A stretch of DNA of 64,000 nt from SAR86 cluster bacterium AG-313-D11. GTDB taxonomy: Bacteria > Pseudomonadota > Gammaproteobacteria > Magnimaribacterales > D2472. The translations under genes and the position numbers were made by a program. The notes beneath the pieces are model-generated. The model was not told the DNA's origin. It saw only the letters and a program-made list of their open reading frames with translations, and ran no database searches. The DNA is taken from positions 62,001 to 126,000 of the forward strand of contig QBVW01000001.1 in NCBI GenBank assembly GCA_003284215.1. Reading direction: 5' to 3'. Position 1 is the stretch's first letter. Each line of letters starts with the position of its first letter. Shown piece after piece: positions 1 through 64,000 of this stretch.

Positions 1-135
1 CTTCATCCAGGCATTGGACACTATGATGAGCCCAAAGCTATCGAAGCCCTTAAACCCTTTCTTGTTGCTAGAAATGTTCCTGGTGCAGATCAGATTCCTG
101 ATAGAGTAAGCTTAAATCCTTTAATTAGAATATAG
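1..135 (+). CDS. 3' end of a truncated CDS of unknown function (…LHPGIGHYDEPKAIEALKPFLVARNVPGADQIPDRVSLNPLIRI*)
   Basis: Open reading frame 1 from the window edge to TAG at 133-135; start lies outside the window. Confidence 0.6.
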   Translation, partial: LHPGIGHYDEPKAIEALKPFLVARNVPGADQIPDRVSLNPLIRI

Positions 136-150
136 CTTTAATTTTTATAA

Positions 151-315
151 CTAAATATTTTTTATTTTTGCTTCTAACTCTGCAACTCTCTTTTCAAGTT
201 TTTTTAATTCAGACTCTTTCACAAAACCTGACTCTTGCATAAATTTTTCTAGTGCAGGTTTAAGCATTTTTTCCATGCCCTTCATATCGCCTGCCATTTT
301 TAGTGGGTTAAACAT
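151..315 (-). CDS. Small coiled-coil protein (54 aa), possibly UbiK/YqiC-like accessory factor
   Basis: Not in the ORF track (<60 aa). Translates as MFNPLKMAGDMKGMEKMLKPALEKFMQESGFVKESELKKLEKRVAELEAKIKNI; AAGGAG ribosome-binding site just upstream of ATG; C-terminal heptad-like coiled coil. Confidence 0.6.
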   Translation of the reverse strand: MFNPLKMAGDMKGMEKMLKPALEKFMQESGFVKESELKKLEKRVAELEAKIKNI

Positions 316-411
316 GCTGATCTCCTTTATATTATAAATATAGGGATAGAATAAATTATTACAATTCTAAATTAGACATCAGCTACAATAAATAAAAAAA
401 TAGGAGAGCAT

Positions 412-828
412 ATGAGCATTTCAAATTATTTAGATAGTGTTGCAAAACCCTTTGAGGGATTGGCACCATGGATTTTAAGACTAGTATTAGGAGTTTCTTT
501 TATTCTTCATGGGTTAGGAAAATTTCCTTTGCCTCCGGAAAAGATGGTTACATGGTTTGAAAGCATGGGAATAGCAGCACCTGAGGTTGTTTCTAGTCTG
601 GTAGCTGTTGGAGAGGTTGGTGCTGGAGCAGCAGTGATCATAGGTGGTTTTCTTGGTGGAGCGGGACATCTTATTACTAGACTGGGTGGCGGTGCAGTGT
701 TGGTGATAATGATTGGAGCATTCTATTTAGCTCATGCTGATTGGTTCATCACACAAAAATTGTTTATGAGTGAGCAGATCTTTTTAATTGCACTAGGGCT
801 ATATTTTGCAATTAAAGGAAATAATTAA
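412..828 (+). CDS. DoxX family membrane protein
   Basis: Four hydrophobic segments; LRLVLGVSFILHGLGKF motif typical of DoxX. Confidence 0.85.
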   Translation: MSISNYLDSVAKPFEGLAPWILRLVLGVSFILHGLGKFPLPPEKMVTWFESMGIAAPEVVSSLVAVGEVGAGAAVIIGGFLGGAGHLITRLGGGAVLVIMIGAFYLAHADWFITQKLFMSEQIFLIALGLYFAIKGNN

Positions 829-859
829 AAAAAAATTCTAAAAGCTTGTAAATCTAAAT

Positions 860-878
860 GAGAATGATTATCATTACC
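860..878. promoter_or_regulatory. Putative Fur box
   Basis: GAGAATGATTATCATTACC matches the 19-bp Fur consensus GATAATGATAATCATTATC at 16/19; lies about 50 bp upstream of a TonB-dependent receptor. Confidence 0.75.
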
Positions 879-928
879 ATTCTCAATTAGACCAATTGTC
901 TTCTTGAGCATATTTCAAGGAGATAATA

Positions 929-3130
929 ATGGAAAATTGGCCAAATATTCATACAAAAATTAATTTTGTAATTATGGGGTTGTTAACAATCCTTTTCTTT
1001 GTTCCAGCCTTTGCTGATGAAGAAGAAGTCATAGAATCAGTAACAATCATCGGGTCCGCAGAAGATCAAAGAAAACTAGCGGGATCTGGACAAATTATCT
1101 CAAATGATGACTTATTAAAGGCCATGGATACTGATATCCAAAAAATTCTGACGGCAGTTCCCGGTGTATACATGAGAACTGAAGAGGGTTATGGACTTAG
1201 GCCAAATATATCCATTCGAGGTACTGCTATTGAAAGATCTGCAAAAGTTGCCGTTATGGAAGACGGTGTTCTTGTTGCTCCTTCTCCATATACTTCATCT
1301 TCAGCATATTATTTTCCGACAACAGGTAGAATACATTCAGTTGAAGTACTAAAAGGACCTGCAGCTGTTTCTCAAGGACCTCAAACCATTGGAGGAGCAA
1401 TCAACTTAATCAGCACGCCTATCCCGAGCACGAATTCAGGAAAATTTGTTCAAGAACTCGGTGAAAATGGAATGATGCGGACTCATGCTTATTTTGGAGG
1501 AACCAGTGGTAATTTTGGAGCTCTGGTAGAAGTACATGAGCATGAAAGTGATGGTTTTGACTCTATAGCCAATGTTGGTGGCGATACTGGTTTTGATAAA
1601 TCTGACTTTATGGTCAAAGCTAGATACGAAAGCGGCGCTCATTCGTTAACCTTCAAAATGGTTGATCTTGATGAAACTTCTAATCAATCCTACGTTGGTC
1701 TATCACAAGCAAGCTTTAATGCAAATCCAAGAGTCAGGTATGGAGCAACTGCCTACGATAAAATGATGAACGATGGTGAGCAGACTTCATTAACTTATGT
1801 AGGTAATTTTGAAAATTTTAATGTTCAATTTACTTCATGGCAGAATGACTATCACAGAGATTGGTTTAAAGTTAGCGACTTCAATAATGATAAAGAGCAT
1901 GGAGAGCAGGACGATATTAATGAATTAATTAGTGATGCTAATAATGGTAGCGCAAATGCTCAAGCCATTCTTGACGGTCAGCTCCCAGTAGAAATTGAGT
2001 ACAAGCATAACAACAGATATTACACTAACGAAGGCTATCAATTTACTGTAAATACTTCATTGGGAATCCATGACTTAACATTAGGTTACAGAGACATGGA
2101 AGATTCTGAGAGTAGAGTTCAGGCTCACGAATATGCAGATCAAGCTGCAGATGGTTCTTTGTCTGCTTTGTATGGTTATATTGGCTTAAATAATAGCAAT
2201 AACAGATTAAGAGAATCTAGCGCAACTTCATACTATCTTCAAGATACTATGGATTTTGGAAGATTAGATATAACTGTAGGTTACAGATCTGAGGACTATG
2301 ATCAACGTCACAGAAGGTGGTCGGATCGCGCAGGACCAAACTTAACATTGGTTAGAACAGGCCCAGCTGACAATAGAGATACCTTTGCTGAAAACGATCA
2401 TACAACTCAAAGTTTTGGAGCTACTTATGAGGTAAATGAAAAGCTTACCTTAGTAGCAGGATTTCATGAGGGAATGACTCCTATGTTTGGAGCAGATCCA
2501 GAAGAAGCAGATAATACTGAACTTGGTATTAGATATTCTGATGGAGCGACAAATATTGAGATGTTCTATTTTGCAAGTGAATACTCAAATCTTGCAGCTG
2601 AGTGTACTCTTGTAAGTGGAGCTGCTTGTAATCCTGATGAGTCTGCTGTCTTTAGCGGTGGTTCTGCCGATGTGGAGGGTCTTGAATTTAGCGGTTCCTG
2701 GATATTTGAAGGTGACGGAGTTAGTTACCCCGTAGCACTAGCTTATACATCAACAGATGCAACTTTTAATAATAGCTCAGAGAGTGATTATTTTGGAGTA
2801 GTAGCAGCAGGAGATGATTTACCCTACATTCCTAGTTCTTCAATGTCATTGGTTGCAGGCTTTGTAACAGAGAACGGCTTAAGTGGAAATATGAGATTGA
2901 TTGATGTCGGCAGTTCTTGCTCAATAGCAGCATGTGGGATTTATAATAAAATCCATGCTCACACAATTATTGATTTAAATATAAGAAAAGCTTTGAGCGA
3001 TTCTATGGATATATATGCAATCATAGAAAATGTCTCTGATGATGCAGATATTATTTCAAGAGCACCATCTGAAGGTGCTAGATCTCAAAAACCTAGAACT
3101 CTTAAAGTAGGATTTAGCTATAAGTTTTAA
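929..3130 (+). CDS. TonB-dependent outer membrane receptor, FecA-like iron-chelate receptor
   Basis: Signal peptide, plug domain (VPGVYMRTEEGYGLRPNISIRG, VEVLKGPAAVSQGPQTIGGAINL), C-terminal aromatic residue; Fur box upstream. Confidence 0.9.
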   Translation: MENWPNIHTKINFVIMGLLTILFFVPAFADEEEVIESVTIIGSAEDQRKLAGSGQIISNDDLLKAMDTDIQKILTAVPGVYMRTEEGYGLRPNISIRGTAIERSAKVAVMEDGVLVAPSPYTSSSAYYFPTTGRIHSVEVLKGPAAVSQGPQTIGGAINLISTPIPSTNSGKFVQELGENGMMRTHAYFGGTSGNFGALVEVHEHESDGFDSIANVGGDTGFDKSDFMVKARYESGAHSLTFKMVDLDETSNQSYVGLSQASFNANPRVRYGATAYDKMMNDGEQTSLTYVGNFENFNVQFTSWQNDYHRDWFKVSDFNNDKEHGEQDDINELISDANNGSANAQAILDGQLPVEIEYKHNNRYYTNEGYQFTVNTSLGIHDLTLGYRDMEDSESRVQAHEYADQAADGSLSALYGYIGLNNSNNRLRESSATSYYLQDTMDFGRLDITVGYRSEDYDQRHRRWSDRAGPNLTLVRTGPADNRDTFAENDHTTQSFGATYEVNEKLTLVAGFHEGMTPMFGADPEEADNTELGIRYSDGATNIEMFYFASEYSNLAAECTLVSGAACNPDESAVFSGGSADVEGLEFSGSWIFEGDGVSYPVALAYTSTDATFNNSSESDYFGVVAAGDDLPYIPSSSMSLVAGFVTENGLSGNMRLIDVGSSCSIAACGIYNKIHAHTIIDLNIRKALSDSMDIYAIIENVSDDADIISRAPSEGARSQKPRTLKVGFSYKF

Positions 3131-3135
3131 TTGAT

Positions 3136-3242
3136 TTCTCATAGGAGGCTGCCAAAAAAAAGTTGTGGTAGCTTTACTCCCTGAACCCTTCAGATATGTT
3201 CCCTAAGACGAACGCAGGGTTTATGGTAGCCTCCTCTGAGGA
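3136..3242. ncRNA. Candidate structured RNA, closing stem of 19 positions
   Basis: 3136-3154 TTCTCATAGGAGGCTGCCA pairs with 3224-3242 TGGTAGCCTCCTCTGAGGA (1 mismatch, 2 G·U); inner helix TGAACCC/GGGTTTA; family not recognised, strand uncertain. Confidence 0.45.
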
Positions 3243-3253
3243 GCCTTACTCAA

Positions 3254-3367
3254 AAGGGATTGGTAATTAGAAACATGGTAATTTCTCTCCCCAAGCTCCC
3301 TAATTTGAATTTATTGATATTTGTAACTTTTTAATATATTTCAAGTTTTGGGGTATATCAATCCCTT
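3254..3367. ncRNA. Candidate structured RNA with three nested helices
   Basis: 3254-3262/3359-3367 (9 bp), 3289-3294/3348-3353 (6 bp), 3302-3309/3340-3347 (8 bp, one G·U), all nested in register. Confidence 0.4.
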
Positions 3368-3400
3368 GCGAGCCTTGAATTGCTTTTCAGGAATACTTTG

Positions 3401-3428
3401 TTGCACTGGAAAAGATATCTTGTACAAT
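3401..3428 (+). promoter_or_regulatory. Sigma70-type promoter for tRNA-Ala
   Basis: TTGCAC (3401-3406) - 16 bp - TACAAT (3423-3428), 13 bp upstream of the tRNA. Confidence 0.65.
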
Positions 3429-3441
3429 TGTTTCCTCGTGT

Positions 3442-3517
3442 GGGGCTATAGCTCAGCTGGGAGAGCACCTGCTTTGCAAGCAGGGGGTCCGCGGTTCGAT
3501 CCCGCGTAGCTCCACCA
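3442..3517 (+). tRNA. tRNA-Ala (anticodon TGC), CCA encoded
   Basis: GGGGCTATAGCTCAGCTGGGAGAGCACCTGCTTTGCAAGCAGGGGGTCCGCGGTTCGATCCCGCGTAGCTCCACCA; full cloverleaf, GGTTCGATCC T-arm. Confidence 0.97.
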
Positions 3518-4411
3518 TTATTGAATTATCATTAAATCTTCAGCTATCTTGATCTGCCCATCATATTTTGAGCTTACCTCATTTAGAATTTCTTCTGTTG
3601 TTGAGCCCCAAAATAGTATGTGAGATAAAAGTAATAGCTCTGGTTTTGCGCGAGAGGCTATTTCCGCTACCTCAAATGTAGAGGTGTGATGGCCTTGATG
3701 ATATGTTTGCCAATCTTTTGTTTTGTTAAGGAACCCAGCATGAGAGTAAACCTCATGAACTAATATATCTGCCCCACTAGAAAATTTCTCTAATATTTTT
3801 GATGGTCCCGTATCGCCTGAGAATACTATGACTTTATCGCTAGAAGTAAATCTAAATCCATATGCATCATCAAAGCTTCCATGCGGGACTTTAAATGCTT
3901 CTACAGAAATATTTTCATCTTCATAGACTATACCTTCAGTAAGAACATTAAAGTTAAATTTGTACCCTATGTTATTAGATGGCTGGGTTCCGTAGATACG
4001 ATAATTAATATCCTCTTCAAAAGCTTTGAGAATAGAAGAGGCCATTTTTTTTAACCCACTAGGACCATACAAGTTTAACTTCCTCTCTCTTCCCATAATC
4101 CAAGGAGTTAGTAAAAGATCAGCCAAGCCTGCTGAATGATCAGAATGAATATGAGTTAAAAAGGCATGTTCTAAATTTTTAACATTCATAGCTTCAACTT
4201 TTCCACCCCAAGGCGGTGAGAGAGATGCAGCTCTTCGAACAACTCCTGGTCCAAAATCAACTAAATACGCAGTTTCATTTACGACTACTGCATATGCTGA
4301 ACCAGCTCTATAAGGATCTGGATTTGGTGTTCCAGAACCAAGCACTATAAGTTTTGTTTCTCCATATAAAGATGGAACTAATAACAAGAAGAACAAAAAT
4401 TTATTTTTCAT
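3518..4411 (-). CDS. Secreted MBL-fold metallo-hydrolase (RNase Z/arylsulfatase-like)
   Basis: Signal peptide; THIHSDHSAGL metal-binding motif; FSGDTGPS; LLLSH. Confidence 0.85.
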   Translation of the reverse strand: MKNKFLFFLLLVPSLYGETKLIVLGSGTPNPDPYRAGSAYAVVVNETAYLVDFGPGVVRRAASLSPPWGGKVEAMNVKNLEHAFLTHIHSDHSAGLADLLLTPWIMGRERKLNLYGPSGLKKMASSILKAFEEDINYRIYGTQPSNNIGYKFNFNVLTEGIVYEDENISVEAFKVPHGSFDDAYGFRFTSSDKVIVFSGDTGPSKILEKFSSGADILVHEVYSHAGFLNKTKDWQTYHQGHHTSTFEVAEIASRAKPELLLLSHILFWGSTTEEILNEVSSKYDGQIKIAEDLMIIQ

Positions 4412-4479
4412 AGAAACCTTATTTTGTATTTTATTTATATAAAATATAACTCAGATGCAATTATAGTATCTTACAAAAA

Positions 4480-4977
4480 ATGATAAATTCAATTTCACTC
4501 ATAGGAATGGCTGGAGCAGGGAAGTCTGCCGTAGGCATGCAACTGTCAAAGATGCTTGATTTCAAGTTAATTGATAGCGATGCTTTGATTGAAAGTCAAT
4601 ATGACAAAAGTTTACAAAAGATTCTTGACGATGAGGGGTATATCAAGCTCAGAGAAATTGAAAATCTAGTTCTTAAAAATATTCAGTTCAACAAAACTAT
4701 ACTATCGACTGGAGGGAGTGCAGTTTATAGCTATGAAGCAATGGAGCATATTCAACAACATTCAACAGTAATATTCTTAGAGGTACCCTTTGATCAAATT
4801 TTAGAAAGAGTTCCTAGTTTTCAAGATAGAGGTTTTGCAAAAGCTCCAAGTCAATCTATTGAAGATGCATTTAGGGAGCGGCAGAAATTATACAAAAAAT
4901 ATTCGCATCACACAGTTAGCAATACCAAAGATATAGATTTATGTGTTTCTAGGGTAATGGAGTTGTTCGAAGCTTGA
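4480..4977 (+). CDS. Shikimate kinase-like P-loop kinase
   Basis: P-loop GMAGAGKSAVG, IDSDALIE, TGGSAVYS, RQKLY motifs. Confidence 0.75.
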   Translation: MINSISLIGMAGAGKSAVGMQLSKMLDFKLIDSDALIESQYDKSLQKILDDEGYIKLREIENLVLKNIQFNKTILSTGGSAVYSYEAMEHIQQHSTVIFLEVPFDQILERVPSFQDRGFAKAPSQSIEDAFRERQKLYKKYSHHTVSNTKDIDLCVSRVMELFEA

Positions 4978-4982
4978 TATCT

Positions 4983-5804
4983 TTATAGATTAATCTTTAT
5001 CTTTTCCATTACTCCAATGACATTGCCATACTCACGATTTTCATTATATTTGCCTTTTATTCCAGCTAAGCCTAGCCTTTCATTGATGCCACTATTTATT
5101 TTAGAAAGATATGACGTTCTTCCTAAAAAATATGCTGTGTCAGAGCCAATTAATAATGCATTTAAATAGGCCACTGTTCCAATAACCTCTCCTATCATAT
5201 TGCATAATGATGCTGCAGTATTTTCTATTGTATCTGCTGAAGAATTTTTTACTTGACCAAAATTAACAGCAGTTATTTCGGGAGAAAGGCTGCCTATTTT
5301 GTTCACTACATCTCCAATCAATAAGTCTAATTCAGCTCGAGAGCCCTGATCCGCGAATTCGTTGATCTCAAAACCATTAGAGTTTTTAAAGATTAATGAG
5401 CCCAGTCCTTCAAGCATCCCGCCCCCAACTGCGATGCCGCCTATATGATTAAATTCATTTCCTTGAACATGTACACAAGCTGTTCCAGTACCGGCACTAA
5501 TCACAAGAGCAGATTCATTTTTAATACCATATAATTTTTTTGCACCCAAACCTATTGCCTCGATCTCATTAACTTTGATAATTTCAATTCCTTCTATTGA
5601 ATTATCTAGATCAGAGGATTTACCACCAGTCACACCAATGGTTTTTACGCTTGAGATAGATATATTATTTTTTATAAATAAATCTTTAATCGTATCCAGG
5701 CTAATGTTGGCAGAGTCAGAGGGAGCGCTAAAGAATGAAATCTTATCTTTATCTAAAATAGCTATATCTGTATTAGAGATTCCAAAATCTATCGCAACAT
5801 ACAT
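4983..5804 (-). CDS. coaW: Type II (fumble-like) pantothenate kinase
   Basis: AIDFGISNTDIAI phosphate loop, SAGTGTACVHV, GGIAVGGGMLEGLG; type II PanK/BadF-like architecture. Confidence 0.75.
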   Translation of the reverse strand: MYVAIDFGISNTDIAILDKDKISFFSAPSDSANISLDTIKDLFIKNNISISSVKTIGVTGGKSSDLDNSIEGIEIIKVNEIEAIGLGAKKLYGIKNESALVISAGTGTACVHVQGNEFNHIGGIAVGGGMLEGLGSLIFKNSNGFEINEFADQGSRAELDLLIGDVVNKIGSLSPEITAVNFGQVKNSSADTIENTAASLCNMIGEVIGTVAYLNALLIGSDTAYFLGRTSYLSKINSGINERLGLAGIKGKYNENREYGNVIGVMEKIKINL

Positions 5805-5812
5805 CCCGTTAA

Positions 5813-6022
5813 TTATTGCTTAGTTTCATCATCAATTTCTTCAGCACTGCCTTCGATAATTTTTGATCCGTCACGACTTTCTTGAACACTTGACTTACGT
5901 CTTTTGCTCCAGTTGATGCGGTCATCTCGATTCATTTGCTTTTTTGATGCCTTGATTTTTCCAAGTTTCATAAAAATAAAGAGTGACAGTATTGTCAAAA
6001 TTCCAAAAAAAATACTATTCAT
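5813..6022 (-). CDS. Small single-TM hypothetical protein
   Basis: 69 aa, N-terminal TM followed by a charged tail; fits between flanking co-directional genes. Confidence 0.55.
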   Translation of the reverse strand: MNSIFFGILTILSLFIFMKLGKIKASKKQMNRDDRINWSKRRKSSVQESRDGSKIIEGSAEEIDDETKQ

Positions 6023-6763
6023 TTATCTACTTCTCAATTTCATGAGCAATCGTAATATTTCAATATATAGCCAAACCAGAGTTACCATCAGCGAGAAAGC
6101 TCCATACCATTCCATATACTTTGGTAGGCCTTTCTCAGCACCGTCTTCTATAAAATCAAAATCTAGCACAAGATTTAGTGCTGCTATGCCAACAACAAAT
6201 AAGGAGAAGCCGATTCCAAAGATTCCATTAGAATGAATAAATCCAATGCCAGGACCAAAGAAAGACATGATGAAACTTACAAGATATAAAAGGAATATAC
6301 CCATGGTTGCTGAAAATAGCATCAATCTAAAATTTTCAGTTGGCTTTATGATGCCGCTTTTATAACAAAATAATAAAGAGGCCAGAATACCAAATGTCAG
6401 ACCAATTGCTTGAATTCCAATTCCAGGATATTGCATTTCTGCAAAAACTGTAATTCCTCCAAGTGCCATACCTTCAAAAGCAGCATAAAATGGGGCTGTA
6501 GATCCAGCTTTAGCAGGACTTCTAAAAATTGTTACAAATGCAAGAATGGTTCCAATTATCAAGCCAGGTATTGTTAAGGCAGGAACATTCCACCCTGCAA
6601 ATGCTCCAGCAAAACATAGGCCTAACAATATAGCTGTTTTATTAACAGCTCCATCTAGCGTCATGCGCTCAGTTTGAGAAAAAGATTCAGTATTTTCAAA
6701 ATTTCTTGTAAATGCTGGATTGCCAGATCTTCCAAAAGTATTTAATGCAGAGTGTTTAGACAT
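6023..6763 (-). CDS. Bax inhibitor-1/YccA family membrane protein
   Basis: Seven hydrophobic segments, LVLDFDFIEDGAEKGLPKYMEWYGAF motif. Confidence 0.88.
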   Translation of the reverse strand: MSKHSALNTFGRSGNPAFTRNFENTESFSQTERMTLDGAVNKTAILLGLCFAGAFAGWNVPALTIPGLIIGTILAFVTIFRSPAKAGSTAPFYAAFEGMALGGITVFAEMQYPGIGIQAIGLTFGILASLLFCYKSGIIKPTENFRLMLFSATMGIFLLYLVSFIMSFFGPGIGFIHSNGIFGIGFSLFVVGIAALNLVLDFDFIEDGAEKGLPKYMEWYGAFSLMVTLVWLYIEILRLLMKLRSR

Positions 6764-6828
6764 ACAATATCTCCAATATATAAAAAGTTATTATGAATTA
6801 TTTATGGGCTTCTAGACAAATTTAAAGA

Positions 6829-7869
6829 CTATAGTTTGTCTATCCAGTCTTTAATGAGATTGATTCCTGCTTCATCTGCTAGAGCTCGACCTGATTCTGG
6901 CATCATAATTCCTGGATCCAATGATTGCATTCTAAAAAGCATAATCGATTCATTTGGTTGGCCTGGGACTATTGAATATTTTAAATTACCGCTTGCACGC
7001 CCAGCTGCCACTGGTTTTTTAAATATTCCAAGTTGCTCCTGATCATTCTCAATTAAATTTAAATACAGCCCAGTAGTATCAGCAGAACCTCCTGGAATAT
7101 GACAATGCCCACAATTAATATCAAGGTATGCTCGTGCTCGATCATTTAAAGAAGCGTTGATATCGTCATAACTAGATATTGGTATTGATTCAAGCTTTTC
7201 ATCAATCCAACCTAATGCTGCCCAATAAAGTAATTGATTCATTTCTCCTGAATGATAATTTACAGCCTTATCCATATTCCTTGCTTTTGGACCAATAGGC
7301 GTCATAACTTTGTTTACTTGATGACATTCTTTGCATTGATTTTGATTTGGAGCTCGATAGCGAACATCAACTGTCTTTCCATCGGAATCGATGAAACTTG
7401 TTGGAATAGTTGCTCCAGCTATAGATCTTCTGGCATCTGTTTGGTTTTCATTCCATACATAGCTAATAGCCTTCCAACCTGAATTGGTATTAATTAAAAG
7501 TCGCGTTTCAAGCAATTGCTGATCTAATGCACTATTTTTATTAAGATAGGCAAAAGTTTTAATCAGAGTAGATCCAACTGGAAAAATAAAAACTTTATTT
7601 TTTACATAGCCCAACCTCTCTCCCTCAGGAACATATACAAAACGAAGCTTGTCTGTTTGATCAGAGAACAAGGGACTAACAAGAGAGTAGGGGTGAACAC
7701 TTTCAGCTGGAATCTGATTTCTCATATCCTGAAAGAAACCAAATTCAGATAAAAACTTTGGTGCTTTTGAAAAATTTTCTAAATCTATGTCAATGGCGCT
7801 TTTTATTTGAGATGAGAAACAGGTCAATAAAAGAAATGAAAAAAAAGATTGTTTAAAAATTTTCATCAA
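6829..7869 (-). CDS. Periplasmic diheme c-type cytochrome (SO2930/HNE_0200-like family)
   Basis: Signal peptide; two CxxCH motifs (CKECH, CGHCH); C-terminal GQPNESIMLFRMQS…MMPESGRALADEAGINLI. Confidence 0.82.
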   Translation of the reverse strand: MMKIFKQSFFSFLLLTCFSSQIKSAIDIDLENFSKAPKFLSEFGFFQDMRNQIPAESVHPYSLVSPLFSDQTDKLRFVYVPEGERLGYVKNKVFIFPVGSTLIKTFAYLNKNSALDQQLLETRLLINTNSGWKAISYVWNENQTDARRSIAGATIPTSFIDSDGKTVDVRYRAPNQNQCKECHQVNKVMTPIGPKARNMDKAVNYHSGEMNQLLYWAALGWIDEKLESIPISSYDDINASLNDRARAYLDINCGHCHIPGGSADTTGLYLNLIENDQEQLGIFKKPVAAGRASGNLKYSIVPGQPNESIMLFRMQSLDPGIMMPESGRALADEAGINLIKDWIDKL

Positions 7870-9091
7870 ATTCTACTGTTGCTAACGGTGAGATTTCTCC
7901 ATCAAATTCATTAATATCTAGTATTGCAGGCTCTAGAAAAGGAATCATATAGCCAATGGGCTTAATGGCTAACAAAGAAGCATCTCCATTGTTGCTAATG
8001 ATCATTTTTTCATTTTCTGGTTGCCCTAAAATAAGTTGCGATAGTGGGAGCAAGCCGTCCCAAAAGATATCAGGCATATTGCCTCCCGAAAGATCAAACA
8101 GAATTTGAGCTAATTCTCCTTTGCTTGTATCAGGATTGTAGCCTGTTGGGCCAAAATTATTTCCATGAATTTGAATTGATTTAGGGTGCGGATAGTAACT
8201 CTTATCATCTGTTTCATTTCCGTATGTCACTACTGCAATGTTAACCGTATCATTGTCTCCAATTTCATTATTAAAAATCTCTACATGAGAATTTGCCTGA
8301 ATAATAATTCCAGTGCCTCTTGGAACTTCGCCAACTATATTTCCTTCTGGAGCAAAATTATCAGTATTATTCCCAACCGAGCGATTATTAAACACTCTCA
8401 CATGATGACCACCTTGTTGAGGTAATCCGGGCAGATCAAAAACTAGTATGCCCCCAGTATTGTTAGTGGCAATGTTATTATAAACATCTGCATAGTATGA
8501 ATTTTCAATTTCAATACCAGCTACGTTAAATTCAGCCCTACTATTACGAACAATAATGTTTTGTGATTGCCCTACGTAAATCCCAGCATCTGAGGCACCT
8601 ATAGCGACGCAACCATCAATTAATACATTTTTTGACTCAACAGGGTATAGACCATATGCTCCATTTTTTGGATTGGGTCCATTTGTCCATTCTGTTTTAA
8701 CTCTTAAAAATTTTATATTGGTAACACCCTTTACTTTAATTGCATCCCCTTTAGCATTTTGTATAGAGAAATCTTGAAGGGTTACATTGTCTGAGGTAAC
8801 ACTAAGGCCTTGAGCTCCACTTTGCTGATTAGCAAAATTAAGAATGGTTTGATCCATACCCTCTCCTTCAACTTGGACCCCCTCGATATCAAGTGATAAA
8901 GAGTCTTGAAGATGAAAGATTCCTGCTGTTAACCTAATGACGTCGCCAGGCTCAGCTAATATTAGAGCTTCCTGAATATCTTCATAGGCATTCTCAGATG
9001 GCTGAATAATTTGTACAGCAGAATAGATTGGACTACTTAGAAAAAGTAACCCAACAATTAATTGATTAAATTGCTTGAGGGATTTCACCAA
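7853..9091 (-). CDS. Secreted parallel beta-helix repeat protein
   Basis: Signal peptide; repeated short beta-helix coils (VLIDGCVAIGASDAGIYVGQSQNIIVRNSRAEFNVAGIEIENS…); overlaps the cytochrome gene by 17 bp. Confidence 0.82.
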   Translation of the reverse strand: MVKSLKQFNQLIVGLLFLSSPIYSAVQIIQPSENAYEDIQEALILAEPGDVIRLTAGIFHLQDSLSLDIEGVQVEGEGMDQTILNFANQQSGAQGLSVTSDNVTLQDFSIQNAKGDAIKVKGVTNIKFLRVKTEWTNGPNPKNGAYGLYPVESKNVLIDGCVAIGASDAGIYVGQSQNIIVRNSRAEFNVAGIEIENSYYADVYNNIATNNTGGILVFDLPGLPQQGGHHVRVFNNRSVGNNTDNFAPEGNIVGEVPRGTGIIIQANSHVEIFNNEIGDNDTVNIAVVTYGNETDDKSYYPHPKSIQIHGNNFGPTGYNPDTSKGELAQILFDLSGGNMPDIFWDGLLPLSQLILGQPENEKMIISNNGDASLLAIKPIGYMIPFLEPAILDINEFDGEISPLATVEFDENF

Positions 9092-10187
9092 ATTTTTCTA
9101 GCGGTTTTTCAAGCTCGTCCCAGTCACACTCAAAATCATCTGGCGCATTCTCATATTCGAGCAGCCCCAGTGCTTCAAATTTTGGCCTAACTTTATCTGT
9201 TAATAAACCTATTCTTGCAAGGTTTGGCATTATTCTTGAAAACAAGAAATTTCTAAAAGTTGCATTAGCTGTTGTTGATAAAGCAAACTCTCTTGCTTCA
9301 TCCTCAGACATCTTTAAGTATTTTTGCATTGCTTTGGTATTGATGAGCCTCTCTCGTGAGATAACACATGCCTCATAAGCAAACTCTGCTCTGTCTTCGA
9401 TTTCTTCAGGAGTTAAGGTTTTGATAAAGTCTTCTAAGTAATTAATTCCAAAAGTAACATGTCTGGCTTCGTCTCTTATTACGTAATGCAGGAGTTGGGT
9501 TAAGAGAGGATCTTTCGAGAGCCCCTTAAGCATTTGGAAGGCTGCCAGAGCAAGCCCCTCAATAACAATCTGCATTCCAATGAATTTGAGATCCCATCTT
9601 TCATCAGTAAGAATTTTATCTAATAATAATTTTAGATTTTTGTTGATCGGGTAATGCATACCTATTTTTTCTTGAAGATATCGGTTGAAAACTTCAACAT
9701 GTCTTGCTTCATCAAATGTTTGTGATGCAGCATATAATTTTGCATTATAAGTTGGTGCGCATGAGGTTAGTTGAGACGCAACAAGAAGAGCCCCTTGCTC
9801 ACCATGAAGAAATTGACTCAATAATTCAGCCGTATCATGGCGATCAAATTCTATCTTTTCTTCTTCGCTTAGATTTTCGTATGCTTCAAGGGTCTCATGA
9901 GGCAGCTCTTCATCGGCTTGAACAATTTGTTCATTAGCAGGATGAGTGTAATCCCAGTTGAGATCAATAGAGCCATTCCAATTTAATTCTTTACCGAGTT
10001 CATAAAGTTTCTTGATTCTATTATCAGCAACTGTGTAATCCCAGTTATATGCTCCTGTTAGGGGGGTACTAAATATTTCTGCGACATCCTCTACTTGGGC
10101 GGGCGAAAGGTTTAGTTCATTATCTACTGCTAAAGTATCAAATTTTAAAATATCCTCTGGAGGACCATCTGTTTTGGTAATTTTCAT
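9066..10187 (-). CDS. Ferritin-like diiron-domain protein
   Basis: Two E…DEARH motifs (FDEARHVEVF, RDEARHVTFG) characteristic of ferritin-like/RNR R2-like diiron folds. Confidence 0.8.
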   Translation of the reverse strand: MKITKTDGPPEDILKFDTLAVDNELNLSPAQVEDVAEIFSTPLTGAYNWDYTVADNRIKKLYELGKELNWNGSIDLNWDYTHPANEQIVQADEELPHETLEAYENLSEEEKIEFDRHDTAELLSQFLHGEQGALLVASQLTSCAPTYNAKLYAASQTFDEARHVEVFNRYLQEKIGMHYPINKNLKLLLDKILTDERWDLKFIGMQIVIEGLALAAFQMLKGLSKDPLLTQLLHYVIRDEARHVTFGINYLEDFIKTLTPEEIEDRAEFAYEACVISRERLINTKAMQKYLKMSEDEAREFALSTTANATFRNFLFSRIMPNLARIGLLTDKVRPKFEALGLLEYENAPDDFECDWDELEKPLEKFGEIPQAI

Positions 10188-10208
10188 ATTTGTCTCAGTA
10201 ATTTTTTT

Positions 10209-10227
10209 ATGTTTACAGTGTAAACAT
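10209..10227. promoter_or_regulatory. Perfect 19-bp palindromic operator candidate (ATGTTTACA-G-TGTAAACAT)
   Basis: Perfect 9-1-9 inverted repeat, 22 bp upstream of the diiron gene ATG and 4 bp downstream of a TATAAT box (minus strand, 10232-10237). Confidence 0.8.
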
Positions 10228-10246
10228 TACTATTATATTCCTTTTT

Positions 10247-12016
10247 TTAATCATTGAAAAGTTCAGTTAGCTTATCAAGCAATGCCTCTGCTAATTCTTC
10301 AGCTCTATTTATCGTAATTGATTTATCATAATATTTTGTTACATCATGCCCAATTCCAATAGCGAGAAGCTCTACATTGCTTTGCATTTGAATTGTATTA
10401 ATAATTTGACGCAAGTGATTGTCTAGAAAATTACTATGATTTGTAGATAGAGTGCTGTCGTCTACCGGAGCGCCATCAGAAATTACAATTAATATTTTTC
10501 TTTCTTCATTACGCTTACTTAATCTTTGATGCGCCCAAGCTAAAGCTTCTCCATCCACATTTTCTTTCAGCAATCCCTCTCGTAACATTATTCCAAAACT
10601 TTTCCTTGCCTTTCTAAAATTGTCATCTGCTGACTTAAAAATAATATGTCGCAAATCATTTAAACGCCCGGGATTTGAAGGACTGCCTTGATTTACCCAT
10701 GCTTTTCTTGCGTCACCACCTTTCCAATGTTTAGTTGTAAAACCTAATAATTCTGTTTTTACATAACATCTTTCAAGGGTGCTTCCAATAATGTCTCCAC
10801 AAATTGCTGCTAAGGTCATAGAGCGACCTCTCATAGAGCCTGAGCTATCTATTAACAGAGAGACGACGGTATCTTTGAATTTGCTTTCACTTTCTTGCTT
10901 AAAGCTCAGCGGGTCTCCTGGTCGAGTAATAACCCTATGCAATTGAGACGTATCCAGCAAACCCTCTTCAAGGTTATAGTTCCAACTTCTATTTTGTTGA
11001 GCCTGAAGTAGTCTTTGTAATCTGTTGGCTAATTTTCCAATCGTTGTTTGATGAGGTGATATTAATTGATCTAACTGCAACCTTAATCTTTGAGACTCTT
11101 CAGGAGTTGCTAATTCAATTGCATTTATAACTTCATCAAATTGTGTAGTAAAAATTTTATAGTCTTCATAAGAGGTGTGATCCAAGTCTTCATTAAAATT
11201 TCTTGTTAAGTCAATTTCTTCATCAATAGACATTGCATCAATGGGTGCCTGAGCTTCCTCGAGCATTTCAGTATCTTCTGTGGCTTCTCCATCTGCCTTA
11301 GACTCCATAGTTTGATTTTGAGAATCTTCCTCAGTCTCTTGTTGCTGCTCATCATAGTCTTGAGGCTCTTCCATTGTTGACTCATCTTCAAGTGATTCTT
11401 GATCATCGTTTATTTCTGGCTCGTGCATTAAATCTAAATCTTTCATAAGATCTAGAGCAATAGATTGAAAATCTTCTTGAGAGTTTTGAGCTTTAATTAA
11501 TTGTTTGCCGATATCATCAATGTTTACTGGGATAGAAGAGAGAAAAGCAGTTACGGTCTTCTTACTATCCTCGGGCAAGTTCTCACCATTGAGCTGTTTT
11601 AACCATAGATTTGCAGCCAATGGGTTGAATGGAGGAACTTTATTATCGATTCCTTTTTTTGCTTGAGTATTTAGATAAGCATTCAAATTAATTTTGGCAC
11701 CAGGAAATCTGTCTCCCCCAACCATCTCAACTCTCGACAGCTCAAGCTCAGTAAAAAAATCTCTAGCTATTTTTGGCATTTTTAAAGATGCATATTCATT
11801 ATGAAAAGTATGCCAGAATGATTGAAAATCTACTTCACCTCTCCATGCATCAACTTGGGAAGATGATCGCGGAGGGTATTGTAATGAAATTTGTGATGAA
11901 GACGGAGGTCGGCTAGATGCCTGTGATGTAGATTCTAAATTATGATTTTTTGATACTGCTCTCGCAGTTGAGAGAGCAGCTTGCTTAAATTCTTCTCGAT
12001 TCTTAACCCAACTCAT
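10247..12016 (-). CDS. cobT: CobT-like VWA-domain protein (cobaltochelatase subunit-like)
   Basis: Acidic central region and C-terminal MIDAS motif DSSGSMRG; adjacent to cobS homologue. Confidence 0.85.
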
Positions 12017-12019
12017 TAA

Positions 12020-13003
12020 TTATGATTCTGGATTATGGCTTTCTAATAGATCTTCTCCAAAACATCTTTGAAAATATTCTGCCACAATCGGTCTCTCTGC
12101 TTCATCACATTTATTAAGAAATGTTAATCTAAAGGAGTGTTTAATATCATTAAAAATAATAAAGTTTTGTGCCCAAGTTATAACCGTCCTTGGCGACATA
12201 AGAGTTGAAATATCCTCATTAATAAAGCCCTGTCTAGTTAGATCAGCCAGCTGTATCATATTCTTAATAAGGGCTTTATCTTTTGCAGATTTCAGCTGAG
12301 GAACTTTTCCAGTGATCACATTCAGCTCATGAGATCGCTCTAAATAATTGAGTGTTGAAAGTATGTGCCATCGATCCATTTGGCCTTGATTGATTTGCTG
12401 AGTTCCGTGATAAAGACCAGTTACATCACCCATGCCAACTGTATTAGTTGTAGCAAAAAGTCTGAAACTATTATGGGGTGTGATTACTTGATTTTGATCA
12501 AGTAAAGTTAATTTTCCGTCTACTTCGAGGATTCTTTGAATAACAAACATAACATCAGGTCTGCCCGCATCATATTCATCAAAAACTATCGCCACAGGAT
12601 TTTGAATTGACCAAGGCAGAATACCTTCTTTAAATTCAGTGATTTGTTTTTCATCCTTCAACACAATCGCATCTTTGCCAAGTAAATCAATTCGACTAAT
12701 GTGGCTATCAAGATTTATTCTTACGCATGGCCAGTTAAGCCTTGCAGCAACCTGTTCGATATGAGTTGATTTACCAGTTCCATGATATCCTTGAATCATT
12801 ACTCTTCGATCATGCTCAAAGCCCGCTAAGATTGCCAAGGTAGTATCCTTGTCAAAGACATAAGTGTTATCTATCTCAGGAACCCACTGTGTTTTTTCTT
12901 TAAAACCTTGGACCTCAAGATCAGAATCAATGCCAAAGGTTTTTTTTACATTGAATTTTTGATCGGGTTTTTCAGGGAGACTTATTCTTTCTGAATCTAA
13001 CAT
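12020..13003 (-). CDS. cobS: CobS-like AAA+ ATPase (cobaltochelatase subunit-like)
   Basis: GYHGTGKSTHIEQVAARLNWPCVRINLDSHISRIDLLGKDAIV, DEYDAGRPDVMFVIQR, TTLNYL: characteristic CobS motifs. Confidence 0.92.
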   Translation of the reverse strand: MLDSERISLPEKPDQKFNVKKTFGIDSDLEVQGFKEKTQWVPEIDNTYVFDKDTTLAILAGFEHDRRVMIQGYHGTGKSTHIEQVAARLNWPCVRINLDSHISRIDLLGKDAIVLKDEKQITEFKEGILPWSIQNPVAIVFDEYDAGRPDVMFVIQRILEVDGKLTLLDQNQVITPHNSFRLFATTNTVGMGDVTGLYHGTQQINQGQMDRWHILSTLNYLERSHELNVITGKVPQLKSAKDKALIKNMIQLADLTRQGFINEDISTLMSPRTVITWAQNFIIFNDIKHSFRLTFLNKCDEAERPIVAEYFQRCFGEDLLESHNPES

Positions 13004-13113
13004 TTAAAAATTTTATATTTCATGGATGTCTATGCTAACTTTTGAAAGGATAAAGTTCTAGTTTTAATTGAATCAATGTAAAATTAATTTTACTTCAATA
13101 CATCTATCTATTC

Positions 13114-13974
13114 ATGAGCAAGGCCCTAAAAAACACTCTCGATTTATTTAACTTAACTAGAATAGACCGAGATTTGTATTCTTGGACCGGACAAAGTGTC
13201 GGTTTCCAAAGAATTTTTGGCGGGCAAATTATGGCTCAATGTTTAATTGCTGGCTATCAGACAGTAGAGAAGGGAAGAATGGTACATTCTTTTCATTCTT
13301 ATTTTCTTAGACCTGGGGACTTCAAACAAAACATAATATTTGAAGTAGACCGTATTAGGGATGGGAAGAGCTTTACTACTAGAAGAGTTAATGCAATACA
13401 AAATGGAGAAGCAATTTTTAGTTGCTCTATTTCATTTCAGAAGAGAGAAAAAGGCTTGATGCATCAAATTAAAATGCCAAAAATACAGGGACCAGAAAAA
13501 TTAAAAAGTGATTTAGAGCTTAGAAAAGATTTGAAATCAAAGATACCTAAAGATTACTTGCCAATGTGGTTAAGAGAGAGGGAGATAGAAACAAGGCAGG
13601 TTGAGCCTGTTGATTTATTGAATGCTGAAAAGCTCCCTCCATATAGAAGCACCTGGATGAAGCCAACTGGGAAACTGCCATCTGATGAGAGAATTCATCA
13701 AGCATTGCTTCTGTATGTTTCTGACATGGGTTTACTTGGTGCTGCAGTGAATCCTCATGAGGTAAATTTCATGTCTAAAAAATTTCAAAGCGCAAGTTTA
13801 GATCATGTCATGTGGTTTCATGGAAAGGTTAATTTTAATAATTGGGTTTTGCATCACATGCATAGTCCAATATCACAAAATGCTAGAGGTTTTTCTCGTG
13901 GATCAATTTATACAAAAGCAGGAAAATTAATTGCATCTACTGCGCAAGAGGGATTAATGCGTATCTGGGATTAA
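13114..13974 (+). CDS. tesB: Acyl-CoA thioesterase II (TesB family)
   Basis: FGGQIMAQCLIAG, VHSFHSYFLRPGD, SLDHVMWFHG motifs. Confidence 0.92.
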   Translation: MSKALKNTLDLFNLTRIDRDLYSWTGQSVGFQRIFGGQIMAQCLIAGYQTVEKGRMVHSFHSYFLRPGDFKQNIIFEVDRIRDGKSFTTRRVNAIQNGEAIFSCSISFQKREKGLMHQIKMPKIQGPEKLKSDLELRKDLKSKIPKDYLPMWLREREIETRQVEPVDLLNAEKLPPYRSTWMKPTGKLPSDERIHQALLLYVSDMGLLGAAVNPHEVNFMSKKFQSASLDHVMWFHGKVNFNNWVLHHMHSPISQNARGFSRGSIYTKAGKLIASTAQEGLMRIWD

Positions 13975-13993
13975 ACCCTATTATAAGATTCCT

Positions 13994-15724
13994 ATGAAAC
14001 TATCTTTTTTGAATTTTTGTCTGCTCATAATTTTTATTCTTGCGCCAACAATTGTTAATGCCGATCAAATCAAGGTATATATTGCGAAAGATATTGTCAG
14101 TCTTAATTCAAACAATGATTCATTTGGAGCTGTTGCCACTCAAGGATCAATAATTATCAATGCTGGTTCAAGAGAAAAATTAACTGCAACTTATCCAAAT
14201 GCAGAAGTAATATCTATTTACGAAAATGCAACCATAGTACCAGGGTTTATTGAGCATCATATTCATCCATTTTTAGCAGCTGTAACAATGAACTCTGAGA
14301 TTTTAGCTATCGAGGATTGGCACTTGCCTTCAAAAACTGCTCAGGGTGTTCGTGACAGAGCAAATTATCTGTCTAATTTATATGAAATTGAAAAAAACCA
14401 TCCAGCAAATCAGCCTTTAATTTCTTGGGGGTTTCATCACTATTTTCATGGAAAATTAACCAAATATGATTTGGATAATATTTCTGTAACAAGACCAATT
14501 ATTATTATTCATCGATCATTTCATGAATTTATTTTAAATACTCCAGCTATGGAATTATTGGGTATTAATAAGAATGCCTATAAGAATCTTAAAGAGGATG
14601 AGCATTTAGCTAATTTTGACGAGGGACACTTTTCCGAGCGAGGAGCTATCATTGTATTGCCTAAATTGATGCAAGTATTAGCAACGCCGACAGCATTGAT
14701 TCAAGGCCTCCAGAAAACAAGGGATTATTTACATAGTAATGGCATTACTGTTATTGGAAATCCGGGTTCTATGTATAACAAGGATCTACAAAAAGCAAAG
14801 AATTTTATTTTTGGAAACACTGACTCACCCTTTGAGTCGTATTTTTTTCCAAGTGCATTAAATTTATCTGAGCAGTTTGAATTTCATGAAGTCTTGAATG
14901 CTGCAAAAGAACAAACAAGTTGGGGCTCAGGAAAATTAAATTATTTATCAAAGCATATTAAGTTATTTGCTGATGGCGCCATGTATTCTCAAAATATGGT
15001 TATGCGAGATGGCTATCTTGACGACCATCAGGGTTCATGGCTCATGAGCCTTGATACTTTTGATAATCTTTTTAAGATATTCTGGGATGACGGATATCAA
15101 ATTCACATTCATCAAAATGGAGATGCGGCTTTGGATAGATTGCTAGCAACTTTAAGAAAGAATCTAGATAGTAATCCAAGAAGCGATCACCGAACAACCG
15201 TAGTTCATTTTGGGTATTCAGCAAAAGATCAATTAGAAGAAATGAAAGAATTGGGCGTGGTAGTGAGCGCAAATCCCTATTATGTAACAGCTCTTTCAGA
15301 TTTATATAGCAGAAAAGGGGTAGGATATGAGCGCTCCCAGGAAATGGTTAGATTAGGCGATGCTATAAAGCATGGCATTAAAGTTGCACTTCATTCTGAC
15401 ATGCCGATGGCACCGGCATCTCCTTTGATGTTAATGCACGCAGCTATAAATAGAGAAAATTTTGCAGGTAAAGTCGCTGGCCCCAATCAAAGAATCAGCA
15501 AAATTGATGCTTTGCGGGCTGTGACAATCAATGCAGCATATGTTTTGAGATTAGAGGAAATGTATGGATCAATTGAAGTGGGAAAATATGCCAACTTTAC
15601 TATACTCAATAAAAATCCTTTAATGATTAAAAATAATGAGATGAAGAATATTGAAATTCTTGGCACTGTTTTAAAGGGAGACTTAATCCCGATAAATGAA
15701 CTTTCTTATAAGAATGTCGATTAA
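13994..15724 (+). CDS. Secreted amidohydrolase family protein
   Basis: Signal peptide; PGFIEHHIHPF metal-binding motif, IHIHQNGDAALD, HSDMPMAPASPL. Confidence 0.85.
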   Translation: MKLSFLNFCLLIIFILAPTIVNADQIKVYIAKDIVSLNSNNDSFGAVATQGSIIINAGSREKLTATYPNAEVISIYENATIVPGFIEHHIHPFLAAVTMNSEILAIEDWHLPSKTAQGVRDRANYLSNLYEIEKNHPANQPLISWGFHHYFHGKLTKYDLDNISVTRPIIIIHRSFHEFILNTPAMELLGINKNAYKNLKEDEHLANFDEGHFSERGAIIVLPKLMQVLATPTALIQGLQKTRDYLHSNGITVIGNPGSMYNKDLQKAKNFIFGNTDSPFESYFFPSALNLSEQFEFHEVLNAAKEQTSWGSGKLNYLSKHIKLFADGAMYSQNMVMRDGYLDDHQGSWLMSLDTFDNLFKIFWDDGYQIHIHQNGDAALDRLLATLRKNLDSNPRSDHRTTVVHFGYSAKDQLEEMKELGVVVSANPYYVTALSDLYSRKGVGYERSQEMVRLGDAIKHGIKVALHSDMPMAPASPLMLMHAAINRENFAGKVAGPNQRISKIDALRAVTINAAYVLRLEEMYGSIEVGKYANFTILNKNPLMIKNNEMKNIEILGTVLKGDLIPINELSYKNVD

Positions 15725-15741
15725 TAAAAGCATACATAGCA

Positions 15742-15772
15742 CAAGCTTTTGGCTAAAATTATAAAAAGCTTG
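15742..15772. repeat. 9-bp inverted repeat CAAGCTTTT…AAAAGCTTG, possible hairpin
   Basis: Perfect arms with 13-nt loop, T-rich tract downstream; between amidohydrolase and TerB-like gene. Confidence 0.4.
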
Positions 15773-15806
15773 GTATAGTTGTTTTTTAATACCTTTGTTT
15801 CTATAT

Positions 15807-16226
15807 ATGTTATCTATTTTTAAGAAAAAATTATTTGCTGACATTTCAGGCAGCGCCGAGGATATGCCGCCGCACGTTTCTGCTGTCTTATGCTTAATGA
15901 TTGAAATTGCAAGAATGGATGGAAAGATAGATGAAAATGAGATAGAGGAGATAAAAAATTTCTATTTAGATTTATATCCCGCTGGTAATTTTACTGAAGC
16001 ATTTGAAGAGTTAAAAGATTGGACAAGCCACAAAGAGTCTTTCAATCCTTTTATCAATATTATCAATAGTAATTGCACCAAAAGAATGAAAATAGAGATA
16101 CTTTCAAATATCTGGGATGTAATTTTATCTGATGATAATGTTGATCAATATGAAAATTCTCTCTTTATGCAGATTGGTGATATGTTACTAATAAGCAAAG
16201 AAGAGCTTTTAAATATCCAAACTTAA
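15807..16226 (+). CDS. TerB-like (tellurite resistance/DUF533-type) protein
   Basis: MIEIARMDGKIDENEIEEI…YENSLFMQIGDMLLIS TerB-like pattern; ATG at 15807 preferred over the upstream TTG. Confidence 0.7.
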   Translation: MLSIFKKKLFADISGSAEDMPPHVSAVLCLMIEIARMDGKIDENEIEEIKNFYLDLYPAGNFTEAFEELKDWTSHKESFNPFINIINSNCTKRMKIEILSNIWDVILSDDNVDQYENSLFMQIGDMLLISKEELLNIQT

Positions 16227-17141
16227 TTAAGAGGCATGCTCTAAATGCTCTAACAAGTCTTCTTCAAACTGAAGGAGGATCTCGGGTTCAATAAGATGCC
16301 TCATTTCTTCAATAACTTTGAGTTTGCTGTGTGGTATTAATTGATGCATTTTGTAAGCATTTTTTACCTGGATCATTGGGTCTTGTTTACCGTGAATAAT
16401 TAAAGTAGGTGCTTTAATCTTCTGTATTTTCTTAAGTCTTCCTTTAGATGCCAGAATTGATAATAGTTGCCTTGCATACCCAGAGCCATCTTGGGCACGA
16501 TTTAGGTTTTGAATTGTTTCTTCTCTAAATTCAGGGGTATCAACAATTCGTCCCTCCATACCAATAAGTGAGACTATTTTAATCTCCCTTTCAATAACAT
16601 CCTCAATTGATGCATTAGGATTTTTAGACCTTTCTAACATCAGGTCTCTCACTGGTTTTGTCGGAGCATTAATCGGACTTGGTGTTGAGGCTGTTGAAGC
16701 GATCAATGTAAATGATTTAACTTTTTGAGGATATTGAGCACTTATGATTTGAGCAATCATTCCACCCATTGATGTTCCTAAAACATGTGCTCGCTTTATA
16801 TTTAAAGCTTCAAGCAGCTTTATCCCATCGTTGGCCATGTCATCAATTGTATATTCTGAATTAATTGGCAATCTCAAAAAGTACTTTAAATAATCTAGAA
16901 CAAATGATGGAGTATTTAAAAACCGGGAGGATAAACCAACATCTCTATTGTCATAAGTAATTGGCCTGAAATTATGTTCTTTTAAAAAATTTATCAGATG
17001 TGGTGGCCAGTGTACTAGTTGAGCTCCTAAACCATGAACCATGAGAATTGGATCTCCATCCATAGGACCATAGTCACGATAAAATATTTTTACTCCGTTA
17101 TTTTCAGCATAACCCTCAGAATATAGCCCCTTTGTATCCAT
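16227..17141 (-). CDS. Alpha/beta hydrolase
   Basis: VHGLGAQLVHW, nucleophile elbow GTSMGGM, LIIHGKQDPM, catalytic His region MRHLIEP. Confidence 0.88.
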   Translation of the reverse strand: MDTKGLYSEGYAENNGVKIFYRDYGPMDGDPILMVHGLGAQLVHWPPHLINFLKEHNFRPITYDNRDVGLSSRFLNTPSFVLDYLKYFLRLPINSEYTIDDMANDGIKLLEALNIKRAHVLGTSMGGMIAQIISAQYPQKVKSFTLIASTASTPSPINAPTKPVRDLMLERSKNPNASIEDVIEREIKIVSLIGMEGRIVDTPEFREETIQNLNRAQDGSGYARQLLSILASKGRLKKIQKIKAPTLIIHGKQDPMIQVKNAYKMHQLIPHSKLKVIEEMRHLIEPEILLQFEEDLLEHLEHAS

Positions 17142-17235
17142 AAATTTTTAAATATCTTTTTACTACATTTTAATACTAATGCACTCTAGTAATATTACCA
17201 ACCGAAGATAAGACTGTTATAGTCAGTGAACATTT

Positions 17236-18594
17236 ATGACCTCAAATATAGTTTCAAATAACGTTAGAGCTGCCTATGGCATTGGCGATTATGCCATTTG
17301 TTTGTATTGGAGTGGAGTGGGTTTATACCTTCTGTATTTCTATACTGATGTGGTTGGTATTACTCCTTTGTTGGCAGGATGGATATACGCTCTAGGCATA
17401 GCTTGGGATGCTATTACGGATCCTTTTATGGGATATCTTGCAGAGAGAACTAGAACGAAAATGGGTAGTTATCGTCCATATATTTTTTATGGTTCAGTTC
17501 CACTAGCGCTCTCCTTTGTTTTGCTTTTTTGGGTTCCTCCATTTGAGGGGTTTGCACTCTTTATTTTTTTATTAACTGTGAATCTGGTGCATAGAACATG
17601 CTTTACCGTAGTAAGTGTTCCATATTCTTCACTTACAGCCAGAATTACTGATGATAGTGATGAGCGAACAAAATTGACTACTGCTCGAATGTTAGGAGCT
17701 TCTTTTGGCACTCTTTCAGTTTCAGCGCTAGGTTTTCCAATTGTTTTATGGTTTGGAGGAGGTGATGAAGCAATAGGTTTCATTTTTCTCGGCATGATTT
17801 GCGGCCTTACGGCTATCCTTGTTTTAAGTATCACCGTCCGATTTGTGAAAGAAAGAGAGTTTAATTTTAGCCCAGCCGAGATACCAAGTTTTGCAAAGGT
17901 GGCAAGATCAGTTTCAACAAATTATCCTTTCTGGATTGTTTTTGGATCTATCTTAATTCTTGGCTCTACATCTATTATGTTTAATAACAACTTAATCTAT
18001 TTTGTAAAGTACGCTCTTGATCTCCATGAATATCAGGGTTTAATTTTAGGAGTGAGCAGTGGAGCAGCTCTTTTTGCTATACCTTTTTGGGCATATGCAG
18101 CATTAAAGATTGGCAAGAGAAACTCTTGGATGGTTGCAATGGGATTATTATTAGTTGGATTCTTGATTTTTTATTTTTATCCAATCGCCTCCCTTAATGA
18201 GTTGCTAATTGTGTTGGGATTTATAGGGATTGGTAATGGTGCTACTGGTGTATTATTTTGGTCAATGCTTCCAGATACGATTGAATATGGAGAATGGAAA
18301 ACAAAAGTTCGAACAGAGTCTTCATTGTATGGCTTTATGACTTTTGCTCAAAAAGGTGCAATAGCTTTTGCAGCAATTTTACTAGGCGTCGCATTAACTC
18401 AAATTGGCTTTGAGCCAAATGAAGTTCAGTCAGATGAAACGTTAGCTGGATTAAAATTTATAATGACCTGGATACCTCTTACAGGAATTTTTATAAGCTT
18501 TGTATTAGTCTCCTTTTATCCAATAGATAAGAGCTTTCATAAGAAATTAATTCAAGAAATTGAATCAAGAAAATTTGGGAATGCATCAAATTAA
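17236..18594 (+). CDS. MFS transporter, GPH (glycoside-pentoside-hexuronide) family
   Basis: 12-TM pattern; AWDAITDPFMGYLAERTRTKMGSYRPYI motif typical of GPH transporters. Confidence 0.88.
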   Translation: MTSNIVSNNVRAAYGIGDYAICLYWSGVGLYLLYFYTDVVGITPLLAGWIYALGIAWDAITDPFMGYLAERTRTKMGSYRPYIFYGSVPLALSFVLLFWVPPFEGFALFIFLLTVNLVHRTCFTVVSVPYSSLTARITDDSDERTKLTTARMLGASFGTLSVSALGFPIVLWFGGGDEAIGFIFLGMICGLTAILVLSITVRFVKEREFNFSPAEIPSFAKVARSVSTNYPFWIVFGSILILGSTSIMFNNNLIYFVKYALDLHEYQGLILGVSSGAALFAIPFWAYAALKIGKRNSWMVAMGLLLVGFLIFYFYPIASLNELLIVLGFIGIGNGATGVLFWSMLPDTIEYGEWKTKVRTESSLYGFMTFAQKGAIAFAAILLGVALTQIGFEPNEVQSDETLAGLKFIMTWIPLTGIFISFVLVSFYPIDKSFHKKLIQEIESRKFGNASN

Positions 18595-20584
18595 TTGGGG
18601 GATAATTGGTCCTGGTTCAATTGCTGATGCATTTGCATATTCCATCCAAGCCACAAAAAACTCTAAATTAATAAGTGTGCTTGGGAGAGATTCTAAAAAG
18701 GTAAATAGCTTTGCTCAAAAGTTTCACATTAACGCTCATTACCAATTAGATGATTTTATTTCATCTGAAGAAATCGATGCAATTTATATTGCCACTCCAC
18801 ACAGCGAACATTTTTTTTATGCAATAGAGGCTATTAAAAATGGCAAACATGTTCTTTGCGAAAAGCCACTCACAATGAATGCTCACGAGAGCATGATTTT
18901 ATTAGCTCTTGCTAATGAAAAAAATATTTTTTTAATGGAAGCTTTTATGTACAGAGTCCATCCACAAACAAGAAATATTTTAGATAATTTAGATTTTTTA
19001 AAAGATGCACAAGATAAAATTATGATCGAGGCGTCCTTTGGTTTTCAAGCAGATGTTCCTGAATCACATAGACTTAGAAATCCTGAGCTAGGTGGTGGAG
19101 CAATATTAGATGTTGGTTGCTATCCATTGACGATGTCCAAATTAATAGCAGGTCATTTGCAGGACCTCTCCTATGCAGACCCCGAAAGTCTCTCTGCAAT
19201 AGGCCAATTAGATGAGACGGGTGTTGATCTTCAAACATATGCACATTTGATTTTTTCTGATTCGATTGAAGCAAAAATAAGTTGTGCTATCAATGAGAAC
19301 TTCTCCAATAATCTTATTATATCAAGTGGTAAATATACTATTTCGGTTCCTGATCCATGGCATTGTGGGCAATTTCAAGAAGGTAATTCATCTATCTATC
19401 TTTCTCATAATGGTCAGAATAGGAAAGAAATTAAATGCATGGATGACGTTGGCTTATTTGCTAGAGAGATAGAGCATGCTGCAAAGTGTATTTTAGAATC
19501 AAAAATTGAATCAAAATTTATTGATCATGCCGAGACTCAAAGTAATATGTTCTGGCTAGACAAGTGGCGTCAAGAAATGAAGATTGATTGTCCCAGGAGC
19601 CGCATTAAAAATTCACCAATTCTTCAATCAAAAGCTTATTTATTTCAGGAAACTAAGCTTGAATCTCATGAACTACCTGGTTTGAGTAAGACTGGCTCAA
19701 GATTAGCATTAGGTTGTGATAATCAGACTTCTGACCTACATGCTTTTACAATGTTTGACCATTTTTATGGTTCTGGAGGTCGGATCTTTGATACTGCTTT
19801 TATATACAACCATGGCATGGGTGATAAGTATCTTGGCGACTGGATTAATGCCAGAAGAGTTAGAGAAGATGTGATAGTTCTTGGCAAAGGAGCACATACA
19901 CCTCATTGTGAACCTCAGCACATTCGTCCACAAGTGCTCCAGTCTTTGGAGCGTCTGCAAACTTCAAAGCTAGACATTTATTGCTTGCATAGAGATAACC
20001 CAGATATCCCAGTAGAAGAATTTATTGATGCATTAGCTGAGATCAAGAGTGAAGGTCTAGTCGATCTAATAGGTGCATCAAATTGGGAGATGGACAGGTT
20101 TTCCAAAGCAAGAAACTATGCAATAAAAAATTCAAAAGAACCTTTCACTGTCCTGAGTAATAATTTTAGCCTAGCTGAGATGATTAAACCTGTGTGGCCA
20201 GGTTGTGTTGGCATTAACGATCAATATTTAAAATATCTCATTGAGGAGAAAATTATATTATTTCCATGGTCTTCTCAAGCAAGAGGATTTTTTCTTAAGA
20301 AAAAAGAAATAATATCGAATGAGCACTTTTCAAATCCCACCCTCGATGAAGAAATGAGAGTCTGGCATTATGAAAAAAATTTGCAAAGAAGACAGATCTG
20401 TTTTGAGCTAGCAAAGGAAAGGAATGTGCAGCCCATACAAATTGCCTTAGCTTATGTATTGCATAAATCAAAATTAATTTTTCCTTTAATTGGGCCCAGA
20501 ACAATCTTTGAGTCTAATAGCTCTATTCAAGCTACTCAACTTAAATTAACCACTAGAGAACTTCAAGCGCTTGCTCAAGATTAA
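18581..20584 (+). CDS. Fused Gfo/Idh/MocA oxidoreductase - aldo/keto reductase
   Basis: N-terminal IGPGSIADAF Rossmann and CEKPLT motif; C-terminal AKR with D…Y (FDTAFIYNHG), K (LGKGAH), H (YCLHRDNP); ATG at 18581 preferred over TTG 18560. Confidence 0.88.
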   Translation: MHQINWGIIGPGSIADAFAYSIQATKNSKLISVLGRDSKKVNSFAQKFHINAHYQLDDFISSEEIDAIYIATPHSEHFFYAIEAIKNGKHVLCEKPLTMNAHESMILLALANEKNIFLMEAFMYRVHPQTRNILDNLDFLKDAQDKIMIEASFGFQADVPESHRLRNPELGGGAILDVGCYPLTMSKLIAGHLQDLSYADPESLSAIGQLDETGVDLQTYAHLIFSDSIEAKISCAINENFSNNLIISSGKYTISVPDPWHCGQFQEGNSSIYLSHNGQNRKEIKCMDDVGLFAREIEHAAKCILESKIESKFIDHAETQSNMFWLDKWRQEMKIDCPRSRIKNSPILQSKAYLFQETKLESHELPGLSKTGSRLALGCDNQTSDLHAFTMFDHFYGSGGRIFDTAFIYNHGMGDKYLGDWINARRVREDVIVLGKGAHTPHCEPQHIRPQVLQSLERLQTSKLDIYCLHRDNPDIPVEEFIDALAEIKSEGLVDLIGASNWEMDRFSKARNYAIKNSKEPFTVLSNNFSLAEMIKPVWPGCVGINDQYLKYLIEEKIILFPWSSQARGFFLKKKEIISNEHFSNPTLDEEMRVWHYEKNLQRRQICFELAKERNVQPIQIALAYVLHKSKLIFPLIGPRTIFESNSSIQATQLKLTTRELQALAQD

Positions 20585-23000
20585 TACTGGCTTCTAAAAG
20601 GATATTTTCTGAGGAGGAACCAATGAGAATTCTATATTTGCCTCCTTTTATTTGCCAAGCACGTTTATCAACTGACCAATTGGAGAAATTTCTCGGTCCA
20701 AGATTGATTTCCAATTTTTTAATTTCATTGACATCTATTTCCTCCTTTATAAAACCTTGCAAAGTTTTAAAAGGTTGATGAGGTAGACGATTTATGTGGC
20801 TTACATAGCATTGCGCTGTTTCAAACCCAGGAATATCTCCAATGTTTTGAACTTCAAATTTGCATGAGACTGCATAATCATTATCAATTTTAATTTCTAG
20901 ATTTTGATAATTAAAATTTGTAAATGATAATCCATGGCCAAAACAAAATAACGGCTTAATTGAGTGTGCCTCGTACCATCTATGTCCGACCAAAAGTTTT
21001 TCATCGTAGTTCATTTGTAAATCATTCCCAGGATAGCTTGCATAAGCAGGAGTATCTTCTATTTTGGCAGGGAAAGTTGTTGGTAATTTGCCTGATGGAT
21101 TCACCTCTCCAGATAAAATATCAATCAAAGCATTTCCAAACTCTTGACCTGCGAACCATGTTTGAACTATAGCTTTTGCTTTATTTATCCATGGCATATT
21201 AACTGGAGAGCCAGTATTGATAACTAAGACTGTATTTGGATTAGCTTCTAATATTGCATCAATTAATTTATTTTGATTTGCGGGCAAATTGAAATCAGCC
21301 CGATCATTTCCTTCTGTTTCCCAGTCTGAGTTAGTGCCAACAATCAAAAGAACCTCATCTGCATCAGTAGCGGTTTCAACAGCCTCTTGAAATATATCAA
21401 CCTCGTCAGGAGCTTGGCAACCAATATAAACCGCAGGAAAACCTCCTTCAAAATAATATTGAACTTCAATTTTATAGGTCTCTCCTTTTTGGAAATCAGC
21501 AGTTCCCTTTCTTGATGCAGAGCTAAAAGTAAAAAAAGCCTCGCCAGGATCTCTGGTAGTCCAATTATCAATAAGCTCATTATCATCAATTAGTAAGCGA
21601 CATTGTCCAATGCCAAAAATTTCAAATTCATGTGAGCCAGAAATATCTGGCGTATATTCACAAGAAAACTTTACGGATATATTAGGCCTATCTTCTTTTG
21701 AAATTACATCTTTAGCAAAACCTTCAAACACCCAAAACTTACTTCCTATGAGATGCTCTTTTAAAATTAATTTTTCTTCAAATTGATTGCCATCAAAATA
21801 TTCCACCAAGAAACCATCATTGTTTCCCATAAGTTTTTCATTTAATTTCGGAAGGAATTTATGTGTATGACAGCCCTTAGAATAAATAATTTCTGTTTCA
21901 GGTCCTAGTCTTTTACTTACTGCCCCAAGCGGATGAATTTGGTAATGTGGCTTTAAGCTTGCGCTACCTCCGCCAATGATTTGTGCTTCTTTGGCATTAG
22001 GCCCAATAACTGCTAATTTTTTAATATTTTTCTTTAAAGGCAGTAAACCTTCATTTTTTAACAAGACCATCCCATCAGCAGCAGCTTTTCTCAAGAGTGA
22101 TCTATGAACAGGCAGATCTATGGCCTCCTCATTTTTTATTTCAGGTTTCTGCAAACGATTTGAGAATTTAGCAACTGTTAAAATTCTTCTAACTTTATCA
22201 TCAATCAATTCTTCAGAAACTTTTTTAGCTTCAATCGCATCAATCAATGCTTTGCCCCAAACATTGCTAGGCCCAGGCATTTCAAGATCCAAGCCACCAT
22301 TCGCATTTTCTACTGTTTCAAGGGCTGCTCCCCAATCACTAACCACATATCCATCAAAACCCCATTCTTCTTTTAAGATGCTGATAAGCAGCTCTTGGTG
22401 AGAACTACAAAAAATATTATTTAATTTATTGTATGCACTCATCACAACTTTTGCGTTACCTTCTTTAATGCCCATTTCAAATGGCAATAAATAAATTTCT
22501 CTTAAAGTCTGTTCATCTATATTTGAGCTTATGGCATGACGCTCATACTCAGTATCATTTCCAACAAAGTGCTTCAAACAGGCTGCTACATTTTTAGATT
22601 GAACACCTTGAACATAATTGGTTGCAATTTTTCCAGTTAAAAATGGATCTTCAGAGAAACTTTCAAAATGTCTACCTCCTAATGGATGCCTATGGATATT
22701 AATAGTTGGGCCTAACAGAACATCTACATCTTTTGCTTGAGCCTCTTCACCCAATGCGATTCCAATATTCGTTATTAACTTAAGATCCCATGTTGAACCT
22801 AAGGATATTGCACAAGGAAAACAAGCAGAGGATTTACCAGAATTTGAGTCACCTCTAACTCCATTAGGACCATCTGACATTTTTATACTGGGAATTCTTT
22901 TTTTATCAATTTTGTTGGTATACCAAGAATTAAAACCACTTAGTAAGGAAACTTTTTCATCCAAAGTTAATGTATCTAGAATCTGATCTATATTTGTCAT
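20553..23000 (-). CDS. Glycoside hydrolase family 3 beta-glucosidase with PA14 domain
   Basis: GH3 catalytic VVSDWGAALETVENANGGLDLEMPG, KHFVGNDTEYERH; PA14 insert (KFSCEYTPDISGSHEFEIFGIGQCRLLID); C-terminal Fn3-like. Confidence 0.93.
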   Translation of the reverse strand: MTNIDQILDTLTLDEKVSLLSGFNSWYTNKIDKKRIPSIKMSDGPNGVRGDSNSGKSSACFPCAISLGSTWDLKLITNIGIALGEEAQAKDVDVLLGPTINIHRHPLGGRHFESFSEDPFLTGKIATNYVQGVQSKNVAACLKHFVGNDTEYERHAISSNIDEQTLREIYLLPFEMGIKEGNAKVVMSAYNKLNNIFCSSHQELLISILKEEWGFDGYVVSDWGAALETVENANGGLDLEMPGPSNVWGKALIDAIEAKKVSEELIDDKVRRILTVAKFSNRLQKPEIKNEEAIDLPVHRSLLRKAAADGMVLLKNEGLLPLKKNIKKLAVIGPNAKEAQIIGGGSASLKPHYQIHPLGAVSKRLGPETEIIYSKGCHTHKFLPKLNEKLMGNNDGFLVEYFDGNQFEEKLILKEHLIGSKFWVFEGFAKDVISKEDRPNISVKFSCEYTPDISGSHEFEIFGIGQCRLLIDDNELIDNWTTRDPGEAFFTFSSASRKGTADFQKGETYKIEVQYYFEGGFPAVYIGCQAPDEVDIFQEAVETATDADEVLLIVGTNSDWETEGNDRADFNLPANQNKLIDAILEANPNTVLVINTGSPVNMPWINKAKAIVQTWFAGQEFGNALIDILSGEVNPSGKLPTTFPAKIEDTPAYASYPGNDLQMNYDEKLLVGHRWYEAHSIKPLFCFGHGLSFTNFNYQNLEIKIDNDYAVSCKFEVQNIGDIPGFETAQCYVSHINRLPHQPFKTLQGFIKEEIDVNEIKKLEINLGPRNFSNWSVDKRAWQIKGGKYRILIGSSSENILLEASINLEQALEVL

Positions 23001-23042
23001 GTGTTAATCTTAATTCCTTTATAGTTAAAAACACACTCTTAT

Positions 23043-23756
23043 ATGTCGTTAGAATTTATAAGTTTCTTTGCTGCCTTGTCTTTTTTCACCTCTTTGCTAA
23101 CTTCTATTTTTAGTCTTGGGGGAGGGTTAATCATGCTAGTTGCCTTAGCGCAGTCTTTTTCTCCCGGCACTCTCATACCTTTGCATGGAGCCATTCAGCT
23201 CTCAAATAATTTATCAAGAACATATGTATATAAAGAATTTTTTAAGTGGCATTTAATACAAAATATCTTGATTGCTACTATTTTTGGAGCTTTAGTAGGA
23301 ATACTGTTATTTGGAGCTATGCCTGAACAAATTTTGATATGGCTAATAGCAGGAACAATTTTATTTTTAACATGGGCTCCCTTAGATAATCTTATTCTCT
23401 CACTGATGCGAAATGATTGGTTCTGTGGATTTATTTCCGGTTTTGCAGGTATTTTTATTGGCGCAAATGGACCATTGGTTACCGCGTACATGCGTACAAA
23501 GAATTTATCTCCTGAATCATTGGTTGCAAATCATGGCGCAGTTATGATTTTCCAACACTCTATTAAAATTCTTTTATTTATATATTTTTTTAATTTTTCG
23601 GTAGAAGAATATCTTTTTTTTATTATGATTTTAGCTGTTACTGGCTATGCAGGAGCAGTGTTAGGTAAGGCATTAATATCCTCAATTTCTTACGATAGTT
23701 TTAACATTGTTTTGAAATTACTCTTATCATTGCTGGCTGTAATTTTAGTTTTCTAG
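23043..23756 (+). CDS. TauE/SafE family anion exporter-like membrane protein
   Basis: GGGLIMLVALA N-terminal motif and repeated TM half (FAGIFIGANGPLVTAYM). Confidence 0.8.
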   Translation: MSLEFISFFAALSFFTSLLTSIFSLGGGLIMLVALAQSFSPGTLIPLHGAIQLSNNLSRTYVYKEFFKWHLIQNILIATIFGALVGILLFGAMPEQILIWLIAGTILFLTWAPLDNLILSLMRNDWFCGFISGFAGIFIGANGPLVTAYMRTKNLSPESLVANHGAVMIFQHSIKILLFIYFFNFSVEEYLFFIMILAVTGYAGAVLGKALISSISYDSFNIVLKLLLSLLAVILVF

Positions 23757-23828
23757 GCCATGACTTTATTAAAATATATATAAAGTGCATTAGATGTAAA
23801 TTATTCGTACAATCAAAGATACAAATAA

Positions 23829-24728
23829 ATGGTTGATTCTATGAAGTTAGTGCTAGGTCTTTTTGGGTTGGAAAACTTCTACGGTGGAGATATTTCATCT
23901 TATATTGAAATTTCTCAAATGGGTGAAGAGCTAGGTTTTGATTCTGTAAGCGTTACAGATCATGTGGTGATGGGAAAAAATCTTCATAAGTACCCCTTTG
24001 GCAAATTTCCTCTTCCATCTGAGGCCCCATGGTATGAACCATTATCTTTACTTACTATGATCGCATCCAATACGACCAGAATTAAGCTAGCAACAGCAAT
24101 TCTAATTGCACCATTAAGAAATCCAGCATTGCTTGCTAAGACAACTGCTACTTTAGATGCCATATCTAAGGGAAGATTAGAGCTTGGCGTAGGTATGGGT
24201 TGGCAAAAGGAGGAATTTGATGCAGCGGGGCTAAGTTTTGAAAATCGTGCTGATGTATTCTGGGAAACTTTAGATATCTGTAAATTGCTTTGGCAAGATA
24301 GCCCAATTTCTTTTCATGGAGAACACTTTAATTTTGATGATATTTGGTGCCATCCACAACCAGTCCAAGGTCAAAATTTGCCTCTGCTATTTGGATTAAA
24401 AATGACGAATGATAATGCTCAAAAAATTTCTAAAGTTGGTCACGGCTGGATCCCTATCAAAACTAGCAGAGAGTTTATTTCTGCAGGAAGAGATCTTTTA
24501 TCGGAAGCATTTATAAAGGAGGGCAGGCAGGATCAACCCAGAATCCGTGGTCAACTACCCACATGTGTTGATGATAATGGAGTCCCTAATATCGATTTAA
24601 CATTAAAAGAATTAGAGAAATCTATAGCTGCTGGTTTAAATGAAGTAGAAGTTTTCCCAATCAATTTTGTTCAGACTCCTGATGATATTTATAAGGTACT
24701 GAAACTTATTTCAGAGGTCAAAAAATAA
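23829..24728 (+). CDS. LLM class (luciferase-like) flavin/F420-dependent oxidoreductase
   Basis: LGLFGLENFYGG…EELGFDSVSVTDHV, LGVGMGWQKEEFDAAG. Confidence 0.85.
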   Translation: MVDSMKLVLGLFGLENFYGGDISSYIEISQMGEELGFDSVSVTDHVVMGKNLHKYPFGKFPLPSEAPWYEPLSLLTMIASNTTRIKLATAILIAPLRNPALLAKTTATLDAISKGRLELGVGMGWQKEEFDAAGLSFENRADVFWETLDICKLLWQDSPISFHGEHFNFDDIWCHPQPVQGQNLPLLFGLKMTNDNAQKISKVGHGWIPIKTSREFISAGRDLLSEAFIKEGRQDQPRIRGQLPTCVDDNGVPNIDLTLKELEKSIAAGLNEVEVFPINFVQTPDDIYKVLKLISEVKK

Positions 24729-25165
24729 TGAAAAAAGATATTATTACTTCCAAGCTATCAACTTTGCTTGTTCCCTCAAAATTATCAAATTTATATGCAT
24801 CTCTTATTGATCAAAGAAAATTCTCTTCTTTAAATTCCATCATGTGGGATGAATTTTCTATGAGCGGACATTTTGAAATAACTGGCTTGGAAAATTTTAT
24901 TACTGCTATGCAGCAGCTTGAAAACTATCAAAGTACAATGCATCAGATTATGAATGTCCAAGGAGAGTGGAAAGAAAATTTATATTCAGGAGAAACATAT
25001 TGTGTAGCTAGTCACATGTTTGATAAAGATAACAAGCCTTTTAAATTAGATATGGGCATAGTCTATTCTGATGTTATCGAGGTAAGGGAAGGTACTGCTA
25101 AGTTTATTTCTCGAGTTTTTTCACTCAAATGGCAGAAAACAGATCTCCTGGATGCTCCAGAGTAA
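24728..25165 (+). CDS. SnoaL/NTF2-like protein
   Basis: ~145 aa NTF2-like pattern; 1-nt overlap with upstream oxidoreductase stop. Confidence 0.65.
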   Translation: MKKDIITSKLSTLLVPSKLSNLYASLIDQRKFSSLNSIMWDEFSMSGHFEITGLENFITAMQQLENYQSTMHQIMNVQGEWKENLYSGETYCVASHMFDKDNKPFKLDMGIVYSDVIEVREGTAKFISRVFSLKWQKTDLLDAPE

Positions 25166-25167
25166 GA

Positions 25168-26073
25168 TTAAATTTTATCTAATGCTTTTAAGGACTTCTC
25201 AAAAAAATTCACCAGCATCCTGATACTATCTATTCCTGCAAAATGAGGCCTGGTGATTAATGCGATTTCACGATGAGGACCCGGCTCATTTAGGTGAGAA
25301 ATAGACAAACCTTTCTTGTTCCCAACTAATTCACTTAAAGCCATTTTTGGAACAAGTGTTGTGCCCATTTTCCCTTTTACTAATTGGATAAGTGTATTTA
25401 AACTTGAAGCCTTTAAGGAATATTGAGATGAAGAAGAGATATTGCATGCATCTAAAATATGATCTTTAAGACAATGCCCATCTTCAAGAAGCATTAACTC
25501 TGAATGTTCTAGCTCAGATGCTCTAATTTCAGCTTTGCCGGCATTTTTATTTTTATTATGGGACACCCAAAAGAAATCTTCTTCCCAAAATTTAAAGCAA
25601 ATAAGATCTTGTACATCATACGGCAAAGCTAAAATTGCCATATCCAAGTCACCCTCTCTAACCCTATTTGCAAGTACCTGAGATTGTCCTTCCTCTATCT
25701 TTAATTTTAGATTATTAAATTCCTTTTGCAGCTTAGGAAGAATCACTGGAAGGAAATATGGACTAATCGTTGGAATAATACCAATGGATAATGATTGACT
25801 TAGGCCCTTTGAATTATGTTGAGCAAGCTGGTGAATATTTTGTACTTCTAATTTTATCTTTCTCGCTTTAGCTAGAATCTCTAACCCAAGATTTGTCACA
25901 ATAACTTTTTTGTTTGTTCTTTCAAAAATTTTTACGCCCAGTTGCATCTCTAATTCGGTAATTGCGTTGCTTAAAGTTGACGGAGAAACAAAGCATTGAT
26001 CAGCAGCTTTTTTAAAGTGCAGGGTTTTTGCAACCGCTAAAGCATAATCAATTTGTTTTAAAGTTAACATCAA
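25168..26073 (-). CDS. oxyR: LysR-family regulator, OxyR
   Basis: LysR HTH; GHCLKDHILDAC redox cysteine pair with the nine-residue C199/C208 spacing of E. coli OxyR; divergent from katG. Confidence 0.88.
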   Translation of the reverse strand: MMLTLKQIDYALAVAKTLHFKKAADQCFVSPSTLSNAITELEMQLGVKIFERTNKKVIVTNLGLEILAKARKIKLEVQNIHQLAQHNSKGLSQSLSIGIIPTISPYFLPVILPKLQKEFNNLKLKIEEGQSQVLANRVREGDLDMAILALPYDVQDLICFKFWEEDFFWVSHNKNKNAGKAEIRASELEHSELMLLEDGHCLKDHILDACNISSSSQYSLKASSLNTLIQLVKGKMGTTLVPKMALSELVGNKKGLSISHLNEPGPHREIALITRPHFAGIDSIRMLVNFFEKSLKALDKI

Positions 26074-26180
26074 GCATCTATTTTATCATTTATAAAATCG
26101 AATATAACATTCTTTTTTTATATATTTACCAATATATAGAAAATATGTAAACTTGCCTATACCACAGCTTTACGCAGTGA

Positions 26181-28349
<2,169 letters not shown>

Positions 28350-28364
28350 TCAAGATTAACCTTA

Positions 28365-28760
28365 ATGATAAAAAAACCGAATATTTTTAGACGATTCATA
28401 ATCTTCATAGTCGACTCTTGGAGGGCAGTTATGGATGTAAGGTTTAATCCACTCAAACATATAGATCCGAGCCTCCAAACATACTTCATGTTAGTCTTGT
28501 TTACTATTTGGAGCATATTTTTCGGATTGATAGCAATATTTTGGCTTGGATTTATTGGCTATAGCATCCCCATAAGTATATTGGTCCATGTCGCAATAAT
28601 TATCCCTATAGCATTTACAAATGCAGTTTTTGTTGATGCTGAAAGAGATGGTGAAAATTGGCTAACAGAATGGCGTGAAGAGCAATCGAGATACAAGCTA
28701 GTTATCAATAGACTGAAGACCAAGAATCTAGTTATATGGGATCCAAACAAAGAGGCATAA
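28365..28760 (+). CDS. Hypothetical two-TM membrane protein
   Basis: 131 aa, two hydrophobic segments; 15 bp downstream of katG. Confidence 0.65.
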   Translation: MIKKPNIFRRFIIFIVDSWRAVMDVRFNPLKHIDPSLQTYFMLVLFTIWSIFFGLIAIFWLGFIGYSIPISILVHVAIIIPIAFTNAVFVDAERDGENWLTEWREEQSRYKLVINRLKTKNLVIWDPNKEA

Positions 28761-28768
28761 AGTAAGCT

Positions 28769-28963
28769 TTAATAATGCGGTGGTTTCTCGTAGTCTATTT
28801 CTGGGAAACTATACTTTTGATCTTTTATTCTCTTAGTTTTCTTGTGGTATTTTGACATCACATTCGCTGCATCATCAACAGCACTTGGCATATCTTTTTT
28901 TTTCGACTTGGAATGATTAATATGCTCAGGTTCAACTTTTTTCATATTCTTTATTTTACACAA
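28769..28963 (-). CDS. Small basic hypothetical protein
   Basis: 64 aa ORF filling an otherwise empty gap; no recognisable domain. Confidence 0.4.
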   Translation of the reverse strand: MCKIKNMKKVEPEHINHSKSKKKDMPSAVDDAANVMSKYHKKTKRIKDQKYSFPEIDYEKPPHY

Positions 28964-29010
28964 CCATTACAAGATTTTGCTGAATTAAGAATGTTTAGTA
29001 TCATTCGCTA

Positions 29011-29493
29011 ATGAAAACTGCTATTTATCCTGGTTCTTTTGATCCGATAACTTTTGGGCATATCGATATCGTAGAAAGAGCAGCAGCATTATTTGATAAA
29101 GTTATCATTGGGGTTGCTGAAAGTCGTTCTAAAAATCCACTGTTTAGTGTTGATGAAAGAATTGCACTCATTTCAGAAATATTTAAAGATAATCCTAAGA
29201 TTGAGGTTTTAGGATATTCAAGGAAATTAACAGTAGATTTAGCAAGAGATAATAATGCTATTGCAATTATTAGAGGCCTTAGAGCTGTGGCTGATTTTGA
29301 GTATGAATTTCAATTAGCAACTATGAACCGAAGTCTTGCACCCGATATTGAGAGTATTTTTTTCACTCCCAAGGATACTTTGATATACGTTTCATCCAGT
29401 CTTGTGAAAGAAATAGCAACACTGGGTGGCGATGTATCAAGATTTGTTTCTCCCAACGTCAAAGCTGCATTATTAAAAAAGATTGCAGGTTAA
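29011..29493 (+). CDS. coaD: Phosphopantetheine adenylyltransferase
   Basis: AIYPGSFDPITFGHIDIVERAA, IIRGLRAVADFEYE. Confidence 0.97.
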   Translation: MKTAIYPGSFDPITFGHIDIVERAAALFDKVIIGVAESRSKNPLFSVDERIALISEIFKDNPKIEVLGYSRKLTVDLARDNNAIAIIRGLRAVADFEYEFQLATMNRSLAPDIESIFFTPKDTLIYVSSSLVKEIATLGGDVSRFVSPNVKAALLKKIAG

Positions 29494-30302
29494 GCTTGGC
29501 ATTTGCGACAAAAGTATGTCGCTCTTTGAGATTGAACTATTCTTTTAATCATTTCTTTTTTGCACGACAGGCAAGTTTTGTTAGTCCGGCCATAGACAGC
29601 TAAATCAATTTTAAAATATCCCTTGTTGCCATCAGGCTGATAGAAATCTTGCAATGTGGTTCCGCCTGCTTTGATAGCTCGTTTCAGAATTTTTTTAGTA
29701 GATAGAGAAATTTTGCTCGCCTCTTTTTTTGTAATTGTTTTACTTTTTCTTGTAGGACGAATTTTTGCTTCAAACAATATCTCATTCGCATAAATATTTC
29801 CTATACCCACTACATGAGCTTGATTCATTAGTGTAGTTTTAATTGGAGAAGAAGATTTTTTAATTTTTTGAAAAAGATATTCTCCATTAAATTCTTTAGA
29901 AAGAGGCTCGGGACCTAGGTTATCTAATAAAAAATGTTCATTTGATTTTTTAATAAAATGCATAGATCCAAATCTTCTTGGATCATTGAAAATTAATTTA
30001 CCACTTTGAAATATAAATTCGACATGATCATGTTTTTTATAAAAATTAGAGTTTTTTTTAGCAATCCTCAGTGTTCCGGTCATTCCCAGATGAATGAGTA
30101 TTTGCGATCGATCTAGATAAATTAATATATATTTTGCTCTTCTGCTGATCTCCTTAACCTTTATTCCGCTTAAGGCGTTAAAAGCTGAGCTATTTACTTT
30201 CCACCGAAGGTTTGGATTGTATATTTTTATAGATTCTATGTTTTGATTAACAAATTCCTGAATGGCTTGAACTGATGTTTCTACTTCTGGTAATTCAGGC
30301 AT
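29490..30302 (-). CDS. mutM: Formamidopyrimidine-DNA glycosylase
   Basis: MPELPEVETSVQ N-terminus, NIYANEILFEAKI, C-terminal zinc finger CLSCKKEM…CRKCQA. Confidence 0.96.
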   Translation of the reverse strand: MPELPEVETSVQAIQEFVNQNIESIKIYNPNLRWKVNSSAFNALSGIKVKEISRRAKYILIYLDRSQILIHLGMTGTLRIAKKNSNFYKKHDHVEFIFQSGKLIFNDPRRFGSMHFIKKSNEHFLLDNLGPEPLSKEFNGEYLFQKIKKSSSPIKTTLMNQAHVVGIGNIYANEILFEAKIRPTRKSKTITKKEASKISLSTKKILKRAIKAGGTTLQDFYQPDGNKGYFKIDLAVYGRTNKTCLSCKKEMIKRIVQSQRATYFCRKCQA

Positions 30303-30371
30303 TTTTGTTATCTAAAAGGTATGTTGCGCATGCGTGTCTAAAAGATAGAAATTATTATGATTGAATTTCAA

Positions 30372-31175
30372 TCATTCATCTTTCCAATCTGGCGATCTTT
30401 TATTTATAAAAGCATCAATACCTTCTTTTGCATCCTCATTAAGAAGATTTTCCGCCATAACCTTTGATGTATATGTGTAAGCCTTAGATAAATCCATTTC
30501 AGCTTGGACATAAAAGGCTTTTTTTCCAGTTTTGATAGTCATAGAGGATTTACTAGCTATCTTGGCTGATAAATCTTTTACGGCCTCATCAAGTTCATTT
30601 TTGCCAATTACATCATTAATTAATCCTATTTTTTTTGCTTTTTTAGCGGAAATTAGATCGCCAGTAAGCAGCATTTGCATTGCATCTTTCCTGCCAACAT
30701 TCCTTGAAAGAGCAACCATTGGCGTTGAACAAAAAAGGCCAATATTGACTCCTGGAGTTGCAAATTTAGACTCTTGCGTTGCAATTGCCAGGTCGCAACT
30801 TGCAACTAACTGACACCCTGCAGCTGTAGCAATACCGTTAACTTCTGCAATAACTGGCTGTGGCACACTAATGATAAGTTGCATCAATGCAGAACATAAT
30901 TCAAAAAGGTTTTTAAAATATTTCTCTCCCTTGTCTTTGCTCTGTCTAGCTGCTGTAATTTCTTTTAAGTTGTGACCGGCACTAAATACATTTCCATTTG
31001 CAGCCAACACTATTACTTTAATAGATTCATCCTTTGATGCACTTTTAAATTCATCTAGTAAAAGATTTATCATTTCTTCGGATAATGAATTTTTAGATAC
31101 CAAGTCATTCATAATGAGGCGAAGGACTCCATTATTGGACCTTTCTTTGATTAAGATTTGTGCATTTTTATTCAT
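30372..31175 (-). CDS. Enoyl-CoA hydratase/isomerase family protein
   Basis: VFSAGHNLKEI, EVNGIATAAGCQLVASCDLAIA; start MNKNAQIL at 31175 avoids overlap with the upstream gene. Confidence 0.9.
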   Translation of the reverse strand: MNKNAQILIKERSNNGVLRLIMNDLVSKNSLSEEMINLLLDEFKSASKDESIKVIVLAANGNVFSAGHNLKEITAARQSKDKGEKYFKNLFELCSALMQLIISVPQPVIAEVNGIATAAGCQLVASCDLAIATQESKFATPGVNIGLFCSTPMVALSRNVGRKDAMQMLLTGDLISAKKAKKIGLINDVIGKNELDEAVKDLSAKIASKSSMTIKTGKKAFYVQAEMDLSKAYTYTSKVMAENLLNEDAKEGIDAFINKRSPDWKDE

Positions 31176-31210
31176 CGTAAATTTATTAAAAGCTATTTTT
31201 TTTTTGAAGT

Positions 31211-31627
31211 CTAATGCATGTTCTCTAATTCTATTTTTGGACATCTATCCATAACAACTTTTAGGCCAGCTTTCTCTGCTAAATCTGCTGCTTCTGCATT
31301 AATTATGCCTAATTGAGTCCAAAGGACCTTAGCTTTTATTTCGATTGATTGTTTGGTGATCCCCATAATTGCATCTGAAGTTCTAAAAATATCGACCATA
31401 TCAATTGTTTCATCAATCGAGCTTAGATCTTTATAACAACGCTGTCCTAAGATTAAATTACCTTCTTCATTAGGATTGACTGGAAAGACTCTATAATCAT
31501 TTTCAATAAGTGATTGCATGACTTTAAAACTGTCTTTTTCTTTCTTCGCGCTAGCACCAACGACAGCAATTGTTGTAACTTCTTTGAGTATTTTTTTTAT
31601 ATAAGATTTAGAGTAATCCAGAATCAT
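31211..31627 (-). CDS. CoA-binding domain protein (YccU-like)
   Basis: VAVVGASAKKEKDSFKVMQSLIENDYRVFPVNP, CPKIE C-terminal motif. Confidence 0.88.
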   Translation of the reverse strand: MILDYSKSYIKKILKEVTTIAVVGASAKKEKDSFKVMQSLIENDYRVFPVNPNEEGNLILGQRCYKDLSSIDETIDMVDIFRTSDAIMGITKQSIEIKAKVLWTQLGIINAEAADLAEKAGLKVVMDRCPKIELENMH

Positions 31628-31667
31628 TGAGTGAACATGAGACTTAATCTCAAACTAAGACCAAACA

Positions 31668-32999
31668 TTATCCGAGCAAATTATTTATTTCAATAAGGTT
31701 TTCAGGACTTAAGGTGCCTGCAGCCAAATGAAGACGAAGAGTCGTAATCAAATAATCATATTTTGCATTGGAGAGATTTCTTTCAGCGCTGTAAAGATTT
31801 TTTTCAGCTTGTAATAAATCAACAATATTTCTCGTGCCTACTTCATAACCAACTTTTGTTGCCTCTAGAGCGCTTGATGCAGAAACAACTGCTTGTTTCT
31901 GAGCACGAAGATTTGCAACCAATGTCACTACATTTGAATACTGACTCCTAACATCTTGTATAACACTTCTCTCAGCAAATAATGCATCCTCTGACGATTT
32001 ATTTGACTCTGCATAAGCTTGTTTAGTTCTTGAGATTACAGCACCTCCCTGAAAAATGGGCATGGATAGCTGAAGGCTGTAGGTATCTCGCTTTGTTTCA
32101 TCTGGAACAGTAATATTGAAAGCCCCACCAGTATTTAATCCATCATAAGCGTACTGATTAGTTTCTGATTCAGTTTGCGCCCCAACAATGTCAACTTTTG
32201 GTAAATGATTTGAGGCAACACTTCTCGCATTATTTTTCGATGCTAGTTTTCTTAAGTTTGCGGCCTGTAATCTAAAATTATTTTCAACAGCTTTTCTTGC
32301 CCATTCTTCTTTAGAAGCAGGAATGGGGTTTGATACATCTAAATCATTCACAAGCCCATCAAGAGAAATAATTTCTCGACCAACCAAAGCATTCAGTGAT
32401 TCTTTTGCGGTATAAACTTCCCCCTCAATTCTTGTTCTTGAGGCAATACTTAAGTCAAAAGCTAATTGAGCTTCTTGAACTTCGGTAACAGCTGCAAGAC
32501 CGACTTCATATCTTTGTCGAATTTGATCGAGTTGTTTTTTAATTGCTTTTTCTTCTGATCGAGCTGCGCTTAAATTATCAATAGCTCTTAAAACGTTAAA
32601 ATAAAGCTCGGCAGTTCTAACAATTAAACCTTGTTGAGAATATGCAAAATCAGCCTCTGCTGCATCTGTGAGAAATTTAGATTGTCTATATTTAAACCAT
32701 GTATCTAAACGAAGTAAGGGCTGCGTAAGACGCGCTGAAGTACTGAAATTATTGTATTGATTTTGAAGATTTCCATTTTGATAATATTCATTCCAGTTTG
32801 TTTGAGCGCTAATTGTTATGCTTGGAAGGAGGGCTGCACGCCCTTGGACTTTAATTTCTTTGCCTGATAAATATGAAAATTCTGCTGATTTATATTGTGG
32901 ATCATTTTCTAATGCATCATTGTAAATATCTAGCAAGCTGTCAGCAGTTGAATTAATGCTAACGGCAAGTAGAAATGTGATCAGATATATTTTTTTCAT
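31668..32999 (-). CDS. tolC: TolC family outer membrane efflux protein
   Basis: Signal peptide, two OEP repeats (RYEVGLAAVTEVQEAQ…; YEVGTRNIVDLLQAEKNLYSAERNLSNAKYDYL). Confidence 0.94.
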   Translation of the reverse strand: MKKIYLITFLLAVSINSTADSLLDIYNDALENDPQYKSAEFSYLSGKEIKVQGRAALLPSITISAQTNWNEYYQNGNLQNQYNNFSTSARLTQPLLRLDTWFKYRQSKFLTDAAEADFAYSQQGLIVRTAELYFNVLRAIDNLSAARSEEKAIKKQLDQIRQRYEVGLAAVTEVQEAQLAFDLSIASRTRIEGEVYTAKESLNALVGREIISLDGLVNDLDVSNPIPASKEEWARKAVENNFRLQAANLRKLASKNNARSVASNHLPKVDIVGAQTESETNQYAYDGLNTGGAFNITVPDETKRDTYSLQLSMPIFQGGAVISRTKQAYAESNKSSEDALFAERSVIQDVRSQYSNVVTLVANLRAQKQAVVSASSALEATKVGYEVGTRNIVDLLQAEKNLYSAERNLSNAKYDYLITTLRLHLAAGTLSPENLIEINNLLG

Positions 33000-33013
33000 A
33001 TTAAAATTTTTTA

Positions 33014-33032
33014 ATGTTTACAGTGCACACAT
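33014..33032. promoter_or_regulatory. Second copy of the 19-bp operator candidate (ATGTTTACAGTGCACACAT)
   Basis: 17/19 identical to 10209-10227; overlaps the end of the tolC -10 box. Confidence 0.75.
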
Positions 33033-33059
33033 TAGAACTTGATAAAGATGGTATGTCAA
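33031..33059 (-). promoter_or_regulatory. Sigma70 promoter of tolC
   Basis: On the minus strand TTGACA (33054-33059) - 17 bp - TCTAAT (33031-33036). Confidence 0.75.
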
Positions 33060-33202
33060 GTTCACTTTACACTTAAATATAATTTATTCTATTTTAGTCT
33101 ATTGTAAAAAAATCTCCTAAAATCTCTTAAATTAATAGCTTTCTTTCAATTTAGTTAGAGTAGAATACTAATTAAAAGTTCATTAGCATCAGGAAATATT
33201 AA

Positions 33203-35092
33203 TTGGCTAAAAATTATGATTCAGAGTCTATAGAAGTTCTATCAGGCTTAGATCCGGTCCGGAAGAGACCTGGCATGTATACAGATACCTCTTGCCCCAA
33301 TCATCTTATTCAAGAAGTTTTAGATAACTCAATTGATGAGGCTTTAGCCGGCCACTGTTCAAAGATAAAAGTAATTCTTCATAAAGAGGGAGCTATTTCG
33401 GTCATTGATGATGGCCGTGGTATGCCAATAGATATTCATCCTGAGCACAAGGTTTCCGGAGTAGAGTTAATAATGTGCAAACTTCATGCTGGAGCAAAAT
33501 TCTCTGGGGAGGATTACAATTTTTCTGGTGGTTTGCATGGCGTTGGAGTATCTGTAGTTAATGCTCTTTCGCAAAATCTCTCTGTAGAGATCAAACGAGA
33601 TAGTCACAAGTTTGAAATGAATTTTCAAGGGGGTGATAAAACTTCAGATTTAAAAAAGGTTGGAGATATAGGCCCTAGAAATACCGGAACCTCCATCAGC
33701 TTTGAGCCTGATCCAAAATACTTTGAGACTATCAATATTGAAAAGAATAATTTAAAGCATCTGCTAAAAGCAAAAGCTGTATTATGCCCAGGTTTAACTA
33801 TTGAATATCATGATGATAAGAAGAATGAGAAGATCTCTTGGAATTATGAAAATGGATTAATTTCGTATTTATCTGAGTCTTCGGGTGATATTGAATTGCT
33901 TCTGGAAGAATCAATTTCTTGTAGCAAACTGGCAGATGATAATGCACTTGATTTTGTGTTGAATTGGTCTACTCAGCCAGCAAAAAATCTAATGAATGAA
34001 TCTTATGTGAATCTTATTCCAACTGCTCAAGGTGGATCTCACATGAATGGTTTCAAAGCAGGTTTATTGGAGTCGGTAAAAGAGTTTTGTGAGTTCAGAA
34101 ATTTAATTCCAAAAGGCTTAAAAATAACAGCTGATGATGTTGTGCAGCATAGCACTTTTGTTATCTCATCAAAGTTAACTAACCCCCAATTTGCGGGTCA
34201 AACAAAGGAGAGATTAGACTCAAAAGACCATCAGGCTTTTGTAAACTCAACAACTAAAGATATCCTCAGTATATGGTTCAATCAACATACAGAGGAGGGA
34301 GAAAAATTAGCTGAATTGGCTATTGCATCTGCTCAGGCTAGATCAAAAGAGATCAAAGTAGTTGATAGAAAGAAAACATTTCAAGGTCCCGCACTTCCTG
34401 GAAAACTTTCAGATTGTAATAGTACAGATCTAAATGAGACAGAGTTATTTTTTGTGGAGGGGGATTCAGCTGGAGGTTCTGCTAAGCAGTCAAGGGAAAG
34501 AAAATTTCAAGCAATTATGCCCCTGAGAGGAAAAATTTTAAATACTTGGGATTTAGAAAGCGCAGAGATTATGAAATCTGCAGAAATAAAAGATATCTCC
34601 ACAGCCATTGGAGTTAATCCAGGAAGCTCAGATATTGAATCTCTGAGATATGGAAAAATTTGTATTTTAGCTGATGCTGATTCTGATGGTCTCCATATTG
34701 CTACATTATTATGTGCGCTTTTTCTGAGACACTACAAGCCATTGATTCAAGCTGGACATATTTATGTGGCCATGCCGCCATTATTTAGGATAGATTGTGC
34801 AAAGGAAGTTTTTTATGCGCTTAGTGAAGATGAAAAGGATTTAATAGTTAAAAAATTAAAGACTAAGCCTGGAAAACCAAAAATAGACATTCAAAGATTT
34901 AAAGGTTTGGGGGAAATGAATCCTTCTCAGTTACGTGAAACAGTCATGGATCCCAAAACGAGAAGATTGGTTCAACTTACCATTACCGCGACTGATAATG
35001 TAAATAGCATGATGGATTTATTGCTTTCAAAGAAAAATGCTGGAGCGAGAAAAGAGTGGCTTGAAAAACGAGGAAAAATAGTAACGGTTTAA
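33203..35092 (+). CDS. parE: DNA topoisomerase IV subunit B
   Basis: [33 protein letters not shown] ATPase and [13 protein letters not shown] Toprim; TTG start. Confidence 0.95.
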
Positions 35093-35094
35093 TT

Positions 35095-37377
35095 ATGAAT
35101 AAAAATCCTACTTCTATTAGCTTAAAGGAATACGCAGAGGAGTCTTACCTCAACTATTCAATGTATGTCATTTTAGATCGTGCCCTTCCTCATATCGGAG
35201 ATGGTATGAAGCCAGTGCAAAGAAGGATTCTCTATGCGATGAGTGAGTTGGGTTTAAATGCTGGTTCAAAATACAAAAAATCTGCTAGGACTGTTGGAGA
35301 TGTAATTGGTAAATTTCATCCTCATGGAGATAGCGCTGCATATGAGGCTATGGTGTTAATGGCCCAAAATTTTTCATTTAGATACCCACTTGTAGATGGG
35401 CAAGGGAATTGGGGCACTCAAGATGATCCTAAATCATTTGCTGCAATGCGCTATACCGAATCCAAACTTACAGGATTTGCTGATTTACTTCTTTCAGAGC
35501 TCAAATTAGGAACTGTTGATTGGCAGCCTAATTTTGATGGTTCGCTGCTTGAGCCAACAATCTTGCCTGCGAAGATACCAAGTATTCTGCTGAATGGAAC
35601 CACTGGTATTGCTGTTGGCATGGCAACTGATATCCCATCTCACAACATAAATGAGGTTTTAGATGCTTGTATACATGTGTTAGATAACTCAAAAGCGACA
35701 ACAAAAGACCTATTAAAATTTATCAAAGGCCCTGATTTTAGCAATCCAGCACCCATCATAGTTTCATCAGAAGAACTTGTTGAGATGTATGAGACTGGAA
35801 GAGGCGGATTCAAGATAAGAGCACACTGGGATACTGAGGGTAATGATATTGTTGTGCGAGCTTTGCCTCATCAAGCCTCTGGATCAAAAATTCTTGAGCA
35901 AATCGCAGATCAAATGCAAAAGAAAAAACTTCCTATGGTGGTTGATTTAAGAGATGAGGGAGATCATAAAGAGCCAGTTAGATTAGTAATTTCTTTAAAA
36001 TCAAATCGCATAGATGCATCTGAAGTAATGAACCACCTTTTTGCAACTACAGATTTACAGAAGAATTATCGATCTAATATGAATTTAATTAGTCTAAAAG
36101 GATCTCCAAGAGTATTCGCACTGAAAGATTTAATTGCAGAGTGGCTGAAGTTTAGACAGCAAACTGTAATGCGAAAATTGGAGCATAGATTAGATCAGGT
36201 CCACGATAGAATTCATATTTTAGAGGGCCTATTAATAGTTTATTTAGACTTAGATAAAGTGATCCACATAATTAGAAATAGTGATGATCCCAAAAAAGAG
36301 CTAATGAAAGTTTTTAAAATTTCAGAGATTCAGACAAATGCAATTTTAGAAATTCGCTTGAGACAACTAGCTAAGTTAGAGCAAATTAAGCTTGAGGAAG
36401 AAAAAACTTTACTTGAGGCTGAACGATCTGATCTTGAGAAGATTATCAAATCAAAAACTAGGCTAAAAACTTACATCAAAAATGAGCTTAAAGAAATTAA
36501 AGATAATTTTGGAGATGATAGAAATTCTCCAATTGAATCAGCTTCAGATGCTAAGGCGTTTTCTGAAGAGGAAGTGGTTACATCAGAAGCAGTCACAGTA
36601 ATCCTATCCAAGGCTGGTTGGATCAGATCAGCCAAAGGCCATGATATTAATCCAAGTAGTCTCACCTATAGGGGAGATGACAAGTTACAGCATTTCGCGC
36701 AAGGAAGGAATAATCAGACTACTGTTTTTTTTGACTCAGGCGGTAAAGCATTTTCATTGCCAGCACATTCTTTGCCATCTGCTAGAGGTATGGGAGAGCC
36801 ATTGACTGGAAGAGTTGTTGCTGAGTCAGGTGTTACATTTGAGGGCGTAGCAATTGGTTCTGATGAATCTCAGATCTTAATTTCAAATTCCGCTGGGTTT
36901 GGTTTTATTAGTTCATTATCTAATGCAATTTCAAATCAAAAAAAAGGCAAGCAATTTATGAAAACTCCAGAAGGAGCTAGCGTTATTTCTCCAATTGCAA
37001 TCAATGGAGATCATAAATTTGTTGCAGCAACTTTTTCCTCGCAGGATAATAAAGGGAAGGTAAGTAACAAAATGCTAATTTTTCCTATAGATGAACTTCC
37101 AGTTCTACCCAAAGGAAAAGGAAATAAACTCATCAGCATTTCAACCAAAGCCTTTAAAGAAAAATCAGAGTTTATGATGGATGTTTGTTGTTTAGCAGAA
37201 GATAGTAAGCTTCATATACATCATGAGGGGAAGACCGGTGGAAAAACGTGGTCTTTAAAAGAATTAGAAGAATATATTTCCTCAAGAGCAAAACGAGGAA
37301 GGGTATTGCCTACTGGTTATAATGGAAGGATTGTGCTCGAAGAGATTCCAAAATCTAGCGAAGTTGCTCCTGAATAG
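35095..37377 (+). CDS. parC: DNA topoisomerase IV subunit A
   Basis: [54 protein letters not shown] catalytic Tyr. Confidence 0.96.
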
Positions 37378-38554
37378 CCTCTCTTAATATTTTTAGACCT
37401 TTCAGAATCATGTCATCTTCGATAATGAGGCTTGGTGCTATGCGAATGGTATTATTATTAGCTTTTAAAATCATTAGCCCTTTTGCATAGCATGCTTTCA
37501 TCATTGTATCTAAATTAAAGTTTTCAGTTACATTTAACTTGCATCCAATCCACAATCCGGAGCTTCTAATCGCATCAAAGCATTTAAACTCTTTGTTGAT
37601 TTCTTTCAGTTCGTTTAAAAATAATTTTTCTTTTTTCTTAACTCCATTAAGTAATGATTTCTTGGATAGCATGGTCATTACTTGCTCAGCAACAGCACAG
37701 GCCAATGGATTGCCTCCAAAGGTAGATCCATGAGAGCCAAGCTGCATGCATTCAGCAATTTCTGAAGATGTTAGTATTGCTCCAATAGGCATTCCTCCAC
37801 CTATACCTTTAGCGCAGCACATTATGTCGGGCTTAACACCAAACTGTTCATAAGCAAATAATGTTCCTGTTCTTCCAGCACCTGATTGCACTTCATCAAT
37901 TATTAACAATGCTTTATTTTGTTTGCATAATTTTTTAATTTTTTGAACAAATCCTTTTTTTGCTTTAATAATTCCTGCTTCTCCTTGAACAAGTTCAAGA
38001 ATTACAGCCGCAGTTTTCTTGGTAATAGCTTTTTCTAGATTTTTTTCTTCATTAAATGGGTGATGCTTGATTCCTTCTGGCATAGGACCAAAACCTTCAA
38101 TAAATCTATCTGATCCATTAAGAGCAATAGCCATCATTGTTCGACCATGAAAAGCATCAGAAAAGGAGACTATCTCATTCTTCTTTTTGCTGATATTTAG
38201 ATATGCATATTTTCGAGCAGTTTTTATTGCGCCTTCAACAGCTTCAGCGCCAGAGTTCGCAAAGAAAACTTTTTCAGCAAAAGTTTGTTTACAGAAAATT
38301 TTAGCTAATCTAAGTGCTGGCTCATTAGTTAGTAAATTCGATAGGTGCCAAATTTTCTTAGATTGATCTGCTAAGGCTTTATTAAGAATTGGATGGCAAT
38401 GCCCCAAACTAGAAACAGCAATTCCAGATGCAAAATCTATGTATTTTTTGTTTTGCTTATCCCAAACTAAAGATCCTTTTGCTTTGGAGGGAACGAACTC
38501 AGCCGGCTTGTATGTCGGCATCATGTAACGGTTGAAATCTGTTCTTGTGACCAT
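37355..38554 (-). CDS. argD: Acetylornithine/succinylornithine aminotransferase family (class III)
   Basis: [53 protein letters not shown]-lysine. Confidence 0.9.
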
Positions 38555-38567
38555 ATACCATTGTAAT

Positions 38568-39059
38568 ATGATTAGGATTCAAGAAACTACAGAAAATAAT
38601 TTTTTAATAGAAATTTCTCCTAATTATTCTTTAAGAGGATGGAGTCGAGTATTTTTTTTAGGAAGCATAGCTTTTATCTGCTTTGCTATCGGGTTCTTTT
38701 TTCTTTTTATGGGTGCTGCATTGATCCTACCCTTTGCCGGTTTAGAAGTGATCATTGTTTTAACTTGTTTTTATATTAGTTTTCGTTGGAGCCAGCAGAA
38801 AGAGATTATTTATATCTCGAATGAGAGGATTAAATTAGAGTCAGGGAGGCTAATCAAAGAAAAAAGCTGGGAAGAGTTTAGAAGCTTTGCTGTCCTTGAG
38901 ATAGAAATTGATCAGCACAACTCAAAACAATTTTGCTTTCAATCCAAAGGGAAGAGATTCTATTTTGGCTCATTTTTGAATGAAGAGGATAAGCTAATTC
39001 TTAAAAATGAATTGACAAGAATTATTAGTCACCTAAATGCGTTATCCCCAGGCCTTTAA
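38568..39059 (+). CDS. DUF2244-type membrane protein
   Basis: Two TM segments followed by a conserved soluble C-terminus; start MIRIQETTE at 38568 preferred, because the track start overlaps divergent argD. Confidence 0.75.
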   Translation: MIRIQETTENNFLIEISPNYSLRGWSRVFFLGSIAFICFAIGFFFLFMGAALILPFAGLEVIIVLTCFYISFRWSQQKEIIYISNERIKLESGRLIKEKSWEEFRSFAVLEIEIDQHNSKQFCFQSKGKRFYFGSFLNEEDKLILKNELTRIISHLNALSPGL

Positions 39060-40283
39060 TTTTTTAGTTACCATTTCCATTTTGCCAGTCTGATAATTTA
39101 TATTTTTTATCTCATCAACCTTACCTTCGATGAGGGGTTGAAAATAACTTCGAGCTTTTTTTGTCATTCCAAAACCATCTTTTGTAATAAATCCAGCCGG
39201 AAGTTTTTTTTCAACATTTGCAATTTTTGTTAATGATGCAGAGACTACCTCCCACTTATATGGTTTTGAGCTTTTACGTTTTATTACTGGCATGACGCCA
39301 TTTTGTCCTCTTACAGCAAATTGCACCGCTTTTTTGCCAACCTCATAAGCCTGAGCTCTATCAACGCCTGATGAAAGATGACTAGCACTTCTTTGCAGAT
39401 AGTCGGCAACAGCCCAATGATTTTTTAATTTTAATTTATTGTTGATAAGGTCCGCCAACCGAGGTGCAACACCTCCAAGTTGACTATGACCAAATGCATC
39501 TTTTGAATCTGACTCAGCCAAAAACTTTCCTTTAGAATCCTTAATTCCCTCTGATGCAACGATCACACAAAATCCATTTTTTTTAACCGTATCTTTTACT
39601 TTTGATAAGAATTTTTTTTGATTAAAACTAACCTCAGGAAGCAAAATTATATGAGGTGCGCCTGGATGACTTTCTTGCGCCAAGCAGCTTGATCCCGCGA
39701 TCCAGCCAGCATGTCTTCCCATAACCTCAAGGATAAAAACTTTTGTAGAACTTTCATGCATTGATTCCACATCAAGCGCAGCTTCAATGGTAGAGGTAAC
39801 TACATATTTTGCGACTGACCCAAATCCGGGACAGCAGTCAGTAACAGCAAGATCATTATCTACAGTCTTAGGGATTGCTATACATTGCAGAGGGTAGTTA
39901 AGTTTATTGCTTATCTGAGATATCTTTAAAGCAGTGTCAGCAGAATCATTTCCACCATTATAAAAAAAGTAACCTATATCATGAGCTTTAAAAACATCAA
40001 TTAATCTTTTGTATTCTTTCAAATTCTCTTCTATGCTTTTTAATTTATATCTGCATGAACCAAAAACTCCACCTGGCCGATATTTCAAGCTCTCAATAAA
40101 TTTTTTTGATTCTTTGGAGGTATCTATTAACTCCTCACGTAAAGCTCCCAAGATTCCATTTTTACCCGCATAAACCTTTCCAATCTTCGCAGATTTCTTT
40201 GCTTCTAATATTACCGCGCACGCAGATGCATTGATGACAGATGTAACGCCACCAGATTGAGCGTAAAAAGCATTTTTTTTCAT
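39042..40283 (-). CDS. Pyrophosphate-dependent 6-phosphofructokinase
   Basis: YNGGNDSADT and AIPKTVDNDLAVTD carry the Asp/Lys signature of PPi-PFK rather than the ATP-PFK Gly/Gly. Confidence 0.9.
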   Translation of the reverse strand: MKKNAFYAQSGGVTSVINASACAVILEAKKSAKIGKVYAGKNGILGALREELIDTSKESKKFIESLKYRPGGVFGSCRYKLKSIEENLKEYKRLIDVFKAHDIGYFFYNGGNDSADTALKISQISNKLNYPLQCIAIPKTVDNDLAVTDCCPGFGSVAKYVVTSTIEAALDVESMHESSTKVFILEVMGRHAGWIAGSSCLAQESHPGAPHIILLPEVSFNQKKFLSKVKDTVKKNGFCVIVASEGIKDSKGKFLAESDSKDAFGHSQLGGVAPRLADLINNKLKLKNHWAVADYLQRSASHLSSGVDRAQAYEVGKKAVQFAVRGQNGVMPVIKRKSSKPYKWEVVSASLTKIANVEKKLPAGFITKDGFGMTKKARSYFQPLIEGKVDEIKNINYQTGKMEMVTKKLKAWG

Positions 40284-40312
40284 TGGTTTATAAATTAATT
40301 AATTTGGTCTAT

Positions 40313-40328
40313 GGTAACAAATGTTACC
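40313..40328. repeat. Short inverted repeat GGTAAC-AAAT-GTTACC
   Basis: Perfect 6-4-6 inverted repeat between divergent PPi-PFK gene and mpl. Confidence 0.5.
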
Positions 40329-40343
40329 GACAAATATTTAAAA

Positions 40344-41645
40344 ATGAAAATTCATATATTAGGCATTTGTGGCACTTTTATGGGTGGGCTTGCGCAAATT
40401 CTTGTAGAAAAAGGTCACATAGTCTCAGGAAGCGATAAACAATTTTATTCACCAATGTCTGATCAGTTAGATTCTTTGGGCGTAGAAATGATAGAAGGCT
40501 ATGAAGAGTCTTCTTTGCCTGCTGCAGATCTTTATGTAATAGGTAATGCATTAAGTAGGGGCAATCCATGTGTTGAGTATATTTTAAATTCAAAGCTTGA
40601 ATATACTTCTGGCCCTAAAATGTTAGGTGAAATGATTCGTGATCGAACAGTTATCGCTGTCTCAGGAACGCATGGAAAAACTTCAACATCATTTTTGATC
40701 TGTGAAATTTTTCAAGCTCAGGGTATGGATATTGGATACTTGGTTGGGGGTGTGAGCGATTCATTTAAAAATTCTGCACGCTTAGGCACTTCAGAAGTTT
40801 TTGTTATTGAAGCTGATGAATATGATTCAGCATTTTTTGATAAGCGCTCAAAATTTATTCATTATCATCCAGATACTTTCATTATAAATAATATCGAATT
40901 TGACCATGCTGACATATTTGGTGATTTATCAGATATCTTAAAACAATTTCATCATGCAATAAGAACAGTTCCTGCAAATGGAAATATACTTTTTCATGAC
41001 AGCGATGAAAATATCGTAAGCCTTATTGAGATGGGTTGTTGGTCAAACACACATAAACTTGGTGGAGAAGATAATATAAAGCTTTCAGTAGATGAGGGAA
41101 TTATTTATTTTAAGGATCAAAGGTTTGATGTGAGTGATCTCCCAATGCATGGTCAGCACAATTTCAATAATGTAGTAATGGCTATGTATGCATCTTTTCT
41201 TCATGGAATTGACCCACAGGAATCTTTTTTAGCACTTAAAAATTCGAAGGGAGTTAAGAGAAGATTCGAAACAGTACTTAAGCATAATGACAAAATAGTC
41301 ATTGATGATTTTGCGCATCATCCCACAGCAATCTCTCTTACAGTTCAAGCAGCCATCAATCATTTTTCCTCTCAAAAAATAGCGGGTATTATAGAGCTAG
41401 CATCGAATACGATGTCTCAAGGGCACCATGGAGCCGAATTGTATGATAGCGCCTCCGGTTTAGAGCAAGTCTATTGGTTAAATTTATCCAGCAAAAAAAA
41501 TAAAAACTTTGAGTACGATTCCATAAATTCTTTATTGGAAGACTTAAAAAGGGATATAGATAATATTGATGTTATATTAATAATGAGCAACAAAGATAGT
41601 AAAAAAATATCGGAGCCAATTATTGACCTCATCAAAAGCAAATAA
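40344..41645 (+). CDS. mpl: UDP-N-acetylmuramate:L-alanyl-gamma-D-glutamyl-meso-diaminopimelate ligase
   Basis: MKIHILGICGTFMGGLA, VSGTHGKTSTS, EADEYDSAFFDKRSKF, DDFAHHPTAI. Confidence 0.95.
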   Translation: MKIHILGICGTFMGGLAQILVEKGHIVSGSDKQFYSPMSDQLDSLGVEMIEGYEESSLPAADLYVIGNALSRGNPCVEYILNSKLEYTSGPKMLGEMIRDRTVIAVSGTHGKTSTSFLICEIFQAQGMDIGYLVGGVSDSFKNSARLGTSEVFVIEADEYDSAFFDKRSKFIHYHPDTFIINNIEFDHADIFGDLSDILKQFHHAIRTVPANGNILFHDSDENIVSLIEMGCWSNTHKLGGEDNIKLSVDEGIIYFKDQRFDVSDLPMHGQHNFNNVVMAMYASFLHGIDPQESFLALKNSKGVKRRFETVLKHNDKIVIDDFAHHPTAISLTVQAAINHFSSQKIAGIIELASNTMSQGHHGAELYDSASGLEQVYWLNLSSKKNKNFEYDSINSLLEDLKRDIDNIDVILIMSNKDSKKISEPIIDLIKSK

Positions 41646-42222
41646 ACTTCCAGTCTTCCCTTTGGGATTAGTTGTTTTGCCTGGAACTATACAAACTCTC
41701 CAAATCTTTGAACCTAGATACCTTGCCATGGTAAAGAATTGCATGAGCACTAATACCGGCTTTGTCATTACTTTAAGTAAAAATAATCAATCCGGTGAGA
41801 GTTTTATGTCTCAGGGAACCTTTGTTGAAATTATTGATTTCAATCAATTGCCTAATGGGTTGCTAGGAATCACTGTAAAAGGATCTCAGAAAGTATCTAT
41901 AAAATCTGTTGAGCAAATTGAATCAGGGCTGCATTATGCTTCCATTTCTCCAATTGCCGAGCCAGCGGTTGATGATCAGGCTGTATTAGCTCAATTTCCT
42001 GAGCTCATAAATGTTCTTAGTCAGCTCAAAGAACATCCACAAGTCAAATCTTTGCCTTTAGAGATTGATCTGCTATCAGCTGAATCTGTAAGTTATCAAT
42101 TAGCAGGCCTAATTCCAATTACAACCACTCAAAAGCAAGCTTTACTAGAAGCATTTGATGCAACTCAGCGAATGAATATTCTAGAAAAACTAGTCAATAA
42201 AATTTCAGAAAATTCCACTTAA
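41623..42222 (+). CDS. LON substrate-binding domain protein
   Basis: LPVFPLGLVVLPGTIQTLQIFEPRYLAMV; TTG start overlapping mpl. Confidence 0.88.
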   Translation: MTSSKANKLPVFPLGLVVLPGTIQTLQIFEPRYLAMVKNCMSTNTGFVITLSKNNQSGESFMSQGTFVEIIDFNQLPNGLLGITVKGSQKVSIKSVEQIESGLHYASISPIAEPAVDDQAVLAQFPELINVLSQLKEHPQVKSLPLEIDLLSAESVSYQLAGLIPITTTQKQALLEAFDATQRMNILEKLVNKISENST

Positions 42223-43226
42223 ATTTTTAATAACTGCTTACCTTTATTTTCTCCAGTAAAGAGTCTATTCAAAGTTTGAGGGCAATTTTCAATACCCTCT
42301 TGAATATCTTCCCTATGTTGGAGTTTACCCTCCATAACCCAGGTAGCGATTTCTTCAAGAGCTTGATGCGATCGTGGAAGATAATCTAGGACTAAAAATC
42401 CTTGCATTGTTGCTCTCTTGATGATTAAAGAAAATAAGTTATTTGGTCCATCAGGTGGCCTAGTTGCATCATAGCCAGATGAAATTCCACCACACAAAAG
42501 TACCCGAGCATTTATGTTGATCAAATTAAGAACCGTTTCTAAAATCTCGCCGCCAACATTATCAAAATATATATCGATTCCATTTTTTGCAATTTTTGGT
42601 AATTCTTCTTGAACATTTAAATTTTTATAATCAATAACATCATCCACACCAACTTCTTTGAGCCAATCACACTTCTCCTTGCCACCTGCTATCCCTATCA
42701 CATGACATCCCTTAAGTTTAGCAATCTGAACCACCACTGATCCTGTTGCGCCTGCAGCTCCTGAAACTAAAACAGTTTCGCCTGGTTTCGGATCACCGAG
42801 CTCTATTAAGCCATAGTAAGCGGTGATGCCGGTTGTGCCCATAACATTTAACATCGTTGGTATAGGAAGAAGATCGGGAACGACTCTAAACCTATCATCA
42901 GCCTCGGGTTTTGTTACACAATGAGTTTGCCAACCCACAAAACCAAATGTTAAATCACCAACTTTGTAATCTGAATTATTAGATTCTAGAACTCTTCCCA
43001 TGCCACCTGACCGAACAACTTCACCTATCTGAACGGGTGGAAGATATCCAGGCACATCATTCAACCAGCCTCTTTGTGTTGGATCAAATGACAGATACAT
43101 ATTTTCAAGCAGAATTTCACCCTCCTTAATTTCGGGAAGGGTTTCTGTAACAAGCTCAAAATCTGAGTCTTTGACTAATCCACTTGGTCTTTCTTTTAAA
43201 ATCCATTTTTGATTTTTAATCCCCAT
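42219..43226 (-). CDS. NADP-dependent MDR-family oxidoreductase (CurA-like)
   Basis: DPTQRGWLND, VSGAAGATGSVVVQIAKLKGCHVIGIAGG, DIYFDNVGG. Confidence 0.92.
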   Translation of the reverse strand: MGIKNQKWILKERPSGLVKDSDFELVTETLPEIKEGEILLENMYLSFDPTQRGWLNDVPGYLPPVQIGEVVRSGGMGRVLESNNSDYKVGDLTFGFVGWQTHCVTKPEADDRFRVVPDLLPIPTMLNVMGTTGITAYYGLIELGDPKPGETVLVSGAAGATGSVVVQIAKLKGCHVIGIAGGKEKCDWLKEVGVDDVIDYKNLNVQEELPKIAKNGIDIYFDNVGGEILETVLNLININARVLLCGGISSGYDATRPPDGPNNLFSLIIKRATMQGFLVLDYLPRSHQALEEIATWVMEGKLQHREDIQEGIENCPQTLNRLFTGENKGKQLLKI

Positions 43227-43350
43227 ATTCTCTCCTACATTAATTTTTCAGATCTTATCTTTTAAACACCTATATTACATTCATTAGAACTATACAACTT
43301 AGAGCATGCTACCAGTCAAGAAATAAAATTTAAAAAACTTCATTTTATTG

Positions 43351-43785
43351 TTAAGTAGTTTTTCTTTTGAGCGGTGGCTTATTAGCTTTTATTCTTATCC
43401 AATTTAAAGCTCTAAAAATAGAGGGCTTGCCAACAAGCTTTTGCTCTAATCTATATTTTCCTGGATAGTTTATTAATAACAATCCAGTTACTATTGTGAG
43501 AAGGCCTTGGCCTGGTAATACTAGCATCAACAAACCTCCAATAATCAGAAAGAGTCCGATTATATTTTTCCCAAATATTACTGCTAATCTCAGCATCGGT
43601 TTTTGCTTTCGCCATTTCGTCGGTTTTCGTTTAGATTCCAGGAAATAATCCTCTGGCATGTTTGCTACAAACCAACTAATACCCAAAATACTCAGTAAAA
43701 AAATAAAAATAGAAGATATCCCTAAACCTACTAGTATTTCAGGGTGATCAGAAAACCACTGGATAAAAGAATTTATAAAATTCAT
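43351..43785 (-). CDS. PGPGW/transmembrane hypothetical protein
   Basis: Hydrophobic segments with GGLLMLVLPGQGLLTIVTGLLLI. Confidence 0.7.
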   Translation of the reverse strand: MNFINSFIQWFSDHPEILVGLGISSIFIFLLSILGISWFVANMPEDYFLESKRKPTKWRKQKPMLRLAVIFGKNIIGLFLIIGGLLMLVLPGQGLLTIVTGLLLINYPGKYRLEQKLVGKPSIFRALNWIRIKANKPPLKRKTT

Positions 43786-43944
43786 AGATCTATCTTAATC
43801 AAAAGATTGATTGAAAGAGTATATAAATTAGAAATATTTAATAGATTTATTCTTTTAAGTTAGATATTCTGATTATTAAGCTTGGACGTAACATTAAAAA
43901 TATTTCAAACAATTTCAAAATGCATCATAAGGTGAATAATCGCT

Positions 43945-44283
43945 ATGAAAACTAATGATTTAAAAACAATCTGTTTCGAAGCACTTGATGATTTAAAAGC
44001 TCAAAATATTCTTGTTTTAGATATTCGGGATATTTCAGGTTTTGCCGATTGGTTCATAATAGCTACTGCATCTTCCTCAAGAAATGCAAAAGCTATTTCT
44101 AACAAATTAATTGAATCACTTAAACTGCAAAAACATAACTTTGTTGGAGTTGAGGGTCAGGATGACTCAGAATGGATCTTGGTCGATTGTGGAGATGTCG
44201 TTGTGAATATAATGCAACAAGAGACTCGTGAATTTTATGATTTAGAAAGTTTATGGGGTGAAAAGACTCTTGTTTCTGCATAA
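43945..44283 (+). CDS. rsfS: Ribosome silencing factor
   Basis: DIRDISGFADWFIIATASSSRNAKAI, VEGQDDSEWILVDCGDVVVNIM. Confidence 0.95.
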   Translation: MKTNDLKTICFEALDDLKAQNILVLDIRDISGFADWFIIATASSSRNAKAISNKLIESLKLQKHNFVGVEGQDDSEWILVDCGDVVVNIMQQETREFYDLESLWGEKTLVSA

Positions 44284-44747
44284 TGAAATGCAAAGTTATT
44301 AGCATTAGCCACAAGCCATCTGATTGGGAGAAACAGGCACTAAATTTTTACACCAAACAGTTACCCAATCACTTTCAAGTTTCTAATGTTGAGGTGAAGC
44401 CTTTTTCTTCTAAATCTATGGATAAGGACTCTATATTAGAGGCCGAAGGTTTAGAGATATTAAAATATGTTGATCAAGATGCACATGTGATTTTATGGGA
44501 TAGGCAAGGTAAAAAAATTAATAGCCTTGATTTCGCAAGTCTTTTGCAGAATCACCTTGATCAAGGGAGAGATATTAATTTTATCATAGGCGGCGCTCAT
44601 GGAGCCTCCAAGAAATTATTGAAAAATTCGAAATTAATTTTATCTGCTTCTGAATTAACTTTTCCTCATAGGCTTTTTAAAATATTTTTAATGGAACAAA
44701 TTTATAGAGCGAGCACAATTCATAAAAACCATCCATATCATAAATAA
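44283..44747 (+). CDS. rlmH: 23S rRNA pseudouridine1915 methyltransferase
   Basis: LWDRQGK, FIIGGAHG, LTFPHRLFKIFLMEQIYRASTIHKNHPYHK. Confidence 0.97.
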   Translation: MKCKVISISHKPSDWEKQALNFYTKQLPNHFQVSNVEVKPFSSKSMDKDSILEAEGLEILKYVDQDAHVILWDRQGKKINSLDFASLLQNHLDQGRDINFIIGGAHGASKKLLKNSKLILSASELTFPHRLFKIFLMEQIYRASTIHKNHPYHK

Positions 44748-46582
44748 TGATTTTTGAAGAAAGACAGATCGAAAAAAATAATTTTTCTTCAAGGGCAATT
44801 TTACTTTTTAGCTTAATTATCATAGGGCTGGTAGCTGTCCTAATACAAGTTTTTACTTTGCAAATCTCTGGTTATTCAGACTATCAGCTAGCTGCATTAA
44901 AAAATAAAAATTATGCAGTTCCGGTGCAGTCACTTAGGGGCGAGATTTTTGATAGAAACGGTAAAGTCTTAATTAAAAATGAACCAACCTTTGATTTAAT
45001 TACCCGTCCTAATCTCATTTTAAATATAGATTCTTTTTTAGAAGAGATTCAACCTGTTATTTATCTCTCTGAAACTGAGAAATATAGGTACACAAAGCTT
45101 CAAAAAGAAAAAGCATTTGTAAACAAGGAATTGGTTTTAAAAAAAGATCTGTCTGATGAAGAAATTGCCAGATTTAATGTAAGGAGTTTTAATTTTCAGA
45201 ATGCATTTATAGCAAAACGCTACAGAAGAATTAGCGATTACCCAGATATTTTTTCACACGTTCTAGGATATACATCCAGAACTGAAGATGATTTTAACTC
45301 AATACCTGAAATTCCCAGAAGTCATTGGAAAGACGTAGAGCTAACTTATGCGCAAGGTCTAATTAAAGGTAAGACAGGTTTGGAAGAAATTTATGATGAA
45401 CATTTAAGTGGTCGGCATGGACAAAGAGTTTATGAAATGAATGCAAAAGGACAATTTCTTCAACCATTGTCTCTTACGAAACCTGAAAGAGGAGCTGATT
45501 TATATACCAATTTAGATATTGATGCACAAAAAAGTGCTGCAAAATTCCTTGGTAATAGGAAAGGTGCAGTAGTTGCCATAGACTTAGATTCTGGAGGCAT
45601 TAATGTTTTATATAGCTCTCCTGGATATTCAATAAATAAGCTTTCAAATGGTATGAGCGAGGATGAATTTCAGGCTTTAATCAATAACACAGATAAACCT
45701 TTTTTTAATAGAGCATTACAAGGAAGGTATCCACCAGCATCCACAATTAAGCCTGCAATTGGCATGTATGGGCTATCAAATAATATTGTAAATTGGGATT
45801 TTGAGATGAAAGATCCTGGATTTTTTACCTTACCCGAGACTGGAAGAATCTTTAGAGGATGGCGAAAGGGAGGTCATGGTATGGTCAATATGCATAAAGC
45901 ATTTTTGGTAAGCTCGAACACTTACTTCTTCTCGCTTGCATACCAAGCAGATATTACTGAATTATCAAATCATTTATCCAGTCTTGGGTTTGGACAAAAA
46001 GTTTGTTTCGATTGTTTTGACGAAGATAAGGCATTCGTACCAACTCCCGAATGGAAATATAGCATCATGAATGCAGGATGGTTAAAGGGCGACACAGTTA
46101 ATTTAGGAATTGGGCAAGGGTATTTAGTTGCAACCCCAATGCAATTAGCAAACTATGCTTCCATCCTTGCTACCAAGGGGCAGTTTATTGAACCTTCTCT
46201 TGTTGCTTTAGGCAACCAAAAAAAAGCTCTAAAGATTTGGAAAGATGAAGGGTTTAATGATTCAGATTGGAGAAAAATGCATCAAGCTTTGCTTGGCGTT
46301 ATTGAGAGTGATTATGGAACTGCTAGAAGCATACGTGATCTCAAAGAATTTCAAGTAGCTGGAAAATCAGGAACAGCTGAGCTTGTTAGTTTAGATAGCA
46401 AAGAAGCTTATCAAAAGGTAAGAACCTCAGAGTTACTTAGGGATCATTCTATTATTGTTGCTTTTGGTCCAATGCCGAACCCAAGATATGCAGTCTCTGT
46501 GGTAATTGAGAACGGAGAGAGCGGAGGGGCAGTTGCTGGACCAGTAGCAATTGAGGTTTTAAAGAGTTTAATTGATGAATAA
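44747..46582 (+). CDS. mrdA: Penicillin-binding protein 2
   Basis: PRGEIFDRNG-like N-terminus, PPASTIKPAIG (SxxK), SSNTYF (SxN), GKSGTAEL (KSG). Confidence 0.97.
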   Translation: MIFEERQIEKNNFSSRAILLFSLIIIGLVAVLIQVFTLQISGYSDYQLAALKNKNYAVPVQSLRGEIFDRNGKVLIKNEPTFDLITRPNLILNIDSFLEEIQPVIYLSETEKYRYTKLQKEKAFVNKELVLKKDLSDEEIARFNVRSFNFQNAFIAKRYRRISDYPDIFSHVLGYTSRTEDDFNSIPEIPRSHWKDVELTYAQGLIKGKTGLEEIYDEHLSGRHGQRVYEMNAKGQFLQPLSLTKPERGADLYTNLDIDAQKSAAKFLGNRKGAVVAIDLDSGGINVLYSSPGYSINKLSNGMSEDEFQALINNTDKPFFNRALQGRYPPASTIKPAIGMYGLSNNIVNWDFEMKDPGFFTLPETGRIFRGWRKGGHGMVNMHKAFLVSSNTYFFSLAYQADITELSNHLSSLGFGQKVCFDCFDEDKAFVPTPEWKYSIMNAGWLKGDTVNLGIGQGYLVATPMQLANYASILATKGQFIEPSLVALGNQKKALKIWKDEGFNDSDWRKMHQALLGVIESDYGTARSIRDLKEFQVAGKSGTAELVSLDSKEAYQKVRTSELLRDHSIIVAFGPMPNPRYAVSVVIENGESGGAVAGPVAIEVLKSLIDE

Positions 46583-47663
46583 ACCATTTCAAAAAATATA
46601 CTTCGATCCTTATTTATTTTTTAGCCTTTTCTTATTGTCTTCCCTTGGCTTATTTTTTCTATTTTCTGCCTCTAATTTAGACATATACCTTGTTTTAAAA
46701 CAGATGGTTTATGTTATTGCTGGATTCATTATGATGATTTTAGTTAGCCAACCAGATCCAGATATTTTTAGAAGAACTTCAGGCTTATTTTTAATTTTTT
46801 CATTGTTGCTGTTAGGGCTTACTTATTTATTTGGACCTGAAATAAATGGAGCGCAAAGATGGGTAAGGCTCGGCCCATTTTCTTTTCAATCTTCAGAATT
46901 GCTAAAACTTGCAGTACCAATATTTTTAGCTTCTTTTTTATTTAATAAGAAACTACCCATACAAAGACAAGAAATAATTATTAGTCTGTTGATTATTTGT
47001 TGTTGTTTTTTTCTTGTTTTTAGACAGCCAGATCTTGGAACAGCATTAATTATTGCTTGTTCAGGATTGTTTGTTTTGTTTCTTTCCGGTCTAAGTTGGA
47101 CTTTTATAGGAGGATCTTTTGTTGTATTAATAATAAGCTCACCTTTTATTTGGAATATTCTTTTGCAACCATTTCAGCGTCAGAGGATTGCGACATTCTT
47201 TAATCCAGAGTCAGATCCATTTGGAGCAAGCTGGAATATCATCCAATCAAAAGTTGCGATTGGTTCTGGAGGTTTGTTAGGCAAGGGTTTTGGTGAAGGA
47301 TCACAGACACAATTAAATTTCCTTCCAGAAACAGAAACTGATTTTATTTTTTCTGTAATTGGAGAGGAATTTGGATTTATTGGAGTGCTTTTGTTAATAA
47401 GCATTTATTTATTTATTTTATTGAGATGTTTTTATTTAGCGTTGAGTGCAAGAGACAGATTTTGCAGATTAGTTATAGGAGGCCTAAGTTTAACTTTTGC
47501 TGCAAATTTAATTATCAATTTATGTATGGTTGTAGGTCTACTTCCGGTTGTTGGTATGCCTTTACCGTTTATAAGCAAGGGAGGATCATCTTTAATGTCA
47601 TTATTTCTTGCTTTTGGCATAATTGTTTCTATGGGCACGCATAAAAAATTCTTACCTCAATGA
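46572..47663 (+). CDS. rodA: Rod shape-determining protein RodA
   Basis: SEDS family; GAQRWVRLGPFSFQSSELLKLA, FLPETETDFIFSVIGEEFGF. Confidence 0.97.
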   Translation: MMNKPFQKIYFDPYLFFSLFLLSSLGLFFLFSASNLDIYLVLKQMVYVIAGFIMMILVSQPDPDIFRRTSGLFLIFSLLLLGLTYLFGPEINGAQRWVRLGPFSFQSSELLKLAVPIFLASFLFNKKLPIQRQEIIISLLIICCCFFLVFRQPDLGTALIIACSGLFVLFLSGLSWTFIGGSFVVLIISSPFIWNILLQPFQRQRIATFFNPESDPFGASWNIIQSKVAIGSGGLLGKGFGEGSQTQLNFLPETETDFIFSVIGEEFGFIGVLLLISIYLFILLRCFYLALSARDRFCRLVIGGLSLTFAANLIINLCMVVGLLPVVGMPLPFISKGGSSLMSLFLAFGIIVSMGTHKKFLPQ

Positions 47664-48691
47664 AATATCTTTTTATACTTTTTATTTTTTTCCCAAATAC
47701 TGTTTTTGCTAATTACTCTGAGCATCCAGAAGCCCAGGAAGTTATAAAAACACTTGTATCAGAACACGGCTTTGATCAAAGCTATGTTCTTCAGATACTT
47801 CAAAGTGCGAAGAAACAAGAACGAATTTTAGAATCAATGTCATCTCCTGCTGAGTTTACTTGGACTTGGGATAGATATAAAAAACTCTTTTTAGAAGAGA
47901 AGCGAATAATTAATGGTAAAAAATTTATAAGTGAAAACTCTGCTTTGTTTGATCGAGTTGAAAATGAGTTTGGAGTACCTAGGGAAATCATTGCCTCCAT
48001 TCTTGGAGTAGAAACTAGATATGGAAAAATTAAAGGCAACTACAGAGTCCTTGATAGCTTGGCAACGCTTGGCTTTGATTTTCCCAGAAGATCTAAATTC
48101 TTTAAAAGTGAACTTGTTCAATTTTTTATTCTTACAAGAGAAAATAATTTAAACATTGAATCAGTGCAAGGATCATATGCAGGAGCTATGGGGTATGGAC
48201 AGTTCATTTCATCAAGCTATAGGGCTTATGCAATAGATTATGATGGCGATGGATATGCAGACTTATTTAATTCTGTGCCTGATGCTGTAGCCAGCATTGC
48301 TAATTATCTAAAAAAACATGGGTGGAAAAGAGGCGGGGCTATAGTTAAAAAAGTTCAACTCAATACAGTTAACAAAACCTACAATTACCAAAAAAATTTA
48401 AATAAATATATTCCTCTCCAATATACTGAGGGCCTTAAAGAAGAGTATGTTATTAAGAAGGGAGATAGTTTATTATCAGTTGCAATTAGTAATGATCTTG
48501 AATTACAACAGCTCATAACTCTTAATAATATCAAAGATAAAAATATTATTAAAATTGGGCAAACCATTCTATTAAGCAAACCAAAAGACTTATACTTTAT
48601 AGGCGACGATAATTTTATTGCCATAACCAAATATAATCGTAGTCATTTTTATGCTAAAGCCGTGTATGATTTATCTTTAGAATTTAAGTAA
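47660..48691 (+). CDS. mltB: MltB-family lytic transglycosylase with internal LysM
   Basis: GVETRYGKIKGNYRVLDSLATLGFDFPRR, YAGAMGYGQFISSSY; LysM YVIKKGDSLLSVAISNDLELQQLITLNNIKDKNIIKIGQTI; MltB C-terminus FIAITKYNRSHFYAKAVYDL. Confidence 0.93.
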   Translation: MKYLFILFIFFPNTVFANYSEHPEAQEVIKTLVSEHGFDQSYVLQILQSAKKQERILESMSSPAEFTWTWDRYKKLFLEEKRIINGKKFISENSALFDRVENEFGVPREIIASILGVETRYGKIKGNYRVLDSLATLGFDFPRRSKFFKSELVQFFILTRENNLNIESVQGSYAGAMGYGQFISSSYRAYAIDYDGDGYADLFNSVPDAVASIANYLKKHGWKRGGAIVKKVQLNTVNKTYNYQKNLNKYIPLQYTEGLKEEYVIKKGDSLLSVAISNDLELQQLITLNNIKDKNIIKIGQTILLSKPKDLYFIGDDNFIAITKYNRSHFYAKAVYDLSLEFK

Positions 48692-48698
48692 AATTTTT

Positions 48699-49856
48699 AT
48701 GAAAAAAATATTTTGTTTTATCCTGCTCGTTACTTTTTGCCTAGATGGACTAGCTCAGTCAATGGTGCCTAAAGCACCTAAGTTAAATCTAGATAGCTAT
48801 ATATTACTTGAGGCTAATACAAATATTGTTATTGCTGAATTCAATTCTGATAATCAAATATCCCCTGCAAGCATGACAAAGGTAATGAGCGGATATGTTA
48901 TTGCAGATCAAATAGCCAGTGGCGCAATCAGCCTTGATGATAAAGTTTTAATTAGTGAAAAGGCATGGAAAACAGGTGGCTCTAAGATGTTTATTGAAGC
49001 TGGTAAAAGAGTGCCTGTTCGTGACTTATTGTCCGGAATAGTCATTCAGTCTGGAAATGATGCCACAGTAGCGATGGCTGAATATGTTGCAGGCTCTGAA
49101 GAAGGATTCGTTGATTTTATGAATGCTTATGCATCTGAGCTAGGTCTGAACAACACCTTATTTCAAAATGCTGTGGGGTGGACAGATCCAAATCATTTTT
49201 CATCAGCTAAAGACCTTGCAAATTTAACAAAAGCACTCATAAATAATTTCCCAGATCATTACGCAACCTACAAGGAAAAGGAATATACCTATAGCGACAT
49301 TCGACAACTTAATCGAAATAAGCTTTTATGGAGAGATGATTCTGTTGATGGAGTCAAAACTGGCCATACTGAATCTGCTGGTTATTGTTTAATTTCTTCT
49401 GCTAAGCGAAATGATATGCGATTAATAGCAGTGGTAGCAGGCAGCCCTTCAGAAAATGAAAGATTGACTTCATCTCAAAGACTTCTTGAGTATGGGTTTA
49501 GATTTTTTGCCACGCAGAAACTCATTACTAAAGATACAAAGATAACTACCGCTAAGGTTTGGGGAGGTAAAATCGATGAGGTTTCCCTGGGTACCAACGA
49601 GGATATTTTATTAACTTTGCCTCGATCAGATTTTAAAAATATAAAAGCAAATTATAAATTTAATAATAATATTCAAGCCCCAATATCTAAAGGCGATGTA
49701 GTCGGTGATATTGAATTCATTTCTAATAACAGAGTAGTTCTTTCAGCCCCACTTTTTGCTATCGAGTCTGTTGAGGCTAAAGGGTTTTTTGGTAGAATAT
49801 GGGCTCGTATAGTTTTTTGGATCATGAGCCTATTTTCTTTGGGTCAAAATGGCTGA
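48699..49856 (+). CDS. dacA: D-alanyl-D-alanine carboxypeptidase (PBP5/6 type)
   Basis: SPASMTKVM (SxxK), SGNDAT (SxN), VKTGHTE (KTG), C-terminal amphipathic anchor. Confidence 0.96.
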   Translation: MKKIFCFILLVTFCLDGLAQSMVPKAPKLNLDSYILLEANTNIVIAEFNSDNQISPASMTKVMSGYVIADQIASGAISLDDKVLISEKAWKTGGSKMFIEAGKRVPVRDLLSGIVIQSGNDATVAMAEYVAGSEEGFVDFMNAYASELGLNNTLFQNAVGWTDPNHFSSAKDLANLTKALINNFPDHYATYKEKEYTYSDIRQLNRNKLLWRDDSVDGVKTGHTESAGYCLISSAKRNDMRLIAVVAGSPSENERLTSSQRLLEYGFRFFATQKLITKDTKITTAKVWGGKIDEVSLGTNEDILLTLPRSDFKNIKANYKFNNNIQAPISKGDVVGDIEFISNNRVVLSAPLFAIESVEAKGFFGRIWARIVFWIMSLFSLGQNG

Positions 49857-50697
49857 TTGCACAGCAATCTATCAAGGTGAATTAGATACACTTGATCAAA
49901 TCAGAGTGTCGCCATTATCTCGTGCTTACACTTTTTCAGACAGCATTTATGAAGTAATTCCATATTTCTCAGGAAAACCGTTATGTTATAAAGAACATTT
50001 TGATCGCATGATACAAAGCGCTAATTTAATGAGTATGAATGTTGATTTTAAGAATGTTACAAACGACATTATGCAACTTGCAGCCACATTGTCCGATCAA
50101 GATGGGTATATCTACTATCAAATTTCAAGAGGTGTAGATAATATCAGGGCGCACCTTTATCAAGATGATCTTGAGGTAGAGAGGTTTGGTTACGCTATGC
50201 CTGCGAGCTTTCCGTCTTCTGCTATAAGCGCAATGTTGTGTGAAGATGATCGATGGGGGCAATGCAATATTAAATCCACTTCGTTGTTAGGAAACGTGCT
50301 GGCAATGAATAAGGCAAAATCATTAGGTTGCAAGGAAGTTGTTATGCATAGAGACGGGATTATGACTGAGGCAGGCGCAAGTAACGTGTTTTATTTTGAC
50401 TCGTCTTGTAAAGTTAGGACCTCAGCTTTGTCTGAAAATATTCTTCCTGGCATTACAAGAGCAATTTTAATTGATGCGCTGCAGGACACCCCCTATTCTG
50501 TGCTAGAGGGGAGATGTGCTATATCAGATTTCAATCATTCCCCTTGCATATGGCTGACTAGTTCGACAAAAGGATTACTGCCTCTAACTAATTTAATTGG
50601 ATCAGAATACAAGTTTGAAAAAAATTATAAACCTTACCAAGATGTTACTGAGTTATTTAATTCTGCAATGCAGTCGCATCTTGCAGCTTCAGAATAA
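49849..50697 (+). CDS. Class IV aminotransferase (D-amino acid/branched-chain type)
   Basis: VSPLSRAYTFSDSIYEVI, EDDRWGQCNIKSTSLLGNVLA, EAGASNVF, PGITRA. Confidence 0.9.
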   Translation: MADCTAIYQGELDTLDQIRVSPLSRAYTFSDSIYEVIPYFSGKPLCYKEHFDRMIQSANLMSMNVDFKNVTNDIMQLAATLSDQDGYIYYQISRGVDNIRAHLYQDDLEVERFGYAMPASFPSSAISAMLCEDDRWGQCNIKSTSLLGNVLAMNKAKSLGCKEVVMHRDGIMTEAGASNVFYFDSSCKVRTSALSENILPGITRAILIDALQDTPYSVLEGRCAISDFNHSPCIWLTSSTKGLLPLTNLIGSEYKFEKNYKPYQDVTELFNSAMQSHLAASE

Positions 50698-51655
50698 CTC
50701 TTTCAATTTGTTCCCAAGTCTCAGCCTTCATTAAGCCCTTGTTAATGAGATCAATTTTCAAGACTTCTTCATTTAAACATAGAAAATCTTTTAAATTAGC
50801 TTGTTTGATAAAACTTAAGTAAAGATTAATCTTGGAGGACCATACTCCACTTTTTATCAATGCAGATTTTTTATTAGAAGCCTTAAGCGACTCTAAAGAA
50901 GCATTGATAACTTTAGCAATTATCCAAATAATGGGAGCAGAATTTTGCCGATCATTTTCTCGCATGAAATTTATCGTTAAGAGCGCCTTTTTAAAATTTT
51001 TACTAATCAATAAATCTTCGAGCTCAAATGCACTGATACCCGATCCAAAAATTATATGATCTGTCTTAATCTCATGAACTCCATCTTGATTTAAAAATAA
51101 AAGTTTAAGCAAAGCAACTTCATTTTTTTGACCCAAAAGATTGGCTTCATTATTTTGAAAGATTGAACCTCCAAATATTGGAAGTAAATCTTTTGGTAAA
51201 AATTTTAACTGTCTTTTCAGCCACATTTTTTCTTCTATTAACTTCAGTTTATTACAACTGATGATTAGTCCATGAGCATCAAAATTCTTAATCCATGCAC
51301 CGCTAGCTGGTGTCTTTTCAATAGTAGATTCAATAATCAATGCAATATTTTGGGATTTAAATATATTCTCATCAGCAAGCAGAGTCTTAATTTTTTCTGG
51401 AAATTTTCCTGAGGTATGTTTGATATGAAGAATTAGGTTTTCTTGAAACAAAGATCCTCCCATGTTTCTTGAGATTATTTCTTGAGTTTTATCTAATTCA
51501 TCTTGAGAAATTATTACTTTCTCATTGAATCCTTTGTTTCCTAATTTATCTAAAATATGCTTAACAGCATCTTGTTTAAGAATAAATTCTTCGCCAGTAA
51601 GCAGAAAATAATGATGATCTTTTGGATCAGAAAAATTCAAAAAATTAACTTTCAA
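50657..51655 (-). CDS. holA: DNA polymerase III subunit delta
   Basis: HolA-like length and pattern (YFLLTGEEFILKQDAVKHIL); adjacent to lptE as usual in gammaproteobacteria. Confidence 0.8.
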   Translation of the reverse strand: MKVNFLNFSDPKDHHYFLLTGEEFILKQDAVKHILDKLGNKGFNEKVIISQDELDKTQEIISRNMGGSLFQENLILHIKHTSGKFPEKIKTLLADENIFKSQNIALIIESTIEKTPASGAWIKNFDAHGLIISCNKLKLIEEKMWLKRQLKFLPKDLLPIFGGSIFQNNEANLLGQKNEVALLKLLFLNQDGVHEIKTDHIIFGSGISAFELEDLLISKNFKKALLTINFMRENDRQNSAPIIWIIAKVINASLESLKASNKKSALIKSGVWSSKINLYLSFIKQANLKDFLCLNEEVLKIDLINKGLMKAETWEQIERVILKLQDATALQN

Positions 51656-52109
51656 CTAACCAATACTCCTCAATAAGATCTTCTAGTAATAACACTTCTA
51701 ATTCTTCAATAAGCGCTCTTTGCGCCATCATTTCTGCCTGTGGATTAGCTTCATTAATAGGAATGGAGCCTGAGATCTGCAGTGTTGCATTCTGATTAGA
51801 AGTTATGCTTGAGAGGCTATATTCAAGCTCACCGGTAATTTCTATTTGTTTTGACCTAGCAGCATTGCCCCCATAATAATTTTTCTTTTTAAATTGAAGA
51901 TCTATTATTTTGAGGCGGTAATTGCTACTAGTTGGATCTATAGAGAAATATTTAGTTGATTTTTGTACAAACGAATTTTTTATGCTCGGCCCAAACTCAA
52001 TTTTATATAGGTATACATGGCGCTGTTCAATCCAGTCAAATTGACAACTGCATATTAAAAAAAAAGATATGAGTATTAAAAAATACTTATTAAATTTATT
52101 TTGCTCCAT
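51645..52109 (-). CDS. lptE: LPS-assembly lipoprotein LptE
   Basis: Lipobox LISFFLICSC after start at 52109; position next to holA; C-terminal AEMMAQRALIEEL. Confidence 0.8.
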   Translation of the reverse strand: MEQNKFNKYFLILISFFLICSCQFDWIEQRHVYLYKIEFGPSIKNSFVQKSTKYFSIDPTSSNYRLKIIDLQFKKKNYYGGNAARSKQIEITGELEYSLSSITSNQNATLQISGSIPINEANPQAEMMAQRALIEELEVLLLEDLIEEYWLVES

Positions 52110-53220
52110 CAAAGAAATCTTCAAACCCAGATGGGTCATGTCTTCCAACCACTAAGTTTTCTAACATGCCAATACCTTCCTCTGAGCCTAATGTCGCCTT
52201 AGCGATTTGATGGGTATGAAAAAAGGTATAGTCTCCTGGATCGATTTCTGATAGGTCCCAAACTTCATAGCCTGTTTCACTTTCACCTTTCCAAATTCCA
52301 TGTTTCCATTCATCATGCTGATACCCAATTCCTTTGCAAAAGAATATCGGACCCATGGTCTCTAATTCTAGATCGAAATTTTCATTGTCTTTTAGCACAC
52401 CTGAAATTTTTGCTCCAGTAGCCCAGCGCGAACCTTTCTGCCAATTTACAGAATGCTGAAGAGAGTGAATAGTTTCAACCTCTATATCTGTTGGAGCTAA
52501 TGACATATCTTCATACAAAGGTAGTTTATGTCCAGAAATTTGAGTGGTGTTACCATCTCTATCTTGAAATGTTCCAAATTGTGTACAGAAACCATCAAAA
52601 TGAACAGGAGCCCAGCACCAATAAACTCCAGGCTCTTGATTTAGCATTCCAGGAGCTCCGCCTTCAGGTTCACCTATTGGTCTTACACCCCATGACCTAT
52701 CTCTAATCCCATATATTGCTTTAGGATTTAATGTTCCAGCCTCTGTTGATATTTCGCCCGTCCATTTTCCCAGTTGTGTAAATCTAATGGTATTCATAAT
52801 AGTTCTGGTGCCTTCCATCATCAATGATCTAGGCTCCTGATGTGCTACAGAATTAGCTGAAAATTTAAGATTACAATTGAGTTTGTTGTCAGGATCTTTT
52901 AAAGAAAATGTTAGTTCATTCATGGGCTCATTAATTGTTAAGCACATAGGACCAATATTAATAGGTACTCTGTTTTGATTTAGTCGTTGACTAGCATGAA
53001 ATGAGTATTGTTTTCCTTGATAAGAAATGCTGAAGTGAGCATCAATGACATGTCGATTTGGATAAATTCCTATACCTATTTCAAATATATACTCATTTTC
53101 AGGATCCATGCCGTTAAAAAAATATCTGTCATAAAAATTTCTATCAGTGGGGCCAGGTATAGTTAGAGGTTCTATTGCTTGGTGAATTGGATAATCGTCG
53201 AAGGGTGTGATGTAGTTCAT
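52096..53220 (-). CDS. Uncharacterised protein (CrtC/AttH-like lipocalin fold, DUF7064/7065-like)
   Basis: 374 aa; AIYGIRDRSWGVRPIGEPEGGAPG…YWCWAPVHFDGFCTQFGTFQDRDG motif; no catalytic family recognised. Confidence 0.6.
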   Translation of the reverse strand: MNYITPFDDYPIHQAIEPLTIPGPTDRNFYDRYFFNGMDPENEYIFEIGIGIYPNRHVIDAHFSISYQGKQYSFHASQRLNQNRVPINIGPMCLTINEPMNELTFSLKDPDNKLNCNLKFSANSVAHQEPRSLMMEGTRTIMNTIRFTQLGKWTGEISTEAGTLNPKAIYGIRDRSWGVRPIGEPEGGAPGMLNQEPGVYWCWAPVHFDGFCTQFGTFQDRDGNTTQISGHKLPLYEDMSLAPTDIEVETIHSLQHSVNWQKGSRWATGAKISGVLKDNENFDLELETMGPIFFCKGIGYQHDEWKHGIWKGESETGYEVWDLSEIDPGDYTFFHTHQIAKATLGSEEGIGMLENLVVGRHDPSGFEDFFDGAK

Positions 53221-55782
53221 TTAAATTACGAAATTAATTAATTTTTCTTTTATATAGATTACCTTTTTTATAGGCTGATTAGCTAGAATTTTTTTAACAT
53301 TTTCATTTTCTTTCGCCAGCTTTTCTAATTCAGCTTGCTCCATATCCACTGAAACAGTTTCTTTGCCTCTTACTTTTCCATTGATCTGAATGACAAGCCG
53401 AAAATTCTCTAATTTCAGAAATTCTTCATTAAACATTGGCCAAGAATTTTCAAAATCAGCTCCATCAGATTCTGAATATTGTTTCCATAAATACAGGCTG
53501 ATATGAGGAGTAATTGGCGATAACATTTTTAACGTAAATTGAATCACTTCATCAATACAGAATTTCTCAGAATCAGTTGCCTTCTCAGATTTAAAAGATT
53601 CAGGTATTGCATTTAATAGCTCCATTACGGATGCTATCGCTGTATTAAAAGAATTACGTTCAGCAAAATCATTGGTAACTTTTTTTAAAGTTTGATGGCT
53701 TTTTTGGCGCAATCCTTGTTCGATTTGAGTCAATTCTTTTGGTGGCGCCTTATTGAAGATCGTTTTGTCAGAAATTAAGTTCCAAACTTTTCTTAAAAAT
53801 CTATATGAGCCTTCAATTGCTGTATCTGACCACTCAAGAGATTGTTCAGGAGGAGAAGTGAACATCATATAAAGCCGAACTGTATCTGCGCCATATTTTT
53901 CTATCATGATATTTGGATCAATTCCGTTAAGCTTTGATTTGCTCATTTTGGACATGCCATCTTTGAAGACTTCTCTTCCATCGTTCAGCGTTGATTTTTC
54001 TCCATTCATGCTTACAAAATCTTTGTTTACCCATTCAGGATTTCCGTTTTCATCTTTTGTATAAAATGCATCTGCCAAAACCATTCCCTGCGTGAGAAGT
54101 CTTTGGAAGGGTTCAGATGATTGAATGAGTTTTTGATCTCTTAAAAGTAGATTAAAAAATCTAGCATATAAGAGATGAAGAATTGCATGCTCGATTCCAC
54201 CAATATAATGATCAACGGGTAACCAATAATCAGCCTCATCACCTAACATTGCATTATTTGGCTGAGAGGCAAACCTTGCAGCATACCAAGAGCTTTCAAA
54301 AAATGTATCAAATGTATCAGTCTCTCTTACTGCCTCTTTATTACAATTAGGACAAAATGTTTTTTTCCATTCATTAAACCCGCCTAGACTCATACCGCGA
54401 GAAGTATTCTCGTCAATTTCGGGCAGCTCTACTGGCAGATCTTTCTCTGCAACAGGCACATGGCCACACTCATCACAATGAATTATTGGAATAGGACATC
54501 CCCAGTATCGTTGTCTAGAAATTCCCCAATCTCGAAGACGGAAATTAGTTTGAACTTCTGCATTATTTTTAGCTTCTAAATATGCAGATATTTTGATGAA
54601 AGCTTCATCAAAATTCAATCCGTTATATTCACCAGAGTTGATCAGTAATCCTTTTTCCTCAAGGGCTTCAGAATTTACATTTTGATTTAATGCAGTTTCA
54701 ACTACTTGCAAAACAGGTAGATCATACTTTTTAGCAAACTCATAATCTCGCTGATCATGTCCAGGCACACACATAACAGCTCCTGTTCCATATTCCATCA
54801 AAACAAAATTAGCTATCCAAATTGGAATTAAATCATTAGTTATTGGATGGATTGCTTTAAGACCTGTATCAACCCCTTTCTTTTCTTGTTTAGCAATCGC
54901 AGCTTCAGTTTTTTTATTGCCCTTATTTTCATTGATAAACTCTCTGATGCTCGGAGTATTATCTTTTAATTGGTCTATCAATGGATGATCATGAGCAATT
55001 GCGCAATATGTTGCACCAAAAATAGTATCTGGTCTTGTGGTAAATACTTCTAGAACTTCTTTATTATTTTCAATCTCAAAATGAAAACTCAAGCCTTTAG
55101 ATTTTCCTATCCAATTTTTTTGCATTAATTTCACTTGATTTGGCCAGCTCTCAAGTGATTCCAGGCCTTTCAATAACTCATCTGCATAATCAGTAATTCT
55201 TAGAAAATACTGATCTATTTTTTTTCTCTCGATCTCTGCCCCTGATCGCCATCCTTTGCCATCTATAACTTGTTCATTCGCTAAAACCGTTTTATCTACA
55301 GGATCCCAATTAACTTCAGATTTCTTTCTCTCCACCAATCCTGCTTTAAATAACTGAATAAAGAACCATTGCTCCCATTTGAAATACTCTGGTGATGAAG
55401 TATTAATCTCTCGACTCCAATCATAACTAAAACCCAGTGCGTCAAGCTGCACTTTCATGCTCTCAATATTCTTATTTGTCCATTTTTTTGGCGAGACATT
55501 ATTCTCTATCGCTGCATTTTCTGCTGGTAATCCAAAAGCATCCCATCCCATCGGCTGAAGAACATTAAAACCCTGCATTCTTTTAAATCTAGAAATTACA
55601 TCTCCAATCGTATAATTTCGTACATGACCCATATGTAATTTCCCTGAGGGATATGGAAACATTGAAAGGCAATAGAACTTTTCTTTTGTTTCCGAGATTG
55701 ATGCTTTGTAGGCATCATTTTGTTTCCACAACTCTTGAATGATATTTTCTATTTCTGCAGGATTGTATTCTTTTGCACTCAT
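53221..55782 (-). CDS. leuS: Leucyl-tRNA synthetase
   Basis: FPYPSGKLHMGHVRNYTIGDV (HIGH), KMSKSKLNGIDP (KMSKS). Confidence 0.98.
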   Translation of the reverse strand: MSAKEYNPAEIENIIQELWKQNDAYKASISETKEKFYCLSMFPYPSGKLHMGHVRNYTIGDVISRFKRMQGFNVLQPMGWDAFGLPAENAAIENNVSPKKWTNKNIESMKVQLDALGFSYDWSREINTSSPEYFKWEQWFFIQLFKAGLVERKKSEVNWDPVDKTVLANEQVIDGKGWRSGAEIERKKIDQYFLRITDYADELLKGLESLESWPNQVKLMQKNWIGKSKGLSFHFEIENNKEVLEVFTTRPDTIFGATYCAIAHDHPLIDQLKDNTPSIREFINENKGNKKTEAAIAKQEKKGVDTGLKAIHPITNDLIPIWIANFVLMEYGTGAVMCVPGHDQRDYEFAKKYDLPVLQVVETALNQNVNSEALEEKGLLINSGEYNGLNFDEAFIKISAYLEAKNNAEVQTNFRLRDWGISRQRYWGCPIPIIHCDECGHVPVAEKDLPVELPEIDENTSRGMSLGGFNEWKKTFCPNCNKEAVRETDTFDTFFESSWYAARFASQPNNAMLGDEADYWLPVDHYIGGIEHAILHLLYARFFNLLLRDQKLIQSSEPFQRLLTQGMVLADAFYTKDENGNPEWVNKDFVSMNGEKSTLNDGREVFKDGMSKMSKSKLNGIDPNIMIEKYGADTVRLYMMFTSPPEQSLEWSDTAIEGSYRFLRKVWNLISDKTIFNKAPPKELTQIEQGLRQKSHQTLKKVTNDFAERNSFNTAIASVMELLNAIPESFKSEKATDSEKFCIDEVIQFTLKMLSPITPHISLYLWKQYSESDGADFENSWPMFNEEFLKLENFRLVIQINGKVRGKETVSVDMEQAELEKLAKENENVKKILANQPIKKVIYIKEKLINFVI

Positions 55783-57122
55783 TTTTTTAAAAACGATCCT
55801 TCAAGATAATTAATATTGTGTTCATTTTGACAGAAGGTTCGATCTTCTAATATTTTTTGATGCAAGGAATGATTTGTATTTATGCCATCAACAAAAAACT
55901 CATCAAGAGCACTTAACATCCTTTTAATGCATGACTCTCTGGTGTTTGCGGTTGTAATAATTTTTGCAAGGAGAGAGTCATAATGAGGTGGCACGAGGTA
56001 CCCTGAATAAATATGTGAATCAAATCTTACACCGAACCCTCCAGGTGGATGCATTTTATTAATTATTCCTGGTGATGGAGTAAATGTCTCTGGATCTTCA
56101 GCATTGATCCTGCATTCCATAGCATGACCCCGGAATATTATCTCTTCTTGATCAAGTGTAATTTCCATATCCAGAGCAAGTTTTAATTGTGCTTTCACAA
56201 GGTCAAAGCCGGTAATCATTTCAGATACAGGATGCTCAACTTGGATTCTTGTGTTCATTTCAATAAAATAAAATTGTCCATTTTCATAAAGAAACTCAAG
56301 AGTTCCAACTCCAGAGTATTGTATATTTATACAAAGTTCTAAACATGCTTCTAATGTTTTCTCTAAAGCCGCTTGATCAATATCTAAAGCAGGAGCTTCT
56401 TCAATAATTTTTTGATGTCTCCTTTGCATACTGCAATCTCTGGTACCAAGATGTATTGCATTACCTTTTCCATCAGCAACAATTTGAACTTCAATGTGAC
56501 GGGGGTTTTGAATAAACTTTTCAAAATATACTGTGTCATTTCCAAAAGCATTCTTTGCTTCTTGTTTAGTAAGTTGCAATGAGCTGATGAGTTCTGACTC
56601 CTCTTGAACTACCCTCATGCCTCTGCCGCCACCTCCCGCCGAGGCTTTAATTATCATGGGATAGCCAACTCCCCCAGCTATTTTTTTTATTTCTTCATCA
56701 GTTTTAGGTATTGCACCTTTAAAGCCGGGCACTATGGGTATATTTGACTCCTCCGCAAGACCTTTTGCAGTAATCTTATCTCCCATTTGCCTAATAACAC
56801 TTGAAGATGGGCCAATAAATACAAAGCCACTAGCTTCACATCTTTCAGCGAAATCAGCATCTTCCGCAAGAAAGCCATATCCTGGATATACAGCGTCTGC
56901 TCCAGTTAATTCAGCAGCAGATAGAATTGAGGGGATGTTTAAATAACTCTCGAGGGGACTTGCTGGCCCAACACACACAGTTTCATCTGCTAATCTTAAG
57001 TGCTTGAGTTCCTTGTCACCGGTTGAGTATATTGCAACTGTTTTGAGGCTTAGCTCCTTACAAGCTCTAAGAGCTCGTAGAGCAATCTCCCCTCGATTGG
57101 CAATAAGAATTTTTTTTGACAT
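55779..57122 (-). CDS. accC: Acetyl-CoA carboxylase biotin carboxylase subunit
   Basis: ILIANRGEIALRALRACKELSL, KASAGGGGRGMRVV, EMNTRIQVEHPVSEMITG. Confidence 0.98.
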   Translation of the reverse strand: MSKKILIANRGEIALRALRACKELSLKTVAIYSTGDKELKHLRLADETVCVGPASPLESYLNIPSILSAAELTGADAVYPGYGFLAEDADFAERCEASGFVFIGPSSSVIRQMGDKITAKGLAEESNIPIVPGFKGAIPKTDEEIKKIAGGVGYPMIIKASAGGGGRGMRVVQEESELISSLQLTKQEAKNAFGNDTVYFEKFIQNPRHIEVQIVADGKGNAIHLGTRDCSMQRRHQKIIEEAPALDIDQAALEKTLEACLELCINIQYSGVGTLEFLYENGQFYFIEMNTRIQVEHPVSEMITGFDLVKAQLKLALDMEITLDQEEIIFRGHAMECRINAEDPETFTPSPGIINKMHPPGGFGVRFDSHIYSGYLVPPHYDSLLAKIITTANTRESCIKRMLSALDEFFVDGINTNHSLHQKILEDRTFCQNEHNINYLEGSFLKK

Positions 57123-57553
57123 CAGTCTATAGTGATTAGCGATTGATCAAATTCAACAGGTTCGCCATCTTCAATATTAATGACGGATACCTTACCGGTA
57201 AATTCCGACTTAATTTCATTCATCATCTTCATTGCTTCAACTATACAAACAACATCTCCGGCATTGACTTGACTACCAATTTCAATAAAAGGCGGCTTGT
57301 CTGGTGCTGGTTTTCTATAAAAAGTTCCAACAATAGGAGATTTAATTACTGAACCTGATTCAGGAGCTAAAATTTCATTGTTTTCTGAAGGAGCGCTAAT
57401 TGCAGCAGGGGCAAATGAAGTGGCATTGACTTCAATTGGTTGACCGCTTCCTCGAACAATTCGCACTGACTCTTCACCTTCTTTGACTTCAATTTCATTT
57501 AAGTCTGAGTCTTGCAGCATTTCAATTAATTTTTTGATCTTTCTAATATCCAT
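57122..57553 (-). CDS. accB: Acetyl-CoA carboxylase biotin carboxyl carrier protein
   Basis: SPIVGTFYRKPAP…VEAMKMMNEIKSE biotinylation motif. Confidence 0.98.
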   Translation of the reverse strand: MDIRKIKKLIEMLQDSDLNEIEVKEGEESVRIVRGSGQPIEVNATSFAPAAISAPSENNEILAPESGSVIKSPIVGTFYRKPAPDKPPFIEIGSQVNAGDVVCIVEAMKMMNEIKSEFTGKVSVINIEDGEPVEFDQSLITID

Positions 57554-57558
57554 TTTTT

Positions 57559-57993
57559 CTAGTCCTTAAAGTTATCAATTATATGTCTAAGTGCGAGGTC
57601 ATATCCTTGAGTGCCAAGTCCGCATATAACCCCATTTGCTATATCAGAAAAATAGGATTTGTGTCTAAACTCTTCTCTCGCAAAGATATTGGATATATGA
57701 ACTTCATAAAACGGAACTCCAATTCCAAGAAGGGAGTCTCTTATTGCAATACTGGTATGGGTTAGAGCTCCAGGATTTATGATTATGTAATCTACTTGAT
57801 TCATTGACTCTTGAAGCTTTGTAACAATCTCATGCTCAGCATTGCTTTGAAAAGCCTCAACGTTAATATTGTGAGAGCTTGCTCTTTCTTCTAAACCTTG
57901 ATTAATTTCCTCCATCGTTGCTGAGCCATAAACCTCAGGCTCTCGAATACCAAGCAAATTTAAATTAGGACCATGTATTACTAATATTTTCAT
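57559..57993 (-). CDS. aroQ: Type II 3-dehydroquinate dehydratase
   Basis: ILVIHGPNLNLLGIREPEVYG, NPGALTHTSIAIRD, EVHISNIFAREEFRHKSY. Confidence 0.98.
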   Translation of the reverse strand: MKILVIHGPNLNLLGIREPEVYGSATMEEINQGLEERASSHNINVEAFQSNAEHEIVTKLQESMNQVDYIIINPGALTHTSIAIRDSLLGIGVPFYEVHISNIFAREEFRHKSYFSDIANGVICGLGTQGYDLALRHIIDNFKD

Positions 57994-58035
57994 TTTTAAA
58001 GATTTTATATTGATTTTCTAAGAATTTAAACGATT

Positions 58036-58449
58036 TTAAAAACTTTTGACCCTTTTTGGATAACAGTACTTACCTTCGGCACAGCCTTGATAAATGATCT
58101 TTAAACTATTGAGCTTGTTTAGATTAACATCTGAAAGCTCGACATCAACCTTTAAAGGACCTTTAAAAATAGTTGATTCGCCAAAGAACTCGTCAGATAT
58201 CTTTGATTCATTTTTTAATATGTAATTGTACTCAAGCGAATCGTCACCTACCTTAATTAAAATTGATTTTTTATATAGGTAATATCCAGGCCTAATGTCC
58301 CAAGAAATCAGGATTTTATTTGCTTCAATTAATGTGCTTACAAGAAAGGCTTCATCAACATTTAATATGTCTTTTTGTTCAAACTTGTTATTACTAAATA
58401 TAAATCCGGATAGAAAAACAAACGAGTATAATAAATTCCTAAAATTCAT
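58036..58449 (-). CDS. Stand-alone DsbD N-terminal (alpha) domain protein
   Basis: Signal peptide; ISWDIRPGYYLYKKSI…DEFFGESTIFKG…IYQGCAEGKYCYPKRVKSF* with DsbD-alpha cysteine spacing (C-x5-C); stop directly after the domain. Confidence 0.82.
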   Translation of the reverse strand: MNFRNLLYSFVFLSGFIFSNNKFEQKDILNVDEAFLVSTLIEANKILISWDIRPGYYLYKKSILIKVGDDSLEYNYILKNESKISDEFFGESTIFKGPLKVDVELSDVNLNKLNSLKIIYQGCAEGKYCYPKRVKSF

Positions 58450-58470
58450 TGCAGCATTATAAAAGAAACC

Positions 58471-59487
58471 ATGACTATTAAATTATTTTTAAAAATTTTC
58501 TTTTCGATTCCCGTGTGGTTACTTCGGTGTATGACTTTTAAAAAAAGTATCATTATTAACAATCAAATCCTAGATTTTCAAACTCAGATTTTTTTAGGAC
58601 TGCAATCATTACAAGCGGATGGTTTGGATGATCCAAGTTTATTTGATTCACCTCAAGAAATCAGAGAATTTATGATGGAGGGACTTCCACTTAGTTCAAG
58701 TCCTGGTATGCCTATAAAAACAATAGATCACGTATTAACAAGTGAATTTGGACGTCTTGCGATTAGAGAGTATCGCCCAGAAAAGATTGGAAGCATTTCA
58801 CCAATTTTATATTTTCATGGAGGAGGTTATGTATTAGGTGGCATAGAAAGTCATGATGCTGCTTTGCAGTTCTTTGCTGCAGAAATGGGAGTAAAAATAT
58901 TCTCACTTGATTACAGATTAGCGCCTGAAAATAAATTCCCTTCTTCTTTGGAAGATGCAAACTTTGCACTTGAATGGCTCTCAAAAGAATTAAATCTGCC
59001 TATCAGCGAAATCAGTCTATGTGGCGACAGTGCTGGAGGGCATCTTTCTGCATCCCTTTCAACATTTAGAGCTATCAATAATTTGGAGTTGCCTTTATCA
59101 CAGTGCCTCATATATCCAATGACAGACCCTTCATGCAATTCTAAATCTCAGATTGATTTTAAAAGTGGATTTTTATTAAGCCAGAAAGCAATGATTTGGT
59201 TTTGGGAACAATTAATGAATTCAAGGGATAATCTTCATGATCCAGTATTTAACTTAACTATTGATTCAAATAAAACTCTTCCAAAAACTTTAATAATTAC
59301 CGCGGGTTTTGATCCCCTTAGTGATGAGGGAGAGGCATACGCTAGGCTTCTTGATAATGCTGGAAATGAAGTGCAGCAAATTCATTATCCCCATCTTATT
59401 CATGGTTTTGTTAATATGACCGCTCTAAAGGCTGCAAAAGGTGCAACAAAAGACTTACTTAAGACATATAAAAACTTTTTAAAATAA
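58471..59487 (+). CDS. Alpha/beta hydrolase (HSL-type esterase/lipase)
   Basis: YFHGGGYVLGGIESHD, GDSAGGHLSA, DPLSDEGEAYA, HLIHGFVNM. Confidence 0.92.
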   Translation: MTIKLFLKIFFSIPVWLLRCMTFKKSIIINNQILDFQTQIFLGLQSLQADGLDDPSLFDSPQEIREFMMEGLPLSSSPGMPIKTIDHVLTSEFGRLAIREYRPEKIGSISPILYFHGGGYVLGGIESHDAALQFFAAEMGVKIFSLDYRLAPENKFPSSLEDANFALEWLSKELNLPISEISLCGDSAGGHLSASLSTFRAINNLELPLSQCLIYPMTDPSCNSKSQIDFKSGFLLSQKAMIWFWEQLMNSRDNLHDPVFNLTIDSNKTLPKTLIITAGFDPLSDEGEAYARLLDNAGNEVQQIHYPHLIHGFVNMTALKAAKGATKDLLKTYKNFLK

Positions 59488-61085
59488 TGAGACCATTACT
59501 TCAAATTTCAAATTTATCTATCAGTTTCCAAGTAAGAAAAACTGAGTTTTCTGCTGTAAAGAATTTAAATTTATCAATAAATGAAAATCAGATTGTTGGT
59601 CTTGTTGGTGAATCTGGATCAGGCAAATCTGTTACTGCAATGTCTATTATGCGCTTACTCCCAGAACCTAAGGCCTCATACAGTGACCAGTCATCAATTA
59701 TATTTGATGGAGAAGAAATCCTTACTGCAAATAAAACAACGCTAAGAAAGATTAGAGGAAATCAAATTTCAATGATTTTTCAAGAGCCTATGACTTCGTT
59801 AAATCCATATCATAGGGTTGGCGATCAAATTGTCGAATCTATACTGCTGCATAAAGCACAAGCTAAATCAGAAGCCATATTAGAGGCAAAAAATCTGATG
59901 AATTTAGTCGAAATTCCTGAAGTCGACAGACGATTTTCTTCATATCCTCATGAACTTTCTGGCGGACAGCGTCAAAGAATTATGATTGCAATGGCTCTAG
60001 CTAATAAACCAAAGTTATTAATTGCAGATGAGCCTACAACAGCACTTGATGTGACTATACAAGCTCAAATTCTTGATTTGATGACAAAGCTAAAAGATGA
60101 GGTAGGAATGTCAATATTGTTCATCACTCATGATTTAGGACTAATTGAAAAATTTTCAGATACCATCACAGTTATGCAAGAGGGAACTGTTGTAGAACAA
60201 GGTGATACAAAATCCGTATTCCTAGATCCACAGCATCCATACACCAAAAAACTCATTAATTCTGAGCCATCAATAAAGCAAAATTCTCTTACTGAAGAGC
60301 CTCCATTAATAACAGTTAAGGATCTAAATATTTTTTATCCTCTGCCGAATAAAACTTTCTTTGAAAAAGACTTTTTCCATGCAGTAAAAGATGTCAACTT
60401 TTCTATCCCACAAAAATCAACAATTGGATTAGTCGGAGAATCTGGCTCTGGTAAATCTACTCTTGGTAAGGCTTTAGCTGGACTAATTCATTATCATGGC
60501 TCAGTTCTGTATGACGGTGTGGATATAGATCAGTTAAATTCAAAGGAATCAAAAGCTATTAAAAAAGATATTCAGATTGTTTTTCAAGATCCATATGGCT
60601 CTTTATCACCTCGAATGACTGTTGGAGAAATAGTTGGAGAAGGTTTAGATGTTCATTTTGATCTCACTAAAATACAAAAAGATGAACGTATTGCAGATTG
60701 TCTAAATGCTGTAGAGATTAATCCAGATGATAGATTTAAATATCCGCATGAGTTTTCTGGTGGACAAAGGCAGCGAGTTGCAATTGCAAGGTCACTTATT
60801 TTAAATCCTTCATTTATGATTTTAGATGAACCCACTTCAGCACTAGACAGATCTATTCAAATTCAGGTTATTGAACTATTAAAAAATATCCAAATAGATT
60901 ATGAATTAACATATTTATTTATCAGCCATGATCTTAAGGTGGTTAGATCAATGTCAGATTATATATTTGTAATGCAAAATGGACGCATCGTTGAATCAGG
61001 ACCTGCTAAACAAGTTTTCTCAAGCCCAGAAGAAGACTATACTGATAAACTTCTCAATGCCGCATTACGTTATTCAACTGTTTAA
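59487..61085 (+). CDS. Peptide/nickel-type ABC transporter, duplicated ATP-binding protein (YejF/DppDF-like)
   Basis: Two Walker A ([18 protein letters not shown]), two ABC signatures ([16 protein letters not shown]) in one chain. Confidence 0.92.
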
Positions 61086-61087
61086 TT

Positions 61088-62749
61088 ATGTCTAATAGAA
61101 AGTTTTCAAAAAATTTAGTAGATGGACCACACCAGGCTGCTTCTCGCTCAATGCTTAGGGGTGTTGGCTTTGAAACTGCAGATTTTTTAAAACCATTGGT
61201 TGGGATTGCATCTACCTGGTCAAAAGTCACTCCATGCAACATGCACATAAATAAACTGGCAGACATTGTAGAAGAGTCTATTGATGCTTCTGATTGTAAA
61301 GGAGTTCTTTTTAATACTATTACAGTTTCGGACGGTATCTCTATGGGAACCCAAGGAATGAAATATTCATTGGTTTCAAGAGAGGTTATAGCAGACTCCA
61401 TTGAAACGGTTGTTGGATGCTTAGGCTATGATGGAGTGGTTGCGATTGGTGGATGTGATAAGAATATGCCAGGTGCATTAATAGGACTGGCAAGATTAAA
61501 TAGGCCTTCATTATTTATTTATGGTGGCTCAATTCAGCCAAGCCCAATCAATACTGACTATGTTACTGTTTGTGAAAAAGTTGGTGAATATGCAAAAGGC
61601 AGTATTAGTGAGGAAGAACTAATAGCAATTGAAGAAGTTTCAGTTAAAGGTCCTGGATCCTGTGGCGGCATGTATACAGCCAATACTATGGCTTCGAGCA
61701 TTGAGGCTCTCGGGATGAGCTTACCAGGAAGCAGCAGTCAAGATGCAGTTTCAAATGATAAAAAACAAGATTGTCAGAATGCAGGTTCTGCCATCAAAAA
61801 TTTACTAGATCTTGATATAAAGCCAAGTGATATCATGACAAAAAAGGCCTTTGAGAACTCAATAGCAGTTGTGATTGCTTTAGGAGGATCAACAAATGCT
61901 GTGTTGCATCTCCTTGCAATGGCTCATTCTATTGGTATTAATCTTGATTTAGATGATTTTACTCGCATTGGCAAAGTTACCCCTGTTTTGGCAGACATAA
62001 AGCCCTTCGGAGTTCACTTTATGAGTGAACTTAATGCGATAGGTGGAATTGCTCCTATGATGAAATTGATGCTTGAGAAAGGAATGCTGCATGGAGACTG
62101 CATGACTGTTACTGGCAAAACGCTTGAGGAAAATCTTCAAGCAGTATTGCCATATCCAGATGGCCAAAAAATAATTCTGCCCATATCTACACCAGTTAAA
62201 GATTCTAGTCATTTAAGAGTGCTTTATGGAAACTTAGCGCCAGAGGGCGCAGTTGCAAAAATTACAGGCAAAGAAGGTACTGTCTTTAGAGGTAATGCAA
62301 AGGTGTTCAATTCAGAGGAAGAGGGCATGACCGCGATTCTTGAAAAAAAAATTGTAGAGGGTGATGTTGTTGTGATTAGATTTGAAGGGCCTCAAGGTGG
62401 GCCTGGAATGAGGGAAATGCTTAAACCCACTTCTGCAATTATGGGACAAGGATTAGGAGATAAAGTTGCCTTCATAACTGATGGTAGGTTCTCTGGAGGG
62501 ACACATGGTTTTGTGGTTGGACACATTAGTCCTGAGGCAGAGTTAGGTGGACCTATTGCTCTCATTCAAGATGGAGATGAAATTACTATTGATGCCAATG
62601 CGGACATTTTATTCCTAAATATTACTGATGATGAGATGAAAAAAAGATCTGAAAGCTGGAAAAATCCAAATTTGTCCCCAAAAAGTGGTGTGTTGGCAAA
62701 ATATAAGAAAACAGTTCAGTCGGCATCAAAAGGCGCTATCACTGATTAA
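61088..62749 (+). CDS. ilvD: Dihydroxy-acid dehydratase
   Basis: [53 protein letters not shown]. Confidence 0.97.
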
Positions 62750-62754
62750 TTTTT

Positions 62755-63747
62755 ATGATTAAAAGAACATTTCCTCAATCAAGACTTCGCAGAACAAGAA
62801 TGAAAGGTTCTTTAAGGGACCTTGTTGCCGAAAATCATTTGAGCACCAATGATTTGATTCAGCCAATTTTTATTGCAGATCAAACAGAAAAGAAAATTGA
62901 GATACCCTCAATGCCTTCAATATATAGGCATAATTTAGATTCACTTTATGCAGAAACAGAAGAATTAATTAATAAGGGGATAAAATCAGTTGCTATCTTC
63001 CCTGCAATTGATGCAGCAAAAAAAGATAAAAATGGTTCACATGCTTTTGATGATAAAAATATAGTTTGTCTTGCTTTGAAAGGTTTGGCAGAAAGATTTC
63101 CGGAGGTTATTAAGATTGCCGATGTTGCGCTCGATCCATATACGGATCATGGGCATGATGGTGTATTGGTTGACAACAATGTAGATAACGATCAAACGCT
63201 AGAATTACTTCAAGATCAAGCTATGCTTTTAGCTCAATCTGGGGCAGATGTTCTTGCTCCATCTGACATGATGGATGGAAGAGTTAGAGTCATTAGAAAT
63301 ATCTTGGAGTCAAACGGATTCGTCGATACAGTAATTTTATCCTATGCTGCTAAATACGCCTCTAGTTTTTATGGACCGTTTAGAGCAGCTGTTGGATCCT
63401 CTGCTAATCTTGGTAAGGCTTCAAAAAAAACATATCAGATGAATTTTGCAAACCTTGATGAGGCTCTTCACGAAACAGCTATGGATATAGAAGAGGGAGC
63501 AGATATTGTTATGGTAAAGCCTGGAACAGCATATTTAGACGTAGTTCACGCAATTAAATGTGAGTTCCAAATACCGACATTTGTTTATCAAGTGAGCGGC
63601 GAATATTCGATGCTTCAGTTAAGTATTGAGAAGGGGTGGCTTGATAAAGATGTTATGTTAGAATCACTACTGTGCTGCAAACGAGCTGGTGCTGATGCCA
63701 TCTTAACCTACGCAGCAAAGCAAATAGCATCGGAGTTAAATTCATGA
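62755..63747 (+). CDS. hemB: Delta-aminolevulinic acid dehydratase
   Basis: RLRRTRMKGSLRDLVAEN, VALDPYTDHGHDGV, SYAAKYASSFYGPFR, MVKPGTAYLDVV. Confidence 0.97.
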   Translation: MIKRTFPQSRLRRTRMKGSLRDLVAENHLSTNDLIQPIFIADQTEKKIEIPSMPSIYRHNLDSLYAETEELINKGIKSVAIFPAIDAAKKDKNGSHAFDDKNIVCLALKGLAERFPEVIKIADVALDPYTDHGHDGVLVDNNVDNDQTLELLQDQAMLLAQSGADVLAPSDMMDGRVRVIRNILESNGFVDTVILSYAAKYASSFYGPFRAAVGSSANLGKASKKTYQMNFANLDEALHETAMDIEEGADIVMVKPGTAYLDVVHAIKCEFQIPTFVYQVSGEYSMLQLSIEKGWLDKDVMLESLLCCKRAGADAILTYAAKQIASELNS

Positions 63748-64000
63748 GTGACAACGTCAAAGAAATTACATCTGCAAATTTTAATCAGGAAGTTCTAGAA
63801 TCAGATCTACCTGTTTTAATTGATTTTTGGGCAGAATGGTGTGGTCCATGCAAACAACTTGCGCCTACAGTCGAAGAAGTTGCTGATGCAATGGTTGGGT
63901 CGGTAAAGGTTTGCAAAATGGATGTAGATTCCAATCAAGATTTGGCAGTTCAATTTGGGGTTAGATCAATCCCAACTCTTTTAATTTTTAAAAATGGTGA
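63744..64000 (+). CDS. Thioredoxin (truncated by window end)
   Basis: MSDNVKEITSANFNQEVLESDLPVLIDFWAEWCGPCKQLAP…; WCGPCK active site; ATGA overlap with hemB stop. Confidence 0.95.
   Translation, partial: MSDNVKEITSANFNQEVLESDLPVLIDFWAEWCGPCKQLAPTVEEVADAMVGSVKVCKMDVDSNQDLAVQFGVRSIPTLLIFKNG

Follow-up and report, generated by a model that had tools for sequence, protein, structure and literature searches.

The imperfect 19-bp palindrome ATGTTTACAGTGCACACAT, which lies in the promoter of tolC (positions 33014-33032, no strand assigned), is a real, evolutionarily conserved site. Its sequence, its rarity, its conservation, its association with particular genes and its pairing with TetR genes were all computed directly, and support the reading that it is very probably bound by a TetR-family repressor, most likely the protein P0001, that would co-regulate an RND pump, the distant tolC gene and two further targets. 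The window, i.e. the whole stretch of DNA that was analysed, comprises 64 kb (C1:62001-126000) of a 1.30-Mb assembly that is 75% complete.

The first-pass annotation had proposed that a single unlinked repressor controls both tolC and a diiron/cytochrome operon through a common operator. This proposal is supported by the conservation of the sites and by their placement, in 68 of 68 cases in the genus, at promoters of the target genes, while binding and repression are predicted from these patterns. To the two targets named there we add the tetR-RND pump locus and, as a fourth, a gene for a small secreted protein.

Two related palindromes at promoters in the window

The tolC gene (P0005; 31668-32999, minus strand, with its start codon at 32999) encodes an outer-membrane efflux channel, as judged by PF02321 and by TIGR01844 (304.9 bits, compared with a cut-off of 225). 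Upstream of it are a probable -35 element, TTGACA (33059-33054, minus strand), and a probable -10 element, TCTAAT (33036-33031, minus strand), separated by 17 nucleotides. Across orthologues, TTGACA and the pattern T(C/T)TAAT are retained while the spacer drifts. The first 2 bp of the operator are also part of the -10 hexamer, an overlap that had been described before and that we confirmed, together with the sequence and the location of the site. Judged by the promoter spacing, the centre of the operator is near +1.

The second palindrome, ATGTTTACAGTGTAAACAT, is perfect and is located upstream of a gene encoding an AurF-like diiron oxidase (10209-10227, no strand assigned). It begins 4 bp past a probable -10 element, TATAAT (10237-10232, minus strand), which is retained even where the operator has been lost, and its centre is near +8 by spacing. 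The two palindromes are identical at 17 of 19 positions, exactly as claimed previously, but the further claim that they occupy the same position relative to their promoters holds only approximately, given centres near +1 and near +8. The AurF-like gene (P0004; 9066-10187, minus strand; PF11583, 43.4 bits, cut-off 29.6) is followed by genes for a parallel beta-helix protein (7853-9091, minus strand; TIGR03805, 410.7 bits, cut-off 141.5) and an SO2930-family diheme c-type cytochrome (6829-7869, minus strand; TIGR03806, 355.1 bits, cut-off 313.3). Since the reading frames of the latter two genes overlap those of their neighbours, the three genes probably form one operon. A paralogue of the AurF-like protein (58-62% identity) has no operator upstream of its gene.

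A pattern search of the assembly gave a low count for the motif in the genome as a whole. The 17-bp core, TGTTTACANTGTAAACA, is perfect in two places (10210 and C6:60107), and at tolC it has two mismatches. Copies with three mismatches occur at C1:131132 and C1:131163, spaced 31 bp, between the candidate repressor gene and its pump, and a further one is located 35 bp away from the C6:60107 site. The tolC and AurF-like sites are thus nearer to the consensus than the tetR-RND sites. Other weak matches (C1:157616, C2:76216, C2:139930 and C4:55259) and a match at C11:6691 lie inside open reading frames, and we rejected them as background-like.

Conservation and gene associations of the palindrome

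We searched 27 genomes of the genus for ATGTTTACANTGTAAACAT, allowing up to two mismatches and using the reversed pattern as a control. This search found 68 palindrome sites, compared with 4 for the control. All 68 are situated 6-85 bp upstream of genes of just four kinds, namely tetR-RND (21 sites, one of which belongs to a TetR paralogue in genome G008), tolC (19), aurF (15) and a gene for a small secreted protein of about 90 amino acids (13). Away from promoters, the motif is not common.

Both sites seen in the window are kept upstream of orthologous genes. The tolC operator is present in all 21 orthologues in the genus, 26-32 bp before the start codon, with a mean top-base frequency of 0.955 in the site, compared with 0.73 in the 65 bp upstream. 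The aurF operator is present in 15 of 21 orthologues, with corresponding values of 0.968 in the site and 0.66 in the flanks, and most of the six genomes that lack it still have a -10-like hexamer. Upstream of the AurF-like gene in several operator-less genomes (L074-L077), another dyad, CTCACG...CTGTGAG, is found near the same place, whole or as a remnant, and is perhaps the site of another regulator.

Of ten genomes that represent other genera of the family, nine have the tolC operator, at a distance from the gene that differs from that in the genus; six have the aurF operator, in two of them in a degenerate form; and at least five have the small-protein site. In another family of the order, genome G038 combines a relative of the TetR protein (37% identity) with a tolC site, and the tolC site is absent from the examined members of the order that lack a close TetR. 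The tolC and TetR sites thus mostly co-occur across genera. There are exceptions: a tolC site is missing both from G032, which keeps the TetR gene and its tandem sites, and from G049, whose TetR homologue is 40% identical. A Fisher test gives p of about 3e-6, but this value comes from rough counts on related, non-independent genomes, and we place no weight on it.

At two loci, sites precede a further gene (L194, G028:C6 near 27.7 kb; L198, G038:C1 near 190.3 kb). The L198 gene encodes an adaptor-like protein (28% identity to the RND adaptor P0002 over 125 amino acids), and the 292-amino-acid protein encoded at L194 may be similar, so that in some genera a second pump may belong to the regulon.

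The small secreted protein is exemplified by P0006 (91 amino acids), whose gene is preceded by the C6 pair of sites and is divergent from a rhodanese gene. PAN domains were recognised in homologues of P0006 from another genus (PAN_1, scores of up to 30 bits with a cut-off of 21.4), and a close homologue that we compared with PAN scored below the cut-off. Genome G036 has two copies of a small PAN-like gene (L191, L192). Each copy has a pair of operators spaced by about 41-42 bp, and both copies are in a similar neighbourhood, with genes for a 559-amino-acid protein, a rhodanese-like protein, a protein of about 308 amino acids and an RNA-binding-like protein.

A candidate repressor divergent from an RND pump

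The candidate for the unlinked repressor is encoded outside the window. P0001 (C1:130521-131126) is a TetR/AcrR-family protein with an N-terminal TetR_N helix-turn-helix (PF00440, 38 bits, cut-off 24) and a C-terminal domain of ligand-binding type (TetR_C_33, PF13305, 36.1 bits, cut-off 26.8). By sequence, its closest solved relative is a probable TetR-type transcriptional regulator (PDB 3on2; E 3e-21, residues 4-173), with which it has a YHHG-x-L N-terminus in common. The P0001 gene is 36 kb from tolC and 4.5 kb beyond the end of the window, and is divergent from genes encoding an RND adaptor (P0002) and an RND permease (P0003). The two operator copies at C1:131132 and C1:131163 fill the divergent region, so that the promoter of P0001 itself carries palindromic operators. 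This tandem pair occurs in 29 of 30 tetR-RND loci, including those of other genera in which the TetR proteins are 41-46% identical. Beyond the permease gene, the reading frames that follow resemble, by eye, a cupin, a TauD-like dioxygenase and other genes, and none looks like an outer-membrane channel.

The 75%-complete assembly contains only three TetR_N genes, and the two besides P0001 (L029, L030) have no such palindrome nearby. In G008, extra TetR paralogues have related tandem sites of their own (L147, C1:196000-210000), e.g. TGTTGACTAAGTAAACA, about 30 bp apart, which suggests duplication and divergence of an operator-regulator pair.

The same palindrome beside TetR genes outside SAR86

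An exact search for the 19-mer in 85,462 genomes, one per GTDB species, found 76 loci, many of which are labelled SAR86 and 32 of which are not. At the SAR86 loci with a readable neighbour, the genes that follow the site are aurF-like, tolC or small-protein genes, and some loci end near the site. At 12 of the 32 loci outside SAR86, the site adjoins a TetR gene whose product resembles P0001 (binomial p = 2e-9 against a generous assumed background of 4%). Five frames that begin within or beside the site were judged TetR-like by eye (L209, L220, L253, L255, L266), which brings the total to 17 of 32. The TetR proteins that could be aligned are 25-33% identical to P0001, and most have the recognition-helix motif VS-x-x-APYRHF, while a second group has the helix SAMAIYRHF or a similar one. 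These results suggest that, in unrelated bacteria, TetR proteins with APYRHF-type helices use ATGTTTACANTGTAAACAT as an operator.

In Steroidobacter, Tahibacter, Frateuria and Lysobacteraceae (L209, L220, L232, L255, L266), the ATG of the TetR gene is inside the palindrome, at its end, and the helix of these proteins is of the SAMAIYRHF type or similar. In several Firmicutes (L236, L243, L258), the 19-mer falls within a coding region for the cysteine motif CLQCKHKPC; this is a coding coincidence, and it inflates naive motif scans.

Alternative explanations

Short AT-rich palindromes recur, and the two sites could in principle be a chance pair with no regulatory meaning. Within the window this explanation fares reasonably well: two matches at up to three mismatches are found where 0.67 are expected, and 17 of 100 shuffled windows also give two. 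The first-pass argument that a second match at a promoter speaks against chance is therefore weak when drawn from the window alone. Its conclusion is nonetheless upheld by the comparative evidence, since a chance pair would not be expected to yield 68 sites against 4 in the genus, all at target promoters, or to stay conserved across genera while its flanks drift. Conservation across the genus and the family thus refutes the chance explanation, to which we give almost no credence. We assign a similarly negligible probability to the palindrome being an RNA hairpin, such as an attenuator or another UTR element. An inverted repeat near a start codon invites this idea, but the folding energy is ordinary (z = -0.47), and the overlap with the -10 element at tolC would leave part of the site untranscribed. 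Moreover, the left arm is mismatched in most tolC orthologues, in which the DNA motif is retained, the site is found at differing distances from the gene in other genera, and tandem pairs lie between divergent genes.

A more serious rival accepts the operator as real and shared, and holds that a protein other than P0001 acts at tolC and aurF, either a TetR protein missing from the assembly or a regulator of another family. With a quarter of the genome absent a further TetR gene could have been missed, additional TetR paralogues accompanied by related tandem sites do occur in G008, and the consensus is matched better at tolC and aurF than at the tetR-RND locus. On the other hand, the motif flanks a P0001-type TetR gene in nearly all relatives (the 29 of 30 loci), the genera with a tolC site are for the most part those with TetR sites, exact sites outside SAR86 are found beside genes for TetR proteins that mostly have the same recognition helix, and neither of the remaining TetR_N genes in the assembly has the palindrome nearby. 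We therefore regard a different protein as improbable, and P0001 as the best candidate.

A model for the regulon

From these patterns we infer direct binding, its repressive sign, a ligand and a physiological purpose for the regulon. When bound to the 19-bp palindrome as a dimer, the TetR protein would obstruct RNA polymerase at tolC and, likewise, at the aurF-like/beta-helix/diheme-cytochrome operon and at the gene for the small secreted protein. Such steric repression is suggested because the operators are near +1 at tolC, just past the -10 element at the aurF-like operon, and flanking the promoter of the pump. Through its two tandem sites, the TetR protein would repress the pump and would also be autoregulated. 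It would be freed by a ligand, presumably one of the pump's substrates, so that the pump, the channel and two accessory functions would rise together.

Coordinated efflux is the purpose that would best fit these targets: the RND pair needs an outer-membrane channel, and tolC has the same operator. The oxidase, the cytochrome and the secreted protein perhaps handle the same toxic compound, although this is a guess. Taken further, the regulon could be a previously undescribed programme of chemical defence or metabolite handling in SAR86, a marine clade with reduced genomes, in which one TetR switch has a compound oxidised and exported via RND-TolC, with the participation of the beta-helix/diheme-cytochrome pair and the small secreted protein; we offer this only tentatively, as a possibility that is rather less likely than its contrary.

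Comparison with known regulons

Our literature search found no paper with the exact palindrome, and no experimentally defined efflux regulon in SAR86, an abundant and largely uncultured ocean lineage. The predicted system provides an operator of defined sequence, a named candidate for the repressor and a list of four targets, and all of these could be tested in E. coli with no need to grow SAR86. It also ties to efflux both the AurF-like/TIGR03805/TIGR03806 set and the small secreted protein, which are uncharacterised, and so gives a clue to their function. The proposed SAR86 regulon is new, while TetR regulons that join a local pump to distal genes are already known, for example those of AtrR and CmeR. 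It fits this kind in that one operator recurs beside the neighbouring pump and upstream of distant genes.

The cmeABC pump operon of C. jejuni includes its own outer-membrane channel, and the distant gene Cj0561c encodes a periplasmic protein. Both are repressed by CmeR (PMC4943160), which thus resembles the SAR86 candidate in being an RND-pump repressor that also acts on a distant gene, whereas the distal targets in SAR86 include the outer-membrane channel itself. The divergent placement of the TetR gene and an adjacent adaptor-permease pair resembles the local TetR regulators of RND pumps of the EnvR/AcrR type, among which EnvR has a distant target too, acrAB (PMC6790063); the distal targets in SAR86 are instead tolC, the oxidase/cytochrome operon and the secreted protein.

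The regulatory pattern can also be likened to that of AtrR (VCA0767), a TetR-family protein of V. cholerae whose loss raises the vexRAB RND operon and an unlinked tolC (PMC10805010). The main text of that paper has no mention of a binding site or operator (PMC10805010). In both cases, a TetR-family protein would control an RND pump together with an unlinked tolC. However, AtrR acts on vexRAB, in which VexR is a pathway-specific activator, while the SAR86 TetR gene adjoins its pump, and the SAR86 regulon adds the AurF-like operon and the small secreted protein.
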